57,571 nucleotides of DNA. Origin: Planctomycetota bacterium. GTDB lineage: Bacteria > Planctomycetota > Planctomycetia > Gemmatales > Gemmataceae. Shown piece by piece: positions 1 to 57,571 of the stretch (within the stretch, counting starts at the first letter, position 1; every line of letters starts with the position of its first letter). Under the pieces are notes generated by a model that saw nothing but the letters and a program-made list of their open reading frames with translations, was not told the origin of the DNA and ran no database searches. A program made the translations under genes and the position numbers. The DNA lies in the NCBI GenBank assembly GCA_016873095.1, contig VGYC01000021.1, forward strand, positions 1 through 57,571, in the 5' to 3' direction.

Positions 1-83
1 CCCGACGCAAGCGACCCGGCTACGGGATGCGCCGATCCCGCGCCCCGGCCCGCTGCCAGCGCCCAAGCCGCAAACCGTTCAGC

Positions 84-1289
84 CTACGCTTGATTAAGGG
101 CTAGACAGCGCTGGTAATACGCCAGAGCCAGGCGCTCGTCGAGGCGAATGGCCTGGCTGAGGTTGCCGATGGCCGCCGCGTACTGCCCGGCGCGAGAATA
201 GATCAAGCCGCGGACGAGATGGGCAGCCGGCGAGTCGGCGTCGAGCTTCAGCGCCTGTGTCGTGTCCGCCAGTGCCTGCTGATGTCGTCCCAGACCAGCG
301 CAGGCGAGTGCCCGGCTCAGCAAGCCGACGATCAATTTGGGATTGAGATGCACGACTTCCGTGAGATCAAGCAGCGCCAGTGCGAACTGTCCCTGTGCCA
401 GTGCGATCTTGGCACGATGATACAGCGCGGCCCAGTTCCTCGGTTGCCGTCGAATCGCTTCATCCAGGTCTGACCGGGCGCGGGCGAAGTCCCGCCGGAC
501 GCGGTAAATGGTGCCGCGATGAAAATAGATCGGCCCGTTTTCCGTTTCCAGCTGAAGGACCGCGGTGAAATCGGCAATGGCCTGGTCCAGATCCCCCTTT
601 AGTTTGTAGGCGATCCCCCGGCTGCCGAGAGCGCTGACGTTGCCCGGATGCTGCCTGAGCGCCTCGGTATAGTCGTGAATCGCCTGGGCATGGGCGCCCA
701 GGCGGCGGTGGGCATGGCCGCGCTGCAGGCGAGCCCGCACGTGATACGCATTGAGCTCAAGAGCACGGCTGAAATCAGCGATGGCCTGGGCAAGATCGCG
801 ATTGCCGGCGCGGATCACGCCGCGCTGATAGTGGGCCTCGGCATCCGCTGGCGCCCGCGTGATGGCTTCCGTGACGTCTCTGAGTGCGCGGTCAAGATCT
901 CCAAGCTTGGCCAGGGCCATTGCACGCGTGCGCCAGCCCCGCGCGTGCTCCGGCGCCAGTTCCAGGGCTGCGCTGCAATCGTCGATGGCCTTCTGCTGTT
1001 CGTCGTTGAGGTGATGGGCGATGGCGCGGCTGACGAGAACCTCGGCGTCGGCCGGCTTCAGGCGAAGCGCCGCATCGTAGTCTGCGACGGCCAGCTTATA
1101 CTCGCATTGAAAGCGGTAGGCGTCGCCGCGCTGGGCAAGGAGGGCCGCGCTGGCCGGGCCCACCTTCAAGGCGGCGCTTAATTGCTCAACCGCGCGATGA
1201 TAGTCGCCGCGGCGCAGGTGTCGCCGGCCGGTCTGCCCCAGCTTATCCCGGGACGCGGCGTTCTCGGCCACTTCAGCAATACTGGTCAT
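84..1289 (-). CDS. tetratricopeptide-repeat protein
   Basis: A 401-residue protein made almost entirely of about eleven consecutive 34-residue TPR units (roughly residues 20-400), with the usual spacing of A, Y/L and P seen for example in AVADYDAALRLKPADAEVL. TPR superhelices bind partner proteins; no enzymatic domain accompanies them. There is no signal peptide or membrane segment, so it is probably cytoplasmic. The ATG at 1289 is preferred, with a GAGG about 11 bases upstream; a GTG at 1313 would add eight residues. It is the last minus-strand gene before the window edge, and its upstream side carries an imperfect inverted repeat that separates it from the DUF1559 gene. The TPR assignment is certain; the partner and role are unknown. 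Confidence 0.85.
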   Translation of the reverse strand: MTSIAEVAENAASRDKLGQTGRRHLRRGDYHRAVEQLSAALKVGPASAALLAQRGDAYRFQCEYKLAVADYDAALRLKPADAEVLVSRAIAHHLNDEQQKAIDDCSAALELAPEHARGWRTRAMALAKLGDLDRALRDVTEAITRAPADAEAHYQRGVIRAGNRDLAQAIADFSRALELNAYHVRARLQRGHAHRRLGAHAQAIHDYTEALRQHPGNVSALGSRGIAYKLKGDLDQAIADFTAVLQLETENGPIYFHRGTIYRVRRDFARARSDLDEAIRRQPRNWAALYHRAKIALAQGQFALALLDLTEVVHLNPKLIVGLLSRALACAGLGRHQQALADTTQALKLDADSPAAHLVRGLIYSRAGQYAAAIGNLSQAIRLDERLALAYYQRCLALNQA

Positions 1290-1358
1290 GGCGGATTCAA
1301 CCTCGCGGAACACTCACCAGACAAGGAACCAGAATCTCTTGAAGGATCAAGAAAAACA

Positions 1359-1478
1359 GACCACGGATCACACGAATGAACACGGATGGATCATTGACAC
1401 GTCATCCCTCCAGCGAGCATTTCAGCACGACGTCAGGAACAGTTATCCGATCCGTGTTATCCGTGTACTTCCGTGGTC
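1359..1478. repeat. imperfect inverted repeat with CCACGGAT / ATCCGTGG ends
   Basis: Two 29-base arms (1359-1387 and 1450-1478) face each other. Their outer nine bases (GACCACGGA / TCCGTGGTC) and inner nine bases (ACACGGAT plus one flanking base) pair, while the middle is shifted. It lies between two minus-strand genes and encodes nothing convincing. It could be a dispersed palindromic repeat or a weak transcription-ending structure. Confidence 0.6.
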
Positions 1479-1492
1479 AGGGCGGCAAAAGC

Positions 1493-2497
1493 CTAGTAGC
1501 TCGGCGTGATTTCGCCGCCGGCACGCGTGGACAGGGCGCCGACCACGCCTGGTGCCAGATCATCTGCCAGGAAACGCACGGCGCCGTCCGCGAACAGAGC
1601 ATGAGCGCCGCCGCTGTGGAAGCTGAATGGCTGGCCGGAGCCATCCGCGCCCAGCGCCGGTGTCCCGGTGGTCAATGGATACTTGCCCTGGTGATCAAAG
1701 CCGTTGGTGGCGTTGATGGTGACCGGGCCGCCGACGACCACGCCGGTTTGATCGGAACCAATGATCCACAAGTCGCTGCCCGGTCGGCTCCAGCCGCCGC
1801 CGTTGGCGCCGAGCGTTTGCCAGCTTGAACCCTGGCGAACGCCGCCCTGATTGTAGACGAAGGGCTTGCCCGCCGACTCGATGATGAAGATCGTGTTCGA
1901 GGTGCCGTCGGTGGCATCGGCGATAGCGACCTTCTGGCCATTGACCTTGGTCAACATGCCGTCGGGATTGCTCACAGGCAGGTTGTTGGCCGCAAGGAAT
2001 GTGCCATGTACACCGTACACGCCGGAGTAATCGCCGCAGGCCACGCTGGCGACAGTTGTCGCCCAGTTCCCCGTCAGCGCGGGATTGCCGTCGAGTCGAT
2101 TCGGCTCAGGAGTGGATGGGCAGGTCTGGATCGCCAGCGGCAACGACGTCAACGGCAGGTTGCTGGCCGAATCCCAGTTGCTGGTCGGATCGTAGCGCCT
2201 GGAGATGTTGCCCTGCTCGAGGTAAGGCAGAATCTTCACGAACCAGCGCATGCGTGCCGAGTTGGCGGCGTTGTCCGGCCGCGTGTTGCCGGGAAAATGT
2301 CGCTTGGTGTCATGATAGCCATGCAGAGCCAGGCCGATCTGCTTCAGGTTGTTCTGGCAGGTCGTGCGGTTGGCGGCATCGCGTACCTTTTGGACCGCGG
2401 GCAAGAGCAGGGCAATCAGCGTCGCGACGATGGCGATCACCACCAGCAACTCGATGAGCGTGAAGCCTCTCCGCCTGGGCTGAATTCGATGCTTCAT
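1493..2497 (-). CDS. DUF1559 (SBP_bac_10) prepilin-like protein
   Basis: A 334-residue member of the DUF1559 family, which is greatly expanded in planctomycetes. The N-terminus carries a type IV prepilin/pseudopilin cleavage motif ([15 protein letters not shown], residues 9-23) that forms both the PilD-type processing site and the membrane helix. The C-terminus has the family hallmark [19 protein letters not shown] near residues 290-310. The ATG at 2497 follows the Shine-Dalgarno AAGGAG. The protein is presumably processed and displayed at the cell envelope; the function of the family is not established. A good promoter (2584-2612) lies upstream, facing the sulfate transport operon. Confidence 0.93.
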
Positions 2498-2573
2498 GTC
2501 ATTTCTCCTTCTTGAAAACGCATCCCGTTTGAACCTGGCCTTTTCGACCGCTCAAATAAATCACTAAGTTGAC

Positions 2574-2612
2574 CATCATGATGATATTATCGGAGATCGC
2601 CGTGACCGTCAA
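2574..2612 (-). promoter_or_regulatory. DUF1559 gene promoter with palindrome at the start site
   Basis: On the minus strand there is a -35 TTGACG (2612-2607), a 17-base spacer and a -10 TAATAT (2589-2584). Immediately downstream is the perfect palindrome CATCATGATG (2574-2583), where transcription should begin, which suits a repressor site. The leader to the ATG at 2497 would be about 80 bases. The call rests on consensus matching only. Confidence 0.6.
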
Positions 2613-2687
2613 CACCAGAGATCGCAGTTTCCTGGCGTCATTGTTCCTTAAAATATTTAACTATATAGTCTTATGTTAACAAAATTA

Positions 2688-2711
2688 AATTCATCATGTA
2701 AATGATGAATT
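2688..2711. promoter_or_regulatory. 24-bp perfect palindrome in the divergent promoter region
   Basis: AATTCATCAT and ATGATGAATT form two 10-base arms around GTAA. The palindrome sits in an AT-rich stretch (about 2640-2760) unlike the surrounding GC-rich DNA, and ends five bases before the -35 of the sulfate operon promoter. Its half-site ATCAT/ATGAT recurs at 2574-2583 and 2750-2757, so an operator is more likely than a terminator. Confidence 0.55.
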
Positions 2712-2716
2712 AAGGC

Positions 2717-2757
2717 TTGACTTTCGGCCATCAAAAAACGATATTCATAATCATGAT
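2717..2757 (+). promoter_or_regulatory. sulfate transport operon promoter
   Basis: A -35 TTGACT (2717-2722), a 17-base spacer and a -10-like GATATT (2740-2745), followed by the palindrome ATCATGAT (2750-2757) at the expected start site. The leader to the ATG at 2785 is about 33 bases and contains the Shine-Dalgarno AGGAG. The -10 matches consensus at four of six positions. Confidence 0.5.
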
Positions 2758-2784
2758 CGACAAAGTGATGACTAGGAGTCGGCG

Positions 2785-3798
2785 ATGAAGAAGAAGATGG
2801 GCATTGTGGTGGCAGGAATCATTGCATTTGCCGCTGTCTGGTTGCTGGCGGGACGCGGCGGCCAGGACGCCAGGTTGCGGCTACTCAACGTCTCTTATGA
2901 TCCGACGCGCGAGCTCTGGCGCCAGATCAATGCCCGCTTCATCGAGCACTACAGGAGCCAGTCGGGCATACACCTCGACATCAGGCAATCGCACGGCGGC
3001 TCGACGACGCAGGCCCGAGCGGTGATCGACGGCCTGGATGCCGATGTCGTCACCCTTGCCCTGTGGCCCGACACCGATGCCATTCGAGGCAAGGGGCTGA
3101 TTGGCGACGGCTGGGAGAAACGGCTGCCACATCGGAGCTTGCCGTATTTCTCCACCATCGTCTTCGTGGTCCGCAAGGGGAATCCGAAGGGCATAAAGGA
3201 TTGGCCGGACCTGATCAAGCCGGATGTCAAGATCATCACGCCGAACCCGTTGACCTCGGGCAACGGCAAACTCAGCTTTCTCGCGGGCTGGGGCGCCGCC
3301 GTGACGCGCGGCAAGACGACGGAGCAAGCGCGGCAATTCATCACGCAGCTCTACAGGCAGGCTCCCGTGCTCGATTCGGGTGCTCGTGGCTCGACGGTCA
3401 CCTTCGCGCAGCGAAAAATCGGCGATGTGCATCTGACATGGGAGAACGAGGCCCACCTGGAAGTGCTGGAGGCCAAGGGGGAACTGGAGCTGGTGTACCC
3501 GCCCGTGAGCATTCGCGCCGAGCCGCATGTGGCTGTCGTCGATGCCAACGTCGATCGCAAGGGGACCCGCCACGCGGCCGAGTCGTACCTGAGCTTCCTG
3601 TATTCGCCGGAAGGTCAGGAGCTCATCGCCAGTCACTACTACCGGCCAAGCGACGAAGCTGTTCGTGCCAGGCACGCCGAGAAATTCCCGGACATCCAGT
3701 TATTTCCGATCGCCGCCGTTGCCAGGGACTGGGACGATGCCCAGAGCCGCTACTTTGCCGACGGCGCCATCTTCGATCAGATTTACCAGCGCAAGTAA
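2785..3798 (+). CDS. sbp: sulfate/thiosulfate ABC transporter substrate-binding protein
   Basis: A 337-residue extracytoplasmic solute-binding protein of the Sbp/CysP family that would capture sulfate or thiosulfate and deliver it to the CysTW permease. The N-terminal hydrophobic segment (about residues 6-22) is a signal peptide or anchor. Family features include NVSYDPTRELW at the start of the mature protein, the SHGGST oxyanion-binding segment near residues 72-77, ITPNPLTSGNGKLSFLAGWG in mid-protein and a late TWENEAHLE. An ATG preceded by AGGAG begins the ORF. It is the first gene of a four-gene operon carrying the complete importer. Sulfate versus thiosulfate specificity cannot be read from the sequence. 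Confidence 0.93.
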   Translation: MKKKMGIVVAGIIAFAAVWLLAGRGGQDARLRLLNVSYDPTRELWRQINARFIEHYRSQSGIHLDIRQSHGGSTTQARAVIDGLDADVVTLALWPDTDAIRGKGLIGDGWEKRLPHRSLPYFSTIVFVVRKGNPKGIKDWPDLIKPDVKIITPNPLTSGNGKLSFLAGWGAAVTRGKTTEQARQFITQLYRQAPVLDSGARGSTVTFAQRKIGDVHLTWENEAHLEVLEAKGELELVYPPVSIRAEPHVAVVDANVDRKGTRHAAESYLSFLYSPEGQELIASHYYRPSDEAVRARHAEKFPDIQLFPIAAVARDWDDAQSRYFADGAIFDQIYQRK

Positions 3799-3858
3799 CA
3801 GACAACCTTCGGGGGCGGCGCTGGCGGTGTCGTCTTCGAAAAACGAGGGAAGCTCGCC

Positions 3859-4680
3859 ATGTCCACAGCCAACCAGCGCGTGCTGCCGGGGTTTTCACTG
3901 AGCCTGGGGTACACGCTGTTCTACCTGACCTTGCTGGTGCTCATTCCATTGGGGGCGTGCTTCGTCAAGGCCAGCTCCCTGACGTTCGACCAGTTCTGGG
4001 CGACGGTCTGGTCCGAGCGTGCTTGCAATGCCTATGCCCTGACGTTTGGCGCCGCGTTCATCGCCGCCTTTGTCAACTGCTTGATCGGCTTGCTGCTCGC
4101 CTGGGTGCTGGTCCGCTACGAGTTTCCGATGAAGCGATATTTCGACGCCATCGTGGACCTGCCGCTGGCGCTGCCCACCGCCGTTGCAGGACTGGTATAT
4201 GCCAGCCTATATGTCCCGAATGGCTGGCTGGGACAGGTTCTGGTCCCGCTGGGCATCGAGGCGGCGTATACGCGGCTGGGCATCGTGCTTGTGCTGATCT
4301 TTACCGGCTTGCCGTTCGTGGTGCGAACGGTGCAGCCGGTGCTGGAGAATTTCGACCCCGAAGTGGAGGAAGCAGCGGCATCGCTGGGAGCGACGCGCTG
4401 GCAGACTTTCCGGCGGGTCCTGTTTCCAGGCCTGGTGCCAGCCCTGCTCACGGGCTTTGCACTGGCCCTGGCACGCGGCTTGGGCGAGTACGGATCGGTG
4501 GTATTCATCTCGGGCAACATCCAGAACCAGACGGAGATTGCTCCGTTCCTCATCGTCGCCAAGCTCGAGGAATTCAAGTACGGCGAGGCAACGGCGCTGG
4601 CCATTGTCCTGCTGGTCTTCTCGCTCGTGCTGCTGGGATTGATCAACTTGCTGGAACGCTGGAGCAAGAAACATGCATGA
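3859..4680 (+). CDS. cysT: sulfate ABC transporter permease CysT (CysU)
   Basis: A 273-residue polytopic inner-membrane permease with about six hydrophobic helices. The cytoplasmic EAA loop for contact with the ATPase reads EEAAASLGATRWQTFRRVLFP (here around residues 170-190). The motif LARGLGEYGSVVFISGNIQ follows, as is typical of CysT. It pairs with CysW to form the channel. The ATG at 3859 follows GAGGGA, 60 bases after the binding-protein gene, and the 3' end overlaps cysW by eight bases, which points to translational coupling. Length and motifs are normal for the family. Confidence 0.94.
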   Translation: MSTANQRVLPGFSLSLGYTLFYLTLLVLIPLGACFVKASSLTFDQFWATVWSERACNAYALTFGAAFIAAFVNCLIGLLLAWVLVRYEFPMKRYFDAIVDLPLALPTAVAGLVYASLYVPNGWLGQVLVPLGIEAAYTRLGIVLVLIFTGLPFVVRTVQPVLENFDPEVEEAAASLGATRWQTFRRVLFPGLVPALLTGFALALARGLGEYGSVVFISGNIQNQTEIAPFLIVAKLEEFKYGEATALAIVLLVFSLVLLGLINLLERWSKKHA

Positions 4681-5644
4681 GTTCGCGACGACCCTGCTGG
4701 AGCCAGAGCCTGTTGCGGCTCACAGCACAGGCAAGGACCACGAGCAGGCGCTGCTGGCGAAGCCCCTCGCAGGTCGGGCTCAACTTCGGCGCGGCGCCGA
4801 AGACCCGCCGCTGGTTCGCTGGGCCCTGACGCTGACCGCGATCTTGATTCTCACGTTCCTGGTCATCATTCCGGTGGCCAACGTGTTCGCGCAGGCGTTG
4901 ATCGATGGGCCCGGCGTTTACTGGCACAACCTGGTGGCCGATGCGGACACGCGCCACGCCATCGTGTTGACGCTGACCGTGGCCCTGGTGGCTGTCGTCC
5001 TGAACGTGATCTTCGGCGTGGCCGCCGCCCGGGTTATTGCACGTTTTCGCTTTCCCGGGCGGACGTTGCTGGTCACGCTCATCGACATTCCATTCTCGGT
5101 GTCGCCGGTCGTCGCCGGGCTGTGTTTCGTCCTGCTATTCGGCTTGCAAGGTTTCTTCGGCGGCTGGCTGCAGGAGCACGGCATCAAGGTTCTGTTCGCC
5201 ACGCCGGGATTGATCCTGGCTACCTCGTTCGTGACATTTCCGTTCGTGGCCCGCGAGTTGATCCCGGTCATGGAAGCGATTGGTCCCGACGAGGAACTGG
5301 CGGCACTGCGCCTGGGAGCCAGCGGCTGGCAGATCTTCTGGCGCGTCACCATGCCCAACATCAAGTGGGGCCTGCTCTATGGCGTCATCCTGTGCAACGC
5401 CCGCGCCATGGGTGAATTTGGAGCGGTCTACGTCGTCTCCGGTCACATCGCCGGCAGCACCGACACGATGCCGTTACGCGTCGAGCGGCTGTTTCAGGAA
5501 TCGCAATCGGCTGCCTCGTTCGCCGTCGCCTCGGTGCTGACCCTGCTCGCCCTGGTGACGCTGGCCCTCAAGGTCGGCCTGGAACGGCAGACGCGGCGAC
5601 AGATCGAGCAGGGCAGCGAGAGCAAGTTCCAGGGAGAGCATTGA
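4673..5644 (+). CDS. cysW: sulfate ABC transporter permease CysW
   Basis: A 323-residue permease partner of CysT. After a charged cytoplasmic leader of about 45 residues come the usual six helices. The EAA loop is EELAALRLGASGWQIFWRV, and ARAMGEFGAVYVVSGHIAG is the CysW counterpart of the CysT signature. The leader is longer than in enterobacterial CysW (about 290 residues), and a later start is possible, but the eight-base overlap with cysT favours this one. After the stop, about 100 bases precede cysA. Confidence 0.93.
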   Translation: MHEFATTLLEPEPVAAHSTGKDHEQALLAKPLAGRAQLRRGAEDPPLVRWALTLTAILILTFLVIIPVANVFAQALIDGPGVYWHNLVADADTRHAIVLTLTVALVAVVLNVIFGVAAARVIARFRFPGRTLLVTLIDIPFSVSPVVAGLCFVLLFGLQGFFGGWLQEHGIKVLFATPGLILATSFVTFPFVARELIPVMEAIGPDEELAALRLGASGWQIFWRVTMPNIKWGLLYGVILCNARAMGEFGAVYVVSGHIAGSTDTMPLRVERLFQESQSAASFAVASVLTLLALVTLALKVGLERQTRRQIEQGSESKFQGEH

Positions 5645-5744
5645 GTCGGGAAGGTGAAGCGGGTGAGGCTCAAGCCGAGCCGCCTGCAGTATCCGGGAAA
5701 CTTACACATGCCCGTTGCCGGGCATTTCTTGGAAAGGAAGGATC

Positions 5745-6803
5745 ATGAGCATCACGGTGCGCAATGTGAGCAAGCGTTTCGGCAACTTTGCTGCCCTGGA
5801 CCGAGTGAGCGTGGATGTGCCGGGTGGCTCGCTCGTCGCCCTGCTCGGTCCGTCCGGTTCGGGCAAGACGACACTGCTGCGCATCATTGCCGGCCTGGAG
5901 GTCGCCGACGAGGGCGAGGTGCACTGCGCCGGGGAAGACATCACCAGGCAGAGGCCCGGCGAGCGCAACATGGGCTTCGTCTTTCAGCACTATGCGCTGT
6001 TCCGGCACATGAGCGTGCTGGAGAATGTCGCCTTTGCTCTGAGGGTTCGCGGCCGGCCGGAGTCAAGCATCCAGGAGCGCGTTCGGCAACTTCTTCACCT
6101 TGTGCGGCTTGACGGACTGGAGCGGCGCTATCCTTCGCAGCTCTCAGGCGGACAACGGCAGCGAGTCGCGCTGGCGCGGGCCCTGGCTGCCGAGCCGCGC
6201 GTCTTGCTCCTCGACGAGCCGTTCGGTGCCCTCGACGCCAAGGTCCGGCAGGAACTGCGGCAATGGCTGCGCCACCTGCACGACGACATCGGCGTCACCA
6301 GTCTGTTCGTCACCCACGATCAGGAAGAGGCCTTCGAGGTGGCCGACCAGGTCGTGGTGATGCAACGTGGCCGGGTGGAGCAAACCGGCACGCCGCAGGA
6401 GGTGTTCGAGCATCCGGCCAACGCCTTCGTCATGGACTTTCTGGGCAATGTCAATGTTTTTCATGGGCGGGTCCAATCCGGCCGAGCGCGGTTTGGCTCT
6501 CTCGCGTACCCATGCCCGGAGTACCAGTACGAGGAAGAGCGGTCGGCGGCGGTATATGTGCGCCCGCACGAGCTGGAAATCGACCGCAATGCCACCGGCG
6601 AGGGCAGCTTACCGGCACGCGTGCAGCACGTCATCGCCGCCGGTTCGGTGGCCAAGATCCAGGTGCTGGTCGCGGATTCCGGGCAGGATCTCGCCATCGA
6701 GATGAGCCGCGAACGTCTTGCCGAACTGAAGTTGCAGGCCGGGGACAGCGTCTACGTCTTTCCGCGCCGCGCCCACGTTTTCTGCGGCGAGTACTGCATT
6801 TGA
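5745..6803 (+). CDS. cysA: sulfate ABC transporter ATP-binding protein CysA
   Basis: A 352-residue ATPase that energises sulfate uptake. Walker A is GPSGSGKTT (residues 35-43), the ABC signature is LSGGQ (133-137) and Walker B is [12 protein letters not shown] (residues 153-164, DE at 157-158). A C-terminal TOBE-like regulatory domain follows from about residue 235. The ATG at 5745 has a clear GGAAAGGA Shine-Dalgarno; an in-frame TTG at 5715 has none. It closes the operon and converges on the minus-strand oxidoreductase gene with only 15 bases between stops. No assimilatory sulfate reduction gene lies in the window. Confidence 0.95.
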
Positions 6804-6818
6804 ACCCGATATCGTGGT

Positions 6819-7850
6819 TCAGAACTTGCCGTCACGCGTTTCGAAGTGCGTCGGCTTGCCGAGGCTGGGCCCGTCGCGACCCACCCAGTCGGCGACCCAG
6901 CGAAGCATCTGTTCGACGCCGACGCGCGGATAGCCGAACAGCCGGTGCGCACGCTGCGCATTGCTCAGGAACGCATCGTCGGCTTCGTGGCCGGTGAAGC
7001 GCACCGGCCTGTCAAGCCGCCGGCCCAGTTCCTCCGCCAGCCGGCGAATGCTGAGCAATTCCGGGCCGGCCAGATTCAGCACCAGCGGCGGACAGGCGAC
7101 GTGTTCCAGGGCGCACAGGGCCATTGCGTTGGCGTCGGCCTGCCAGATGACATTGACGTGTCCCATCGTCAGGTCAACCGCTTGTCCGGCTCGGATTCGC
7201 GCTGCCAGGTCCACCAGCACGCCGTAGCGCATCTCGGTCGCGTAGTTGAGCCGAAGCAGCGCCAGCGGAATGCTGTCGCGGCGGCTGCAATGCTCGTAGA
7301 TGCGCTCACGGCCGAGGCAGCTCATCGAATACTCGCCGACCGGCTGCGGTGGGTCGGTTTCCAGCGAACCGCCCAGGCGGATCGGCGACATGCCGTAGAC
7401 ATTGCCGGTGGAAAAGGCCACGATTCGCGATGTCCGGTATTTCTCGCAGATGAGCGCCGGCACGTGGGCATTCATGGCCCAGGTCAGAGCTTCCTGTCCG
7501 GTGGCGCCGAACTTCATGCCGGTCATGGCGACGACCAGCGCCGCCTCCGGCAAGCGCCGCACCTGGGCGGCGTCAAGCAAATCGCAAGCAATGGTTTCGA
7601 CACCCCAGGAGTGCAACTGGTCTTGCAGCCCCGGCCTGGTGAAGCGCGCCACGCCGATGATGCGCCGCTGGACGCCGGCCGCCTGCGAGGCTCGCCGTGC
7701 CATCCGCGCCAGGCTCGGCCCCATCTTGCCGCCGACGCCGAGTACGACAAGGTCGCCCGCCAGCCGGCCAAGGGTCGCGATGGCGCCGTCGCTCGGCTGA
7801 CTCAGCAGCTCTTCCAGGGTTTCTTCGTCTGGAATAGTCGAGTCGATCAC
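6819..7850 (-). CDS. NAD(P)-dependent epimerase/dehydratase-like protein
   Basis: A 343-residue protein with an extended-SDR Rossmann fold. LVVLGVGGKMGPSLARMARR is the nucleotide-binding turn near residues 34-53, and FSTGNVYG resembles the catalytic Ser/Thr strand. The expected YxxxK motif reads YSMSC, so the catalytic lysine appears to be replaced by cysteine; activity is therefore doubtful or altered. The GTG at 7850 is preferred because GGAAAGGA lies just upstream. An ATG at 7886 overlaps the stop of the esterase gene as ATGA and would add 12 residues. It is the last gene of a four-gene minus-strand cluster. The substrate is unknown. Confidence 0.8.
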   Translation of the reverse strand: MIDSTIPDEETLEELLSQPSDGAIATLGRLAGDLVVLGVGGKMGPSLARMARRASQAAGVQRRIIGVARFTRPGLQDQLHSWGVETIACDLLDAAQVRRLPEAALVVAMTGMKFGATGQEALTWAMNAHVPALICEKYRTSRIVAFSTGNVYGMSPIRLGGSLETDPPQPVGEYSMSCLGRERIYEHCSRRDSIPLALLRLNYATEMRYGVLVDLAARIRAGQAVDLTMGHVNVIWQADANAMALCALEHVACPPLVLNLAGPELLSIRRLAEELGRRLDRPVRFTGHEADDAFLSNAQRAHRLFGYPRVGVEQMLRWVADWVGRDGPSLGKPTHFETRDGKF

Positions 7851-7882
7851 GCGTCGTCCTTTCCCGCAGGCATGCACTCCCG

Positions 7883-8812
7883 TCATCGGCGATGTCGCGC
7901 GAAGAACTCCCAGATGACGTCGGTGGCGTTGAAGTCCTTGCAGGTGCGGCCCAGGAGGAATTCCGGCTGCAGGGGCTGGCCCGGCCAGGTGTGGCCGCCG
8001 CCAACGACCTTGTAGAAGATCACCTCGGCCCCGTCCCTTTCCTTCTCGGGGGCGAACGACCAGCGTTCGACGCGTGTGCCGTCGTCCTCCTTGTCCGGCA
8101 GCTTTTCGATCCTGGGTAGCTTGCGGCAGCTGTTGCGACCGGCCCACCAGGCAGCAAAGTCCTCTGCCGGCACCGACGATTGTTTCTGCGTGATCAGGTC
8201 GGTGCCGTTGTAGCCGGTGAAGCGATCCGCGGTGCCGTGAATGGCCAGCACGGGCATCGGCAGCCGTTGCCGGGGCGCGGCATCGGCCTGGGCCTTGATC
8301 ATTGTTCCCGCCACCGGCGCGATGGCCGCGATCCGCTTGCTCAGATCGTAGCCCAGTCGATTCGAGAAGTAGGCGCCATTCGAGATGCCCGTGACATAAA
8401 CGCGCCGCGGATCCACGCGCTGCCGCGCGATCAGGTCGTCAAGCAGGGCGTCGATGAACTCGACGTCCTCCTTGCTCCAGAAACGCCAGATGCGGTTGAC
8501 CGCGTCCGGAGAAACGACGATGAAGCTCTTCTTGTCGGCCAGGCGGTTGAAGCCGGTCAGCACTTCCATGACCGCGCCGTCGGTGAACGCACCGTGAAAA
8601 GCCAGGACCAGCGGCACGGGATCCTTTGCCAGGTTTCTGGGCATGTACAGCCGATAAGTGCGCTTCTCGTTGCCGTGCTTCAGGCCGCGGGCGTTGCTGC
8701 CGGGCTTGATGTCGTCGTCGCCGCCGGACAAGTGCGACGCCGGCGTCGACGTCACCAGCATGGCCGTCACTAGCAGGGCCGTCAGCGTCATGCTGCTTGC
8801 GAGGTACTTCAT
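7883..8812 (-). CDS. secreted alpha/beta-hydrolase, PHB depolymerase/LpqC-like esterase
   Basis: A 309-residue protein with a signal peptide (about residues 1-26) and an alpha/beta-hydrolase core. The nucleophile elbow GISNG places the catalytic Ser at 144, and LVLAFHGAF near residue 68 is the oxyanion-hole HG segment. VLAIHGTADRFTGYNG supplies the late Asp region, and GGGHTWPGQ carries the catalytic His. The pattern fits the esterase family that includes polyhydroxybutyrate depolymerases and feruloyl esterases (LpqC type). The natural ester is unknown. It follows the transglutaminase-like gene by 67 bases. Confidence 0.87.
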   Translation of the reverse strand: MKYLASSMTLTALLVTAMLVTSTPASHLSGGDDDIKPGSNARGLKHGNEKRTYRLYMPRNLAKDPVPLVLAFHGAFTDGAVMEVLTGFNRLADKKSFIVVSPDAVNRIWRFWSKEDVEFIDALLDDLIARQRVDPRRVYVTGISNGAYFSNRLGYDLSKRIAAIAPVAGTMIKAQADAAPRQRLPMPVLAIHGTADRFTGYNGTDLITQKQSSVPAEDFAAWWAGRNSCRKLPRIEKLPDKEDDGTRVERWSFAPEKERDGAEVIFYKVVGGGHTWPGQPLQPEFLLGRTCKDFNATDVIWEFFARHRR

Positions 8813-8879
8813 GGTTCACCGTTGTCTTCAGGCGGGCGGGCCATCGCAAGAGGTCTCGATCCGCCAGCCCAGAGCCTTG

Positions 8880-10016
8880 CTAGCGCTTTTCCAGGGAGCG
8901 CCAATCCTGGAACGGGTTGACCACTGCGCGGTCAGCGACGTAATGGTGCACGGTCATCCACGAGAAGCGGCGTTGTTGCGGATCGGCCGGATCGGGCTCC
9001 GGGAAGGCCACGCCATCCGCCTCGGCATAGATGGTGCGGACGACGGCGACTTTGTCGCGGGCCGGTGGCACGAGATCGTAGCCGCTGCTGCGCGTCTGCA
9101 CGAAAAAGGTGTTGTCGCGGAAGCCCGCGGACAGTCGCAGTCGCGCCAGCTCGGCCAGCGCCGACTTGCGGGCCTCGTCGAGCTTGTTGTCCTTCCTGAT
9201 GCGATCAATCATCTGCTTGGTCTCGGACACGTCGAAGCAGACCCAGCCATAGGGCGGCAGGAATGCCTCCAGCTTGCAGTGGGACGGCGAGTTCTTCGGA
9301 TACGGGTTTATGCCGTAGACGATGCGCGTCGGATAACCGAGCGATCGGCCCAGTGCCGTGCACAGACCGTGAAAGTCGCTGCAATGGCCAACCTTTTTCT
9401 CGAGGGCGTGAATGGCGCTCCCCTTGAGCGATGCCTCCGTGTGTGAATAGCCGATCTCGCGGCTAACCCAGTTCATGACGCGGTGCAGCGCGTGTCCGGA
9501 CCGGTCGTCGCCGGCGATGTCGCGGGCCAGCCTGGTGAAACGCTCATTGACCGGAAGGTATTTCTCGCCGCGCAGGAACGGTGCGAAGGCGGCGGGCCAT
9601 TCCTTGACCGGCAGCACCTTGTCCGGTGACACGTTCCAGCGGACTTCGTGAGTCTTGACCGTGAAGCGGTGACGGATGATCTGCGCGCCCTGGGGTGAAT
9701 GAAACTCGAAGTAAGCAAAGCGATTGCCGTAGGTCTTCTCGACGTTGATGCGCGGCACGACCTTCATCGGGAACGTCGTGAAGCGGCTGTCCGTCACCTG
9801 CTGCACCGTGTCGCTGGGCGGCACCGGCATCCACACCTTCAAGATCTTGCACTTGTAGGGCGGCGTGACCACGGCCGACAGGTCGACCTGATATGTCACC
9901 GGATCGCTCAGCGTCCCCTGGCAGGCCTGCTCCGGATCGAGCTTGTTCTTCTCCTGCCCCTGCGCGAATGGAATGCCGAGGCACAGCGCGGACAATGCTA
10001 CTACGTACCGTTTCAA
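8880..10016 (-). CDS. secreted transglutaminase-like cysteine protein
   Basis: A 378-residue protein with an N-terminal signal peptide ending near AQG (residue 20). The transglutaminase-like core shows Cys212 in VGHCSDFHG, His246 in SPSHC and Asp262 in CFDVSE, the expected papain-like triad order. Planctomycetes encode many such extracytoplasmic proteins, which may act as proteases or amidases rather than crosslinkers. The N-terminal ~150 residues form a separate beta-rich region. It sits between the GH3-like gene and the esterase on the same strand. The reaction is not predictable from the sequence. Confidence 0.87.
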   Translation of the reverse strand: MKRYVVALSALCLGIPFAQGQEKNKLDPEQACQGTLSDPVTYQVDLSAVVTPPYKCKILKVWMPVPPSDTVQQVTDSRFTTFPMKVVPRINVEKTYGNRFAYFEFHSPQGAQIIRHRFTVKTHEVRWNVSPDKVLPVKEWPAAFAPFLRGEKYLPVNERFTRLARDIAGDDRSGHALHRVMNWVSREIGYSHTEASLKGSAIHALEKKVGHCSDFHGLCTALGRSLGYPTRIVYGINPYPKNSPSHCKLEAFLPPYGWVCFDVSETKQMIDRIRKDNKLDEARKSALAELARLRLSAGFRDNTFFVQTRSSGYDLVPPARDKVAVVRTIYAEADGVAFPEPDPADPQQRRFSWMTVHHYVADRAVVNPFQDWRSLEKR

Positions 10017-10134
10017 GATGACATCCCCTGCTGGCGTGATCAGCCGTATGCAACCGCGGCCAGAATCGCCGCGATGGTGTAGACGGACCAGAAGTCGCCG
10101 CCATTCGGTCCAGGTGGGACGTGGCCTGCAGTTC

Positions 10135-11823
10135 CTAGGCGAGGACTTCCTCTTCCACGGCTATGGTATTGCGAAACGCCGCGTCGGCGATCAGGCAGGG
10201 GTGCTTGTACTGTTCCAGGGTACCGCCGGAGCGCGCGAGGCGCTGCCGATCCCAGTGCTGCCAGGCGCCCGGCGGCAGCAGCATCAGCCGCACCGGGCCA
10301 AGCCGGCGGCTGTCACGCTTGGCGGCATATTCGACATTCACCCGCGCCAGGCGATCTTCCAGCGCCTGGGCCAGCCGCTGTCCTTGCTCGCGGTCGGCGA
10401 GGTCGCCGCGCTCCAGGAACAGCCCGTAGTAGGGCAGTTCGTCGTCCCAGCATGGAGCCAGACTGTATGTCGACAGCGCCATGTTCAGGTCGGCCAAGGA
10501 GTCGGCCATGGCGCCGGCAACGTGATACTCCGACAGCTTTTCGCCGGTGATGTTCGCGAAGTGCGAGCCCTTGCTCAAGAACTCGATGAGCGGCGTCTGG
10601 TTGTGGAAGCCGGTGACGCGGACGACGTCGTGGATGTGATAGCGATAGAGCCCGTATGCCGTCGTCGGCAGGATGAAGTACGTCTTGCCTTCCTGCAACT
10701 CATGGGCGCCAAGTACCGTGGGGTGCGGCGAGTCGCCCTCGCTTTCCGGGATGAACTCGAAGAAGTGTGTGGTGATGTCGAGGACGCCGCTGGGAGTGGC
10801 ATCGTCCATCGGGATGGTCATGCGGCCTTCGCTGGCGATCAGGCCGACGTCGCGGATGGGAGTGGCGCCATAATACTTGGGGAAGTGCCGCAGGTAATAG
10901 CCGACGCTGCCGCCCGTCCAGTTGCCGATGACGCAGTCCGTGGCCCAGTAATCGCGGGGATACAGCGTCCCGGTACGGCGCGCGATATCCTCGAGCTGAC
11001 GGGCTCGTTCCGGGTGGCGCTTGCCGAGACGACGCGCCAGGGCAGCGCGGACCTCGCCGGGGATGTCGAAGCGGTCGCTGAGCGTGCCGTCGTGGATATC
11101 GCGGATCAGAGATTCCTTCTCGAGGTCGCCGGCACGGGCCAGGTTCACGAGCGTGCTCGGATTGGCGGCGACGATCATGCCCACGCGCCGCGGCATGCTG
11201 AGCCGCAGCACCAGGTAATACTTCGCCGCCGGGTCCTTCACCTTGCCCACGCAGCCGGGGACGCAATACAGCCAGCGAATGAGCCGCCACTGCATGGTGG
11301 CCGTCAACCCGGTGACACTGCCGCACGGGATGCCCGCCTCGGTCGTGAATTCTTGCCAGTCGCTGGAAAGCTGCACGATCGGGCGAAAGATGATCTCGCG
11401 GTGATCGCGGAACGTCTTCAAGCCCCAGATGTTCCAGCCGCGGCGGTAGTCGGCGAGGTAGCGCGGCGTGACGGGAATGAACTTCCGCGACGCCGTCGTC
11501 CCGGAGGTCATGGCGAACATGTGCACCTTGCTCTCGTTGAGCAGAGCGTTGAATTCGCCCTTGCCGACGCGTGTGATGTATGGCTCGAGATACTCGTAGG
11601 TCAGCACCGGCACGTTGCGGCGAAAGTCGGCCAGCGTGCGCATGTCGCCAAAGTGGTGACGGCGTCCAAAATCGGTGCCCGCCTGGTGAGCAAGAATGCC
11701 GCGCAGCAAGGCGTCTTGCATCTCGCGTGGATGATGCGTGGCATGCTCGAAGGCGTTGAGCTTCCGCCTGACGGGAAACGCCACCAGCTTGCCGACGACC
11801 TTGCGTAAGAGCCAGCGCATCAT
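10135..11823 (-). CDS. GH3 (auxin-responsive promoter) family adenylating enzyme-like protein
   Basis: A 562-residue member of the GH3 family. In plants these ANL-superfamily enzymes adenylate carboxylic acids and conjugate them to amino acids; bacterial members are mostly uncharacterised. Recognisable segments are the phosphate-binding loop MFAMTSGTTASRKFIPVTPRY near residue 110, the aromatic stretch YGLYRYHIHDVVRVTGF, and TGEKLSE before the C-terminal domain. Two adjacent ATGs (11823 and 11820) are possible starts; upstream in-frame codons read through non-family sequence. The 282 bases between this gene and the divergent DUF1080 gene show no clear motif beyond the latter's Shine-Dalgarno. 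Confidence 0.85.
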   Translation of the reverse strand: MMRWLLRKVVGKLVAFPVRRKLNAFEHATHHPREMQDALLRGILAHQAGTDFGRRHHFGDMRTLADFRRNVPVLTYEYLEPYITRVGKGEFNALLNESKVHMFAMTSGTTASRKFIPVTPRYLADYRRGWNIWGLKTFRDHREIIFRPIVQLSSDWQEFTTEAGIPCGSVTGLTATMQWRLIRWLYCVPGCVGKVKDPAAKYYLVLRLSMPRRVGMIVAANPSTLVNLARAGDLEKESLIRDIHDGTLSDRFDIPGEVRAALARRLGKRHPERARQLEDIARRTGTLYPRDYWATDCVIGNWTGGSVGYYLRHFPKYYGATPIRDVGLIASEGRMTIPMDDATPSGVLDITTHFFEFIPESEGDSPHPTVLGAHELQEGKTYFILPTTAYGLYRYHIHDVVRVTGFHNQTPLIEFLSKGSHFANITGEKLSEYHVAGAMADSLADLNMALSTYSLAPCWDDELPYYGLFLERGDLADREQGQRLAQALEDRLARVNVEYAAKRDSRRLGPVRLMLLPPGAWQHWDRQRLARSGGTLEQYKHPCLIADAAFRNTIAVEEEVLA

Positions 11824-12105
11824 GATTTGATTAGCTGCCTTGGGAGGCACTTCCTGTGTCTTCTGGGGGCGAGGCCTGCCAATCAGATTATTCCTCACAT
11901 TTTCCGGATTCGCGCGAGCCTTTGGCAAGGTTGCCAGAAGTTTCGTGTAGAAATCCGTCCCATTTCTCGCACAGACCCCCCTGAACGAATCTCCGGAATC
12001 GTCCGCCACTCCCGCGTTATTGTACGAGACGAGCGCCCATCCCCTGGGCTTGGCGTCGTTTTCTTCGTAGGGTAACGCCGCCTGCACTCAAAAGGAGACG
12101 AGATC

Positions 12106-12825
12106 ATGCGCGCATGCACCCTGGCGATCTTGCTGACGGCCACGCCGCTGGCGCTGGCTCAGTACGGCGACATCAACGACGTGAAGCTGCTGAAGCCGGA
12201 GGACAAGGTCGATCAGCCGAGCCAGAAGCCGCCCAGGGGAGCCATCGTCCTCTTCGATGGCAAGTCGCTCGCCGGCTGGGTGAAGGCCCGCAAGAACGAG
12301 CCGGCGGCCTGGAAGCTGCTCAAGGACATCGGCGCGATGCAGGTCTCCGGCGGCGGCGACATCATGACCAAGGATACCTTTCCTGGGCCGTTCCACCTTC
12401 ACGTCGAGTTCCGCGTCCCGTACATGCCGAATGCCCGGGGGCAGGGCCGTGGCAACAGCGGCGTCTACACTCACGGCCGCTACGAGGTGCAGATCCTCGA
12501 CAGCTATGGCCTCAAGAGCGACAGCCACGATTGCGGCGGCATCTACGAGATCGCCAGGCCGCTCGTCAATGCTTGCAAGGCGCCCACCGTCTGGCAAAGC
12601 TACGACATCGACTTCACACCGCCGGCCTGCGAGAACGGCAAGAAGACCGCCCCGGGCACCATCACCGTCCGCCACAACGGCACGCTGATCCACGACAAGG
12701 TCAAGCTCACTCTCGACAACACTCGTTCCGGCCTGGGCGGAGACCCCTGCACGCCCGGCCCCATCATGCTCCAGGACCACGGCAATCCGGTGCAATACCG
12801 CAACATCTGGCTGCTGCCGAAGTAG
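12106..12825 (+). CDS. DUF1080 (3-keto-disaccharide hydrolase/LamG-like) secreted protein
   Basis: A 239-residue protein with a short signal peptide (residues 1-18, ending ALALA). The DUF1080 fold follows: IVLFDGKSLAGW opens the domain near residue 46, and GNSGVYTHGRYEVQILDSYG is the characteristic central segment. The family is a concanavalin-like beta-sandwich and is abundant in planctomycetes; some members cleave 3-keto-glycosides. The ATG follows AAAGGAG. It is 59 bases upstream of the nucleoside hydrolase gene on the same strand, suggesting a joint role in scavenging glycosidic compounds outside the cytoplasm. The substrate is unproven. Confidence 0.9.
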   Translation: MRACTLAILLTATPLALAQYGDINDVKLLKPEDKVDQPSQKPPRGAIVLFDGKSLAGWVKARKNEPAAWKLLKDIGAMQVSGGGDIMTKDTFPGPFHLHVEFRVPYMPNARGQGRGNSGVYTHGRYEVQILDSYGLKSDSHDCGGIYEIARPLVNACKAPTVWQSYDIDFTPPACENGKKTAPGTITVRHNGTLIHDKVKLTLDNTRSGLGGDPCTPGPIMLQDHGNPVQYRNIWLLPK

Positions 12826-12884
12826 GCATTTCGGGCTTCCCGGCCGGCTCCAGGCGAGCAGCGGCGGATCACGGAGTCGCAGTC

Positions 12885-14831
12885 ATGTCACACGCCATAC
12901 TGTTGCTTGCCCTGTGCCAGCCGTGTGCTGCTGGCTGCGACAAGGCCAGCTCGCCGACGCCCGTACTGCTCGACACGGACATCGGCTCCGACATCGACGA
13001 CGCCTTTGCGCTCGCACTGGTGCTCGCCAGTCCGGAACTGGATTTGCGTGGCGTGACCACGGTCAGCGGCGACACGCACGCGCGGGCAATGATGGTCTGC
13101 GCCTGGCTCAGCCGGATTGGCCGCAACGACGTGCCGGTAGCGGCAGGAAAGCCCCCGCAACCGGCGTGCGCCATCGCCGGGCAGATTCAGTACGTGCGGC
13201 ACCCGGCCGTCATCTTCAACCGCACCAGCAAGCCTGCCAGGCAAGGCGCGGTGGCTCTGCTGCATCAGCAACTCAAGAAGCAGCCGGGGCAAACGATCCT
13301 GGCTCTCGGCCCGCTCACCAACATTGCCGCCCTGCTGCGCGAGCATCCGGAGTGCAAGCCGTGGATCCAGCGCATTGTCCTGATGGGCGGTTCGCTGCGC
13401 GCTGGCTACGACGGCAAGCCCGGCAGGGTGGCGGAGTACAACATCAAGACCGACATTGCCGCGGCCCGCGCCGTCTTCAGATCGGGGGTTCCGCTGCTTG
13501 TCGTGCCGCTGGACGTGACGGCGCAGCTCAGGCTTGGCGAGGCGGAGCGCAGCAAGATCTTCGCCGCCGGCGGTCTGTCCAACCAGCAGTTGCAGTGCCT
13601 GTACCAGCTCTGGGATCAGGAGACGCCGATACTGTTCGACCCGGCCGCCGTCGCCCTTTGCATCGATGAAAAACACTTCAAGCTCCGGCGCATGCTGCTC
13701 GATGTGGACGACGACGGAATGACACATATCGGCCTGGCCAGACCCAATGCTCGACTGGCGTTTGAGATCAAGGAGAAGGAGTTCCTTGCCTGGTTCACGG
13801 ACAGGCTGGCGCGACCCGTGAAGAGTCGTCCGGCGCAGGCACCGGTCAACGTCGCAACGTTGCTGCCGCGCGGCAACATGCCGAAGCGCGTCCACGTCTG
13901 CGAGGACTTCGATACCGACATCGAGCGGCGCTGGTGGATGAGCGGCAAGCGCGAGACCAAGAACCTCCCGCCGGGGCGAAGCGCCTGTCGCGGAGTGCTC
14001 ACGCAGGACTTCGACGACCGCATGGGCGATATGAAGGCGATGTACACGGCCGTCATCTTCAATCCTGTCCCCGGCCCGCCCATGGGCCCGAGGACACGAC
14101 TCAGCTTCCGTTATTACCTGAAAGGCAGCGACACGCTCCGCGTGCAGATCTACAGCCTGACCAATGGCTACCATCGCCACCTCACCTTGACCAGGCTGCC
14201 GCAAGGGGCCTGGCACGAGGCCACCGTGGACATGACCGTGGCCCGGCGGCCGGATGGCAGCGGCAAGGCCCTTGCCGAAAACGAACGCATCGACGACATC
14301 CAGTTCTATACCGACCCGACCGCCGAGCTGATCATTTCCGATATCGTCCTGTACGAGGCGGCCGAACCGGACGAGAAACGGCCCTTCCCGACACGTCTGC
14401 ACTTCACCGGCTGGTTCGACACCGGCAAGCAGGGCAAGGAATGGCCCGGCGACTTCGACATCGTTGCCCACAAGCCGCCGCGGACCTGGAAGTGTGCCCG
14501 CTCGGTGAAGCGCGACGACCGGAGCGCGTGGATCCGGCTGGATCTGCGCGGTCCGCGGCCGGTGGGTGCGAATCCCAGATTGTTCTTTCGCTATCATCTG
14601 GCTGGAGCCGACCGGATGGAAGTCGTGCTCGTCAATCGTACTACCAGGGCTCGCGTTGCCATGACGCTGAAGGCAGCAGACAGCCGCGACTGGGCGCAGA
14701 CCACGATGCACTTTGCACGCGTGCCCGGCACGGTCGACGAGATCCACTTTCTTGTGCCGGCGGATGCGGTTCTGCAAGTCGATGACGTGCTGCTGTATTC
14801 GGAGATTCCGCCTGCGCGAGCCGGTTCCTGA
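12885..14831 (+). CDS. nucleoside hydrolase fused to two C-terminal beta-rich modules
   Basis: A 648-residue protein. Residues about 25-325 are an inosine/uridine-preferring nucleoside hydrolase domain: the calcium-binding motif is DTDIGSDIDD (30-39), with LGPLTNIAALL and VLMGGSL further on. Residues about 335-490 and 498-645 are two mutually similar modules (paired Arg-Leu-x-Phe-x-Tyr and W-x-(E/Q)-(A/T)-T features, ending in 'DIVLYE' and 'DVLLYS') resembling carbohydrate-binding beta-sandwiches. The N-terminus is hydrophobic and Cys-rich, possibly a signal or lipoprotein peptide. Ordinary nucleoside hydrolases are about 310-350 residues, so the tail is an addition. The ATG at 12885 begins where family similarity starts. 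The module identity is inferred. Confidence 0.85.
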   Translation: MSHAILLLALCQPCAAGCDKASSPTPVLLDTDIGSDIDDAFALALVLASPELDLRGVTTVSGDTHARAMMVCAWLSRIGRNDVPVAAGKPPQPACAIAGQIQYVRHPAVIFNRTSKPARQGAVALLHQQLKKQPGQTILALGPLTNIAALLREHPECKPWIQRIVLMGGSLRAGYDGKPGRVAEYNIKTDIAAARAVFRSGVPLLVVPLDVTAQLRLGEAERSKIFAAGGLSNQQLQCLYQLWDQETPILFDPAAVALCIDEKHFKLRRMLLDVDDDGMTHIGLARPNARLAFEIKEKEFLAWFTDRLARPVKSRPAQAPVNVATLLPRGNMPKRVHVCEDFDTDIERRWWMSGKRETKNLPPGRSACRGVLTQDFDDRMGDMKAMYTAVIFNPVPGPPMGPRTRLSFRYYLKGSDTLRVQIYSLTNGYHRHLTLTRLPQGAWHEATVDMTVARRPDGSGKALAENERIDDIQFYTDPTAELIISDIVLYEAAEPDEKRPFPTRLHFTGWFDTGKQGKEWPGDFDIVAHKPPRTWKCARSVKRDDRSAWIRLDLRGPRPVGANPRLFFRYHLAGADRMEVVLVNRTTRARVAMTLKAADSRDWAQTTMHFARVPGTVDEIHFLVPADAVLQVDDVLLYSEIPPARAGS

Positions 14832-14854
14832 AAGACAGAACCCCGCCAGGCCGG

Positions 14855-14885
14855 TTGGAATCGCGGCGTGACTTTGCTGTATAAT
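14855..14885 (+). promoter_or_regulatory. putative promoter of the DUF1501 gene
   Basis: A perfect -10 TATAAT (14880-14885) is preceded by TTGGAA (14855-14860) at a rather long 19-base spacing. The start site would leave a leader of about 38 bases before the ATG at 14930. The hexamer stands out in GC-rich DNA. Confidence 0.45.
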
Positions 14886-14929
14886 CCTACTTGTGACGTG
14901 GCGAGTACAGCGCAAGAGGGCATGCGACA

Positions 14930-16258
14930 ATGCTGACATTGACTGGTGACGCAAGACGCTACTGCGACGGCATCAGCCGGCGTTCTTTCCTGCGCATCGG
15001 CGCGCTCGCCATGGGCGGGTTGAGCATGCCATCTCTGCTACAAGCGGAGCAGCAGGCCGGGCGGCGATCGCACAAGGCCGTCATCATGGTCTATCTGTCC
15101 GGCGGGCTGGCACACCAGGATTCCTTCGACTTGAAGCCGGAGGCGCCGCGCGAGATCGCCGGCGAGTTTCGGCCCATCGCCACGCGGGTGCCCGGCATCC
15201 ACGTCGGCGAGCACCTGCCCCGTCTGGCCCGCATGATGGATCGGCTGAATATCGTCCGCTCCATCGTCGGCCTGCGCGACGAGCATTCCAGCTATCAGAC
15301 GCTCACCGGCTACACGATGGACCTGGCCCGCCGCGAGGGCAAGCCCAACGCCTGCTCGGTGGTGACGCGCGTGCTCGGTCGGACCGCGGCCACCGTGCCG
15401 GCCTACGTCGATCTCTTTCCCACCATGCAGCATCGCCCCTACAACATTCCCGGCCCCGGCTTCACCGGCCCGGCCTGCGCCGGCGCCAAGGTCGAGGGCG
15501 ACAACCTGTCCGTGATGCGGCTGCGCGATTTCACGCTCGGCCAGTTCCACGACCGCCGCCGCTTGCTCCGCGACATGGATAGCTTGCGCCACAGCCTCGA
15601 CAACCTGCCCATCGAACGCATGGACAACTCCTACCGGCAGGCCTACGAGGTGCTGACCTCGCAACGGCTGGTCGAGGCCCTCGACGTGGAGCGCGAGCCG
15701 CGCGCCGTCCGCGATGCTTATGGCCACGGCTCGCCGCGCCACCAGGGAGACGGGGCGCCGCTGTGGAACGATCAGCTTCTCATCGCGCGGCGGCTGGTCG
15801 AGACCGGCGTCCGCTGCGTAACGGTCGCCTATGGCTTCTGGGATACGCACGGCGGCAACTTCAATCATCTGCGCAGCAACCTGCCGGTGTTCGATCGCGG
15901 CATTGCCGCGCTGGTGGATGACTTGCACGTGCGCGGCCTGGACAGGGACGTGAGCGTCGTGGTGTGGGGCGAGTTCGGCCGCACGCCGCGCATCAACCGC
16001 GACGCCGGCCGCGACCACTGGGCCCCCGTCAATTGCGCCCTGCTCGCCGGCGGCGGCATGCGCAGCGGGCAGGTCATCGGCGCCACCGACAAGATCGGCG
16101 CCTTCGCCAATCAGCGACCCGTTCACTACCGCGACATTCTGGCCACGCTCTACCACAATCTCGGCATCGACCCGCACACCGTGGTCCGCGACCTGCTCGA
16201 CCGCCCGGTGCACATCCTGCCGGATGATGCGCGGCCGGTGCGTGAACTGTGTGGCTAG
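14930..16258 (+). CDS. DUF1501 protein with Tat signal
   Basis: A 442-residue DUF1501 protein of the alkaline-phosphatase/sulfatase-like superfamily. The twin-arginine signal SRRSFLRIGALAMGG lies at residues 16-30, implying folded export. Family segments include VYLSGGLAHQDSFDLKPEAP near residue 50, VTVAYGFWDTHGGNFNHL in the middle and VWGEFGRTPRINRDAGRDHW (20 residues) late. In planctomycetes these proteins usually pair with PSCyt1/DUF1549/DUF1553 proteins; this copy lies instead next to the nucleoside hydrolase. Activity of the family has not been settled. It converges with the DUF2064 gene. Confidence 0.93.
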   Translation: MLTLTGDARRYCDGISRRSFLRIGALAMGGLSMPSLLQAEQQAGRRSHKAVIMVYLSGGLAHQDSFDLKPEAPREIAGEFRPIATRVPGIHVGEHLPRLARMMDRLNIVRSIVGLRDEHSSYQTLTGYTMDLARREGKPNACSVVTRVLGRTAATVPAYVDLFPTMQHRPYNIPGPGFTGPACAGAKVEGDNLSVMRLRDFTLGQFHDRRRLLRDMDSLRHSLDNLPIERMDNSYRQAYEVLTSQRLVEALDVEREPRAVRDAYGHGSPRHQGDGAPLWNDQLLIARRLVETGVRCVTVAYGFWDTHGGNFNHLRSNLPVFDRGIAALVDDLHVRGLDRDVSVVVWGEFGRTPRINRDAGRDHWAPVNCALLAGGGMRSGQVIGATDKIGAFANQRPVHYRDILATLYHNLGIDPHTVVRDLLDRPVHILPDDARPVRELCG

Positions 16259-16280
16259 TACCGGCCGGCGACGCGTCGGC

Positions 16281-16970
16281 TCAGCTTGATCCTGGTGCCG
16301 CGGCTGTGGGCAAACGGGATAGCAGCCGTTCGGTGTCGGGAATCAGCGGATCACCGCCGGCGCGGCGGATGGCCGCCACGTGGCCACGAAGCATCTCCCA
16401 GTCCGTCTCCGAATCGATGTCGTACCAGGGTGGCAGGAGCGAGAGGCGGCACTCACGGGGCAGGCGCGCGATGGTCTGAGCCAGGACGGCGGCGGCGCCC
16501 CAATCGATGCCCTGGAAAATGACAGCGCTCGAGCGGCGCAGGCCGATGAGGTAGTAGCCGCCGTCAGTGGCCGGGCCGAGCACGACATCGGCCCTGTCGA
16601 GTTCGTCGAACGCCTGGTCAACGAAGGCTGTCGGCAAGGTCGGACTGTCCGTGCCGATGACCACGACGTGCCGACTGCCAGAGTCCAAGCGGCCGTCGAC
16701 GAAGCGCTGCAACCGTTGCCCGAGATCGCCATCACCCTGCGGCGCCAGCGCGTAGCAATCAGCCGCCAGGGATTGAAAGTAGGCAGCGGCACTCGTCGGA
16801 CTGAATACCAGAAAGCGCTCGGCACGGACCGCGGCCATGCGGCGGAGCGTGTCGCGGAGGAAGGCGTCGGCAACGTGCGCGGCTCCATCCGGCGACAGCG
16901 CAGCGGCGAGTCGGGTTTTCACCTGGCCGGGACGCGGTTCCTTGGCAAATACTCCCAGGGTTCTACACAT
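16281..16970 (-). CDS. DUF2064 / TIGR04282-type nucleotide-sugar-transferase-fold protein
   Basis: A 229-residue protein of the DUF2064 family (rSAM/selenodomain-associated transferase 1), a GT-A-like nucleotidyl/glycosyl transferase fold. Diagnostic segments are GVFAKEPRPGQVKTRLAAAL at the N-terminus, VVIGTDSPTLP near residue 105 and LGPATDGGYYLIGLR near residue 130. The ATG at 16970 begins exactly at the conserved N-terminal strand; an upstream in-frame start would add 18 unconserved residues. Substrates are unknown. It is divergent from the small basic protein gene. Confidence 0.85.
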   Translation of the reverse strand: MCRTLGVFAKEPRPGQVKTRLAAALSPDGAAHVADAFLRDTLRRMAAVRAERFLVFSPTSAAAYFQSLAADCYALAPQGDGDLGQRLQRFVDGRLDSGSRHVVVIGTDSPTLPTAFVDQAFDELDRADVVLGPATDGGYYLIGLRRSSAVIFQGIDWGAAAVLAQTIARLPRECRLSLLPPWYDIDSETDWEMLRGHVAAIRRAGGDPLIPDTERLLSRLPTAAAPGSS

Positions 16971-17011
16971 GAAGTCCACGCTTTCTGGCGAAATGACGGC
17001 GCCCCGCCCGC

Positions 17012-17040
17012 TTGCCCGCCGCAACTTCCTTCGCTATCAT
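17012..17040 (+). promoter_or_regulatory. promoter of the small basic protein gene
   Basis: TTGCCC (17012-17017), a 17-base spacer and TATCAT (17035-17040) form a reasonable sigma-70-type promoter. The leader would be about 28 bases and contains the Shine-Dalgarno AAAGGGAT before the ATG at 17075. Confidence 0.5.
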
Positions 17041-17074
17041 GCCATTTTGCATTCACGAATGAAAGGGATAGGCG

Positions 17075-17323
17075 ATGGGAGCTCGACGCATTCGTAAGAA
17101 CCAGCGCAAGGTGGACATGGCCCTGTCTCGTCTTGTCAACGGTGAGATCAAGGTCAAGGAACGCGCCCGCCGCGACGCCCGCATGCGGCTGGCCGTCAAG
17201 AAGGGCAAGCTCCCCTACACTCCGGTCATCATGAGCTGGCTCAGCGTCAAGATAGACAAGCCCGGCCGTCTCATCACGCAGGCGGACGTCGACAAGCTGC
17301 TGGCCGAGCCGGCCAAGGCGTGA
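17075..17323 (+). CDS. small very basic protein of unknown function
   Basis: An 82-residue protein, strongly basic over its first half (repeated Arg/Lys such as ARRIRKNQRK and KERARRDARMRLAVKKGK), with a more hydrophobic second half (SWLSVKIDKPGRLITQADVDKLL). It has its own promoter-like sequence, a good Shine-Dalgarno (AAAGGGAT) and an ATG, which support it being real despite its size. No catalytic motif or zinc ligand is present. The composition suggests nucleic-acid or ribosome binding, but this is only inference. I do not recognise the family. Confidence 0.7.
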   Translation: MGARRIRKNQRKVDMALSRLVNGEIKVKERARRDARMRLAVKKGKLPYTPVIMSWLSVKIDKPGRLITQADVDKLLAEPAKA

Positions 17324-17356
17324 CGACAAGCTGCTGGCAAGTCTCAGGATCCAGGC

Positions 17357-18547
17357 TTATCTGGCTTCCTCGCGTTTCTTCCACATTGCTTCCGCATGGG
17401 CGAGCTGTTCCTGGTAGTAACGGCGTAATTCCTCGGCGGCCGGGGCATGGCCCTTGTGCACCGCCGAGTAGTAGAAGCAGAATGCCTTGCCCAGCGCGAA
17501 TGTCGCGGCCCCGGCGAGGGCGGCGCCGGCGACCGAGCCGACGACCGGGATGAACTTCACGACCTCGCGGGCCGCTTGCCGGACGACCATTCCCAGGCCC
17601 AGGGTGCCGGCCAGTTCCACGAATCGCTCGCCGCTCAGCGGCTGGCCATACAGCCGCGCGAGATGGTAGATCATCCGCGTCTGGATGCCTGGCAACAATA
17701 ACAGATCGACCCAGGGGATGGGAATCGCGCCGGCGGAGGCTGCCAGGCTGCTGTAGCCGATGATGTACGGCAACGCCCGCGCCGCATACAGGTCCTGCAA
17801 CTCGCCGGTGGCCTCGTCCAGCGTCAGGAGCGTCTGCCGATACGCGGACGGCAGCGACTCAAGCAGCGTTTCCTTGAGTTCCGGCCCGCCGTAGGCAGGC
17901 TCGTGAAAGCCCTCCGCCGGCGGCGTCAGGTCGAGCGGTACCGCATGATCGAAGAGCCCGGCAAAGCGCTCCCGCTGCGCGGCCAGGGTCCGCAGCAGAT
18001 CGGCGCTGACGTCGGCGCTGCGATCCTCCGCCACGTTTCCGTCCTTGCCGAACGGGTACGGCAGCGGATGCTGCCGGCCGGGATACGCTTCGTGCAAGCA
18101 GGTGAGCGCCAGGACGATGGGCCGTTGCTTGCCGCGACGGCGAATGATCCGCAAGTGGTTGTGCAGGTTCTCCAGGGCATGATCGAGAGCCTTGACGGTG
18201 ACGATGACAACATGCGCTCGGCCATCGAGACTGGCGAGGTCTTCCGCGGCGTCGTAACCCGGTTCGTCGAGACCGCGCGTGTCGAGAAAAGTAAGCAGCG
18301 GCGCTTCCGGCCCGGGAAAATGATACTCGCGGGTGAAGCGCGTGCATGGCCGAAATCCCTGGCCGATTTCCGCCTCCTCCGCCCCGGTGAGAAACTTGAT
18401 GATGCTGGTCTTGCCGCTCTGTGTCTTGCCAAACAGCCAGAAGACCGGCACGGGCGCCTTGGCCCGCAGCCGTTCCAGCCGTTCCTGAAACGCGCTATCG
18501 CGCTCGCGGGAGGAGAACATTTGTTTGAAACGCTGCAGGATGTCCAA
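17357..18547 (-). CDS. GTPase with C-terminal membrane-associated (DUF697-like) region
   Basis: A 396-residue P-loop GTPase. The P-loop is GKTQSGKTS (residues 40-48), the switch II DTRG motif lies in LLTFLDTRGLDEPGYD near residue 88, and the G4 position reads TCLHE instead of the usual N/TKxD, so guanine specificity is uncertain. Two hydrophobic stretches follow (about residues 262-290 and 335-365), resembling the DUF697 region of Era-like membrane GTPases, with a charged C-terminal tail. The best start is TTG at 18547, preceded by GAAAGG; the next Met is residue 10. It converges with the small basic gene. The cellular role is unknown. Confidence 0.8.
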   Translation of the reverse strand: MDILQRFKQMFSSRERDSAFQERLERLRAKAPVPVFWLFGKTQSGKTSIIKFLTGAEEAEIGQGFRPCTRFTREYHFPGPEAPLLTFLDTRGLDEPGYDAAEDLASLDGRAHVVIVTVKALDHALENLHNHLRIIRRRGKQRPIVLALTCLHEAYPGRQHPLPYPFGKDGNVAEDRSADVSADLLRTLAAQRERFAGLFDHAVPLDLTPPAEGFHEPAYGGPELKETLLESLPSAYRQTLLTLDEATGELQDLYAARALPYIIGYSSLAASAGAIPIPWVDLLLLPGIQTRMIYHLARLYGQPLSGERFVELAGTLGLGMVVRQAAREVVKFIPVVGSVAGAALAGAATFALGKAFCFYYSAVHKGHAPAAEELRRYYQEQLAHAEAMWKKREEAR

Positions 18548-18676
18548 GTGCGGCCTTTCGCGAAAGTGACTGTTCCGCAGTCGTTATTCTAACGAACCAC
18601 TGCGCGTTTCGCTTGGCTGCCAGATGGGCAGTCCGTGACGAAGTGTACCGAACTGTCGAGGTCGGCAAGACTTGCG

Positions 18677-19957
18677 CTACTTGCCCACGCACAGCAGTTC
18701 CCGCTCGGTTCGCCAGTACCAGCTGCCGTCGACGAGGGCCGGCGATGCTAGCGTCTTGGCGTTCAGGCGATTGACGTGGAGCAACCTGAACTCCGGGCCG
18801 GCGGCGAGGACAAAGGTCTCGCCCTCGTCATTGGTGAAGAAGACCTTGCCGTTGACGCCGACGGGCGAGGCGGAGAAGCCTTGCTGCGTGGCCTGGCCGC
18901 AGCGTTTCTGCCACATCAGCTTGCCCGTCCTTGCCTCGAAACAAGTGACGACGCTCACCATGTCGTTGACCATGTAGAGATAGTCGCCGTACAGCAGCGG
19001 GCTGGGCACGAAGGGCGAGCCCTTGATGGTCTTCCAGACAAGTTTGTCGGAGCGGGTGACGTCTCCGGTGCCGTCGGGACGGATGGCAAGCGTCGGGCCG
19101 GCCCGGCCTGAACAGCAGAAAATCATGCCATGGCCGACCACCGGCGTGGGAATGACCTCGACGAGGTTGCCGCCGCACGTCCAGATCTCCTTGCCGCTGG
19201 CCGGATCGTAAGCGCACACGCGTGACTGGCTGCTGACGATGATCTGGTCCTTGCCATTGACCGAGACGGCGATGGGCGAGCCCCAGCCGACGCTTTCACG
19301 CCGCTGCGTCTTCCACAATTCCTTGCCGCTGGCCTTGTCGAGCGCAACGACGAAGCCGCCCGTCTGGCCTTCCTGATCCTGATAGAGGATGACCTTGTCC
19401 TTGTAGAGCAGCGGCGAGCCGGCCATGCCGTGGAGCGTGTTGATCTCGCCAAGTGAAGCGTGCCAGGCCTGTTTGCCGTCGAAATCCACGGCGACGACGC
19501 CGAAGCTGCCGAAGTAGCCGTAAACACGTTCGCCGTCGGTGGCCGGCGTCCCGGACGCCCAGCCATTCTTGCCGTAGGCGCCCTCAGGCTTGCCCGGTGG
19601 CACGAAGCATTCCCACAGCTTCTTGCCATTGCCGCGGTCGAAGCAGAGCAGCGAACGCTTCTTCCCGTTGTCGTAAGCCGTGGTGAGGAACAGTCGATCC
19701 TTCCAGACGATGGGCGACGAGTTGCCCTTGCCGGGCACGGCGACCTTCCAGAGGACGTTCTCGGTGTCGGACCATTTGTCGGGATATTCAGCGGCGCCGA
19801 CGGCCAAGCCCTGCCGTGTCGGCCCGCGCCAGCACGGCCAGTACTTAGCGTGGTCGCCGGCGGGGAGGACCATGCGGACCGCGTCGGCTTCGTCAGCACC
19901 GCTTATTCGAGCATGCCCCAAGCAAGCAATCATCAAACACGCAAGCAACAATCGCAT
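18677..19957 (-). CDS. secreted PQQ-like beta-propeller (WD40-like) protein
   Basis: A 426-residue exported protein with a signal peptide (residues 1-20) and repeated PQQ-propeller blades: W-K-V-A-V-P-G-K near residue 70, then LDKASGKELWKTQRRES, YDPASGKEIWTCGG and FEARTGKLMWQKRCG. The N-terminal WPCWRGPTRQGLA is typical of planctomycete members. Propellers of this kind occur in BamB and in quinoprotein dehydrogenases; no PQQ cofactor ligand set was recognised, so a scaffold or binding role is more likely. The ATG at 19957 is chosen because the signal peptide starts there. It follows gcvPA by 57 bases on the same strand. Confidence 0.88.
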   Translation of the reverse strand: MRLLLACLMIACLGHARISGADEADAVRMVLPAGDHAKYWPCWRGPTRQGLAVGAAEYPDKWSDTENVLWKVAVPGKGNSSPIVWKDRLFLTTAYDNGKKRSLLCFDRGNGKKLWECFVPPGKPEGAYGKNGWASGTPATDGERVYGYFGSFGVVAVDFDGKQAWHASLGEINTLHGMAGSPLLYKDKVILYQDQEGQTGGFVVALDKASGKELWKTQRRESVGWGSPIAVSVNGKDQIIVSSQSRVCAYDPASGKEIWTCGGNLVEVIPTPVVGHGMIFCCSGRAGPTLAIRPDGTGDVTRSDKLVWKTIKGSPFVPSPLLYGDYLYMVNDMVSVVTCFEARTGKLMWQKRCGQATQQGFSASPVGVNGKVFFTNDEGETFVLAAGPEFRLLHVNRLNAKTLASPALVDGSWYWRTERELLCVGK

Positions 19958-20014
19958 CGTGTTAGCCTCATTCGTGATGGGCAGTGCTGTCGTCCGGGGC
20001 ATGTGATCCGTGAT

Positions 20015-21364
20015 TTAACGTGCCAGTGCCTGTATCCACGCCGCAGAAAAGGCATCAATCTCTTGGCGAGTGCGCCTCTCGGTGACGGCGATGCTGACGC
20101 AATTTTCCATGTGCGGATACCAACGGCCCAGCGGCAGTCCGGCGTGGTAGCCCGCTTGCAGCAGCCGGTCAAGGGTCTCCCGCGCCCGGCCGGGCAACTT
20201 CACGGTGAACTCCTTGAAAAACGGCCGGTCGAACTGCAGGCCGACGCCGGGGATCTTCCTCATCTGCTCGGCGAGATAATGCGCCTTTTGCAAGCACAGG
20301 TTCGCCGTCTCGCGCAATCCCTGGGGACCGAGTGCGGTCAGGTAGACGGCGGCGCGGAGGGCGAACAGGCCCTGGTTGGTGCAGATATTGCTCGTCGCCT
20401 TCTCGCGGCGGATGTGCTGCTCGCGCGTCTGCAGCGTCAGCACCCAGCAGCGCTTGCCGTTGCGATCCGTCGTCTGCCCGACGAGCCGACCAGGAATCTT
20501 GCGGACAAACTCCTCGCGGCAGGCCATGATGCCGAGGTACGGCCCGCCATAGACCATCGGATTGCCCAGACACTGCCCCTCGGCGATCGCGATGTCGGCG
20601 CCATACTGCCCTGGCCGTTTCAGGATGCCCAGGCTGATCGGGTCGAAGCTGACGACGAAGAGCGATCCTCGGGCTCGACACAACTCGCTGACGGCCTCGA
20701 CCTCCTCCAGGCAGCCGAAGAAATTCGGATGCTGCACGATCACGCAAAGCGTCTCGTCGTCGATGGCCTTGCGCAGGTCATCCGGGTTCAGATAGCCATC
20801 GGGAGTCGGCAGTACCTGGAGGCTGAGCGGCAGATTGGCGATGTACGTTTGCAGCGCCAGCCGGTACTCCGGATGCACGCTGTCGGCGACCAGGACCTTG
20901 CCGCGCTTGTCGTGGATGCCGTGGGCCATGAGGACGCTCTCGGCCAGGGCGCTGCCGCCGTCGTACAGGCTTGCGTTGGCGACATCCATGCCGGTGAGCT
21001 GGCAGATCAAAGTCTGATACTCGAAGAACGCCTGCAAGCTGCCCTGGCTGGCTTCCGCCTGGTAGGGAGTGTAGGCGGTGTAGAACTCGCTGCGGCCGGC
21101 GACGGCGTCCACCACCGCGGGGATGAAATGATCGTAGCTGCCGCCGCCCAGAAAGCAGACGTCGTCGTCGGCCGAGCGATTGCTGCCCACCAGCTCCGCC
21201 ATGTGTAGCTGCAACTCGATCTCGCTCAGGGCCGGCGCGATCGCCAGCGGCCTCTTCAGACGCACCCGGTCCGGGACGAGAGAGAACAGTTCTTCAATGG
21301 AACCGACGCCGATCGCCTCGAGCATCGCCTTCTGGTCGGCGGGCGTGTTCAGCACATAGGACAC
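20015..21364 (-). CDS. gcvPA: glycine dehydrogenase (decarboxylating) subunit 1
   Basis: A 449-residue N-terminal-half subunit of the split glycine cleavage P-protein, which with subunit 2 decarboxylates glycine and passes the aminomethyl group to lipoylated GcvH. Signature segments are FLGGGSYDHFIPAVVDAV, FYTAYTPYQAEASQGSLQA and NASLYDGGSALAE; the pyridoxal-phosphate lysine belongs to the other subunit, gcvPB. Translation starts at GTG 21364 with GGGAGG upstream, two bases after the gcvH stop. Neither gcvPB nor gcvT is in the window, so they must lie elsewhere. Confidence 0.95.
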   Translation of the reverse strand: MSYVLNTPADQKAMLEAIGVGSIEELFSLVPDRVRLKRPLAIAPALSEIELQLHMAELVGSNRSADDDVCFLGGGSYDHFIPAVVDAVAGRSEFYTAYTPYQAEASQGSLQAFFEYQTLICQLTGMDVANASLYDGGSALAESVLMAHGIHDKRGKVLVADSVHPEYRLALQTYIANLPLSLQVLPTPDGYLNPDDLRKAIDDETLCVIVQHPNFFGCLEEVEAVSELCRARGSLFVVSFDPISLGILKRPGQYGADIAIAEGQCLGNPMVYGGPYLGIMACREEFVRKIPGRLVGQTTDRNGKRCWVLTLQTREQHIRREKATSNICTNQGLFALRAAVYLTALGPQGLRETANLCLQKAHYLAEQMRKIPGVGLQFDRPFFKEFTVKLPGRARETLDRLLQAGYHAGLPLGRWYPHMENCVSIAVTERRTRQEIDAFSAAWIQALAR

Positions 21365-21366
21365 AA

Positions 21367-21750
21367 TCAGCCTCCCGAGGAGATTTGCTTCTCGTACTGC
21401 TCCTGCGTCATCATCTTGTCGAGCTTGCTGCCAGGCTCGGCCTTGATCTTGATCATCCAGCCCTTGCCGTAGGGGTCCTTGCTGACCGGCGTCGGATCGT
21501 TGACCAGGGCGGTGTTGATGGCGATGACCTCGCCGTTGACCGGCGAGTACAGGTCGCTGACAGCCTTGACCGACTCGATCTCGCCGAAGCTATCGCCGGC
21601 GAAGACATTGTCCCCCACGTCCGGCAGTTCGATGTACACGACATCGGTGAGTTGCTCGACGGCAAACTGCGTGATGCCCACGGTGCAGGTATCCCCCTCC
21701 ATGAGGGCCCATTCATGGGTGGGAGCAAAGCGCAGCTTCTTCAGGTCCAT
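21367..21750 (-). CDS. gcvH: glycine cleavage system H protein
   Basis: A 127-residue lipoyl carrier protein that shuttles the aminomethyl intermediate among the P, T and L proteins. The lipoylated lysine lies in GEIESVKAVSDLYSPVNGEV (residues 56-75, Lys at 62), and the N-terminal FAPTHEWALMEG is also typical. The ATG at 21750 has AGGAG six bases upstream; an adjacent in-frame TTG at 21753 is less likely. It is the first gene of a tight gcvH-gcvPA pair. No glycine riboswitch could be recognised in the leader. Confidence 0.96.
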   Translation of the reverse strand: MDLKKLRFAPTHEWALMEGDTCTVGITQFAVEQLTDVVYIELPDVGDNVFAGDSFGEIESVKAVSDLYSPVNGEVIAINTALVNDPTPVSKDPYGKGWMIKIKAEPGSKLDKMMTQEQYEKQISSGG

Positions 21751-21844
21751 CAAAATCTCCTCGCGACGGCGTGCCTATTCTGCGGCCCAGGTTGACGATG
21801 GGATTTTACGAGCGACGCTGCGTATTGTCCCCTTGTTCTCAAGC

Positions 21845-21916
21845 CTGGCGAGCCGGGAGCGTCAGCGACCGGAGCAAGCAATGACGTACTCCGCGCTGGC
21901 GCTCCCGGCTCGCCAG
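21845..21916. repeat. 23-bp inverted repeat, one mismatch, 26-base spacer
   Basis: The arms at 21845-21867 and 21894-21916 are reverse complements at 22 of 23 positions, with the core CTGGCGAGCCGGGAGCG. It lies in the divergent gcvH/XRE-regulator intergenic region. The core (GCGAGCCGGGAGCG...AGCGACCGGAG) looks like a dispersed planctomycete repeat rather than a site specific to this locus, though an operator role is possible. Confidence 0.75.
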
Positions 21917-21964
21917 TGGTCGACTGACCTGTCAGACTCGCTCCCGGGGCTTTACAATCGTGGC

Positions 21965-22540
21965 ATGGCGGCTTCCGACGACAATGACGCACCTGCCCTG
22001 GCTGAGAAGATCGCCAGGCTGGTGGAGGAACGCGGCTGGAACCAGGACGAGTTCGCGCGCATCGCCGACCTGCACCGCTTGACGGTGCGGCAGATCCTGC
22101 TGCGTAACCCGCGGCGGCTGCACAACGCCACCGTGGCCGCCTGTGCGCGCGCCCTGGGCTTGAGCGTGAGCGACCTGCGGCTTCTGCCCATCGACGTGTT
22201 GTTGCCGCGCATGCAGCCGGCCGAGCCGACGACGCCGCGCAATCCCCTGCACCGGCTCTTCGAGGAAGCCGCCCAGCCTGAACTGATGGCCTGGCTGCAG
22301 CGCAACCCCGACCGCGCCCGCCTGCTCGCCGCCGACGAGATCGACGAACTCTTGTCGCTGCAAGGCACCGGCGGGCCCATGACCGCCTACGGCGTCGAGC
22401 GCTTCGTCGAGCTGATCGAGCGCAAGCGCCGCCTCAAGGAACAGGTCGACGCCATTGCCGGCACCGAGTATCTCGAAATCCTCGAAAAGCTGATCGGACT
22501 CTTGTACCAGAAGATCCAGCCGTATCCGGACAAGACGTAA
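21965..22540 (+). CDS. XRE-type helix-turn-helix protein
   Basis: A 191-residue protein with an N-terminal XRE/Cro-like helix-turn-helix (residues about 10-70: LAEKIARLVEERGWNQDEFA, then LTVRQILLRNPRRLHNATV). The C-terminal half is helical and charged, ending in a segment (VERFVELIERKRRLKEQVDA) suited to dimerisation. No ligand-binding domain is recognised. The ATG at 21965 is the first methionine of the domain, with only a weak ribosome site. It is divergent from gcvH across a strong inverted repeat, so a regulatory link to glycine cleavage is conceivable but unproven. Confidence 0.8.
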   Translation: MAASDDNDAPALAEKIARLVEERGWNQDEFARIADLHRLTVRQILLRNPRRLHNATVAACARALGLSVSDLRLLPIDVLLPRMQPAEPTTPRNPLHRLFEEAAQPELMAWLQRNPDRARLLAADEIDELLSLQGTGGPMTAYGVERFVELIERKRRLKEQVDAIAGTEYLEILEKLIGLLYQKIQPYPDKT

Positions 22541-22556
22541 CGGCCTTGGAGCGCGG

Positions 22557-23714
22557 CTACCACTGTTCACACTGCCGCAGCGCCTCGTCGGACGTCAACA
22601 CCTTCTTCCGCTCATCGGGATGCCGCCGAAACCAGGAGCGCACCAGGCACATGCCGTCCCAGTGTTCGTAGAGTTCGAGGATGTGGTCGGAAAGCGGCTG
22701 GCGATAGGTTGCCGTGATGAGGTCGGCGGCAGCCAGGGCGGACCCGGCATCGCGCGGCGCGGCGATCGCTGCCGCCGTCCGTCCGCCGTGGATCAGGTAC
22801 CACGTTGCGCGGCCACGGCCATCCGGCGCGGGATAGATGTAGCTCTCACGGGCACGCAGGTCGCGGACGTGATCCAGCTTCTCCACCAGCCAGCCGAGCG
22901 ACGCCAGCCGATCGCGATAGCTAGCAGCCAGCTCATACTCCTGGGCGACGGCGGCGCGGCGCATGGCTTGCTCGATTGCCGCCAGCGCGGAGCGATCCGT
23001 GCCGGTGAGGAAGCCTTGGGCCGAGCGGACCTTGGTCGAGTAGTCGTCGCGCGTGCAGGCGGCGAAGCACGGGCCCAGGCATGTTCCGAGGTCGTGGCGC
23101 GGGCAGCCCGCCGAAAGCTCGAGATGAAAGAGCTGCTTCTGCTCCGCGAAGATCATTTCCAGGGTTTGCGGGCAATCACGCAGGCGAAACAGGTCGTTGA
23201 CCCGGCGGACCGCGTCGCGCACGCGCCTGCCGAGCGGGACGGGTCCGAAGCAACCGAGCGACCGCGCCGCCGGCTTGCGTGACAGAAACAGATATGGCGC
23301 CGGCGCTCTCCCCAGACAGACAAATGCGAACAACCGGCGCAACGGTTGCCCTTGCACGTTCCACCTGGGCCGCCAGCGGCGAATGAGGTCCAGCTCGCGG
23401 TGCAGGGCGGCAAACTCGCTGGAGCACGGCTCAAAGGCGATGGCCCGTGCCTGCCGGATGATCCGTCGCGTCCTGCGATCCCGGCCCTTGCGAAAATAGC
23501 CGAGCAGCCGCTTGCGGAGGTCCTTGGCCTTGCCGACGTAGATGAGCTGGCCGTTTTGGTCGAGCATGCCGTAGACGCCGGGCCGGCCGGGGCACAGCTG
23601 CCGCAACGGCCCGCGCAAACCCGCCGCGCGATCGGCAGCGATCAGGGTGGGCGGCGCGCAGCCGGCCGGCTCGAACGGATTCCGTCCCCAGTCCACGAGG
23701 GGCGTCGTGCGCAT
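22557..23714 (-). CDS. UvrC/Cho-like GIY-YIG nuclease
   Basis: A 385-residue protein resembling the N-terminal half of UvrC. It has a GIY-YIG nuclease domain (GVY 46-48, YVG 59-61, then KAKDLRKRL), a cysteine cluster C204-x7-C212-x3-C216-x3-C220 matching the iron-sulfur ligands of UvrC, and a UVR-like helical pair near residues 240-272. The C-terminal RNase H-like endonuclease and helix-hairpin-helix domains of full UvrC (about 600 residues) are missing. This suggests a Cho-like 3' incision enzyme in nucleotide excision repair. A DnaQ-associated or stand-alone role cannot be separated from sequence. Confidence 0.83.
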   Translation of the reverse strand: MRTTPLVDWGRNPFEPAGCAPPTLIAADRAAGLRGPLRQLCPGRPGVYGMLDQNGQLIYVGKAKDLRKRLLGYFRKGRDRRTRRIIRQARAIAFEPCSSEFAALHRELDLIRRWRPRWNVQGQPLRRLFAFVCLGRAPAPYLFLSRKPAARSLGCFGPVPLGRRVRDAVRRVNDLFRLRDCPQTLEMIFAEQKQLFHLELSAGCPRHDLGTCLGPCFAACTRDDYSTKVRSAQGFLTGTDRSALAAIEQAMRRAAVAQEYELAASYRDRLASLGWLVEKLDHVRDLRARESYIYPAPDGRGRATWYLIHGGRTAAAIAAPRDAGSALAAADLITATYRQPLSDHILELYEHWDGMCLVRSWFRRHPDERKKVLTSDEALRQCEQW

Positions 23715-24099
23715 CGTGCCTCACAATATAGCGGACACCGGCAAGTTGCACAAACCGAATCGGAACTGGCCGAGTGACGGCGGCATGTCAAAATCAATGA
23801 AGTGTCCCGGTCAAGCCGGCACGACGGCGGAACAGCCGCAAAGCCGGTTCCATGATCCGGATGGTCGATCTGCACGTCAAAATCCGAAGAACATGCCTGA
23901 CCGAAGCACGATACTAGTAACACTGTGCGTCGAAGTCTGCACGCGCCCGGCCTTTTCAGTCGTTTGGGTAGTAGCGGAATTTACCCGCGAGAACCTCACG
24001 TTTCCCTCAGAAAACCATCACACTCCGCCCATATTCTCGTCATTCATAGCGTACAATTCGGCAGCAGGACAAAAGGCCCGCTCAAAGGAGGGTAGGGAC
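23715..24099. other. intergenic region upstream of csrA
   Basis: 385 bases between the divergent nuclease gene and csrA. Only the csrA Shine-Dalgarno AAAGGAGGG and a possible -10 TACAAT (24052-24057) without a matching -35 are visible. An in-frame open stretch runs upstream of csrA but looks like non-coding read-through. Confidence 0.5.
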
Positions 24100-24303
24100 A
24101 TGCTGGTTCTGAGCCGCAAGTTGGGCGAAAAAATCGTCATCAACAACAATATCTCCATTACTGTCGTTGATATCGATCGCGGCAAGATTCGCCTGGGCAT
24201 TGAAGCGCCTCGCGAGGTGCCCATCTTCCGCAAGGAACTCTTGAACGGCGACGCGCCGGTCAAGTCTCCCGTGGCTGCCACGCCCGTAGCCGTCAAGAAC
24301 TGA
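24100..24303 (+). CDS. csrA: carbon storage regulator CsrA (translational regulator)
   Basis: A 67-residue CsrA/RsmA homologue that binds GGA-containing hairpins in mRNA leaders and blocks or stabilises translation. It begins MLVLSRKLGEKIVINNNI, continues with GKIRLGIEAPREVPIFRKEL, and keeps the core Arg residues needed for RNA binding; the tail is Ala/Pro/Val-rich. Its own ribosome site contains two GGA triplets (AAAGGAGGGTAGGGAC), consistent with autoregulation, although that is inference. A strong terminator follows 32 bases after the stop. Confidence 0.96.
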   Translation: MLVLSRKLGEKIVINNNISITVVDIDRGKIRLGIEAPREVPIFRKELLNGDAPVKSPVAATPVAVKN

Positions 24304-24335
24304 TCTCTTTTTCCAGGCTCCCCCTGGTTGCAAAA

Positions 24336-24372
24336 CCTCGGGCCCACGCTACTTGGGCCCGAGGATTTTTTT
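24336..24372. terminator. rho-independent terminator, probably bidirectional
   Basis: A perfect 10-bp stem (CCTCGGGCCC, 24336-24345; GGGCCCGAGG, 24355-24364) with a nine-base loop is followed by A and seven T (24366-24372). On the minus strand the other side offers TTTT, so it can also end prs, which converges with csrA here. Confidence 0.93.
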
Positions 24373-24426
24373 GTGCTATCCTGTTTACGTTTCGCGCTCG
24401 CCCGGCGCCTTGCAAAACAGGTGCAC

Positions 24427-25380
24427 CTATTCAAACAGCCGGCTCACCGATTCATTGAAGTGGATGCGCTTGATGGCGTCGGCCAGGAGCGGGGCAACGC
24501 TCAGGACCTTGATGCGCGGCAGGTGCTTTTCCGGCGTGAGCGGGATGCTGTCCGTCACCACAATCTGCTTGATGGGCGCGTCGCGCAGCTTGTTGATGGC
24601 GTCACCGCACAGCACGGCGTGAGTAGCGCAGGCATAGACTTCGCGAGCGCCGTTCTCGCGCGCCGTCCTTGCCGCTCCCACCACGCTGCCGGCCGTCGAG
24701 ATCATGTCATCGAAGATCACCGCCACCTTGCCCTGCAGCGGGCTGCCGATCAGGTTCGCCTGCTTGGTCTCCGTGGCGCTGGCGCGGCGCTTGTCGACAA
24801 TGGCAATGGAGCCGCCCAGCTTCTTCTGATGCACCAGCGCCCTCTTGATGCTGCCTTCGTCGGGGCTGAGCACCACGAATTCGCTGGACGGAATGTTCAG
24901 CGAGCGGATGTAATCGTTGATGACCGGCGCGGCATGCAAATGATCCACGGGGATGTCGAAGAACCCTTGAATCTGGGCGGCATGCAGGTCCAGCGCGAGG
25001 GCGCGATTGGCGCCGGCGCTGGTCAGAATGTTCGCCACCAACTTGGCCGTGATTGGCACGCGGCCAACGTCCTTGCGGTCCTGCCGGGCGTAGCCGTAAT
25101 AGGGAAGCACGGCGGTGATGCGTGCCGCGCTCGCCCGCTTCAGGCTATCGAGGATGACCAGCAACTCCATGATGTTGTCGTTGACCGGCGGGCAGGTTGG
25201 CTGCACCACGTAGACGTCACGGCCGCGGACATCCTCGTCAATGCGCGCCCAGAACTCGCCGTCCGGAAAATTCTGCAAGGTGATCTTGCCCAGCGAGTCT
25301 CCCAGGCACTGTGCAATTTTCTCGGCGAGGGGTACATTGGCCCGCCCGCTGAACACCTTGAGCATGTTTTTCTGATTCAT
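24427..25380 (-). CDS. prs: ribose-phosphate pyrophosphokinase
   Basis: A 317-residue PRPP synthetase (ribose 5-phosphate + ATP to PRPP + AMP), supplying nucleotide, His and Trp synthesis. Features include NFPDGEFWARI near the N-terminus, the flexible-loop segment PYYGYARQDRKD, and the PRPP-binding motif VIFDDMISTAGS near residue 220. The segment usually written SPDxGG reads SPDEGS, a small deviation. The ATG at 25380 has GAGGG upstream. Length is standard. It has its own promoter-like region and converges on csrA. Confidence 0.95.
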   Translation of the reverse strand: MNQKNMLKVFSGRANVPLAEKIAQCLGDSLGKITLQNFPDGEFWARIDEDVRGRDVYVVQPTCPPVNDNIMELLVILDSLKRASAARITAVLPYYGYARQDRKDVGRVPITAKLVANILTSAGANRALALDLHAAQIQGFFDIPVDHLHAAPVINDYIRSLNIPSSEFVVLSPDEGSIKRALVHQKKLGGSIAIVDKRRASATETKQANLIGSPLQGKVAVIFDDMISTAGSVVGAARTARENGAREVYACATHAVLCGDAINKLRDAPIKQIVVTDSIPLTPEKHLPRIKVLSVAPLLADAIKRIHFNESVSRLFE

Positions 25381-25409
25381 GACGCCCTCTTGGTGGCCGG
25401 CAAGTAGAC

Positions 25410-25442
25410 ATTATATATGGCGGAGGCTTTCGGTTCCCTCAA
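25410..25442 (-). promoter_or_regulatory. putative prs promoter
   Basis: On the minus strand the sequence TATATAAT (25417-25410) gives a strong -10, with TTGAGG (25442-25437) upstream at a 19-21-base spacing depending on the -10 register. The leader to the ATG at 25380 would be about 25 bases. Confidence 0.42.
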
Positions 25443-25462
25443 GTGCAGCGATCCTGCATGGC

Positions 25463-25603
25463 GGCGGGGAAGTCGCGCGTTCGCAGGCGATTCAGGCCTG
25501 CGCGCATCAGAGATCTGTGTCGGCCGACGGTCATCGACCGGTTCGATGGATTGAGCAGTCGATTCATGAACGACATGGCCGACGCAGGTGGCGGGGAAGT
25601 CGC
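25463..25603. repeat. 14-bp direct repeat upstream of prs
   Basis: GGCGGGGAAGTCGC occurs at 25463-25476 and again at 25590-25603, 127 bases apart, in the intergenic space between prs and the DUF1501 gene. No gene was recognised in this 255-base gap. Confidence 0.5.
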
Positions 25604-25635
25604 CGAAGACGCCAGCGTCATCCGGGCGGCGCGTC

Positions 25636-27036
25636 TCACGAAACGATCGAATGGACGACACGGCCGCGCACGTCGGTCAAGCGCATGTCGCGGCCGGCAT
25701 AGCGGTAGGTCCGTCGCTCGTGATCCAGGCCCAGCAGGTGCAGGATGGTCGCGTGCCAGTCGTGCATGTGAACGCGGCCCTCGACGGCCTCGAAGCCATG
25801 GTCGTCCGTTCGGCCGTAGGCAAGTCCGCCCCTGACGCCGCCGCCGGCCATCCACATGGTGAATCCCTTGTTGTTGTGGTCGCGGCCATCGCCCTGTGCG
25901 TAGGGACTCCGGCCGAACTCGCCGCCCCAGAGGACCAGCGTGTCATCGAGCAAGCCACGGCGCTGCAGATCGGTGAGAAGCCCGGCGATCGGCTTGTCGA
26001 TGGCCTGGCAGCTGCTCGTGAGCGACTCTCTGATATTGCGGTGGTGATCCCAGCCTCCCATCGTCACCTCGACGAAGCGGACGCCCGCCTCGATCAGGCG
26101 ACGAGCCAGCAGGCACTGCCGACCAAAAGTGCTGGACCCGCCCGCCGGGGCGCCGAAGCGGCCCCGACCCCCGTTTCCGTCGCCGCGCTCGTCGATACCG
26201 TAGAGGCTCATCGTCGCAGCATTCTCCTGGCTGAGATTGAGCACGTCCGGAAACTCAAGCTGCATGCGGAACGCCAACTCGTAGGACGAGATCAAGCCTT
26301 CGATCTCTGGATGCTGGCCCAGCGACTGCGCGGCGCTGCGGTTCAACTCCTGCAGGTAATCGAGTTGCACGCGCTGGGTGCCCAGCGGACGGCGCGAGTT
26401 ACGCAGGTTGCTCACCTGCTCGCCGCCGCCGATCCGCGTTCCCTGGTAGACAGCCGGCAGGCACGATGCACCGTAGTTCGCCGGGCCGCCATTGTTCTGT
26501 GGCGGGCGGATGGTAACAAAGCCCGGCAGATTGTCGTTGGTCGTACCGAGGCCGTAAAGGACCCAGGCCCCGAGGCTTGGCCGTGGGAACTGATAGATGC
26601 CGCAATGCATCTGCAAGAACGCCTGGGCGTGGTTGGGCAGGTCGGTGTGCATGCCGTTCAGCAAGCAAAGCTTGTCGGCATGTCGAACCAGTTCGGGGAA
26701 GAGCGAGCTGACCCAGAGGCCGCTTTGCCCGCGCTGGGCGAACCGGAAGGGCGAGCCGAGCAGCCTGCCACGGGCAAACCCGCCTGGACCGCGCGGTGCA
26801 GCCTTGCCGTCGTCGGCAGTGAGCTTTGGTTTGTAATCAAACGTGTCCACATGACTGGGCGCTCCCTCCATGCAGAGGAAGATCACGCGCCGCGCCTTCG
26901 GCGTGAAATGCGCTGCCCGCGGCGCGAGCGGATTCGTGGTGCTGGCCCGGGCGGCCTGCTGGTGCGCCAGCGCGGCAAATGCCAGGTAGCCGAATCCGGA
27001 ACTGGTTGTCTTCAAGAACGTCCGGCGCGATTGCAT
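25636..27036 (-). CDS. DUF1501 protein with Tat signal
   Basis: A 466-residue DUF1501 protein. The Tat signal SRRTFLKTTSSGFGYLAFAA begins at residue 3 of the ATG start at 27036; an earlier in-frame start adds an unconserved leader. Family segments are IFLCMEGAPSHVDTFDYKP, VEVTMGGWDHHRN and LVLWGGEFGRSPYAQ with GRDHNNKGFTMWMAGGGVRGG. It lies 13 bases downstream of the PSCyt1/DUF1549/DUF1553 gene, the standard pairing in planctomycetes, where the two products are thought to act together in the periplasm, possibly on sulfated polysaccharides. Confidence 0.93.
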   Translation of the reverse strand: MQSRRTFLKTTSSGFGYLAFAALAHQQAARASTTNPLAPRAAHFTPKARRVIFLCMEGAPSHVDTFDYKPKLTADDGKAAPRGPGGFARGRLLGSPFRFAQRGQSGLWVSSLFPELVRHADKLCLLNGMHTDLPNHAQAFLQMHCGIYQFPRPSLGAWVLYGLGTTNDNLPGFVTIRPPQNNGGPANYGASCLPAVYQGTRIGGGEQVSNLRNSRRPLGTQRVQLDYLQELNRSAAQSLGQHPEIEGLISSYELAFRMQLEFPDVLNLSQENAATMSLYGIDERGDGNGGRGRFGAPAGGSSTFGRQCLLARRLIEAGVRFVEVTMGGWDHHRNIRESLTSSCQAIDKPIAGLLTDLQRRGLLDDTLVLWGGEFGRSPYAQGDGRDHNNKGFTMWMAGGGVRGGLAYGRTDDHGFEAVEGRVHMHDWHATILHLLGLDHERRTYRYAGRDMRLTDVRGRVVHSIVS

Positions 27037-27049
27037 CGTTCGACTCCGA

Positions 27050-29606
27050 TCACTTGCGATACTGAAATTCGGCGCTGGCGAACAACGCCTGGCAAAAGGC
27101 ACTCCATGACTCTCGTTCCTGCTGCGTGGCGGGGACGCGATCCTTCGCTAGCTGCGCCCGATACCTCGCGAGAAAGGCCTCGGCGTTGGTCTGTTCCTTT
27201 GCTGTCGGCGGCCGGCTGTAGAACCGGAGAAATGCTTGCCGAATCCTTGGCGCCTCGGCGCCGTGGCTCTTGAGCAGGCGGTCGGCGGCCATATCCGCCG
27301 CACGCATCACGAACACATTATTCAAGAGGAACAAGCTTTGCGAAGGGACCGTCGTCGTCGGACGCTCGGCGGTGATCAGGGTCGGATCGGCACCGTCGAA
27401 CAGCGTGAGCACCTCGGGCAACCTGTCGCGAACGATCGGCAGATAGATGGAGCGATGGGTGTTCCGCGGGTCGTTAATCGCGGCGCTGATCGGGTCACCG
27501 CCCCGACCAAACCGGGTCACCGGTCCCTCGCCGGCCTTTGCCACCACCGAGCCCACCGGCGGCATGAAGTCCAGTTGCTCGCTCACGGCCAGCAAGGCAT
27601 CGCGCAGGCTCTCCGCGTCGAGACGCCGCGGCGTTGACCGCCAGAGCAGCGCGTTGTCGGGATCCACCTCCAGGGCACTGTCACTCGCACTCGAACTCAG
27701 CTGGTAGACACGACTCATCAGCAGGTGCTTGATGAGCTTCTTCACGCTCCAGCCATTATCCATGAAGTGATGAGCCAGGCGGTCGAGCAGTTCCGGGTGC
27801 GTGGGCGGACGTCCGGCCAGCCCAAAGTCGTTGGCGGTCGGCACCAGGCCGCGACCGAAGAGCTGCAGCCAGACACGATTGACCATAACGCGCGCGGTCA
27901 GCGGATTTTCACGGCTGGCGATCCACTCGGCGAGTTCGTGCCGGCCGCTTCTGGTCGCATCGATGCTGATGGGCGTCTTGCTGATCACTTGCAACGTGCC
28001 ACGAGGGATGCGGGTGCGGCCCGGCTGATCGGCTTCGCCGCGGATGTAAACCGGGCTGTCACTGATGGTGTGCGTGCCGTCGTAGGTGAACCCGGCGAAC
28101 CCGAACTTGCCCCTGGACGATCCGCCGGGGCCAGCCGGCTTGTCGCGGACGCCCATCGCCAGCAGCTTCGGGTTGCCGTCGGCATCGAATGCGTCCAGCT
28201 TCGCCTGCAACAGCGAGATCTGTCCGGTGGCGAAGAACTGCTGGATCGGATCCCTCATTCTCTTCATCGAGGAGCGCACGGCCCTGAGCTGATCCTCGAC
28301 GCGCTTGCGTTCTGCGGGAGTCTGCCGGGCCAGGGCGATGGCCGGCTTTTGCTTCCTTCGGCAGCGATAGCAGTGGCGCCACCCGCTGTGCGTTGATGTA
28401 GCGAACGGTGCCGTAGCACACCTCGGTGCTGCGGAAGATGCCGGCGAGGGCGTAGTAGTCCTGCTGCGGGATCGGATCGAACTTGTGGTCGTGGCAGCGG
28501 GCGCAAGCGGCCGTGATGCCCAGAAACGCCTGTGTGGTCACGTCGATCTGCTCGTCAACCAGGTCCAGCTCGAACTTGAGGCCGTTGCGCTCGTTCAGGA
28601 TTCTAGGGCCGATCGCCAGGAATCCCGTCGCGACCAGCCGTTCGGCAACCACCTTTGGATCGTCCGACTTCATCAGGTCGCCGGCAAGTTGCTCCTTGAT
28701 GAACTGGTCATACGGCTTGTCGGCATTGAACGCCGCAATGACGTAGTCGCGATAGCGCCAGGCGTGCGGGTAGTTGAAGTTCACCGTCTTGCCGGTGCTC
28801 TCGGCATAGCGGGCGACGTCGAGCCAGTGACGTGCCCACTTCTCACCGAAGCGCGGCGACGCCAGCAGGCGATCCACGACCTTCTCGAACGCATCGGCGG
28901 CGGCATCGGCGGCAAAAGCCTCCGCCTCGAGCGGCGTCGGAGGCAGGCCGATCAGGTCGAAGCTGACGCGGCGCACCAGGGTCCGCCGGTCGGCGTCGGT
29001 CACCGGAGTCAGCCCTTTCACTTCCAGGGCCGCGAGGATGAATCGATCGACATCGCTGCGCGGCCACGCCGAGTTCTTGACCTCGGGTTCCGCTATCTTC
29101 TGCGGCGGCTGATAGGCCCAGTGTTCGCGGCCTTTTTCAATGCTGACATAGGGGTACGCCGCCTTGCTCTCGGCACGCGGATCGGGCGCGCCCATGCGGA
29201 TCCATTCCTCGAAGTCGTGAACGATGGCTGCGTCGAGCTTCTGCTTGGGCGGCATGGCCAGGTTGGGATCGCGGTGACTCAACGCCTTCATCAGCAGGCT
29301 GCGCGACGGCGCGCCCGGCACGATTGCCGGTCCGGTGTCGCCGCCCTTGAGCAAGCGATCCCGGCTGTCGAGGGCTAGCCCGCCACGCACCTTCTTTCCA
29401 TTGCCGACTGAGTGGCACTCGTAACACTTCGCGACCAGGACAGGCCGAATCTTTTTCTCAAAAAACGCCACACCCTCGGCAGGCAGCGCCTTGGCGGCGC
29501 TCTTGACGGCGACCGGCGGCGACCCGTCGGGCGCTTCCTGTGCGGCAGCGAACCCGCACAAGACAAGAATGCCGACCAGAGCCAGGTGGGAACTGAACCG
29601 AAACAT
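27050..29606 (-). pseudogene. PSCyt1-DUF1549-DUF1553 protein, interrupted by a +1 frameshift
   Basis: The 5' part (ATG 29606) encodes a signal peptide, a cytochrome c-like PSCyt1 domain with haem motif CYECH and distal Met (LAMPPKQ), and then DUF1549. Family similarity in that frame stops after RVAPLLSLPKE (near 28360). It resumes one base out of phase with KPAIALARQTPAERKRVEDQ (near 28350) and runs through DUF1553 to the stop at 27050. The total of 2557 bases is one more than a multiple of three. The two halves otherwise make a normal protein of about 850 residues, so this is either a real inactivating mutation or one extra base from sequencing. CotH lies upstream and DUF1501 downstream on the same strand. 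Confidence 0.82.
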
Positions 29607-29674
29607 GTCAATCCCTCCGGTTCATACGCTTCGTCGTGCAATCCGACCGACCAAGGAACGCTGCCAGCGAAATG

Positions 29675-31132
29675 TCACCGATCGTTCTTTGCCGGATTTC
29701 CCGGACCAAAACGCGGCGGCGGCCCGAAGCCGAAGCCGATCGGCACCGGCTCGAAGCCCTTGGCCTTGCCCTCAAGCTGAGCTGCCACCGACAGCGTGCG
29801 CTTTTCGATGAACCGGCGAGGCGGCATCGAGCCGCCAAAAGTCCCGCCGCCGAAGCCCATTCCGAAACCGCCACGCCCCGCGCGCCCTTCCTTTCGCGCC
29901 GCGACCGCCTTCGCCTCGTTCGCCATCGGCGTTTTCAGGGCGCCCTCGATGTGCTCGAGATTCTCGAGCAGCTTCTTCTTGGTGAAGGTTGTCGCCGTCA
30001 TATCCTTGACGAACGCCAGATAACGTTCCTTGTGTTGCTTGATCGCGAACAGCCGGTCAATGAGCTTGTTCTTGCCCGCGTGTGGATGGTGGATGCTCAG
30101 CTGGACCTGCTGCTCCGGCATGCCGGCGGCGGGCCAGGTTGCCAGCGACAGGTCCAGGTCCCATGGAATGAAGGCGAACTTGTTGGTCTCGGGAATCAGA
30201 TAAAGGAAGTAATTGTGGCCATAGCCCAGATAGCTATCGAGATTGGCGAGGAGAGCGTTGGCGGCGACAAATCTCAGGAAGGCCTCGACATCCAGGAAGG
30301 CGACGATCTCCCTGGCGAAGGCCTCATCGTCAGCGCTGCTGATCAGCTTGGCGAAGTCGATGAGCCGTTTTTTCTGGGCGTCCGTGGGCTGGTCCTTGGG
30401 CCTGTAGCGCTCCTTGTAGAGATTCCAGTTGGAGCCGATATACGCCGGCCCGCCTTGCAGTCCTTCGGGCTTGAGCAGCATCCCCTTGCCATCCTTGAAG
30501 TGTGTCTTGAGGAAACCCTTGTTGACCGTTTCAACCACGGTGTAGACGCCGACAAGTTCCTTGTCGTACTTGCCGGGTACCGTGAGGGTCAATTCGGCGA
30601 CGGAGGTCCGCGGCGCGGGCACGCCGGCGTCCCGGAAAAACGCGTAGGACAGCGCTTCGCGCGCCCGCGACGGGTCGCTGACGCCGCAGTTGAAGTTGAG
30701 CCCGGTCAGCCCGTCGAGTTTCTGTCCCTTGACATGCCTGTTGAAGTCGAACTTCAGCGACTTCTTCAGGGACTTGGCGGTCGCGAGGAAGGTGTAGTTG
30801 CCCTTGTAACGGACGCCGACGTTCTTGTACGTTTTGCCGTCGAAGGTGACATCTCCCTGAGTCCAGGGGAGGTCGATGCCGAACGTATTGCGGTGCGTCC
30901 CTTCCGGTTGTTTGCGGGGCGTCCCAAAGCCCGGAGGCCCGAACTTTGGCATGCCGGCTGGAGCCAGAGCTACGAACTGCTTCTCGGTCATCGTCAGATG
31001 AACCTGCACGACCTTTGCCAGGCCGAACACACGTTCGCCAGCGGGCCCTTTCTTGTCGGCGGCAGATGCTGGAAAAGTGGGACACGCCGACAACAGCAGA
31101 AGCATGGCCAACCAGAGCGGGGAGCGGCTCAT
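29675..31132 (-). CDS. CotH-family protein (secreted protein-kinase-like fold)
   Basis: A 485-residue exported protein with a signal peptide (residues 1-24, cleavage after ASA). CotH proteins are atypical kinase folds; Bacillus CotH phosphorylates spore-coat proteins, and planctomycete members are secreted. Recognisable pieces are VGVRYKGNYTF near residue 105, KSLKFDFNRHVKG, GLNFNCGVSDPSRAREALSY and FAFIPWDLDLSLATWP, the last holding the metal-binding D-x-D region. The tail is Gly/Phe/Arg-rich (GRGGFGMGFGGGTFGG). It is upstream of the DUF1549/DUF1553-DUF1501 pair. Confidence 0.87.
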   Translation of the reverse strand: MSRSPLWLAMLLLLSACPTFPASAADKKGPAGERVFGLAKVVQVHLTMTEKQFVALAPAGMPKFGPPGFGTPRKQPEGTHRNTFGIDLPWTQGDVTFDGKTYKNVGVRYKGNYTFLATAKSLKKSLKFDFNRHVKGQKLDGLTGLNFNCGVSDPSRAREALSYAFFRDAGVPAPRTSVAELTLTVPGKYDKELVGVYTVVETVNKGFLKTHFKDGKGMLLKPEGLQGGPAYIGSNWNLYKERYRPKDQPTDAQKKRLIDFAKLISSADDEAFAREIVAFLDVEAFLRFVAANALLANLDSYLGYGHNYFLYLIPETNKFAFIPWDLDLSLATWPAAGMPEQQVQLSIHHPHAGKNKLIDRLFAIKQHKERYLAFVKDMTATTFTKKKLLENLEHIEGALKTPMANEAKAVAARKEGRAGRGGFGMGFGGGTFGGSMPPRRFIEKRTLSVAAQLEGKAKGFEPVPIGFGFGPPPRFGPGNPAKNDR

Positions 31133-31468
31133 TGCTGATCGTACCTTCCAGTATGTGATGGGACGGTAGCTTGAGAAGAATTATAACTACTTGAGTGATG
31201 AGAAGCTGATGAATGCTGTCTTGGCAACGTGAGCTTGCGAGGCCGAATGTGCAGGGCTGCCAAAAAACGCTTGCAGCGAACGTGCCTCGGCCGCGAGCGG
31301 CAAGAAATGAACCGCTTCCGTGACCACGGAGCCGCGCACGAAGCGAGTCTTCGAGCGCGGAAGGGTAGACATACCGCCGGCAGTTTTTCGACTCATGTAA
31401 TCCTGTAAGCGGTGGACAGCGAGGCATGCTGGCGGCCGCTTACTTCGCGCGCGGATCTGCTCTTTGGA
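31133..31468. other. intergenic region upstream of the CotH gene
   Basis: 336 bases. On the minus strand a perfect -10 TATAAT (31185-31180) lies about 48 bases before the CotH ATG, but no good -35 is seen at 16-18 bases. A 69-codon open frame at 31187-31396 (minus) has no supporting ribosome site or family likeness. Confidence 0.4.
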
Positions 31469-34321
31469 CTACGAGGCGGAACTCCGCCGGATCAACTTCC
31501 GCGTCGCCCACACCACGATATAGAGCAGCACAAGCCACGGCAGCACGAACAGCACGCCGATGATCAGCCAGCCGGCGCTGACGGACAACCCCCGCAGGCT
31601 CGTGGCAATGCCGCTGCGGACTTCCGCCCAGAGCCCCTGATCGCGCGGCACCAGCAACTCGGCGTTGCCGGCGACCACCTCGATGCGGGCGATGGCCAGC
31701 TTGCCGTCGGGAGCGTTCGGATTGGGCGTGACCTCCGAGGCGCTGGTGCGGCCGGCGTTCTTGAGTTTCTCCAGAAGAGTGGCCGCGGCGGTCAGCGGCA
31801 CGTCGTAGACCGCCCGGCCCAGCACCTTGCCGGTCCGCTCCTGGCGCACCTTCGGCGGCTGCACGACCCGGCCGCCGGCGTCGCGAACCTCGTCGTTGAA
31901 GGCACGCAGCGTCGTCGCCACGTCGCTGACTTCCAGGAGCAGCGAGATGTTCTCGCGCGGCGGAATGGCTGACGCCGGGGCCAGGTCGAGCTTGTAGAGC
32001 ACCTTGGCGTCCGTGACGTTGTCGCTCTCCGGCACGCGGCTGACCTGGCGGGAAAGCTGCTCGCCGGTCTCGGTCAGGACGGCTTGCAACGCCGCCTCGC
32101 TGTCGCGGCGGATGTGGAACTCCAGCGCGCCGGTCACATTCTGGCGATCCTGCTCGTTGAGCTGCGAGTTGACGATGCGGCCCTTGACCTTAACGACGGC
32201 CTCGCGCAGCTCGCGGAACACCTTGGCGACATCCGTGGCCGCAATCTTGAGCGTCACCGTCTCGCGCGGCTGGACGTTGGCGAGGTTATAGAGCGACACC
32301 TGGAACTGCGCATCGCCGCGGGTCAGCTTGCCGATGAGCGGCATCTTGCCTCCCTCGGCGTTGAGCACGCGCTCGATGTGCAGGCGGACCATGTTGCCCA
32401 GCTGCCGCAGCCGGTCGCGCATCAGCCCGGCCGAATCGGGAGCGACCTCGAAATACAGCAAGGCGTTGAACTGACCCGCCGTCCCCTGCTTCAATTCCGA
32501 CTTGGTGATGCGGCCCTTCAGCTCGCTGATCGCCTTCTGGGCATCCTGGTAGGCTTTCTCGACATCGTCCACCTCGATGCCGGCCTCGATGCGCTCGCGC
32601 TCGGCGACGGCGGCTGCCAGCCGGATTTCCTTCTCCGTCAGGTTCACCGTCAGCGTGGAGAGTGAAATCTGGTTGGCGTAGTAGCGGATCTCGCCTTCCA
32701 GCTCCTCGATCTTGGTCCGCCAAACGCCCAGCTCCTTCTCGGCGGCGACGAGGTCCTTGATCTCGCCCTTGCCGGACTTGATGATGTTGAGCAGGCGTTC
32801 TTCCATGGTCCGGGCCGCCTTGAGCCGGCTTTCCATGTCGGTGTACTGCTTGGTCACATCTTGGCTGCCGATCCGCTGCCCCTTCAGGTCGCCCGCCTTG
32901 CTGATGACCTTGCGCAGGTTCAGAATCAAATCGTCCAGCTCGACGAGCGGCACGCGGACGACGACCGAGCCCTTGACCTTGCCGTTGGCCAGCTTGTCGC
33001 TGTTAATCGTGGCGACGAAGCCGCCATTGGTCGCGTTGACCAGCTTCATGATGGCCGCCACGGCATCGTCGAACGACTCGACCTCGAACTCGATCTCGCC
33101 GGAGCGGATGATCTTGCGATTGTCGACGCGCGGGGCAGGCTGGACGGGAGGCTTCTTCTCGGGCTCCTTTTGCTTGGGAGGCTGCGCGCCGAAGCCTCCA
33201 GTGCTGGGTTGTAGCCCGAGCAAATGATCTTGACGCGACTCACTGAACTTCGCGGCCTTATCCGGCGTGCCCTGTTCGGGCTTCTTCACGGACCTGGCGA
33301 AGATCTCACCGGGGCGGAAATAGTCCGTGTGCGATTTGAAACCAAAACCGGGAGCTTGCCATTCTTTCGCGATCAGAGAATCCGGCATGGCCGTTGTCGG
33401 GTTGTTCATGCCCCCTAGGTTCTGAGCCTCGGCGGTTTTCTGCGTTCGCTGCTTTTCCGTCAGGTTCTCAAGCAGCTTGGCCTGACCCGGTACGGAAATC
33501 CCAGACCTTCGCTCGACTGAATAGTTGATATCCTTTTCTGCCAGCTGCTGCTTATCATTCGCGTCTGCCACCTTCTCCTTTTCCTCGCCCGAGGCCAGAC
33601 GCCTGCCGTCCGAAGAGAACGCGATCTCATTCGGAGAAGCTCTTTCGACCTTGTTCGTCAGATCGCGTGCCCAGTCGGAACCGAGTGTCAACCCGTCCAC
33701 CGACTCAAGAGGTCTAGCAGAACTGACCTTTGGAATACCCCAAAGCGTGGACGCCATGCTTCCAGTCGGCACGTCTGAACCGTCGATATCACGGCTGAAG
33801 TTCAGGCCATGTAGAGTCGTGCCGTTGATCAGCGCGGACCATCTACGCTCCTCAGGCGTCGAGGCGCCCTGAGGCATGAGACTGCCAACCTCAAAGTCCA
33901 TAGGCTCGGGCAAACCATGCAGCGCCAGACTCGTTTGCTTCAGGCGGTTGTCAGCGTGCGGCTGCGACATTCTGAATTCGTCGAGATTGAGGACGCTACT
34001 GACCGCGGCTCCGGTGGCTGCGAAAAGCAAGATTGCTGCTGCCGCGATCAGTCGCTTACCACCGCGAGTGAAGGGCCGGAACCGCCACCGCAACGGCTGC
34101 TCGCGGATCGCCTGGATCATGCGGTCCTCTAGCGCCGCCGCCGGGCGCACGGGGGCGAACAGGCCTTCGAGCCGGCCGTCGATGCCGCGGGCTTGCTCCA
34201 GCGCGCGGGCGCAGTCACCGCACTCGGCCACGTGCCGCTCCAGCCGGTCACGCTCGGCCCGGTCCAGCCCGCCGGCCAGGTAGCTTTCCAGCGAATCTTC
34301 AACCCAGGCATGCTCGCTCAT
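31469..34321 (-). CDS. giant zinc-finger anti-sigma-like protein with DUF4349 domains
   Basis: A 950-residue protein. The N-terminus is a zf-HC2 anti-sigma zinc finger (His30, Cys34, Cys37), followed by a membrane helix at 91-111. A long low-complexity linker follows. From about residue 400 comes a DUF4349 domain (IRSGEIEFEVESFDDAV, then RVPLVELDD, a long coiled coil, and STLTVNLTEKE). At least one further DUF4349-like copy follows at about 660-890, and a final membrane helix lies near 915-938. The ATG at 34321 has GGAG; ATG 34333 is an alternative. It follows an ECF sigma gene, so it probably sequesters that sigma factor while sensing the envelope. Its length is far above a typical anti-sigma. 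Confidence 0.82.
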   Translation of the reverse strand: MSEHAWVEDSLESYLAGGLDRAERDRLERHVAECGDCARALEQARGIDGRLEGLFAPVRPAAALEDRMIQAIREQPLRWRFRPFTRGGKRLIAAAAILLFAATGAAVSSVLNLDEFRMSQPHADNRLKQTSLALHGLPEPMDFEVGSLMPQGASTPEERRWSALINGTTLHGLNFSRDIDGSDVPTGSMASTLWGIPKVSSARPLESVDGLTLGSDWARDLTNKVERASPNEIAFSSDGRRLASGEEKEKVADANDKQQLAEKDINYSVERRSGISVPGQAKLLENLTEKQRTQKTAEAQNLGGMNNPTTAMPDSLIAKEWQAPGFGFKSHTDYFRPGEIFARSVKKPEQGTPDKAAKFSESRQDHLLGLQPSTGGFGAQPPKQKEPEKKPPVQPAPRVDNRKIIRSGEIEFEVESFDDAVAAIMKLVNATNGGFVATINSDKLANGKVKGSVVVRVPLVELDDLILNLRKVISKAGDLKGQRIGSQDVTKQYTDMESRLKAARTMEERLLNIIKSGKGEIKDLVAAEKELGVWRTKIEELEGEIRYYANQISLSTLTVNLTEKEIRLAAAVAERERIEAGIEVDDVEKAYQDAQKAISELKGRITKSELKQGTAGQFNALLYFEVAPDSAGLMRDRLRQLGNMVRLHIERVLNAEGGKMPLIGKLTRGDAQFQVSLYNLANVQPRETVTLKIAATDVAKVFRELREAVVKVKGRIVNSQLNEQDRQNVTGALEFHIRRDSEAALQAVLTETGEQLSRQVSRVPESDNVTDAKVLYKLDLAPASAIPPRENISLLLEVSDVATTLRAFNDEVRDAGGRVVQPPKVRQERTGKVLGRAVYDVPLTAAATLLEKLKNAGRTSASEVTPNPNAPDGKLAIARIEVVAGNAELLVPRDQGLWAEVRSGIATSLRGLSVSAGWLIIGVLFVLPWLVLLYIVVWATRKLIRRSSAS

Positions 34322-34369
34322 GTCAATCTCCATCTGCTTCTCTTGCGAAGTCGTGGCCCCACTCGCTTG

Positions 34370-34413
34370 CGGTTTCGCGCACGTTGTCGCGCGCGATACG
34401 GAGCGCGAAACCG
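34370..34413. repeat. hairpin-forming intergenic repeat
   Basis: CGGTTTCGCGC (34370-34380) and GCGCGAAACCG (34403-34413) are perfect 11-base inverted arms around a 22-base loop, between the sigma gene and its anti-sigma. The right half resembles 41821-41875, suggesting one dispersed family. It may also damp expression of the anti-sigma relative to the sigma gene. Confidence 0.6.
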
Positions 34414-34428
34414 CCGAGCGAGCTTGGA

Positions 34429-34992
34429 CTACGCTTGTCTGGCGGGTGGCTCCATTCTTGCGCGGAGCATCTTCAGTCCCCGGTGCAGCAATCCGCGCAG
34501 CGCGCCGTTGCTCAGTCCCAGCTGCATCTCGATAGTCTCGTAGTCGGCGCCGGCGAGGTAGCGCAGCGTCAATGGCAGGCGATACTCCTCAGGCAGCGAG
34601 CGCAGTGCGGCCAGCACCTGTCGCCGTTCCTCGTCTTGCTCGATGGCTTGATCGGGCGCCGGCGCTTGCCCGGTGACTTCGGAGAGTTCCTGGCGAGTGC
34701 CCGGCAGCTCGGCCCGTTTCAGCCGGGCATCCCGGCGGGCGGCGTCGTAGACCACGTTCTGGGCGATGGTCAACAGCCAGGTTCGCAGGCTGCCCGGCTC
34801 ACGCAGGCGTTCCAGCGAGCGATAGGCCAGGAGCAGCGTCTCTTGCAGCAGATCCTCGGCCCGATGCGTATCGCCCGTCTCCAGATAAAGGCGCGCGAAG
34901 ATCAGCCGCGACGTGCGCCGGACCAGCTCCTCGAAAGCCGCCCGGTCGCCCCGCTGCGCCTGCCGAACCAGGGCTGCCTCACTTTCCTTCAT
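34429..34992 (-). CDS. ECF RNA polymerase sigma factor
   Basis: A 187-residue group IV sigma factor. Region 2 is LVRQAQRGDRAAFEELVRRT through DLLQETLLLAYRSLERLRE and TWLLTIAQNVVYDAAR, recognising the -10 element. Region 4 is LRSLPEEYRLPLTLRYLAGA followed by a helix-turn-helix (YETIEMQLGLSNGALRGLLH) for the -35. The ATG at 34992 is chosen for its GGGAG Shine-Dalgarno and fit to the family; an earlier in-frame ATG lies inside a large inverted repeat. The downstream zinc-finger protein is the likely cognate anti-sigma. Confidence 0.92.
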   Translation of the reverse strand: MKESEAALVRQAQRGDRAAFEELVRRTSRLIFARLYLETGDTHRAEDLLQETLLLAYRSLERLREPGSLRTWLLTIAQNVVYDAARRDARLKRAELPGTRQELSEVTGQAPAPDQAIEQDEERRQVLAALRSLPEEYRLPLTLRYLAGADYETIEMQLGLSNGALRGLLHRGLKMLRARMEPPARQA

Positions 34993-35056
34993 CAGGGCTC
35001 CCACAAGATGCAGACGACGGCGGCGGACGAAGCGCGCGCAAGCGCTGCTCGGGTTT

Positions 35057-35148
35057 TTCATTTTCAATTGGTCGTTCTCAATTCTTCATTGTTGAGCGCT
35101 GCGCGCAGTCGAACAGTGAATAAATGAAGAATTGAGAACGAAAATGAA
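35057..35148. repeat. long AT-rich inverted repeat
   Basis: An 18-base perfect inverted repeat (CGTTCTCAATTCTTCATT at 35073-35090; its complement at 35123-35140) is flanked by outer 8-base arms TTCATTTT (35057-35064) and AAAATGAA (35141-35148). The AT-rich composition contrasts with the neighbours. It lies between the desaturase stop and the sigma start and could be a terminator-like structure, an attenuator, or a small mobile palindrome. Confidence 0.8.
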
Positions 35149-35176
35149 TAACCGGCGGTGAGAAGGGACAGCGGAC

Positions 35177-36517
35177 TTACTGGGTCGTGTGCCCTTGCCG
35201 CTCAATCTCCTCGCGGTCCTCGACCTCGTCGTCATCCAGCACGGCGTTGTCGATGTAGGCAGGCGTGTCGCCGTCGCGCGGGGCGCCGAGGACGTCGAGG
35301 ACGGTGGGATGACTTGGCGGCCGCTCGCGCGGCAGGAAGTAGCCTTCCACGACGACGGCCTGCTCGCGATACTCGGGAAACTCGAGCAGCGCCTCGTGCA
35401 AGCGGCGCAGTCGGTAGTGAGGGATGCTCGCGAACAGGTGGTGAGGCAGGTGGTAGTCCTGGCCCATCGGGAAGACGGCGAAGTTGATGAGCGGGTTGAC
35501 GAAGAACACGCGGGTGTTGGTCAGCCAGCCACGGCCGCCGTTGCCATGCTGCACCAGTTGCCGCAGGATCATGAAGAACGAAAACGATGTGAAGATCGGC
35601 ACCAGCCACAGCAAGAAATAATAGAACGCCGCCCACGGATCAACGAGCAAGCTCAGCCAGGCCAGGCCGGAGAACAGCGCCGTGATGTAGGTGATGCGCA
35701 TGAGAGTCATTGCCCGCATCGACACCACGGGATGCACGCGGCTCTGGTGATACATGCGCTCGGGGATGAGAGCATAAAAGGTCATGATTGCGGTATACAG
35801 TCCCAGCGGCACGACGGCGAGCAACAAGGGCTCTTCCAGTCGCACGAAAGCCGTCAGCGTGCCGATGAGGGCGAGCATGTAAACGATGCCGACGCGCACC
35901 GTCGTCTTGCACGGCCTCCAGCCCTTCTTGAGATACGGATTCTTGTCCGTCGGGATCGCATTGTAGGCGGCGCGGATGCGCATGTAGCGGATGAGATTCG
36001 GCACCCAGAGCTGCTTCACCAGCGTCCAGAGGAACACGCCCTTGGCCAGCGGAAAGTCCAGCCAGTGGCCGCTCGTTTGAAGCTGTGACACATCCGGGTC
36101 GCGCTCGGGATCGTTGACGAACTGATGATGCGCGAGATGCTGCAAACGGTAATGATGTATGGAGCTATACAGCGGAAACATGCACAGCCAGTCGGAGACG
36201 AGGTCGTTGAGCAACCGATTCCGGAACAGGATATGATGCGAGCCTTCGTGCGCCAGCCCGGTGAGTTGATGCTGCCCGGCGCCGATCAAGACAATTGCAA
36301 GAAGGCTGACCGGCACGTTCCACCACCAGGACAGACCCAGGGCCTCGCGTTCATGGAAGAACCAGATCGGGGCGGCGATGACGATGGCGAGGTACAGGTA
36401 GGTGCGAACGATGTAGACTAGATTGGAGACGTTGTCCGTCTGCCGCAGATCCTGCAAGACGTGGTTCAGGCGCGGATCGCGCAGGGATCTGGTGCGTGCA
36501 TGCTCGGCGGTGGCCAT
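35177..36517 (-). CDS. membrane fatty acid desaturase-family protein
   Basis: A 446-residue integral membrane di-iron protein. Three histidine boxes are visible: HEGSHH (residues 90-95), HHYRLQHLAHH (121-131) and HLPHH plus HYRLRRLHE in the last quarter. Hydrophobic helices lie at about 40-55, 70-88, 205-250 and 270-315. Such enzymes introduce double bonds or hydroxyl groups into acyl chains or carotenoids using oxygen. The C-terminal tail is acidic. An AAAGGA lies just before the ATG at 36517. Acyl-chain versus carotenoid substrate cannot be decided. Confidence 0.87.
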   Translation of the reverse strand: MATAEHARTRSLRDPRLNHVLQDLRQTDNVSNLVYIVRTYLYLAIVIAAPIWFFHEREALGLSWWWNVPVSLLAIVLIGAGQHQLTGLAHEGSHHILFRNRLLNDLVSDWLCMFPLYSSIHHYRLQHLAHHQFVNDPERDPDVSQLQTSGHWLDFPLAKGVFLWTLVKQLWVPNLIRYMRIRAAYNAIPTDKNPYLKKGWRPCKTTVRVGIVYMLALIGTLTAFVRLEEPLLLAVVPLGLYTAIMTFYALIPERMYHQSRVHPVVSMRAMTLMRITYITALFSGLAWLSLLVDPWAAFYYFLLWLVPIFTSFSFFMILRQLVQHGNGGRGWLTNTRVFFVNPLINFAVFPMGQDYHLPHHLFASIPHYRLRRLHEALLEFPEYREQAVVVEGYFLPRERPPSHPTVLDVLGAPRDGDTPAYIDNAVLDDDEVEDREEIERQGHTTQ

Positions 36518-36826
36518 CTTTAAAGTCCTTTATCTATTTTACCCACACTTCTCATTTTTACCGAGCGCGGTAGCCGATTTCTGGCCAAGCTGTAGAGCCG
36601 GGGGCCGGCATAACCGGCACGCGGTGCCAATCCAGCATGCCGTCGTCGGTATTCTGATGTGACTGTGTTACTTCTCAGTAAGTCTGGGTTGAAGCGGCCA
36701 AGGGACGCGCGTGGGTGTGTAAAACTCGTAAGCGCAGCGCACTCCAGAATGCCGCACCCAGGGAAACTGAGAACCTACGAGGCTGTCGTTGCAACAGGAC
36801 AGGATTCCCGAAAGCGTACCAACACG
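36518..36826. other. intergenic region between the J-like and desaturase genes
   Basis: 309 bases. The 50 bases next to the desaturase start are AT-rich and hold its ribosome site and a TAAAAT -10-like hexamer on the minus strand, with no clear -35. No gene or terminator hairpin was recognised in the rest. Confidence 0.4.
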
Positions 36827-37927
36827 TCACCAGAGCAGACTTCCCAGGACGCCAACGGCAGAGAGCACGACCAGTGCGATGGTCGCGCTCCAGCCGGGGT
36901 GATCGTTGATAAAGGCGCGGCATGCACGGAAGCCACGGCGAAATAGGCTGAGACGCCGCCGCGCCTTGAACTCGCGCAGCAAGAACGTGCGATGTTCCAG
37001 CAGCACGACTCGACCGGCGAGCCAGTCACGGGCGAGCGCCTCGCGCTGCTGGGCGTCCAGCATTCCAAACATCAGCGCGGTCATTTCCAGGCGTGCCATG
37101 GCGACAACGCGATAACCCGGCTGGCCCGGCTTGCCAACGATCGGCGGAAATCTTGCCACGCTATCGTGAATCTGCTCCAGCCTGCGCGTCAAGTCGATCT
37201 GCTCGCTGTCGCGCGAGAGACGGCGCTTGGGCCGATTGAGATACCTGCCGGCCTTGTCCCACGCGATCAGCAGTTGCCGCGTCAGGTCGATGCGCTCGAT
37301 CAGCGCCGGAAAAGTGCCCAGGCCGCGCCGCGCATCGAAGGAAGTCGCAGGGCACTCCGGCGGCGGGCTGACAGCCTGCCCAATCGGCACGTCCGGCACG
37401 CTTGCCGGAGTGCTCGCCGGAATGCGTGTCGGTGCTGCGACGGTCTCAGTTGCTGCGGCGCAGGCCGTTTCAGGCTGATCAACGTGCTCATTTGCGCTAG
37501 CCACCGTAGCCGCCATGAGGGCCGGACCGCGCACGGGAGGCGGGGTCTGCCGCCAGTCCACCTGCGTCTTGGGGCCAACCGCAGTGTCATCGCTGACATT
37601 GGCAACGGCCACTGTCGCCGAGGTGCTTTCGCCCGTCGTTGCGGCGGCCGACCCGGCTCTCAATCCGGCCCGTTGCAAGTCATATTCCCGCTTGCTGGCC
37701 GGGTCGCTGAGGCACATGAATGCTTGCGCCAGGCGATTCATGGCCTCCGTCGCCTGCTCGGGATGCGAGAGCTGATAGCAGCGCAGCTTGGCCAGCCGGT
37801 CGTGGGCGTGCTGCTCGATGAGCGCAACGTCGCCCTCGCCGGACTTCAAGCCAAGCAGGGAATAGTGATCGGGCGGCCAGGAGTCGGTCGGCAATCCAAG
37901 CCACTTGCAGATTGGTTGGTGTTCCAT
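36827..37927 (-). CDS. J-domain-like membrane protein lacking HPD
   Basis: A 366-residue protein. The N-terminus resembles a J domain: DHYSLLGLKSGE, a middle helix, then MNRLAQAFMCLSDPASKREYDLQ. However, the HPD tripeptide required to stimulate Hsp70 ATPase is absent, so it is probably a J-like adaptor. A variable Ala/Thr/Pro-rich linker follows. The C-terminal half is helical and charged and ends in a single membrane helix (about residues 345-364), giving a tail-anchored arrangement. The ATG at 37927 starts the J-like domain directly. It is divergent from the ABC exporter gene across 293 bases with no clear promoter. Confidence 0.68.
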   Translation of the reverse strand: MEHQPICKWLGLPTDSWPPDHYSLLGLKSGEGDVALIEQHAHDRLAKLRCYQLSHPEQATEAMNRLAQAFMCLSDPASKREYDLQRAGLRAGSAAATTGESTSATVAVANVSDDTAVGPKTQVDWRQTPPPVRGPALMAATVASANEHVDQPETACAAATETVAAPTRIPASTPASVPDVPIGQAVSPPPECPATSFDARRGLGTFPALIERIDLTRQLLIAWDKAGRYLNRPKRRLSRDSEQIDLTRRLEQIHDSVARFPPIVGKPGQPGYRVVAMARLEMTALMFGMLDAQQREALARDWLAGRVVLLEHRTFLLREFKARRRLSLFRRGFRACRAFINDHPGWSATIALVVLSAVGVLGSLLW

Positions 37928-38220
37928 AGCCCGGTAGCATCTTCGCGGACCACGCTGCAACCTGTAGGCCGGGCTTTCTCGCCCGACGCACCATGCTCGT
38001 GGACTGCCATCGCCGAGTCGGCGTCGAACGGCCGACCTACTTGATAACATGCCAAATTTGGGGGCAAAAAGCAAAGAGCAAATCTTCGCCAGCTTGCCAA
38101 TATCAGCTTACCTTGTTTCCCGGCGCGGGGATGTGCTAGAACCTGTTCGCCCTCCTGCAAACCCGGCGATATGCCACCGAATCGCCACGACACGGAAGTT
38201 GAATCCGACGAGTCCGCGAC

Positions 38221-40242
38221 ATGAAGAACTTTGTCCGCGCCCTGCGTTTCGCCTTTCCCTACCGGGCCCGGATCATCGTTTCGGTGATCTGCGCGGTCCT
38301 GGCTGCCCTGTTCTGGAGCCTCAACTTCACGGCCATCTATCCGACGATGAAGATCGTCGGCTCCGGCAAGAACTTGCAAGAACTTATTGATGATTCCATC
38401 GCCGACGTGCAGAAACGAAGCGACGAGGTGCGTGCCGGGCTGGAGGACAAGCTCAAGGAGCAGAAACGGCTGCTCACCGAGCCGCCCGACGCCGATCGCT
38501 TCAACCAGGAACGGCACATTGCCCGCGACATCGCCGTTGCCGAAAGCAAGTTGAAGAGCGCTGCCCATGAGGATGCCCGTTATCGCCATGCCAAGCGCTA
38601 CATCGACGCATACTTGCCGACCGATCGCTTTCGCACCATTGCCTTTCTGGTCGGCCTGGTGGTGATCGGCATGGCCCTGAAGGGCATCTTCGAGTTCTTC
38701 CAGGAAACACTGGTTGGCAGCGTCGTTAACCTGTCGCTGTTTGGCCTCCGCAACATGTGCTTTCGCAAGGTGGTTCATCTCGATGTCAGCCACTTCAATG
38801 AACAGGGCACGCACGAGATGATGTCGCGCTTCACCAATGACATCGAAATGCTCGGCAACGGGCAAAAGATGCTCTTCGGCAAGATGATCGCCGAGCCGCT
38901 GCGGGCGCTGGGCTGCGTCGTCTTTGCTTGCTTCATCAGCTGGCAGCTCACCTTCATGTTCCTGGTGCTGGTGCCGGTGGCGCTGGTGATTCTGACACGC
39001 GTGGGCCGGATGATGAAGCGTGCCACGCGGCGGATGCTCGAGCGCATGTCGCTGATCTACAAGATTCTGCAGGAGTCATTCACGGGCATTCGCGTCGTCA
39101 AGGCATTCACGCGTGAGGCCGGCGAGCGTGCCCGCTTTCGCCGGGCGACCCGCGAGTATTACACCAAGGCCATGTGGGTGGTGAAGCTGGATGCGATCGC
39201 CGGGCCGATCATCGAGGTACTGGGCATCGCTGCCGTCGCCGGCGCCCTGCTCGCCGGAGCCTATCTGGTCATCAACAAGAAGACCCATTTTCTCGGCATT
39301 CAGATGGCCTACTATCCGCTCGAGGCCGAATCGTTGCTGCAGCTTTACGCATTGCTGGCTGCAATCTCCGACCCGGTGCGCAAGCTTTCGAGCTTCCTGA
39401 CGAAGGTGCAATCGGGCGCCGCCGCCGCCGATCGCATCTTCAACCTCATCGACCGCGACCCCAAGGTGCAAAGCCAGCCGCAAGGCCCGCGACTGAATCG
39501 CCATGCCGAGACGATCGAATTCAAGAACGTCTGCTTCTCGTATGATCCCGGCCACCCCATTCTCAACGGCATCGATCTCCGGGTGCGCTTCGGCGAGACC
39601 ATTGCGCTGGTCGGCAAGAACGGCTCTGGCAAATCAACCCTCATGAATCTGCTGCCGCGCTTCTACGACCCGGATCACGGATCGATTACCGTCGATGGCA
39701 TCGACATCCGCATGGCCAATCTGCGCACGCTCCGTCAGCAGGTCGGCGTGGTCACGCAGGACACGATCCTGTTCGACGACACGATTGCCCGCAACATTTC
39801 CTATGGACATCCGCATGCCACGGCCGAGGAGATCGAGAGCGCCGCGCGACAGGCGTTCGCACACGATTTCATCGCCAAGCTGCCGAACGGTTACGAGACG
39901 CGCGTCGGCGAGGCGGGCAGCAAGCTCTCCGGAGGACAGAAGCAGCGACTCACCCTGGCCCGGGCCATCCTGCGCAATCCCAGCATCCTGATCCTCGATG
40001 AGTTCACGAGCCAGTCGGATGCCGAGAGCGAGGCCATCGTCCACAAGTTCCTCCGCGAATTCATGCGCCAGCGCACCACCTTTGTCATCACGCATCGCCT
40101 GAACACGCTCGAAATTGCCGATCGCATCGTCGTGCTCGACGCCGGGCGCATCGTCGCCGTCGGCACGCATGCCGATCTGCTCGATCATTGCAATGTGTAC
40201 CAGCGCTTGCACGAGGCCCATTTCCAACGGCGAGTGGCTTGA
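38221..40242 (+). CDS. MsbA-like ABC exporter (fused membrane and ATPase domains)
   Basis: A 673-residue type IV ABC half-transporter. About six membrane helices (residues 1-400) precede the ATPase, with Walker A GKNGSGKST (465-473), signature LSGGQ (569-573) and Walker B ILILDEFTS (near 589). Between the first and second helices is a highly charged helical insert of about 80 residues (KNLQELIDDSIADVQKRSDE onward), larger than in MsbA and likely extracytoplasmic. The next gene begins one base after the stop and encodes a membrane glycosyltransferase, so a lipid-linked glycan or lipid substrate is likely. Confidence 0.9.
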   Translation: MKNFVRALRFAFPYRARIIVSVICAVLAALFWSLNFTAIYPTMKIVGSGKNLQELIDDSIADVQKRSDEVRAGLEDKLKEQKRLLTEPPDADRFNQERHIARDIAVAESKLKSAAHEDARYRHAKRYIDAYLPTDRFRTIAFLVGLVVIGMALKGIFEFFQETLVGSVVNLSLFGLRNMCFRKVVHLDVSHFNEQGTHEMMSRFTNDIEMLGNGQKMLFGKMIAEPLRALGCVVFACFISWQLTFMFLVLVPVALVILTRVGRMMKRATRRMLERMSLIYKILQESFTGIRVVKAFTREAGERARFRRATREYYTKAMWVVKLDAIAGPIIEVLGIAAVAGALLAGAYLVINKKTHFLGIQMAYYPLEAESLLQLYALLAAISDPVRKLSSFLTKVQSGAAAADRIFNLIDRDPKVQSQPQGPRLNRHAETIEFKNVCFSYDPGHPILNGIDLRVRFGETIALVGKNGSGKSTLMNLLPRFYDPDHGSITVDGIDIRMANLRTLRQQVGVVTQDTILFDDTIARNISYGHPHATAEEIESAARQAFAHDFIAKLPNGYETRVGEAGSKLSGGQKQRLTLARAILRNPSILILDEFTSQSDAESEAIVHKFLREFMRQRTTFVITHRLNTLEIADRIVVLDAGRIVAVGTHADLLDHCNVYQRLHEAHFQRRVA

Positions 40243-40243
40243 C

Positions 40244-41806
40244 ATGCTTCGGGACCTGGCCAGTATCGTCGCGTTGCTAACCCTCGGCGCGCTGCTGTTC
40301 CTGCATCGGCTGGGAGACCGCGAGCTGACCAGCAGTCACGAGGCCCGCGCCGCTCAGAATGCGCGCTCGATCGTGACACAGGGGACATGGGGCCTGCCAC
40401 GCTTGCTGGATCAGCATGTTGAGCTGCAAAAGCCCCCGCTGTACTACTGGCTGGTGGCAGCGATTGCCTGGTTGCGCGACGGCGAGGTGGATGCCTGGTC
40501 GGTACGCTTGCCGGCAGCGCTGGCGGCACTGGGGTGTTTGCTGTTTGTGTATGTCGTGGGGGCTGCAAGCGGCCGGCGGCGCGGCGGCTTTCTGGCCGCC
40601 GTCCTGCTTGCCAGTTGTCTGCACTTCACATGGCTCGGCCGCGTTGGCCGTATTGACATGCCGTTGACGTTTGTCACCGCCCTGGCGCTGGGCGGATTCT
40701 ACCTCGGTGCGCGCAGGCCACGTGCCTGGACCTGGCTCGCGCTTGCCTATGCGGCGCTCGGTGTGGGCTTGCTGCTGAAGGGACCGATTGCCCTGGCCCT
40801 GTCCGCGGCCGCCATCACCGGCTTTCTTGTACTGCAGCGCGTCCGCCGACTTCGCGAATCGACGTTCGTGCGATCCGTCTGGCCGGCACTGGGACTGCGA
40901 AGTGATGGACGATCGCCGCCTTTTGACCTGCGCAAGCTTGCTGTCTCGCTGATCTGGGGAGTGCCGCTGGTTGTCGCGATTGCAGCACCCTGGTATGTGT
41001 GGGTGAATCTCAAGACCGGTTTCCAGCAATGGCACGTGTTCTTTTGGTATCACAACTTCGAACGAGGCTTTGGCTCAACGACTCTGGCTTCCCATCCGCC
41101 GTGGTTCTATCTGCCCAGGCTGGCTGTGGACCTGTTGCCATGGATCGCGATTGTGCCGGTTGCCGTCTGCTATTTCGCACGCAGACAGCGCTGGCGCTCC
41201 GAGCCGGAAGCGTGCTGCGGATTGATGTGGTTCCTGGCCATGCTCGTCTTGCTGTCGCTGATGCGCTTCAAGCGTGCCGACTATCTGGCCCCGGCCTATC
41301 CGGGACTGGCCATCTGGCTCGGCTTCGTGGCGGATCGCTGGTTCAGAGAACGCAATCTCGCGCAGACGTCACGGGCCCGGTCAATGCTGTTATCGCCGCG
41401 CGCACTTGGGCTTACGACGGCCATGTGCGTGGCCGCGTGGCTGAGCTACGTGGAATGGATTGAGCCGGCACGCGAGAGCGGGCGGCCTTATCGCCGCTTT
41501 GCCGAGGAAATCCGCCGCCGCACTTCGCATCCGGTCATATTCTTCCGCGCCGAAGCTCATGAACTGGCCTTTCACGTCGGCCCCCCGCTCGACACCATCC
41601 TCGAGTGGGAAAACCTCGATATCTGGGCAACTCAACCGCAAACAATCTACTTCGTCATGCCCGCCGACTGCGCCGGCGCGTGGCCCGCTCACCTCGACAA
41701 GGGACGTCTTGAGCCTGTGCTGGCATCGGCCGATCTGGTCGAGCGCAATCGCGAGCGGCCCTTGCTGCTCATGCGTTCCGTTCCCCTCGCTCCGCGAAAT
41801 CCTTAG
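40244..41806 (+). CDS. ArnT/PMT-type (GT39/GT83) membrane glycosyltransferase
   Basis: A 520-residue polytopic GT-C enzyme that would transfer a sugar from a polyprenyl-phosphate donor to an acceptor outside the inner membrane. The first loop carries SSHEARAAQNARSIV, corresponding to the catalytic acidic motif of the family (usually D-E), followed by QKPPLYYWLVA. Nine or more hydrophobic helices follow, with a soluble C-terminal region. The ATG at 40244 is one base after the ABC exporter stop, so the two are almost certainly co-transcribed. The acceptor (lipid A-like lipid or protein) is unknown. Confidence 0.88.
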   Translation: MLRDLASIVALLTLGALLFLHRLGDRELTSSHEARAAQNARSIVTQGTWGLPRLLDQHVELQKPPLYYWLVAAIAWLRDGEVDAWSVRLPAALAALGCLLFVYVVGAASGRRRGGFLAAVLLASCLHFTWLGRVGRIDMPLTFVTALALGGFYLGARRPRAWTWLALAYAALGVGLLLKGPIALALSAAAITGFLVLQRVRRLRESTFVRSVWPALGLRSDGRSPPFDLRKLAVSLIWGVPLVVAIAAPWYVWVNLKTGFQQWHVFFWYHNFERGFGSTTLASHPPWFYLPRLAVDLLPWIAIVPVAVCYFARRQRWRSEPEACCGLMWFLAMLVLLSLMRFKRADYLAPAYPGLAIWLGFVADRWFRERNLAQTSRARSMLLSPRALGLTTAMCVAAWLSYVEWIEPARESGRPYRRFAEEIRRRTSHPVIFFRAEAHELAFHVGPPLDTILEWENLDIWATQPQTIYFVMPADCAGAWPAHLDKGRLEPVLASADLVERNRERPLLLMRSVPLAPRNP

Positions 41807-41820
41807 AAAAAGTAGAACCG

Positions 41821-41875
41821 CTTGCATGCGTTCGTGATCGTGTTGTGCGCGATCACAGAGCGCAAACCGACCAAG
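41821..41875. repeat. degenerate copy of the 34370-type intergenic repeat
   Basis: GTTGT...GCGCGAT followed by AGAGCGCAAACCG resembles the stretch at 34384-34413 (GTTGT...GCGCGAT followed by AGCGCGAAACCG). It occupies most of the 76-base gap between the two glycosyltransferase genes. The GATC-containing segment (GTGATCGTG / CGCGATCAC) can itself fold. Confidence 0.4.
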
Positions 41876-41882
41876 GATTAAC

Positions 41883-42698
41883 ATGCCCGAACCTGTGGAA
41901 CGACCGCCGATCTCCGGGGCGCCGCTCAGCGTGATCCTGCTGGGCGACGGCCAACCTTCCGATAGGGACGAAGTGGTCGCCGCCTGGGGGCGATTCCTCG
42001 ATAGCATCAAACGCGATCATGAGATTCTGCTTGTCGATGCGGCCAGCGCTGGCCCGCCGCCGTCTTCCGAATCTTGCCCCGCGCTGCGTTTCGTGGCGTT
42101 GGAAGCGAATGCGAGTCCCGGGGCGGCCTTGCGTGCCGGCATCGCCGCGGCCCGGCATCCGTTGCTGTTCTACACCACGGCCAACAAGGACTTCCAGCCA
42201 AACGACTTGCAGCTATTGCTGGATCGGATCGACAAGGTGGAGCTTGTCACCGGCTACCGTGTGTGGCGAACGCGTCCGTCGTGGCTCATCTGGCTGGACC
42301 GCGTGCACCGACTGCTGTTGCGAGTGTTGCTGGGCATGTCCCGGGAGCCGCGGACATCGTGGCTGGGCTGGCGTGGCCTGGGGCGGCGACTGCTGGCACG
42401 CTGGGTCTTCGGCGTGCATGTGCAGGATCCGGAGTGCCCCTTTCGCCTGTTCCGCCGCGCGATCTTCGAGTGCATGCCGCTTCAGTGCGACGGTCCCTTC
42501 GTGCATGCCGAGGTGCTGGCCAAGGCAAACTTCCTCAGTTGCTGGATGAGCGAGGTCCCGGTGACGTGGCTACCAGCCGCGAAGGCTTCCCCCGACCCGG
42601 CCCAGGCAAGACGAACGCGTGCCGAAATCATCCGGCTCTTCCGCGCTCCGGAGTTTCGCACGCCCGCAAGCGTGCCGGTCGCACCGTCAGGCTGCTGA
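41883..42698 (+). CDS. family 2 glycosyltransferase-like protein
   Basis: A 271-residue soluble GT-A protein similar to polyprenyl-phosphate sugar transferases. The N-terminal strand LSVILLGDG and ILLVDAASAG form the nucleotide-binding part; the usual DxD position reads YTTANKDFQPNDL, and later QDPECPFRLFRRAIFE is the typical GT2 acceptor-side motif. Supplying a polyprenyl-phosphate sugar to the GT-C enzyme upstream is a natural role. No membrane helix is evident. Its 3' end overlaps the convergent PAP2 gene by 12 bases. Confidence 0.82.
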   Translation: MPEPVERPPISGAPLSVILLGDGQPSDRDEVVAAWGRFLDSIKRDHEILLVDAASAGPPPSSESCPALRFVALEANASPGAALRAGIAAARHPLLFYTTANKDFQPNDLQLLLDRIDKVELVTGYRVWRTRPSWLIWLDRVHRLLLRVLLGMSREPRTSWLGWRGLGRRLLARWVFGVHVQDPECPFRLFRRAIFECMPLQCDGPFVHAEVLAKANFLSCWMSEVPVTWLPAAKASPDPAQARRTRAEIIRLFRAPEFRTPASVPVAPSGC

Positions 42699-43403
42699 GC
42701 ACGTGATGTCCGTCAGAATCATGAGCCGGGCTGTATAAGTCCCCACGATGCCGCCGACAACGCCGCCCGCGATCGTGTCGCCCACGAAGTGGTCGTTGTT
42801 GCCAACAAGTCCGGCGACGACCGACGCCACCACCAGCACACACAGCCAGCGCCAGCGCGGGTACACAATCCAGAAGACCCACGCAAAGCCGACGCTTCGC
42901 GCCGTATGTCCCGACGGGAAACTGCCATACCAGTTGCGCCAGTCGCCGCCATGGAACGGATGGAAGCCGTAAGCATCATCGCGAATGAGCGATGGATTGT
43001 TATTGATCCAGGTATCCGGCCAGTAACGGCCGAACACAAACTTCAGCGATTCGCGACACTGCTCCGCTATCAGCATGCTCACGATAGCAGCCAGCAACGT
43101 CCACTCGCAGCGCTGCAACGGTCCCCAGGCGCGGCGAACCATCAGCAACGCCAGCGCTACCGGCGACCACTGCGGCACGATCTCCGGCACGTAGGTGAAC
43201 TGCTTCAGAATCGCGAAACGCTTCAGGTCGTGATCGTGCACAAAGAATGCGACCGGACGGTCGATGAACAGATAGCAGACCTCGACCGCCGCCGCGCACA
43301 CCAGGAGAGCGAACAGCGATTGTGTTACCAGTCGGGCGTAGCTGCCGGGTGGGCACGCGCCGGGGAGCGAGCCTGAGCCCGTGGCATTCTTGCCGACTTC
43401 CAT
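42687..43403 (-). CDS. PAP2-family membrane phosphatase
   Basis: A 238-residue membrane phosphatase with about five helices. The three PAP2 motifs are present in altered form: KFVFGRYWP (Trp replaces the second Arg of KxxxxxxRP), SFPSGHTA with the catalytic His, and GNNDHFVGD holding the nucleophilic His and its Asp. Such enzymes dephosphorylate undecaprenyl pyrophosphate, phosphatidate or lipid A. The ATG at 43403 has an AAGGAGAGG Shine-Dalgarno. Its position at the end of the exporter/glycosyltransferase cluster fits lipid-carrier recycling, although it is read from the opposite strand. Confidence 0.87.
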   Translation of the reverse strand: MEVGKNATGSGSLPGACPPGSYARLVTQSLFALLVCAAAVEVCYLFIDRPVAFFVHDHDLKRFAILKQFTYVPEIVPQWSPVALALLMVRRAWGPLQRCEWTLLAAIVSMLIAEQCRESLKFVFGRYWPDTWINNNPSLIRDDAYGFHPFHGGDWRNWYGSFPSGHTARSVGFAWVFWIVYPRWRWLCVLVVASVVAGLVGNNDHFVGDTIAGGVVGGIVGTYTARLMILTDITCSAA

Positions 43404-43440
43404 TGCCTCTCCTTGTGGCCGCAACCATTGATTGGCCGGA

Positions 43441-45888
43441 TCATGGCAGCTTGATCGACAGCAGCGATGGCTTAACCGGCAGTTTCGGCAATAACGGTTG
43501 TCGGCCGAGTCTCGCGAGTAGCACCTCGAGCGCGCGACGCTTGACGAGTTGCGACACCCAGCCTGGCCGTTCCAGCAGCCGACGCACATCGCTCAGTAAC
43601 CGGTTGACATGGACCGGCTTGCCCTGCCGCAAATCGGCCAGCGCTTGCCATAGTAACCGGAAGACCGCGTCCGGCATCGGCAACTGTGGCCCCCGCCGCT
43701 GCGGTGGCCGTTGCGTCGGTAGCGCCCAGAAATCCTGATAGACGGCGGGGTACTTCGCGGATGGTTTCTGTGGCAGCGGCCATGGATTTCCGTGCAGCCA
43801 GCTGAACGACATCTGGAACTTCCAGTTCGAACCCTGCGCGATTGTTCCGTTCACAATCTGCAGCGTTGGCGGCCAACTGCTTGCCTGCGGACTGTAGGTC
43901 ACGGCGCTGGCAAAGGCCGAACTGGAATCGAACGTGACTGTGAAGGCTGCCGGCGTCAGATTGCCTGGATTCATGGAGGTGACCGTCACCGAATCGCCGC
44001 TGCCAAGCAGCACGCTGGGACTGGGCATCCAGGTGACGCTGCCCTTGCCGGGCGTGACGGCGCCATTCGAATAGCTGGCGCTGCCCCAGAACCAGGGGAC
44101 ATTGACGACGGGGCCGCTGCTCACCTGATAGGAAAACGCGGCGGACCTGGCATTCTGGCCCTGGTTGGCTTCCGTGTAGCCATTGGGCGCGTTCTCCGCC
44201 ACCAGGCTGACGACCACGAACGCCTCGGTCAGCGGATGAGCAATGCCCGCCGGATCGGTGAAGAACTTGGGCAGTGCCGTCCAGCCGTAGATGCCGTAGT
44301 GGTTTTCGGAGAAGCCTGGGTTATTGGCGTTACCGGCAGCGTTGCTTTCCTTGGCGGGCTCGTCGTAGGCCGCGAAGTACATGATCGGCGCATTGCCGAT
44401 CTGGAAGCCAGCCGCCTGCACGGCATTGAAGTAGTTCTGGGCATCGGTATGTGTGCCGGTCACCTGCTTGCCCGTGCCGGCGGCCTGTGTATAGTTCTGC
44501 GCCGAGGCCCAGCCGGTCTCGGCAATCAGCTGGTTGGTCGTGCCGAGACCTGGTCCGCTGGCATTCCAGATCCAGTTTACGCGATCCTGCATCCACTGCA
44601 GCGACCACATCAGGTTCGTCTCCGTGACGGCTTGTTGAACCGTGAAGTTGGGACTGCCCGGAGGCGCTCCGGTTGTCCAGCCCACGGTCCGGTCATGATA
44701 GTTCGCATTCGCCGGATAGGCGTTGGCGATCACGTCCGCGCCGTTCGTGTATGGATACGTGCCGTTGCCGTTCGGCCCTCCCGTGACATCAAAATAGATG
44801 TTGGCCCACTGGAAAGGGTAAACATCGTAGGCGATCGGCGCGTTTGGATCTGTCTGGATGGTCTGCATCAGCGCCGCCAGCACGGCATGGTTCGCCGTCG
44901 AGACGTCAACCACCTGCCCGGCGACGAGGGCCGTTGTCACGGTCGGCAGCGTCTGTCCGGCCAGCTCTTTCTTGAGCAAGGCACGCGTGGCGTTGATGCC
45001 CCACTGCAGCAGCGGCGCCGAGCAATTGCCCGGCGTGAGCGGACTGTTGTTCCCCTGCGGCTGCACCAGATTCTCATGAGCGAAGAACACCAGCGGCACG
45101 ACCTGGCTGAACGTCTCCGCCCCGACAATGTTGATGATGTAGTGCAGTTGCTGCAGGCCGCCTTCCGGACCGGAATTGGACGTGCTGGCCCCCGAGCCGG
45201 CGACAACCTGATTCTCGTAGAGGTTCTGGATGCCTTGCTTCGCGCTGTTGCCGCTCGGATCGGGAATGTACGTCGCGGTCGACAGGTCCGGCACCGCGAC
45301 TTCGAGTTCGACATAAAACGGACTGCCGCTCGTCTTGGAAAGCTGCTGTGCCGCCAGGATTGTGGCAATCACGATCTGCGGCGGATCGCCGTACAGCCTG
45401 ACCCCCTGAAAGCCGGCCGCCTGCAGCTGCGCCAGGTCGTTCTGGATCAGGACCTGCGGATTCCCCTGGATGTAATTGACGAACACGCCATAGTCCGAGT
45501 TGGCGCTGAGCCACGGCGAGTCCGTGGCCAGGTTATTCTGAAAAGTCGTGTCATCCAGTGTGCTGCCGTCGGCAAACACCAGCTGCCCCGTGGCGTTGAA
45601 ATCGACGTAATGGCTTGGAGCGTAATTGACGACCTTGATGCCTTGCCAGGTCGTGCCCGACGTGTAAGCGACATTGGTAGCGAAACTCGGGGCCTTGGCC
45701 CCCCAGCCCATGTACTGCGCCACCGAGTACGCCACCGGTACAATCCGGTCTTCGAGGGGTTCGAGGATCGGCACGAACCTGCGTGCGTTTGGCTGCGCGG
45801 CACGATTCGCGCCAGACAACCGGAGCACGCCTTGTACGCAATGGACCGCGGAATCCCGATACGGGATGAGGCAGGGACGGAGGCGCAT
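43441..45888 (-). CDS. secreted GH17-like protein with LEPLEDR motif
   Basis: An 815-residue protein. The planctomycete export-associated motif LEPLEDR lies at residues 42-48. The middle resembles glycoside hydrolase family 17 (beta-1,3-glucanase) barrels: GFQGVRLYGDPP, then VFFAHENL with Glu272 where GH17 has its acid/base Glu, then LIAETGWAS with Glu457 as the likely nucleophile, and FAAYDEPAKESN with SENHYGIYGW. The usual VGNE reads AHEN, a deviation. The last ~200 residues are beta-rich, and the C-terminus is Arg/Leu-rich. The ATG at 45888 has GGGAG. GH17 membership is inferred from motifs. Confidence 0.68.
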   Translation of the reverse strand: MRLRPCLIPYRDSAVHCVQGVLRLSGANRAAQPNARRFVPILEPLEDRIVPVAYSVAQYMGWGAKAPSFATNVAYTSGTTWQGIKVVNYAPSHYVDFNATGQLVFADGSTLDDTTFQNNLATDSPWLSANSDYGVFVNYIQGNPQVLIQNDLAQLQAAGFQGVRLYGDPPQIVIATILAAQQLSKTSGSPFYVELEVAVPDLSTATYIPDPSGNSAKQGIQNLYENQVVAGSGASTSNSGPEGGLQQLHYIINIVGAETFSQVVPLVFFAHENLVQPQGNNSPLTPGNCSAPLLQWGINATRALLKKELAGQTLPTVTTALVAGQVVDVSTANHAVLAALMQTIQTDPNAPIAYDVYPFQWANIYFDVTGGPNGNGTYPYTNGADVIANAYPANANYHDRTVGWTTGAPPGSPNFTVQQAVTETNLMWSLQWMQDRVNWIWNASGPGLGTTNQLIAETGWASAQNYTQAAGTGKQVTGTHTDAQNYFNAVQAAGFQIGNAPIMYFAAYDEPAKESNAAGNANNPGFSENHYGIYGWTALPKFFTDPAGIAHPLTEAFVVVSLVAENAPNGYTEANQGQNARSAAFSYQVSSGPVVNVPWFWGSASYSNGAVTPGKGSVTWMPSPSVLLGSGDSVTVTSMNPGNLTPAAFTVTFDSSSAFASAVTYSPQASSWPPTLQIVNGTIAQGSNWKFQMSFSWLHGNPWPLPQKPSAKYPAVYQDFWALPTQRPPQRRGPQLPMPDAVFRLLWQALADLRQGKPVHVNRLLSDVRRLLERPGWVSQLVKRRALEVLLARLGRQPLLPKLPVKPSLLSIKLP

Positions 45889-45996
45889 GGAGCTCCCGTT
45901 GAATGACAGCCGTATGACACTCAAATGTAACCCAAGATTCGCAGCTGTCAAATGGCGACCTGCGACAGCAAGCGTCCAGTCCTGACGGCCCAGCGC

Positions 45997-46023
45997 AAAA
46001 AAAGGCGCGCTCGGCAGCCCGCC
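45997..46023 (-). terminator. rho-independent terminator of clpC
   Basis: Read on the minus strand, GGCGGGCT (46023-46016), loop GCCG and AGCGCGCC (46011-46004) form an 8-bp stem with one mismatch, followed by seven T (46003-45997). It lies 31 bases after the clpC stop. Confidence 0.88.
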
Positions 46024-46054
46024 TTCTGTTTCAGGATGATTGAGTCCTGGCGCT

Positions 46055-48583
<2,529 letters not shown>

Positions 48584-48909
48584 CGGAGCAGTTTCTCCCC
48601 AATAGTTGAATGCCGTGGTGACGTCGTTCCCGTTTTGTCGCTGAGTTCCCGGCTGTCCCGTTCCATCTGTCTCGAACTTGCCCCGCTCCGTGCTCGCATT
48701 GGGAAAGGCCGTCAAGCGGGAACCATTACGATCTTGAAGAGCGGCAAAGGGAGCCAGTCTGAGGGCATTGTATTGTCGATGTCCACACAAATCAAGGCAG
48801 GGGCGCGGCGGCTACCGGTCGGCGAAAATGGCCAAGCTGCGCAATCCAGGGGGCTGACAACTGAACAACGCCCGCGAAAGCCCGCGTACCGCACCGAGTT
48901 CCATTGCGT
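48584..48909. other. intergenic region with the long clpC leader
   Basis: 326 bases between clpC and the kinase gene. It contains the clpC promoter (48767-48795) and a leader of about 180 bases. A possible GGGGAGAAA ribosome site lies close to the clpC ATG. No CIRCE-like inverted repeat was recognised, so heat-shock control by HrcA is not indicated. Confidence 0.5.
48767..48795 (-). promoter_or_regulatory. clpC promoter
   Basis: On the minus strand, -35 TTGATT (48795-48790), a 17-base spacer and -10 TACAAT (48772-48767) make a good housekeeping promoter. Confidence 0.65.
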
Positions 48910-50856
48910 TCACCTATCATTCGTTTCCTCCAGTGCCGCTAGCAAGCTCGCGACGTCGGCGAAACGGTCCGCCGGATTCTTGGCCAGGCAGCGAAGAATG
49001 ATCTCCTCCAGCCCGGGCGGCACCGCGGCACAGTGTTCGGACAGCGGCGCCGGCTCCTCATAGAGATGAGCGGCCAGCACCTGGACTGCGGACCGGGCCG
49101 CAAAGGGCGCCTGTCCCGCCAGCAGAAAGTAAGCCAGGGCGCCCACGCTGTAAATATCACTTCGCGCGTCCAGGTGCCGCTTGCCCGACGCCTGCTCAGG
49201 AGACATGAACGCGGGAGTGCCGGCGATGTCGCCGTCTAGCGTCAGACGCGTTTCATCTTGCCTGGGCTCAAGATGGCGCACCAGGCCGAAATCCAGGAGC
49301 TTGGCGACGCCATTGTCACCAACAATGATGTTGCTCGGCTTGATGTCGCGGTGGATGAGACCCACGCCGTGCGCCTCGCGCAACGCCGCACACACCTGTC
49401 GCAGCAACGGCAGCGCTCGGGCCGGTGAAAGGGGTCCATCCTGCTTGACCAGTTCCTCGAGGTTTCGCCCGGGGAGATACTCCATGGCGTAATAGAAGGT
49501 GCCGTCGGCGGCGTGGCCGTAGTCGAACACCTGCACCACGTTGGGGTGAGACAAAGCGGCGGTCGCGCGCACCTCGCGTTCGAATCGCCGCAGCTCCCGC
49601 GGTTCGCCGGCCTTGTCGGGCCGGATGAGTTTCAGGGCGCAGGCGCGGCCGAGGCGCACATGCTCGGCCAGATACACCTCCCCCATGCCGCCGGCGCCCA
49701 ATCGCTTTTTCACTTGATACTGCCCGAGCTGTCGCGTCTCGAACGCTTGCTGACGCAGCACGTTGATCTTGTGCGAGCCGTAAATCGCGATCGCGGCGGC
49801 GAAGCCCATCAACCAGGTCATCTGAAACAGGAAGGCAAGCCGCTGATTCACTTCCAGCATGCCATCCAGGGATGCCATGACAGCGCTCACGGCCAGAGGC
49901 GCGGCGGCCATCGTTCCGACCAGTGCCGCACAGCGCCGCCATGTGTTGGGCACAAACACGCCATACATGATCAACAGCGCGAACCAAGGCCCGCTGATGT
50001 GGTCGGCAAGGACGCTCATCCCCTCCGCTCCGAGAACCGCGTAACGCCCCAGCAACCCCCGTGAGAAGACGTCGAAAATAAACCAGCCGAAGCAGGCGGT
50101 CACGATGCCGAATCCGGTGAGCTCCAGGCGGCGGAGCCGGCGCAGCGACAGGTCGTGGCCGCGCCAGAGGATGATGACGTGGGACGTCAAGCCCAGCACC
50201 ATCGCGATTTCGACCCAGGCGAAATAAAGGCCGGAGTCCGGCGCGATCAGCTTGCCGCCGAGCAGCGTGACGTGGCCCGCGATGCAGATGAGGTAGATCA
50301 CCATCAGCCGCGCACGCAGCAAGGTCCTGATTTCGCAATCGAGCTGCAGTGGTCCGGCAGACCGGGCCAGCGCCAGCTGGACGGGCGGCTGCGCGGATCG
50401 CCGCGGGTTCGGCGACGTCGTCGGCTTGCTGAGATCCGGCGGCACGGTGGTCGTCGGCGTTGCCTGCAGCGCCCGATACAGTTCGACTTGAACCTGCAGC
50501 ATGGCCGCGCACTCTGGAAAGCGTCGCGCGTATTCCTCGACGTCCACGCGCTCACCGCATTCCTCGCGCAGCAAGAACTCCCCGTAGACGAGGTCGGTAA
50601 GATGCTCCGGATCGCGGTGCAGGTCGGGATGCCGTTCCAGGTACTCTTCGACGGGGATTCGCTCGCCGGACTGCCAGCGCAGCAGTTGATCGACCGTGAG
50701 CAGGGCCACGACCTGTTCTGCCGGCAAGGGGCTGTGTCGCTCCAGGAAGGCATCCACGCTGGGGCGCTGGCCTCGCAACCAGAGCTGCCGCAGCTCGGTC
50801 ACCAGCTCCATGCCCTCTGTTTCCGTCCAGCGCGATAGCACGGTGGCGTCATGCAT
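48910..50856 (-). CDS. polytopic Hanks-type Ser/Thr protein kinase
   Basis: A 648-residue kinase. The N-terminal ~170 residues are a soluble region common in planctomycete kinases (LWLRGQRPSVDAFLERH). About six membrane helices follow at roughly residues 175-370. The C-terminal kinase domain (380-645) has the Gly loop LGAGGMGEVYLAE, catalytic HRDIKPSN (502-509), DFG (522-524) and the activation segment GTPAFMSPEQ. Usual PASTA-type kinases have the catalytic domain first, then one helix; here the order is reversed with many helices. The start overlaps the preceding sigma factor by eight bases, showing coupling to it. Confidence 0.93.
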   Translation of the reverse strand: MHDATVLSRWTETEGMELVTELRQLWLRGQRPSVDAFLERHSPLPAEQVVALLTVDQLLRWQSGERIPVEEYLERHPDLHRDPEHLTDLVYGEFLLREECGERVDVEEYARRFPECAAMLQVQVELYRALQATPTTTVPPDLSKPTTSPNPRRSAQPPVQLALARSAGPLQLDCEIRTLLRARLMVIYLICIAGHVTLLGGKLIAPDSGLYFAWVEIAMVLGLTSHVIILWRGHDLSLRRLRRLELTGFGIVTACFGWFIFDVFSRGLLGRYAVLGAEGMSVLADHISGPWFALLIMYGVFVPNTWRRCAALVGTMAAAPLAVSAVMASLDGMLEVNQRLAFLFQMTWLMGFAAAIAIYGSHKINVLRQQAFETRQLGQYQVKKRLGAGGMGEVYLAEHVRLGRACALKLIRPDKAGEPRELRRFEREVRATAALSHPNVVQVFDYGHAADGTFYYAMEYLPGRNLEELVKQDGPLSPARALPLLRQVCAALREAHGVGLIHRDIKPSNIIVGDNGVAKLLDFGLVRHLEPRQDETRLTLDGDIAGTPAFMSPEQASGKRHLDARSDIYSVGALAYFLLAGQAPFAARSAVQVLAAHLYEEPAPLSEHCAAVPPGLEEIILRCLAKNPADRFADVASLLAALEETNDR

Positions 50857-51436
50857 GGGATTTCTCCAGTCCCAGACCCTGTGCGGCCCGTTCCATGGCG
50901 CGCGTTAGCTGGACGCGCCGGGCCTGCGCGGCCCCGCCGAGCCGGCTGGCGATCGCTTGCCAGTCCAGGCCCAGGGCACGCAGCGCGGCCAGTTGCTTCT
51001 CCTCGCTGCTCAGCCGTTGCTGGAAGCGTTCCAGAATCTCCCGGCCGGCGATCTTCTGACTGGGGCTCGACTGACTCGCAGCGACTTCGTTGAGCCGCGC
51101 CGCCGAGGCCAGGCGCCGATGGTCGCGCCGTTGCGAGCATTGTCGTCGCCCCTTCGAGATCAGTTGATTGCGCGTCATCGTCACCAGCAGCCTGATCAGC
51201 TGCTCCGGCCGTTGCAGATCGTACTGACCGGCCGACGCACGCTGGAAGAAGCTGGCCAGCACCGACTGGCACACATCCATGGAGTCGAACAGCCGGGATA
51301 AACCCTGCCGGCGCAGCTTCAGCCGCACCATTCGACGAATGAGCGGCTCGTAATGCTGGACCAGAGCGGCCGCCGCCTGCTCATCGCCGGCACGAATCCT
51401 GCTGATGAACGTCGCAAATCTACTCGCATCCATCAT
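50849..51436 (-). CDS. ECF-family RNA polymerase sigma factor
   Basis: A 195-residue ECF sigma factor of the planctomycete type. Region 2 includes LVQHYEPLIRRMVRLKLRRQ and LFDSMDVCQSVLASFFQRAS; region 4 runs from FQQRLSSEEKQLAALRALGL to the helix-turn-helix DWQAIASRLGG. It begins at paired ATGs (51436/51433) with GGAG upstream and overlaps the kinase gene by eight bases. In planctomycetes such sigma factors are often controlled by linked Ser/Thr kinases, so phosphorylation by the downstream product is a reasonable inference. Confidence 0.9.
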   Translation of the reverse strand: MMDASRFATFISRIRAGDEQAAAALVQHYEPLIRRMVRLKLRRQGLSRLFDSMDVCQSVLASFFQRASAGQYDLQRPEQLIRLLVTMTRNQLISKGRRQCSQRRDHRRLASAARLNEVAASQSSPSQKIAGREILERFQQRLSSEEKQLAALRALGLDWQAIASRLGGAAQARRVQLTRAMERAAQGLGLEKSHA

Positions 51437-51715
51437 GTGTGTGTCTCCATGTTCCCACCTAACCTCACTGACTTAAGGATGCACCTGTGATGCCACGGAG
51501 CGCCATCACGTCGCGAACGATCTGAATGTCGTGACGGCGGCGGGACTTGCGGCGACCATGTCGCGTCGTGAAGCCTCGACGTCCTCTCGCCTTCTGTCAT
51601 CATTTCGAGCTTCTTGTCGTCAGAGCGATTGCGCAGCCAGCGACCTGAAAGGGGCGCGGTGCAAGGAAATCGTCATGCGGTAGCGTCAGATGAGTGGTCT
51701 GTCGGACATTCCTGG
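51437..51715. other. intergenic region upstream of the sigma/kinase pair
   Basis: 279 bases with short repeated CGTCGCG / GTCGTGA words but no confident promoter, gene or terminator. Confidence 0.35.
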
Positions 51716-53317
51716 CTAGCGCGAGAGCAGGCGTTGAGCTTGCAAGTGGGCCTCGCGTAGCTGGGCATCATCGGCCACCATTCCCGGGAGCATTGCCAGG
51801 CGGTCGATGAGGATGTGGGGGAGGACGCCGTTGCCGGAGTAGGGCTGCCCGCTGGGGGAGAAGAAGCGAGCCACCGTCACGCGGATGCCGCCGGTGGGCA
51901 GACCGCCGGGCGTGTTGGGCAGCTTGAGGATGGACTGCGTGCAGCCCTTGCCGAATGTGGACTGGCCGACAATGCGAGCACGCTTGTTGTCCTTGAGTCC
52001 GCCGGCGAGCACCTCGGCGGCGCTGGCGGTGTCCCCATCCACAAGCACGACAAGCGGCAGCAGGCAGGCGTCCGGATTCTTGGACTCGTAGATGGTGTTC
52101 TGGCGGGCGTCGATGGTTTGCAGCGAGGCGATGACGCCGGCGGGGAGGAAGCGTCGGGCGGCGTCGATGGCCACATCGAAGATGCCGCCGCCGTTGCCGC
52201 GCAGGTCGAGTATCAGCGCCTTGGCGCCGGCCTTGGTCAACGTCAACAGGGCGTCATCGAGTTCTTGCAAGGTCGCTTCGTGGAAGCAGGTGATCTGCAG
52301 GTAGCCGACCGTGCCGACCTGATAGCGGACGCTGCGTGTGAAGATGGCCCGGCGGCGAAGCGTGACCGTGCGCATGCCCATGACGGACGATTGCACGACG
52401 ATCTCGACGGCCGAGCCGGCGGGGCCCTCGAGCATCTCCTGCGCGACCTCGGCCGGTAGCTGCGCTGCCGGCTTCTTGTCGATGCTCACCACGCTGTCGC
52501 CCGGCAGCAACGGCGGCATGAGTTCGGCGGCCGCGCTGCCGCTTATGACCTCGCCGATGACCAGCTGATCGTCGTGCAGCATCAATGTCAGTCCCACGCC
52601 GACCGTCTCGCCTTTGAGCGCGCTGCAAAGCTCACGAAACTGCGTCGGTGTCAGATAGACGGTGTGCTCGTCGAGGGCGTGACAGGCGCCACAGGCCAGT
52701 TCCAGGATCACCGTGGTCGCATTGAGGCCGAGGATGGTGTGGGCCGCGAGGGCCACCTCGCGGACCTGCCGTTGCGCCTCGCGCGCCGAACCGATCGGCA
52801 TGGCGTTCCAGGTCTTGGCCAGCAGTTCCTGAAACGACTGAATTTCCAGCGGCTTGGCCGCGGATAGATGCGCTTGCAGGAACGCGGGATCCCCGAGCGC
52901 CCAGCGCAGCTCTTCCAGCCCCTTGCGGAACAGGCTACGCGCCGAGACTCTCTTCTTGTCGAGCGACTCGTGCAGCAATGTCTGCTGGATGAGGTTATAG
53001 AGCCGCATCGCCTGGCCATATTCCAGGCCGAGCACTTCCTTGCGGAAGGATGGATCGCGATGGCGATAGTTCTGCCACGATCGGCGCAAGCTGTGATGGT
53101 AGCGGCGGCGGATGTCGGGCAGGTTGCGATCGGACCTGAGAATCGCCTCGTAGATCTCGCACGCCTTGTCCCAGTCCGCCTGCCGCTCGAAATACTCCGC
53201 CCGCTCCCGCAGTTCCTTCAGCCTGTTCCGCAGCGGCGACGCCGACGCCGCATGCACGGCGACCAGACCGGCGCCGCCAATGAGCAGGCCCAAGCACACA
53301 AGTCGCAGGCGTGACAA
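51716..53317 (-). CDS. S41-family C-terminal processing protease
   Basis: A 533-residue exported protease. A signal peptide (residues 1-26) and a helical region precede a PDZ domain (VGVGLTLMLHDDQLVIGEVI onward). The S41 catalytic domain holds Ser432 in DTASAAE and Lys457 in TFGKG, the Ser-Lys dyad of CtpA/Tsp proteases. Translation starts at TTG 53317, supported by GGGAGGT six bases upstream and by the signal peptide beginning there. It has its own promoter, back to back with proB. Substrates are probably envelope proteins. Confidence 0.9.
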   Translation of the reverse strand: MSRLRLVCLGLLIGGAGLVAVHAASASPLRNRLKELRERAEYFERQADWDKACEIYEAILRSDRNLPDIRRRYHHSLRRSWQNYRHRDPSFRKEVLGLEYGQAMRLYNLIQQTLLHESLDKKRVSARSLFRKGLEELRWALGDPAFLQAHLSAAKPLEIQSFQELLAKTWNAMPIGSAREAQRQVREVALAAHTILGLNATTVILELACGACHALDEHTVYLTPTQFRELCSALKGETVGVGLTLMLHDDQLVIGEVISGSAAAELMPPLLPGDSVVSIDKKPAAQLPAEVAQEMLEGPAGSAVEIVVQSSVMGMRTVTLRRRAIFTRSVRYQVGTVGYLQITCFHEATLQELDDALLTLTKAGAKALILDLRGNGGGIFDVAIDAARRFLPAGVIASLQTIDARQNTIYESKNPDACLLPLVVLVDGDTASAAEVLAGGLKDNKRARIVGQSTFGKGCTQSILKLPNTPGGLPTGGIRVTVARFFSPSGQPYSGNGVLPHILIDRLAMLPGMVADDAQLREAHLQAQRLLSR

Positions 53318-53393
53318 GGACGACCTCCCGTGAGGCAGGAAGCTCTCAGCTAGCCAGCGGAGCTATCCCGGCAATGCCGGAATACGCTTCCTC

Positions 53394-53423
53394 AGTATAA
53401 ACAACCCCTCTTTCCCCGTCAAA
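53394..53423 (-). promoter_or_regulatory. S41 protease promoter
   Basis: On the minus strand, -35 TTGACG (53423-53418), an 18-base spacer and -10 TATACT (53399-53394). The leader to the TTG start is about 70 bases. It lies only nine bases from the -35 of the opposing proB promoter. Confidence 0.6.
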
Positions 53424-53431
53424 CAGACGTT

Positions 53432-53458
53432 TTACCACGTTACAAAGTTTTTATAATT
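53432..53458 (+). promoter_or_regulatory. proB promoter
   Basis: A perfect -10 TATAAT (53453-53458) with TTTACC (53432-53437) at 15 bases, or TTTTAC at 16. The start site would fall at about 53465, which excludes the ATG at 53462 and supports the start at 53531. Confidence 0.5.
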
Positions 53459-53530
53459 GACATGGATTGTCTTCCCGTGCCGTCCGGGCAGGCATGGAAG
53501 CCGGACTTCTTCCTTCGCCGCTTGATCCTG

Positions 53531-54667
53531 ATGCTTGACCCCGTTCGTCAAGAAGTGATCGCAATGGCCCACACCGTCGTGGTGAAGGTGGGGACCAACG
53601 TGCTGACGGCGGCCGACGGCACGCTCGACCCCGTAAGGCTGCAAGGGCTTTCCGATCAGGTGGCCCGGCTGATGCGTGCCGGACGCAAGGTCGTCCTGGT
53701 CAGTTCGGGCGCCATCGGCGCCGGCGTCGGCCGACTCGGCCTCAAGCGGCGTCCCATCGATCTGCGGCATCTGCAGGCGTGCGCCGCCGTCGGGCAGGGC
53801 TTCCTGATGCGTGCCTATCAGGAGTGCCTGGCGACCCATGGACTCAATGCCGCGCAGATCTTGCTGACGGCCGGCGACTTCGACAGCCGGGGCCGCTATC
53901 TCAACGCCCGCAACACCATCCACACGCTCTTCGAGTGGGGTGTGCTGCCGATCATCAACGAGAACGACACCATCAGCGTGGACGAGATCCGCTTCGGCGA
54001 CAACGACCATCTCGCCGCCATGGTGACCAACCTCCTGCAAGCGCCGCTGCTCATCCTGCTCACCGTCGTCGATGGCCTGTATGCCACCGACCCGACCACC
54101 GATCCGGCGGCCAGGAAGATCGACACCGTCGGCGCCATCGATGGCGACGTGATGTCGATGGCGGGCAGCAGCCAGAGCGCCCTGGGCACCGGCGGCATGC
54201 GCAGCAAACTCCGCGCGGCCCGGCTGGCGACGGCAGCCGGCGAATCGGTCATCATGGCCAACGGCGCCGTCCCAGGCATCCTCGACGTCCTCTTCGCCGC
54301 CGAACCGGTCGGCACGCTGTTCTTGCCGCACGGCACCACCGTGCCGGCCTGGAAGCGCTGGCTCGGCTACACCGCCCGCCCCAAGGGCAAGCTGCTCATG
54401 GACGCCGGCGCCCGCGCCGCCGTCCGGGACAAGGGCCGCAGCCTGTTGCCCATCGGCATCCTCCGCGTCCAGGGCGCTTTCCACAAGGGAGACGTGGTCG
54501 CCCTGTGCGACGCCGACGGCGTCGAGTTCGCCCGCGGCCTGTCCAACTACGCCGCCGAGGACGCCCAGAAAATCGCCGGCCTCCGCTCCGAGAAGATCGC
54601 CGAGGTCCTCGGCGCCCTGCCCTACGAGGAAGTCGTCCACCGCGACAACCTTGTCGTGATCTCATGA
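53531..54667 (+). CDS. proB: glutamate 5-kinase with PUA domain
   Basis: A 378-residue enzyme for the first step of proline synthesis (glutamate + ATP to glutamyl 5-phosphate). The amino-acid kinase domain shows VVVKVGTNVLT, VSSGAIGAGVGRLGL, PIINENDTISVDE and GTGGMRSKLRAARLA. From about residue 275 a PUA domain (GKLLMDAGARAAV, with KGDVVAL) completes the protein as in E. coli ProB. The ATG at 53531 gives a family-like N-terminus (LDPVRQEVIAMAHTVVVKVG); an ATG at 53564 is also possible. proA is not in the window. Confidence 0.95.
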   Translation: MLDPVRQEVIAMAHTVVVKVGTNVLTAADGTLDPVRLQGLSDQVARLMRAGRKVVLVSSGAIGAGVGRLGLKRRPIDLRHLQACAAVGQGFLMRAYQECLATHGLNAAQILLTAGDFDSRGRYLNARNTIHTLFEWGVLPIINENDTISVDEIRFGDNDHLAAMVTNLLQAPLLILLTVVDGLYATDPTTDPAARKIDTVGAIDGDVMSMAGSSQSALGTGGMRSKLRAARLATAAGESVIMANGAVPGILDVLFAAEPVGTLFLPHGTTVPAWKRWLGYTARPKGKLLMDAGARAAVRDKGRSLLPIGILRVQGAFHKGDVVALCDADGVEFARGLSNYAAEDAQKIAGLRSEKIAEVLGALPYEEVVHRDNLVVIS

Positions 54668-54700
54668 CCGGCACGCCCAGAAGATTCCAGGCGTGCCGGT
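54667..54700. terminator. hairpin between convergent proB and delta-60 genes
   Basis: A perfect 11-bp stem (ACCGGCACGCC, 54667-54677; GGCGTGCCGGT, 54690-54700) with a 12-base loop. It begins at the last base of the proB stop and ends 10 bases before the end of the opposing gene. It lacks a T run, so termination strength is uncertain. Confidence 0.6.
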
Positions 54701-54710
54701 TCCATGCGCG

Positions 54711-56699
54711 TCAAGTCACGTTGATCGTCAGCACATCGTCGAGGTCGTCGAGCAGCGGGCCGCTAATCTGGACGACCGTGATCGATTGCGTTCCCTTCTT
54801 GGTCAGCTTCAGGCCGCTGAAGGTGTGGACACCTGCGTCGCTGGCCGTGAAGGTGTAGTTGGCTGGCAACGTTGCGCCGCTATCGGAGCTGCTGAAATGT
54901 ACCGTGCCCGTGTAGCCGGTGGCCACGTTGCCGTAGGCATCGTACGCCCTGACGGTGATGCTGAAAGCGGTCTTGGCCTTGAGGCTGGCCGGTCCGCTGA
55001 TCGTCAGGTGGGTGGCCACGCCGGGATTCACCTGGATCAGGGCGCGCGCGGCGCCGTCGGGCACGGTGACAATCAGCCTCTGACCGGTGCCGGCGGTCTT
55101 GAACGTGGCGCTGAAGGTATGCACGCCCTGGTCCGCAAGCGTGAAGGTGTAGTCGGCCGGCAGCACCGCTTGCGGGTCGTTGTTGCTGAAGAAATGCACG
55201 GTGCCGGTATAGTCGGTGATGGTGTTGCCATCGTCGTCCTGCACGGTGACGGTGAAGGAAAATGGTGTGCCCGCGGTGGCGCTTGCCGGCGCGGAGACGA
55301 CCAGGGTCGGCACATCCAGTGACGGGCCGTTCTCGATGAACCGGCTCACCGTCAGATGGCGCGGCCCGGTGTCATCGTTGACGATGCCGGACAGGCCGGC
55401 CACGACCAGCTTGCCGTCGCTCTCTGCCAGTGCCAGGGCCCCGCTCCCGCCGGGACCAATTTGCAATTCCAGCCGGCCGTTGTTGCCGAAGTCCATGTCA
55501 GCGCTGCCGTCCGTATTGAAGCGCATCAACACGGTGTTGTGCACCAGGCGGACAAGCTCGCCGCCGCTCTGACCGGCAAAGCCGGCGGCGACAATCTTGC
55601 CATCCGCTTGCAGGGCAACGCCGTGGGCAACCTGATTGATAAAGCCGGTCAGGCTGACGAAATCGGCGGTGACGATGCCGTCGCCGCCGAAGGAGCTGTC
55701 CAGGTTGCCGTTGCTGTCATAGCGGACCAGCACGACGTCCGTGGCGGTGCCGCCGGGAGGGGCGCCCATGTACGCCTCGCCGGCCAGCAGGATATTGTCG
55801 TTCCCATCGATGGCCAGATCATACACAAAGCTGAGAGTCGAGGTGTACGAGCCCGACGTGATGGGCGTCGTGACCACGCCATCGCCGCTGAAGGTCGTGT
55901 CCAGCGTGCCGTTGTCGTTCAGGCGCATGGCCCCGAAAATCATCCCGCTGGCGGTGCCGCCCGCAACGATCTTGCCGTCGGACTGGATGGCCAGATTCGC
56001 GGTGGGCACGCCGACGGCGAACGTGGCCTTGCCGCCGCTGCCGAAGGTCGTATCGAGGCTGCCGTTGCTGTCGTAGCGCACGACCACGTCGCTGCTGCCC
56101 CCGCGGCCGCCGACCACGATCTTGCCATCCGTCTGCACGGCGATGCTGCTGGCCGAGGAATTGACCTTGTTGCCGAAGCTGGTGGTCACCTTGCCGCCGT
56201 TGCCGAAGGTCGTGTCCAGGCTGCCGTCGTCGTTGTAGCGGGCCAGGGCGATGTCCGTGTAAGAACTCCCCTGCGCGACCCGCGTGGCCAGGCCGACCAC
56301 CACCGTTTTGTTGTCGACGACGGCGACCCCGTCCGCGCGGTCGAAAAGCCCATTGAAATCGGTGTTGACGATGCCGTCGCCGCCGAACGAGGTGTCCAGC
56401 GTGCCGTCGCCGTTGTAGCGGACCACCGCGAAGTCGCCGGACACGTTGCCGGTGGCGAGCACTTTGCCATCCGCCCGCACCGCCACGTGGATGCTAGGCG
56501 CATTCCCATAGGACCAGGAAAGCGCGGGCGTGGTGACGACGCCCGCCGTCCCGAAGGTGGGATCGAGCCAGTCGGCCGCCGTGGCCGGCACGCAGCGATC
56601 CTCCAACGCCTCCAGTTGTAGCCGGCACCGCTTCCGCCCCGCCGCCCGGGGCGAATGGGTGCGCGATCCACGAAACCAGCGCGACAGCGACGTCATCAT
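54711..56699 (-). CDS. delta-60 repeat protein with LEALEDR motif
   Basis: A 662-residue exported protein. The planctomycete motif LEALEDRCVP lies at residues 29-38. About seven delta-60 repeats follow, each with D-x-x-F-G-x-x-G (DTSFGGDGIV, DTTFGNGGKV, DSSFGGDGIV) and probably forming a beta-propeller. Two similar Ig-like domains of about 95 residues complete it (TPFSFTVTVQDDDGNTITDY and TAFSITVRAYDAYGNVATGY). The family is seen in large cell-surface or secreted proteins. The ATG at 56699 has AGGAG. The biochemical role is unknown. Confidence 0.9.
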   Translation of the reverse strand: MMTSLSRWFRGSRTHSPRAAGRKRCRLQLEALEDRCVPATAADWLDPTFGTAGVVTTPALSWSYGNAPSIHVAVRADGKVLATGNVSGDFAVVRYNGDGTLDTSFGGDGIVNTDFNGLFDRADGVAVVDNKTVVVGLATRVAQGSSYTDIALARYNDDGSLDTTFGNGGKVTTSFGNKVNSSASSIAVQTDGKIVVGGRGGSSDVVVRYDSNGSLDTTFGSGGKATFAVGVPTANLAIQSDGKIVAGGTASGMIFGAMRLNDNGTLDTTFSGDGVVTTPITSGSYTSTLSFVYDLAIDGNDNILLAGEAYMGAPPGGTATDVVLVRYDSNGNLDSSFGGDGIVTADFVSLTGFINQVAHGVALQADGKIVAAGFAGQSGGELVRLVHNTVLMRFNTDGSADMDFGNNGRLELQIGPGGSGALALAESDGKLVVAGLSGIVNDDTGPRHLTVSRFIENGPSLDVPTLVVSAPASATAGTPFSFTVTVQDDDGNTITDYTGTVHFFSNNDPQAVLPADYTFTLADQGVHTFSATFKTAGTGQRLIVTVPDGAARALIQVNPGVATHLTISGPASLKAKTAFSITVRAYDAYGNVATGYTGTVHFSSSDSGATLPANYTFTASDAGVHTFSGLKLTKKGTQSITVVQISGPLLDDLDDVLTINVT

Positions 56700-56870
56700 G
56701 AGAGAAACTCCTGTGTGAGAGTGCGGACTGCGAGCGAATCCTTGGGCCCGGCGCGCAGCCCGTACGCCGGGGGCGAAAGAACCCTTTACCGTCTCAGGTT
56801 CCGGTGCGAGTCACGACGGGCGACGGTGGGCCAGGGCGTTACCCCTGGATGTTCACGGCGCCTCAAGCGA
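56700..56870 (-). other. structured 5' leader region of the delta-60 gene
   Basis: On the minus strand this region can fold several hairpins: CCAGGG/CCCTGG (56852-56835), GAACC/GGTTC around 56803-56781, and CCCGGCG/CGCCGGG near 56772-56748. No known riboswitch class was recognised, and no clear -35/-10 pair is visible. From 56871 to 57085 no gene or repeat was recognised. Confidence 0.35.
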
Positions 56871-57085
56871 ACACTTAATGCCTCCTATCTATAACACCTG
56901 CCATCCGCACGAAAATGTGACAGGGGTCGGGCGATTTTTTTCCAAAGAACTTTGTCAACACCAATCCTCGGTGGCACGCCCTGAGTCTTCGAAGGGCGGG
57001 GGCCATGACCTTTGCCGACCTCGCTGCCGGCGATTCGGTTTTTTCCCCCGATCTCGTCGGGCTATCACAGCATTTCTCCATCTTC

Positions 57086-57186
57086 AGCCCCGTTTACTGG
57101 GCTTCCCGCGCCAGCGGTATTCGGCCCGCCGTTGACGGCGGGTTGTCACTGCGATCTCCCCGCTCTTCAGCCCCGTTTACGGGGCT
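57086..57186 (+). repeat. composite palindromic repeat, unit I (A-B-A)
   Basis: 101 bases: palindrome A (AGCCCCGTTTACTGGGCT, 57086-57103), 21 bases, palindrome B (CCCGCCGTTGACGGCGGG, 57125-57142), 26 bases, palindrome A (57169-57186). Confidence 0.9.
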
Positions 57187-57279
57187 TCCCGCTGTTTGGC
57201 TTTAGCTTTCTTCCAGCCGCCGACTCGCTCCAACCGCCCCGGCCCGGCACCCCACAATGGCTGAAGCCGAACCGCGAGA

Positions 57280-57382
57280 AGCCCCGTGAACGGGGCTCAC
57301 CGGCGGTGGTCGTGGCCCCGCGGTACCCGCCGTCAACGGCGGGCCTAGCACCGCTGCCGCGGCAAGCCCCGTGAACGGGGCT
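57280..57382 (-). repeat. composite palindromic repeat, unit II, inverted
   Basis: 103 bases in the opposite orientation: A (AGCCCCGTGAACGGGGCT, 57280-57297), 28 bases, B (CCCGCCGTCAACGGCGGG, 57326-57343), 21 bases, A (57365-57382). The 21-base side carries the same GCGGCAGCGGT core as units I and III when reverse-complemented. Confidence 0.9.
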
Positions 57383-57459
57383 GGCAAACCAGTGACACGT
57401 CTCTCGTTGCCGCGATGTTTTTGTCGGCACCGGTCCAAACACAGCATGCTCCGATCTTC

Positions 57460-57561
57460 AGCCCCGTTCACGGGGCTTGCCGCGTCAGCGGTATTCGGCC
57501 CGCCGTTGACGGCGGGTTGGCACTGCGCTCTCTCCCAGTCCCGAGCCCCGTTCACGGGGCT
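57460..57561 (+). repeat. composite palindromic repeat, unit III (A-B-A)
   Basis: 102 bases: A (AGCCCCGTTCACGGGGCT, 57460-57477), 21 bases, B (57499-57516), 27 bases, A (57544-57561). It ends ten bases before the window edge, so the array may continue. Sequence outside the A and B palindromes is also shared with unit I (GGTATTCGGCCCGCC). Confidence 0.9.
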
Positions 57562-57571
57562 TCTCGCAGCT

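Follow-up and report, generated by a model that had tools for sequence, protein, structure and literature searches.

A compound three-hairpin repeat family associated with a single-copy IS200-type transposase gene in Gemmataceae and related bacteria

The palindromic array at the end of the window, which is the whole 57,571-nucleotide stretch of DNA analysed, belongs to a repeat family whose units also flank a transposase gene, tnpA, in the host genome and in most of some 40 relatives. We consider it likely that these are parts of a REPtron/REPIN-like system with compound three-hairpin arms, in which the units would serve as recognition arms and TnpA would act on them in trans. The three-hairpin form and its enzyme group appear to be undescribed; repeat-plus-enzyme systems as such are known. 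A literature search found no description of the repeat in Gemmata-type bacteria, with most subscription journals beyond its reach, so an earlier description is possible.

The array and its genome-wide repeat family

Direct reading and pattern scans place three A-B-A units in alternating orientation at the end of the window (Table 1). The A-to-B spacer is 21 bases in all three units and the B-to-A spacers are 26, 28 and 27 bases in units I, II and III. The unit sizes, spacers and orientations given in an earlier note on this DNA are exact to the base. A single mismatch is found in the palindromes of the array, in the first A of unit I (AGCCCCGTTTACTGGGCT). The window contains 12 matches to A (six sites, both strands) versus 0.2 expected by chance, and six matches to B (three sites) versus 0.46 expected; none of 100 shuffles of the window equalled the A or the B count. 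The 21-base spacer, correctly described as conserved, forms a fourth, 4-bp hairpin, h (CCGC-NNNN-GCGG), and then the foot of B.

Table 1. Features of the array, with positions in the window (contig C21). A1, A2 and B are the main hairpins of a unit, and h is the small hairpin.
Feature	Position	Length	Strand	Parts	Evidence
Unit I, forward arm of complete dimer	57086-57186	101 bp	+	A1 57086-57103; h 57106-57117; B 57125-57142; A2 57169-57186	Sequence, pattern scans, covariance model match (C21:57085-57208, E 4e-25)
Dimer centre	57187-57279	93 nt	.		Alignment of 18 dimers
Unit II, inverted arm of unit I's dimer	57280-57382	103 bp	-	A2 57280-57297; B 57326-57343; h 57351-57362; A1 57365-57382	Sequence, pattern scans, covariance model match (C21:57258-57383, minus strand, E 1.7e-26)
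Linker between the two dimers	57383-57459	77 nt	.		Homologous linker in contigs C369 and C379 (tnpA locus)
Unit III, first arm of second dimer	57460-57561	102 bp	+	A1 57460-57477; B 57499-57516; A2 57544-57561	Sequence, pattern scans, covariance model

Units I and II are one complete dimer and unit III is half of a second. The ends of the dimer centre carry conserved TTCCCGCTGTTTGGCTTTAGC / GGCTGAAGCCGAACCGCGAGAA arms in the alignment of 18 dimers, and in contig C379 the place of this centre is taken by the tnpA gene. The window is the whole of contig C21, and the array is broken off by the contig end. The last 127 bases of C21 are also the start of contig C232, in which the inverted partner of unit III follows after 84 nt. 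The identical 127 bases end the reverse complement of C379 as well, so either C21 or C379 could precede C232. Together, unit II, the linker and unit III are about 90% identical over 318 bp to the matching block of C379, which makes the window array a close relative of the tnpA locus. The window dimer can be folded as one long hairpin (z -13.1), and a single arm folds into its separate hairpins. The nearest recognisable gene, about 390 bp from the array, encodes a DUF5122 beta-propeller protein (54711-56699, minus strand) and has internal 81-bp repeats; among all dimers, the intergenic placement was checked for the window array only.

The host genome is a Gemmataceae-type draft of 8.36 Mb in 548 contigs. 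Repeats in its contigs were counted by pattern searches and with a covariance model built on 64 arms from the host and related genomes. The model finds 60 units at E < 1e-9, spread over 35 contigs; exact matches number 45 for A and 32 for B, and the reversed control patterns are absent (0 occurrences). Across the genome, composite units contain 47 of the 52 A sites and 56 of the 59 B sites, so A and B occur as parts of one unit and not independently of each other. Neighbouring units form 18 convergent pairs, three divergent pairs and no tandem pairs, which indicates that two convergent units, together roughly 240-300 bp, make up the basic dimeric element. The ends of many contigs fall in or near a unit, as expected of repeats that break assemblies. 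The proposal that the unit is a mobilised REP/BIME-like element is well supported by its approximately 60 copies, the head-to-head dimers, the alternating arrays and the flanked Y1 gene.

The alignment of arms contains five helices with 97.7% of cells paired, and 12 base pairs have changed on both sides. None of the pairing and covariation measures was equalled in 500 shuffles (0/500) or by sliding. Covarying palindromes are also expected if a dimeric protein reads double-stranded DNA, and REP sequences are known to gain host roles (PMC8266576). Both points would suit a host function, with the hairpins kept as binding sites for such a protein or as mRNA-level structures and their mobility incidental. 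We give this explanation very little credence: the patchy spread among genera of the family and the linkage to TnpA look like those of a mobile element. The suggestion that the units form an RNA structure likewise found no support, since the window has no Rfam match and a promoter and terminator scan found nothing, including any terminator-like site, within the array.

The transposase gene and its arms in related genomes

The host genome has five matches to Y1_Tnp (PF01797). One of these Y1 genes (C379:284-742) is bordered precisely by a forward unit at 189-312 and an inverted unit at 760-881, and the locus comprising tnpA and both convergent units spans C379:189-881. Its product has 153 amino acids and passes the IS200/IS605 model NF033573 with 63.7 bits (cut-off 55). 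The only PDB entries matched by the sequence profile of its clade are of the IS608, ISDra2 and IS200 type. The predicted structure (pLDDT 85) is closest to the ISDra2 and IS608 TnpA proteins bound to their end hairpins, and TnpA_REP (4er8) is the weakest among the 30 structure matches with E <= 0.001. The tyrosine motif is formed by Y118, the invariant Q122 and H126, and reads Y---Q--[HR]H; most clade members have HH, and the host copy and several other Gemmataceae copies have RH. W98-Q99 is invariant in the clade, whose proteins have about 130-160 residues. Judged by its sequence, the transposase is not a RAYT and carries the Y---Q--HH signature of IS200-like subclass 1.2. The RAYT-type transposase search that had been recommended thus did reveal a Y1 transposase, but one of the IS200/IS605 type with Y---Q--HH instead of Y---NP. 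Immediately next to the tnpA locus (L066:915-1687, contig C379) are a gene for a PIN-domain protein (PF01850) and a small upstream ORF, possibly a toxin-antitoxin pair.

The host gene has relatives at 49-74% identity in Planctomycetota and Acidobacteriota. Close relatives are found in six other genera of the family; their identity is 64-74%, and G051 has a shorter match. In the class sample the clade gene is present in 15 of 397 genomes, which represent 15 genera, with one copy in each of the 15; these one-copy counts rest on draft assemblies, where identical copies may be merged. The search of named genomes found 36 loci at 49-73% identity in Gemmataceae, Pirellulales, Phycisphaerae and Acidobacteriota (Blastocatellia, Pyrinomonadaceae and Terriglobia), and two further matches that are distant or short; the class and named samples overlap.

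In the class sample, hairpins with a 7-bp stem and a TTNA loop occur within 400 bp of every one of the 15 clade genes (78 hairpins), versus 2 of 24 Y1 transposases outside the clade in the window's GTDB family (4 hairpins; Fisher p 5e-9). Most clade loci in the named genomes are flanked as well; some Acidobacteriota clade genes (e.g. L302) have no flanking hairpins at the threshold used. At the same threshold, the 54 arms that contain B comprise 17 with A1-B-A2, 23 with B and one A, and 14 with B alone. TAG is present within the 4-nt outer foot of 34 of the 54 B hairpins versus 2 of 85 A hairpins, and the first base of this foot is variable.

The layout is kept across lineages: A is AG..CT, B is CC..GG, the loops are TTNA, and a TAG foot precedes B. 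The stems are wholly different between lineages that share this layout, as in Pirellulales, Phycisphaerae, Pyrinomonadaceae and Blastocatellia. The B stem is CCCGCCG in the host, CCCGTCG in G063, CCCCGGC in G168 and G237, CCACCAGC in G244, G289 and G337, CCAGTCC in a Phycisphaerae genome and CCACGCC in Pyrinomonadaceae. Because the stem sequences change while the pattern persists, the gene and the repeats appear to co-evolve. Genome G337, which has one clade gene, contains its own CCACCAGC palindrome 22 times, and this B palindrome is absent from five genomes whose B is of another type. In the family, a minimum of five exact B hairpins was found in five of the seven genomes with a clade gene versus 4 of 88 without one (p 4e-5); the four are G043, G062, G065 and G076, in which no clade TnpA was detected. 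These counts point to repeats that are cognate to the clade gene of each genome.

The passing of the IS200 family model, the predicted IS608/ISDra2 fold and the position of the gene exactly between inverted ends would all fit an ordinary IS200/IS605-type insertion sequence, that is, a mobile tnpA element with elaborate ends of which the dimers are internally deleted derivatives. In IS608 and ISDra2, which share with the clade the HUH/Y1 fold (predicted here) and the end hairpins bordering tnpA, each end has just one hairpin and the gene travels together with the two ends. Here there are several hairpins per end, and each of the 15 genomes has one gene copy, against dozens of gene-less dimers; a single copy is in itself no proof that the gene is immobile. 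The dimer centres also contain no tnpA remnant. An origin of the window dimer centre by internal deletion of tnpA was considered and rejected, as 113 of 1000 shuffles score as high against tnpA as the centre itself, which has no significant similarity to the gene. We therefore regard an ordinary insertion sequence as quite improbable.

Dimers within MITE termini

The dimer subfamilies have outer flanks in common, and some dimers lie in elements with terminal inverted repeats (TIRs). The beta elements are 388-407 bp long with termini CTGGGCTGATGAAAA...TTTTCATCAGCCCA; they are the youngest host copies, most being about 95-99% identical. Perfect 8-bp target duplications abut four of five, in contigs C130 (CCGTAGCT), C149 (GGGCGAGG), C235 (GGGGAACA) and C193 (GGGTGACT), and the fifth, in C263, has none. 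Chance alone yields an 8-bp repeat in 16% of mismatched flank pairs, and a duplication was therefore accepted only where it adjoined the TIRs. The alpha elements in C8 and C74 have 10-bp duplications (ATGAGTGAGC and GCTCCTGGCG) beside another terminus. In genome G035 elements with CTAGTGCCCCGTCCAGACT termini enclose the dimers, and such termini also bound an element that has no hairpin core; the dimers of G034 have GTGCACAAC-type termini. Across all dimers, target duplications are clear for the alpha and beta groups only. No TIR or duplication was recognised in the window's own group, and the second dimer of the window runs off the contig.

HUH enzymes are not known to make target duplications, so it was DDE transposases that dispersed the alpha and beta copies, and for these two groups hitch-hiking in MITEs is shown. 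The presence of the core within several unrelated kinds of MITE suggests independent entry into each of them. The analysis met no insertion that could be ascribed to TnpA, and no empty site. Copies of the host's beta MITE that lack the core were considered as empty sites and rejected: the intact TIR matches have the core, have an interrupted core or run off the contig, and two beta TIR matches, in C27 and C140, look unrelated beyond the TIR.

The beta TIRs with their perfect duplications, the alpha duplications and the TIR-bounded elements of G034 and G035 raise the possibility that the dimers are no more than palindromic interiors of MITEs and owe their movement to DDE transposases. TnpA would then have no part in their spread, and the arms around tnpA would be a relic or would serve tnpA only. 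Such an explanation is unlikely in our judgment. The cores sit in several unrelated TIR families, so something carried them between these families; the arms around tnpA are conserved in many genera, with stems that co-vary with lineage; and many of the host's own dimers, like the window array, have no recognisable TIR or duplication.

Two features of individual hairpins were observed in the host copies. The A2 hairpins within a single alpha or beta dimer (e.g. L015:1461-1715) are not identical, one being AGCCCCG with a 5-nt loop and the other AGGCCCG with a 4-nt loop. The ends of such a dimer are therefore distinguishable, which would permit discrimination of left and right ends. At four host (G000) loci, in contigs C148, C271, C276 and C301 (L243, L026, L027 and L028), insertion sequence ends (AGACAGTCTCATTTTTT..) sit at one same point of an A or A2 hairpin, after CCCGTNNAC. 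A variant end occupies this point in G035:C218 (L197, L321), with a fragment of an IS1182-family element (NF033551) beside it. The hairpins may be targets of IS1182-type elements; an inverted-repeat-replacing mechanism is reported for IS1272 (PMC5678879).

Comparison with known systems and proposed mechanism

The system resembles REPtrons (RAYT/TnpA_REP) in that a single-copy Y1 gene stands between inverted palindromic units and numerous other units occur without a gene, for the most part paired head to head or strung into alternating arrays. Further similarities are the TAG-type foot on the 5' side of B and the joint change of gene and repeats by lineage. REPtrons differ in having one hairpin of 20-50 nt, whereas the full arm here spans about 120 nt and has three hairpins of 7 bp in addition to small ones. 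Their foot is a strict GTAG, compared with TAG(G) here, and their transposases have Y---NP, compared with the Y---Q--HH of a clade enzyme that passes the IS200 model.

Two other groups of TnpA_Y1 proteins are relevant. Subclass 1.2 is IS200-like, has the Y---Q--HH motif and a low copy number, is generally without typical terminal structures, has a conserved C-terminal domain and is found mostly in Cyanobacteria and Bacteroidetes (PMC6006769, Quentin et al. 2018). The clade shares its tyrosine motif (Y---Q--RH in the host copy), low copy number and IS200-like character, but has elaborate hairpin arms at all 15 genes and occurs in Planctomycetota and Acidobacteriota. A quick tree places the clade apart from the subclass-1.2-like genes of the family, with 34 of 34 members together on a long branch and a node support of only 0.47. 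Class 3 is present in Planctomycetes and Acidobacteria, with atypical flanking structures and repeats that can be high-copy (PMC6006769). Its enzymes have Y----Q, W[TA], a CnGA foot and a tabulated length of 178 residues (PMC6006769), in contrast to the Y---Q, invariant WQ, TAG foot and about 130-160 residues of the clade, and identification of the enzyme as a class 3 TnpA was rejected on the Y and W motifs.

REP dimers within longer palindromes have been described for GTAG-15 of A. variabilis (Anabaena) and CGTC-1 of H. neapolitanus (Halothiobacillus) (PMC3733652). The dimer cores described here are similarly embedded in longer palindromic sequence. They differ in that, for several groups, the outer palindromes could be identified as unrelated MITE-like termini, some with target duplications.

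Architecture and co-evolution suggest how the REPtron/REPIN-like system would work. The HUH (Y1) transposase of IS200 kind, encoded once per genome between two convergent A-B-A units, most likely binds hairpins of single-stranded DNA, which are probably exposed on the lagging-strand template. Hairpin B with its TAG foot would be the REP-like core, and A1, h and A2 would be accessory hairpins. TnpA may bind, cut and rejoin, and so mobilise in trans, short gene-less dimers of two convergent units, with the result that the dimers would increase in number and the gene would remain single-copy, as happens in REPIN/RAYT systems. The array in the window alternates in the manner of a BIME and holds one full dimer and half of a second. 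By a separate route, some dimers have become cores of TIR-bearing MITEs, which DDE transposases moved recently. A separate origin from RAYT/REP is conceivable, and we put it forward with somewhat less than even confidence: a domesticated subclass-1.2-type transposase of Planctomycetota and Acidobacteriota, an arm of three covarying hairpins, and dimers within unrelated DDE MITEs, giving two mechanisms of travel.

How single-copy, apparently domesticated Y1 transposases arise from insertion sequences and spread repeats is unsettled. The clade looks like such an intermediate, its enzyme being of IS200 type and its lifestyle of REP type. At some 40 homologous loci, enzyme and hairpins have changed together, and from covariation at these loci the specificity code between HUH enzymes and DNA hairpins could be read. 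The tie between REP-like dimers and MITE termini bears on why REP dimers occur inside longer palindromes.

Variants of the arms were also observed. The Y1 genes of L085 and L101, which are subclass-1.2-like, are each flanked by one inverted pair of TTNA-loop hairpins (CCCAGCCC.. and CCCAGCAC..), possibly a simpler state of the three-hairpin arms. The B hairpin CCCGCCGTTNACGGCGGG is present in about 51 copies in G062 and about 12 in G065, often as tight inverted pairs 6-22 nt apart; with no clade TnpA detected in these genomes, it would be a single-hairpin relative or an orphan repeat. At L083 (G051:C163) the clade gene is flanked by A and a different second hairpin (AGCCCGGTCCTTTAGGGCCGGGC), with no A2, and this is an arm variant.
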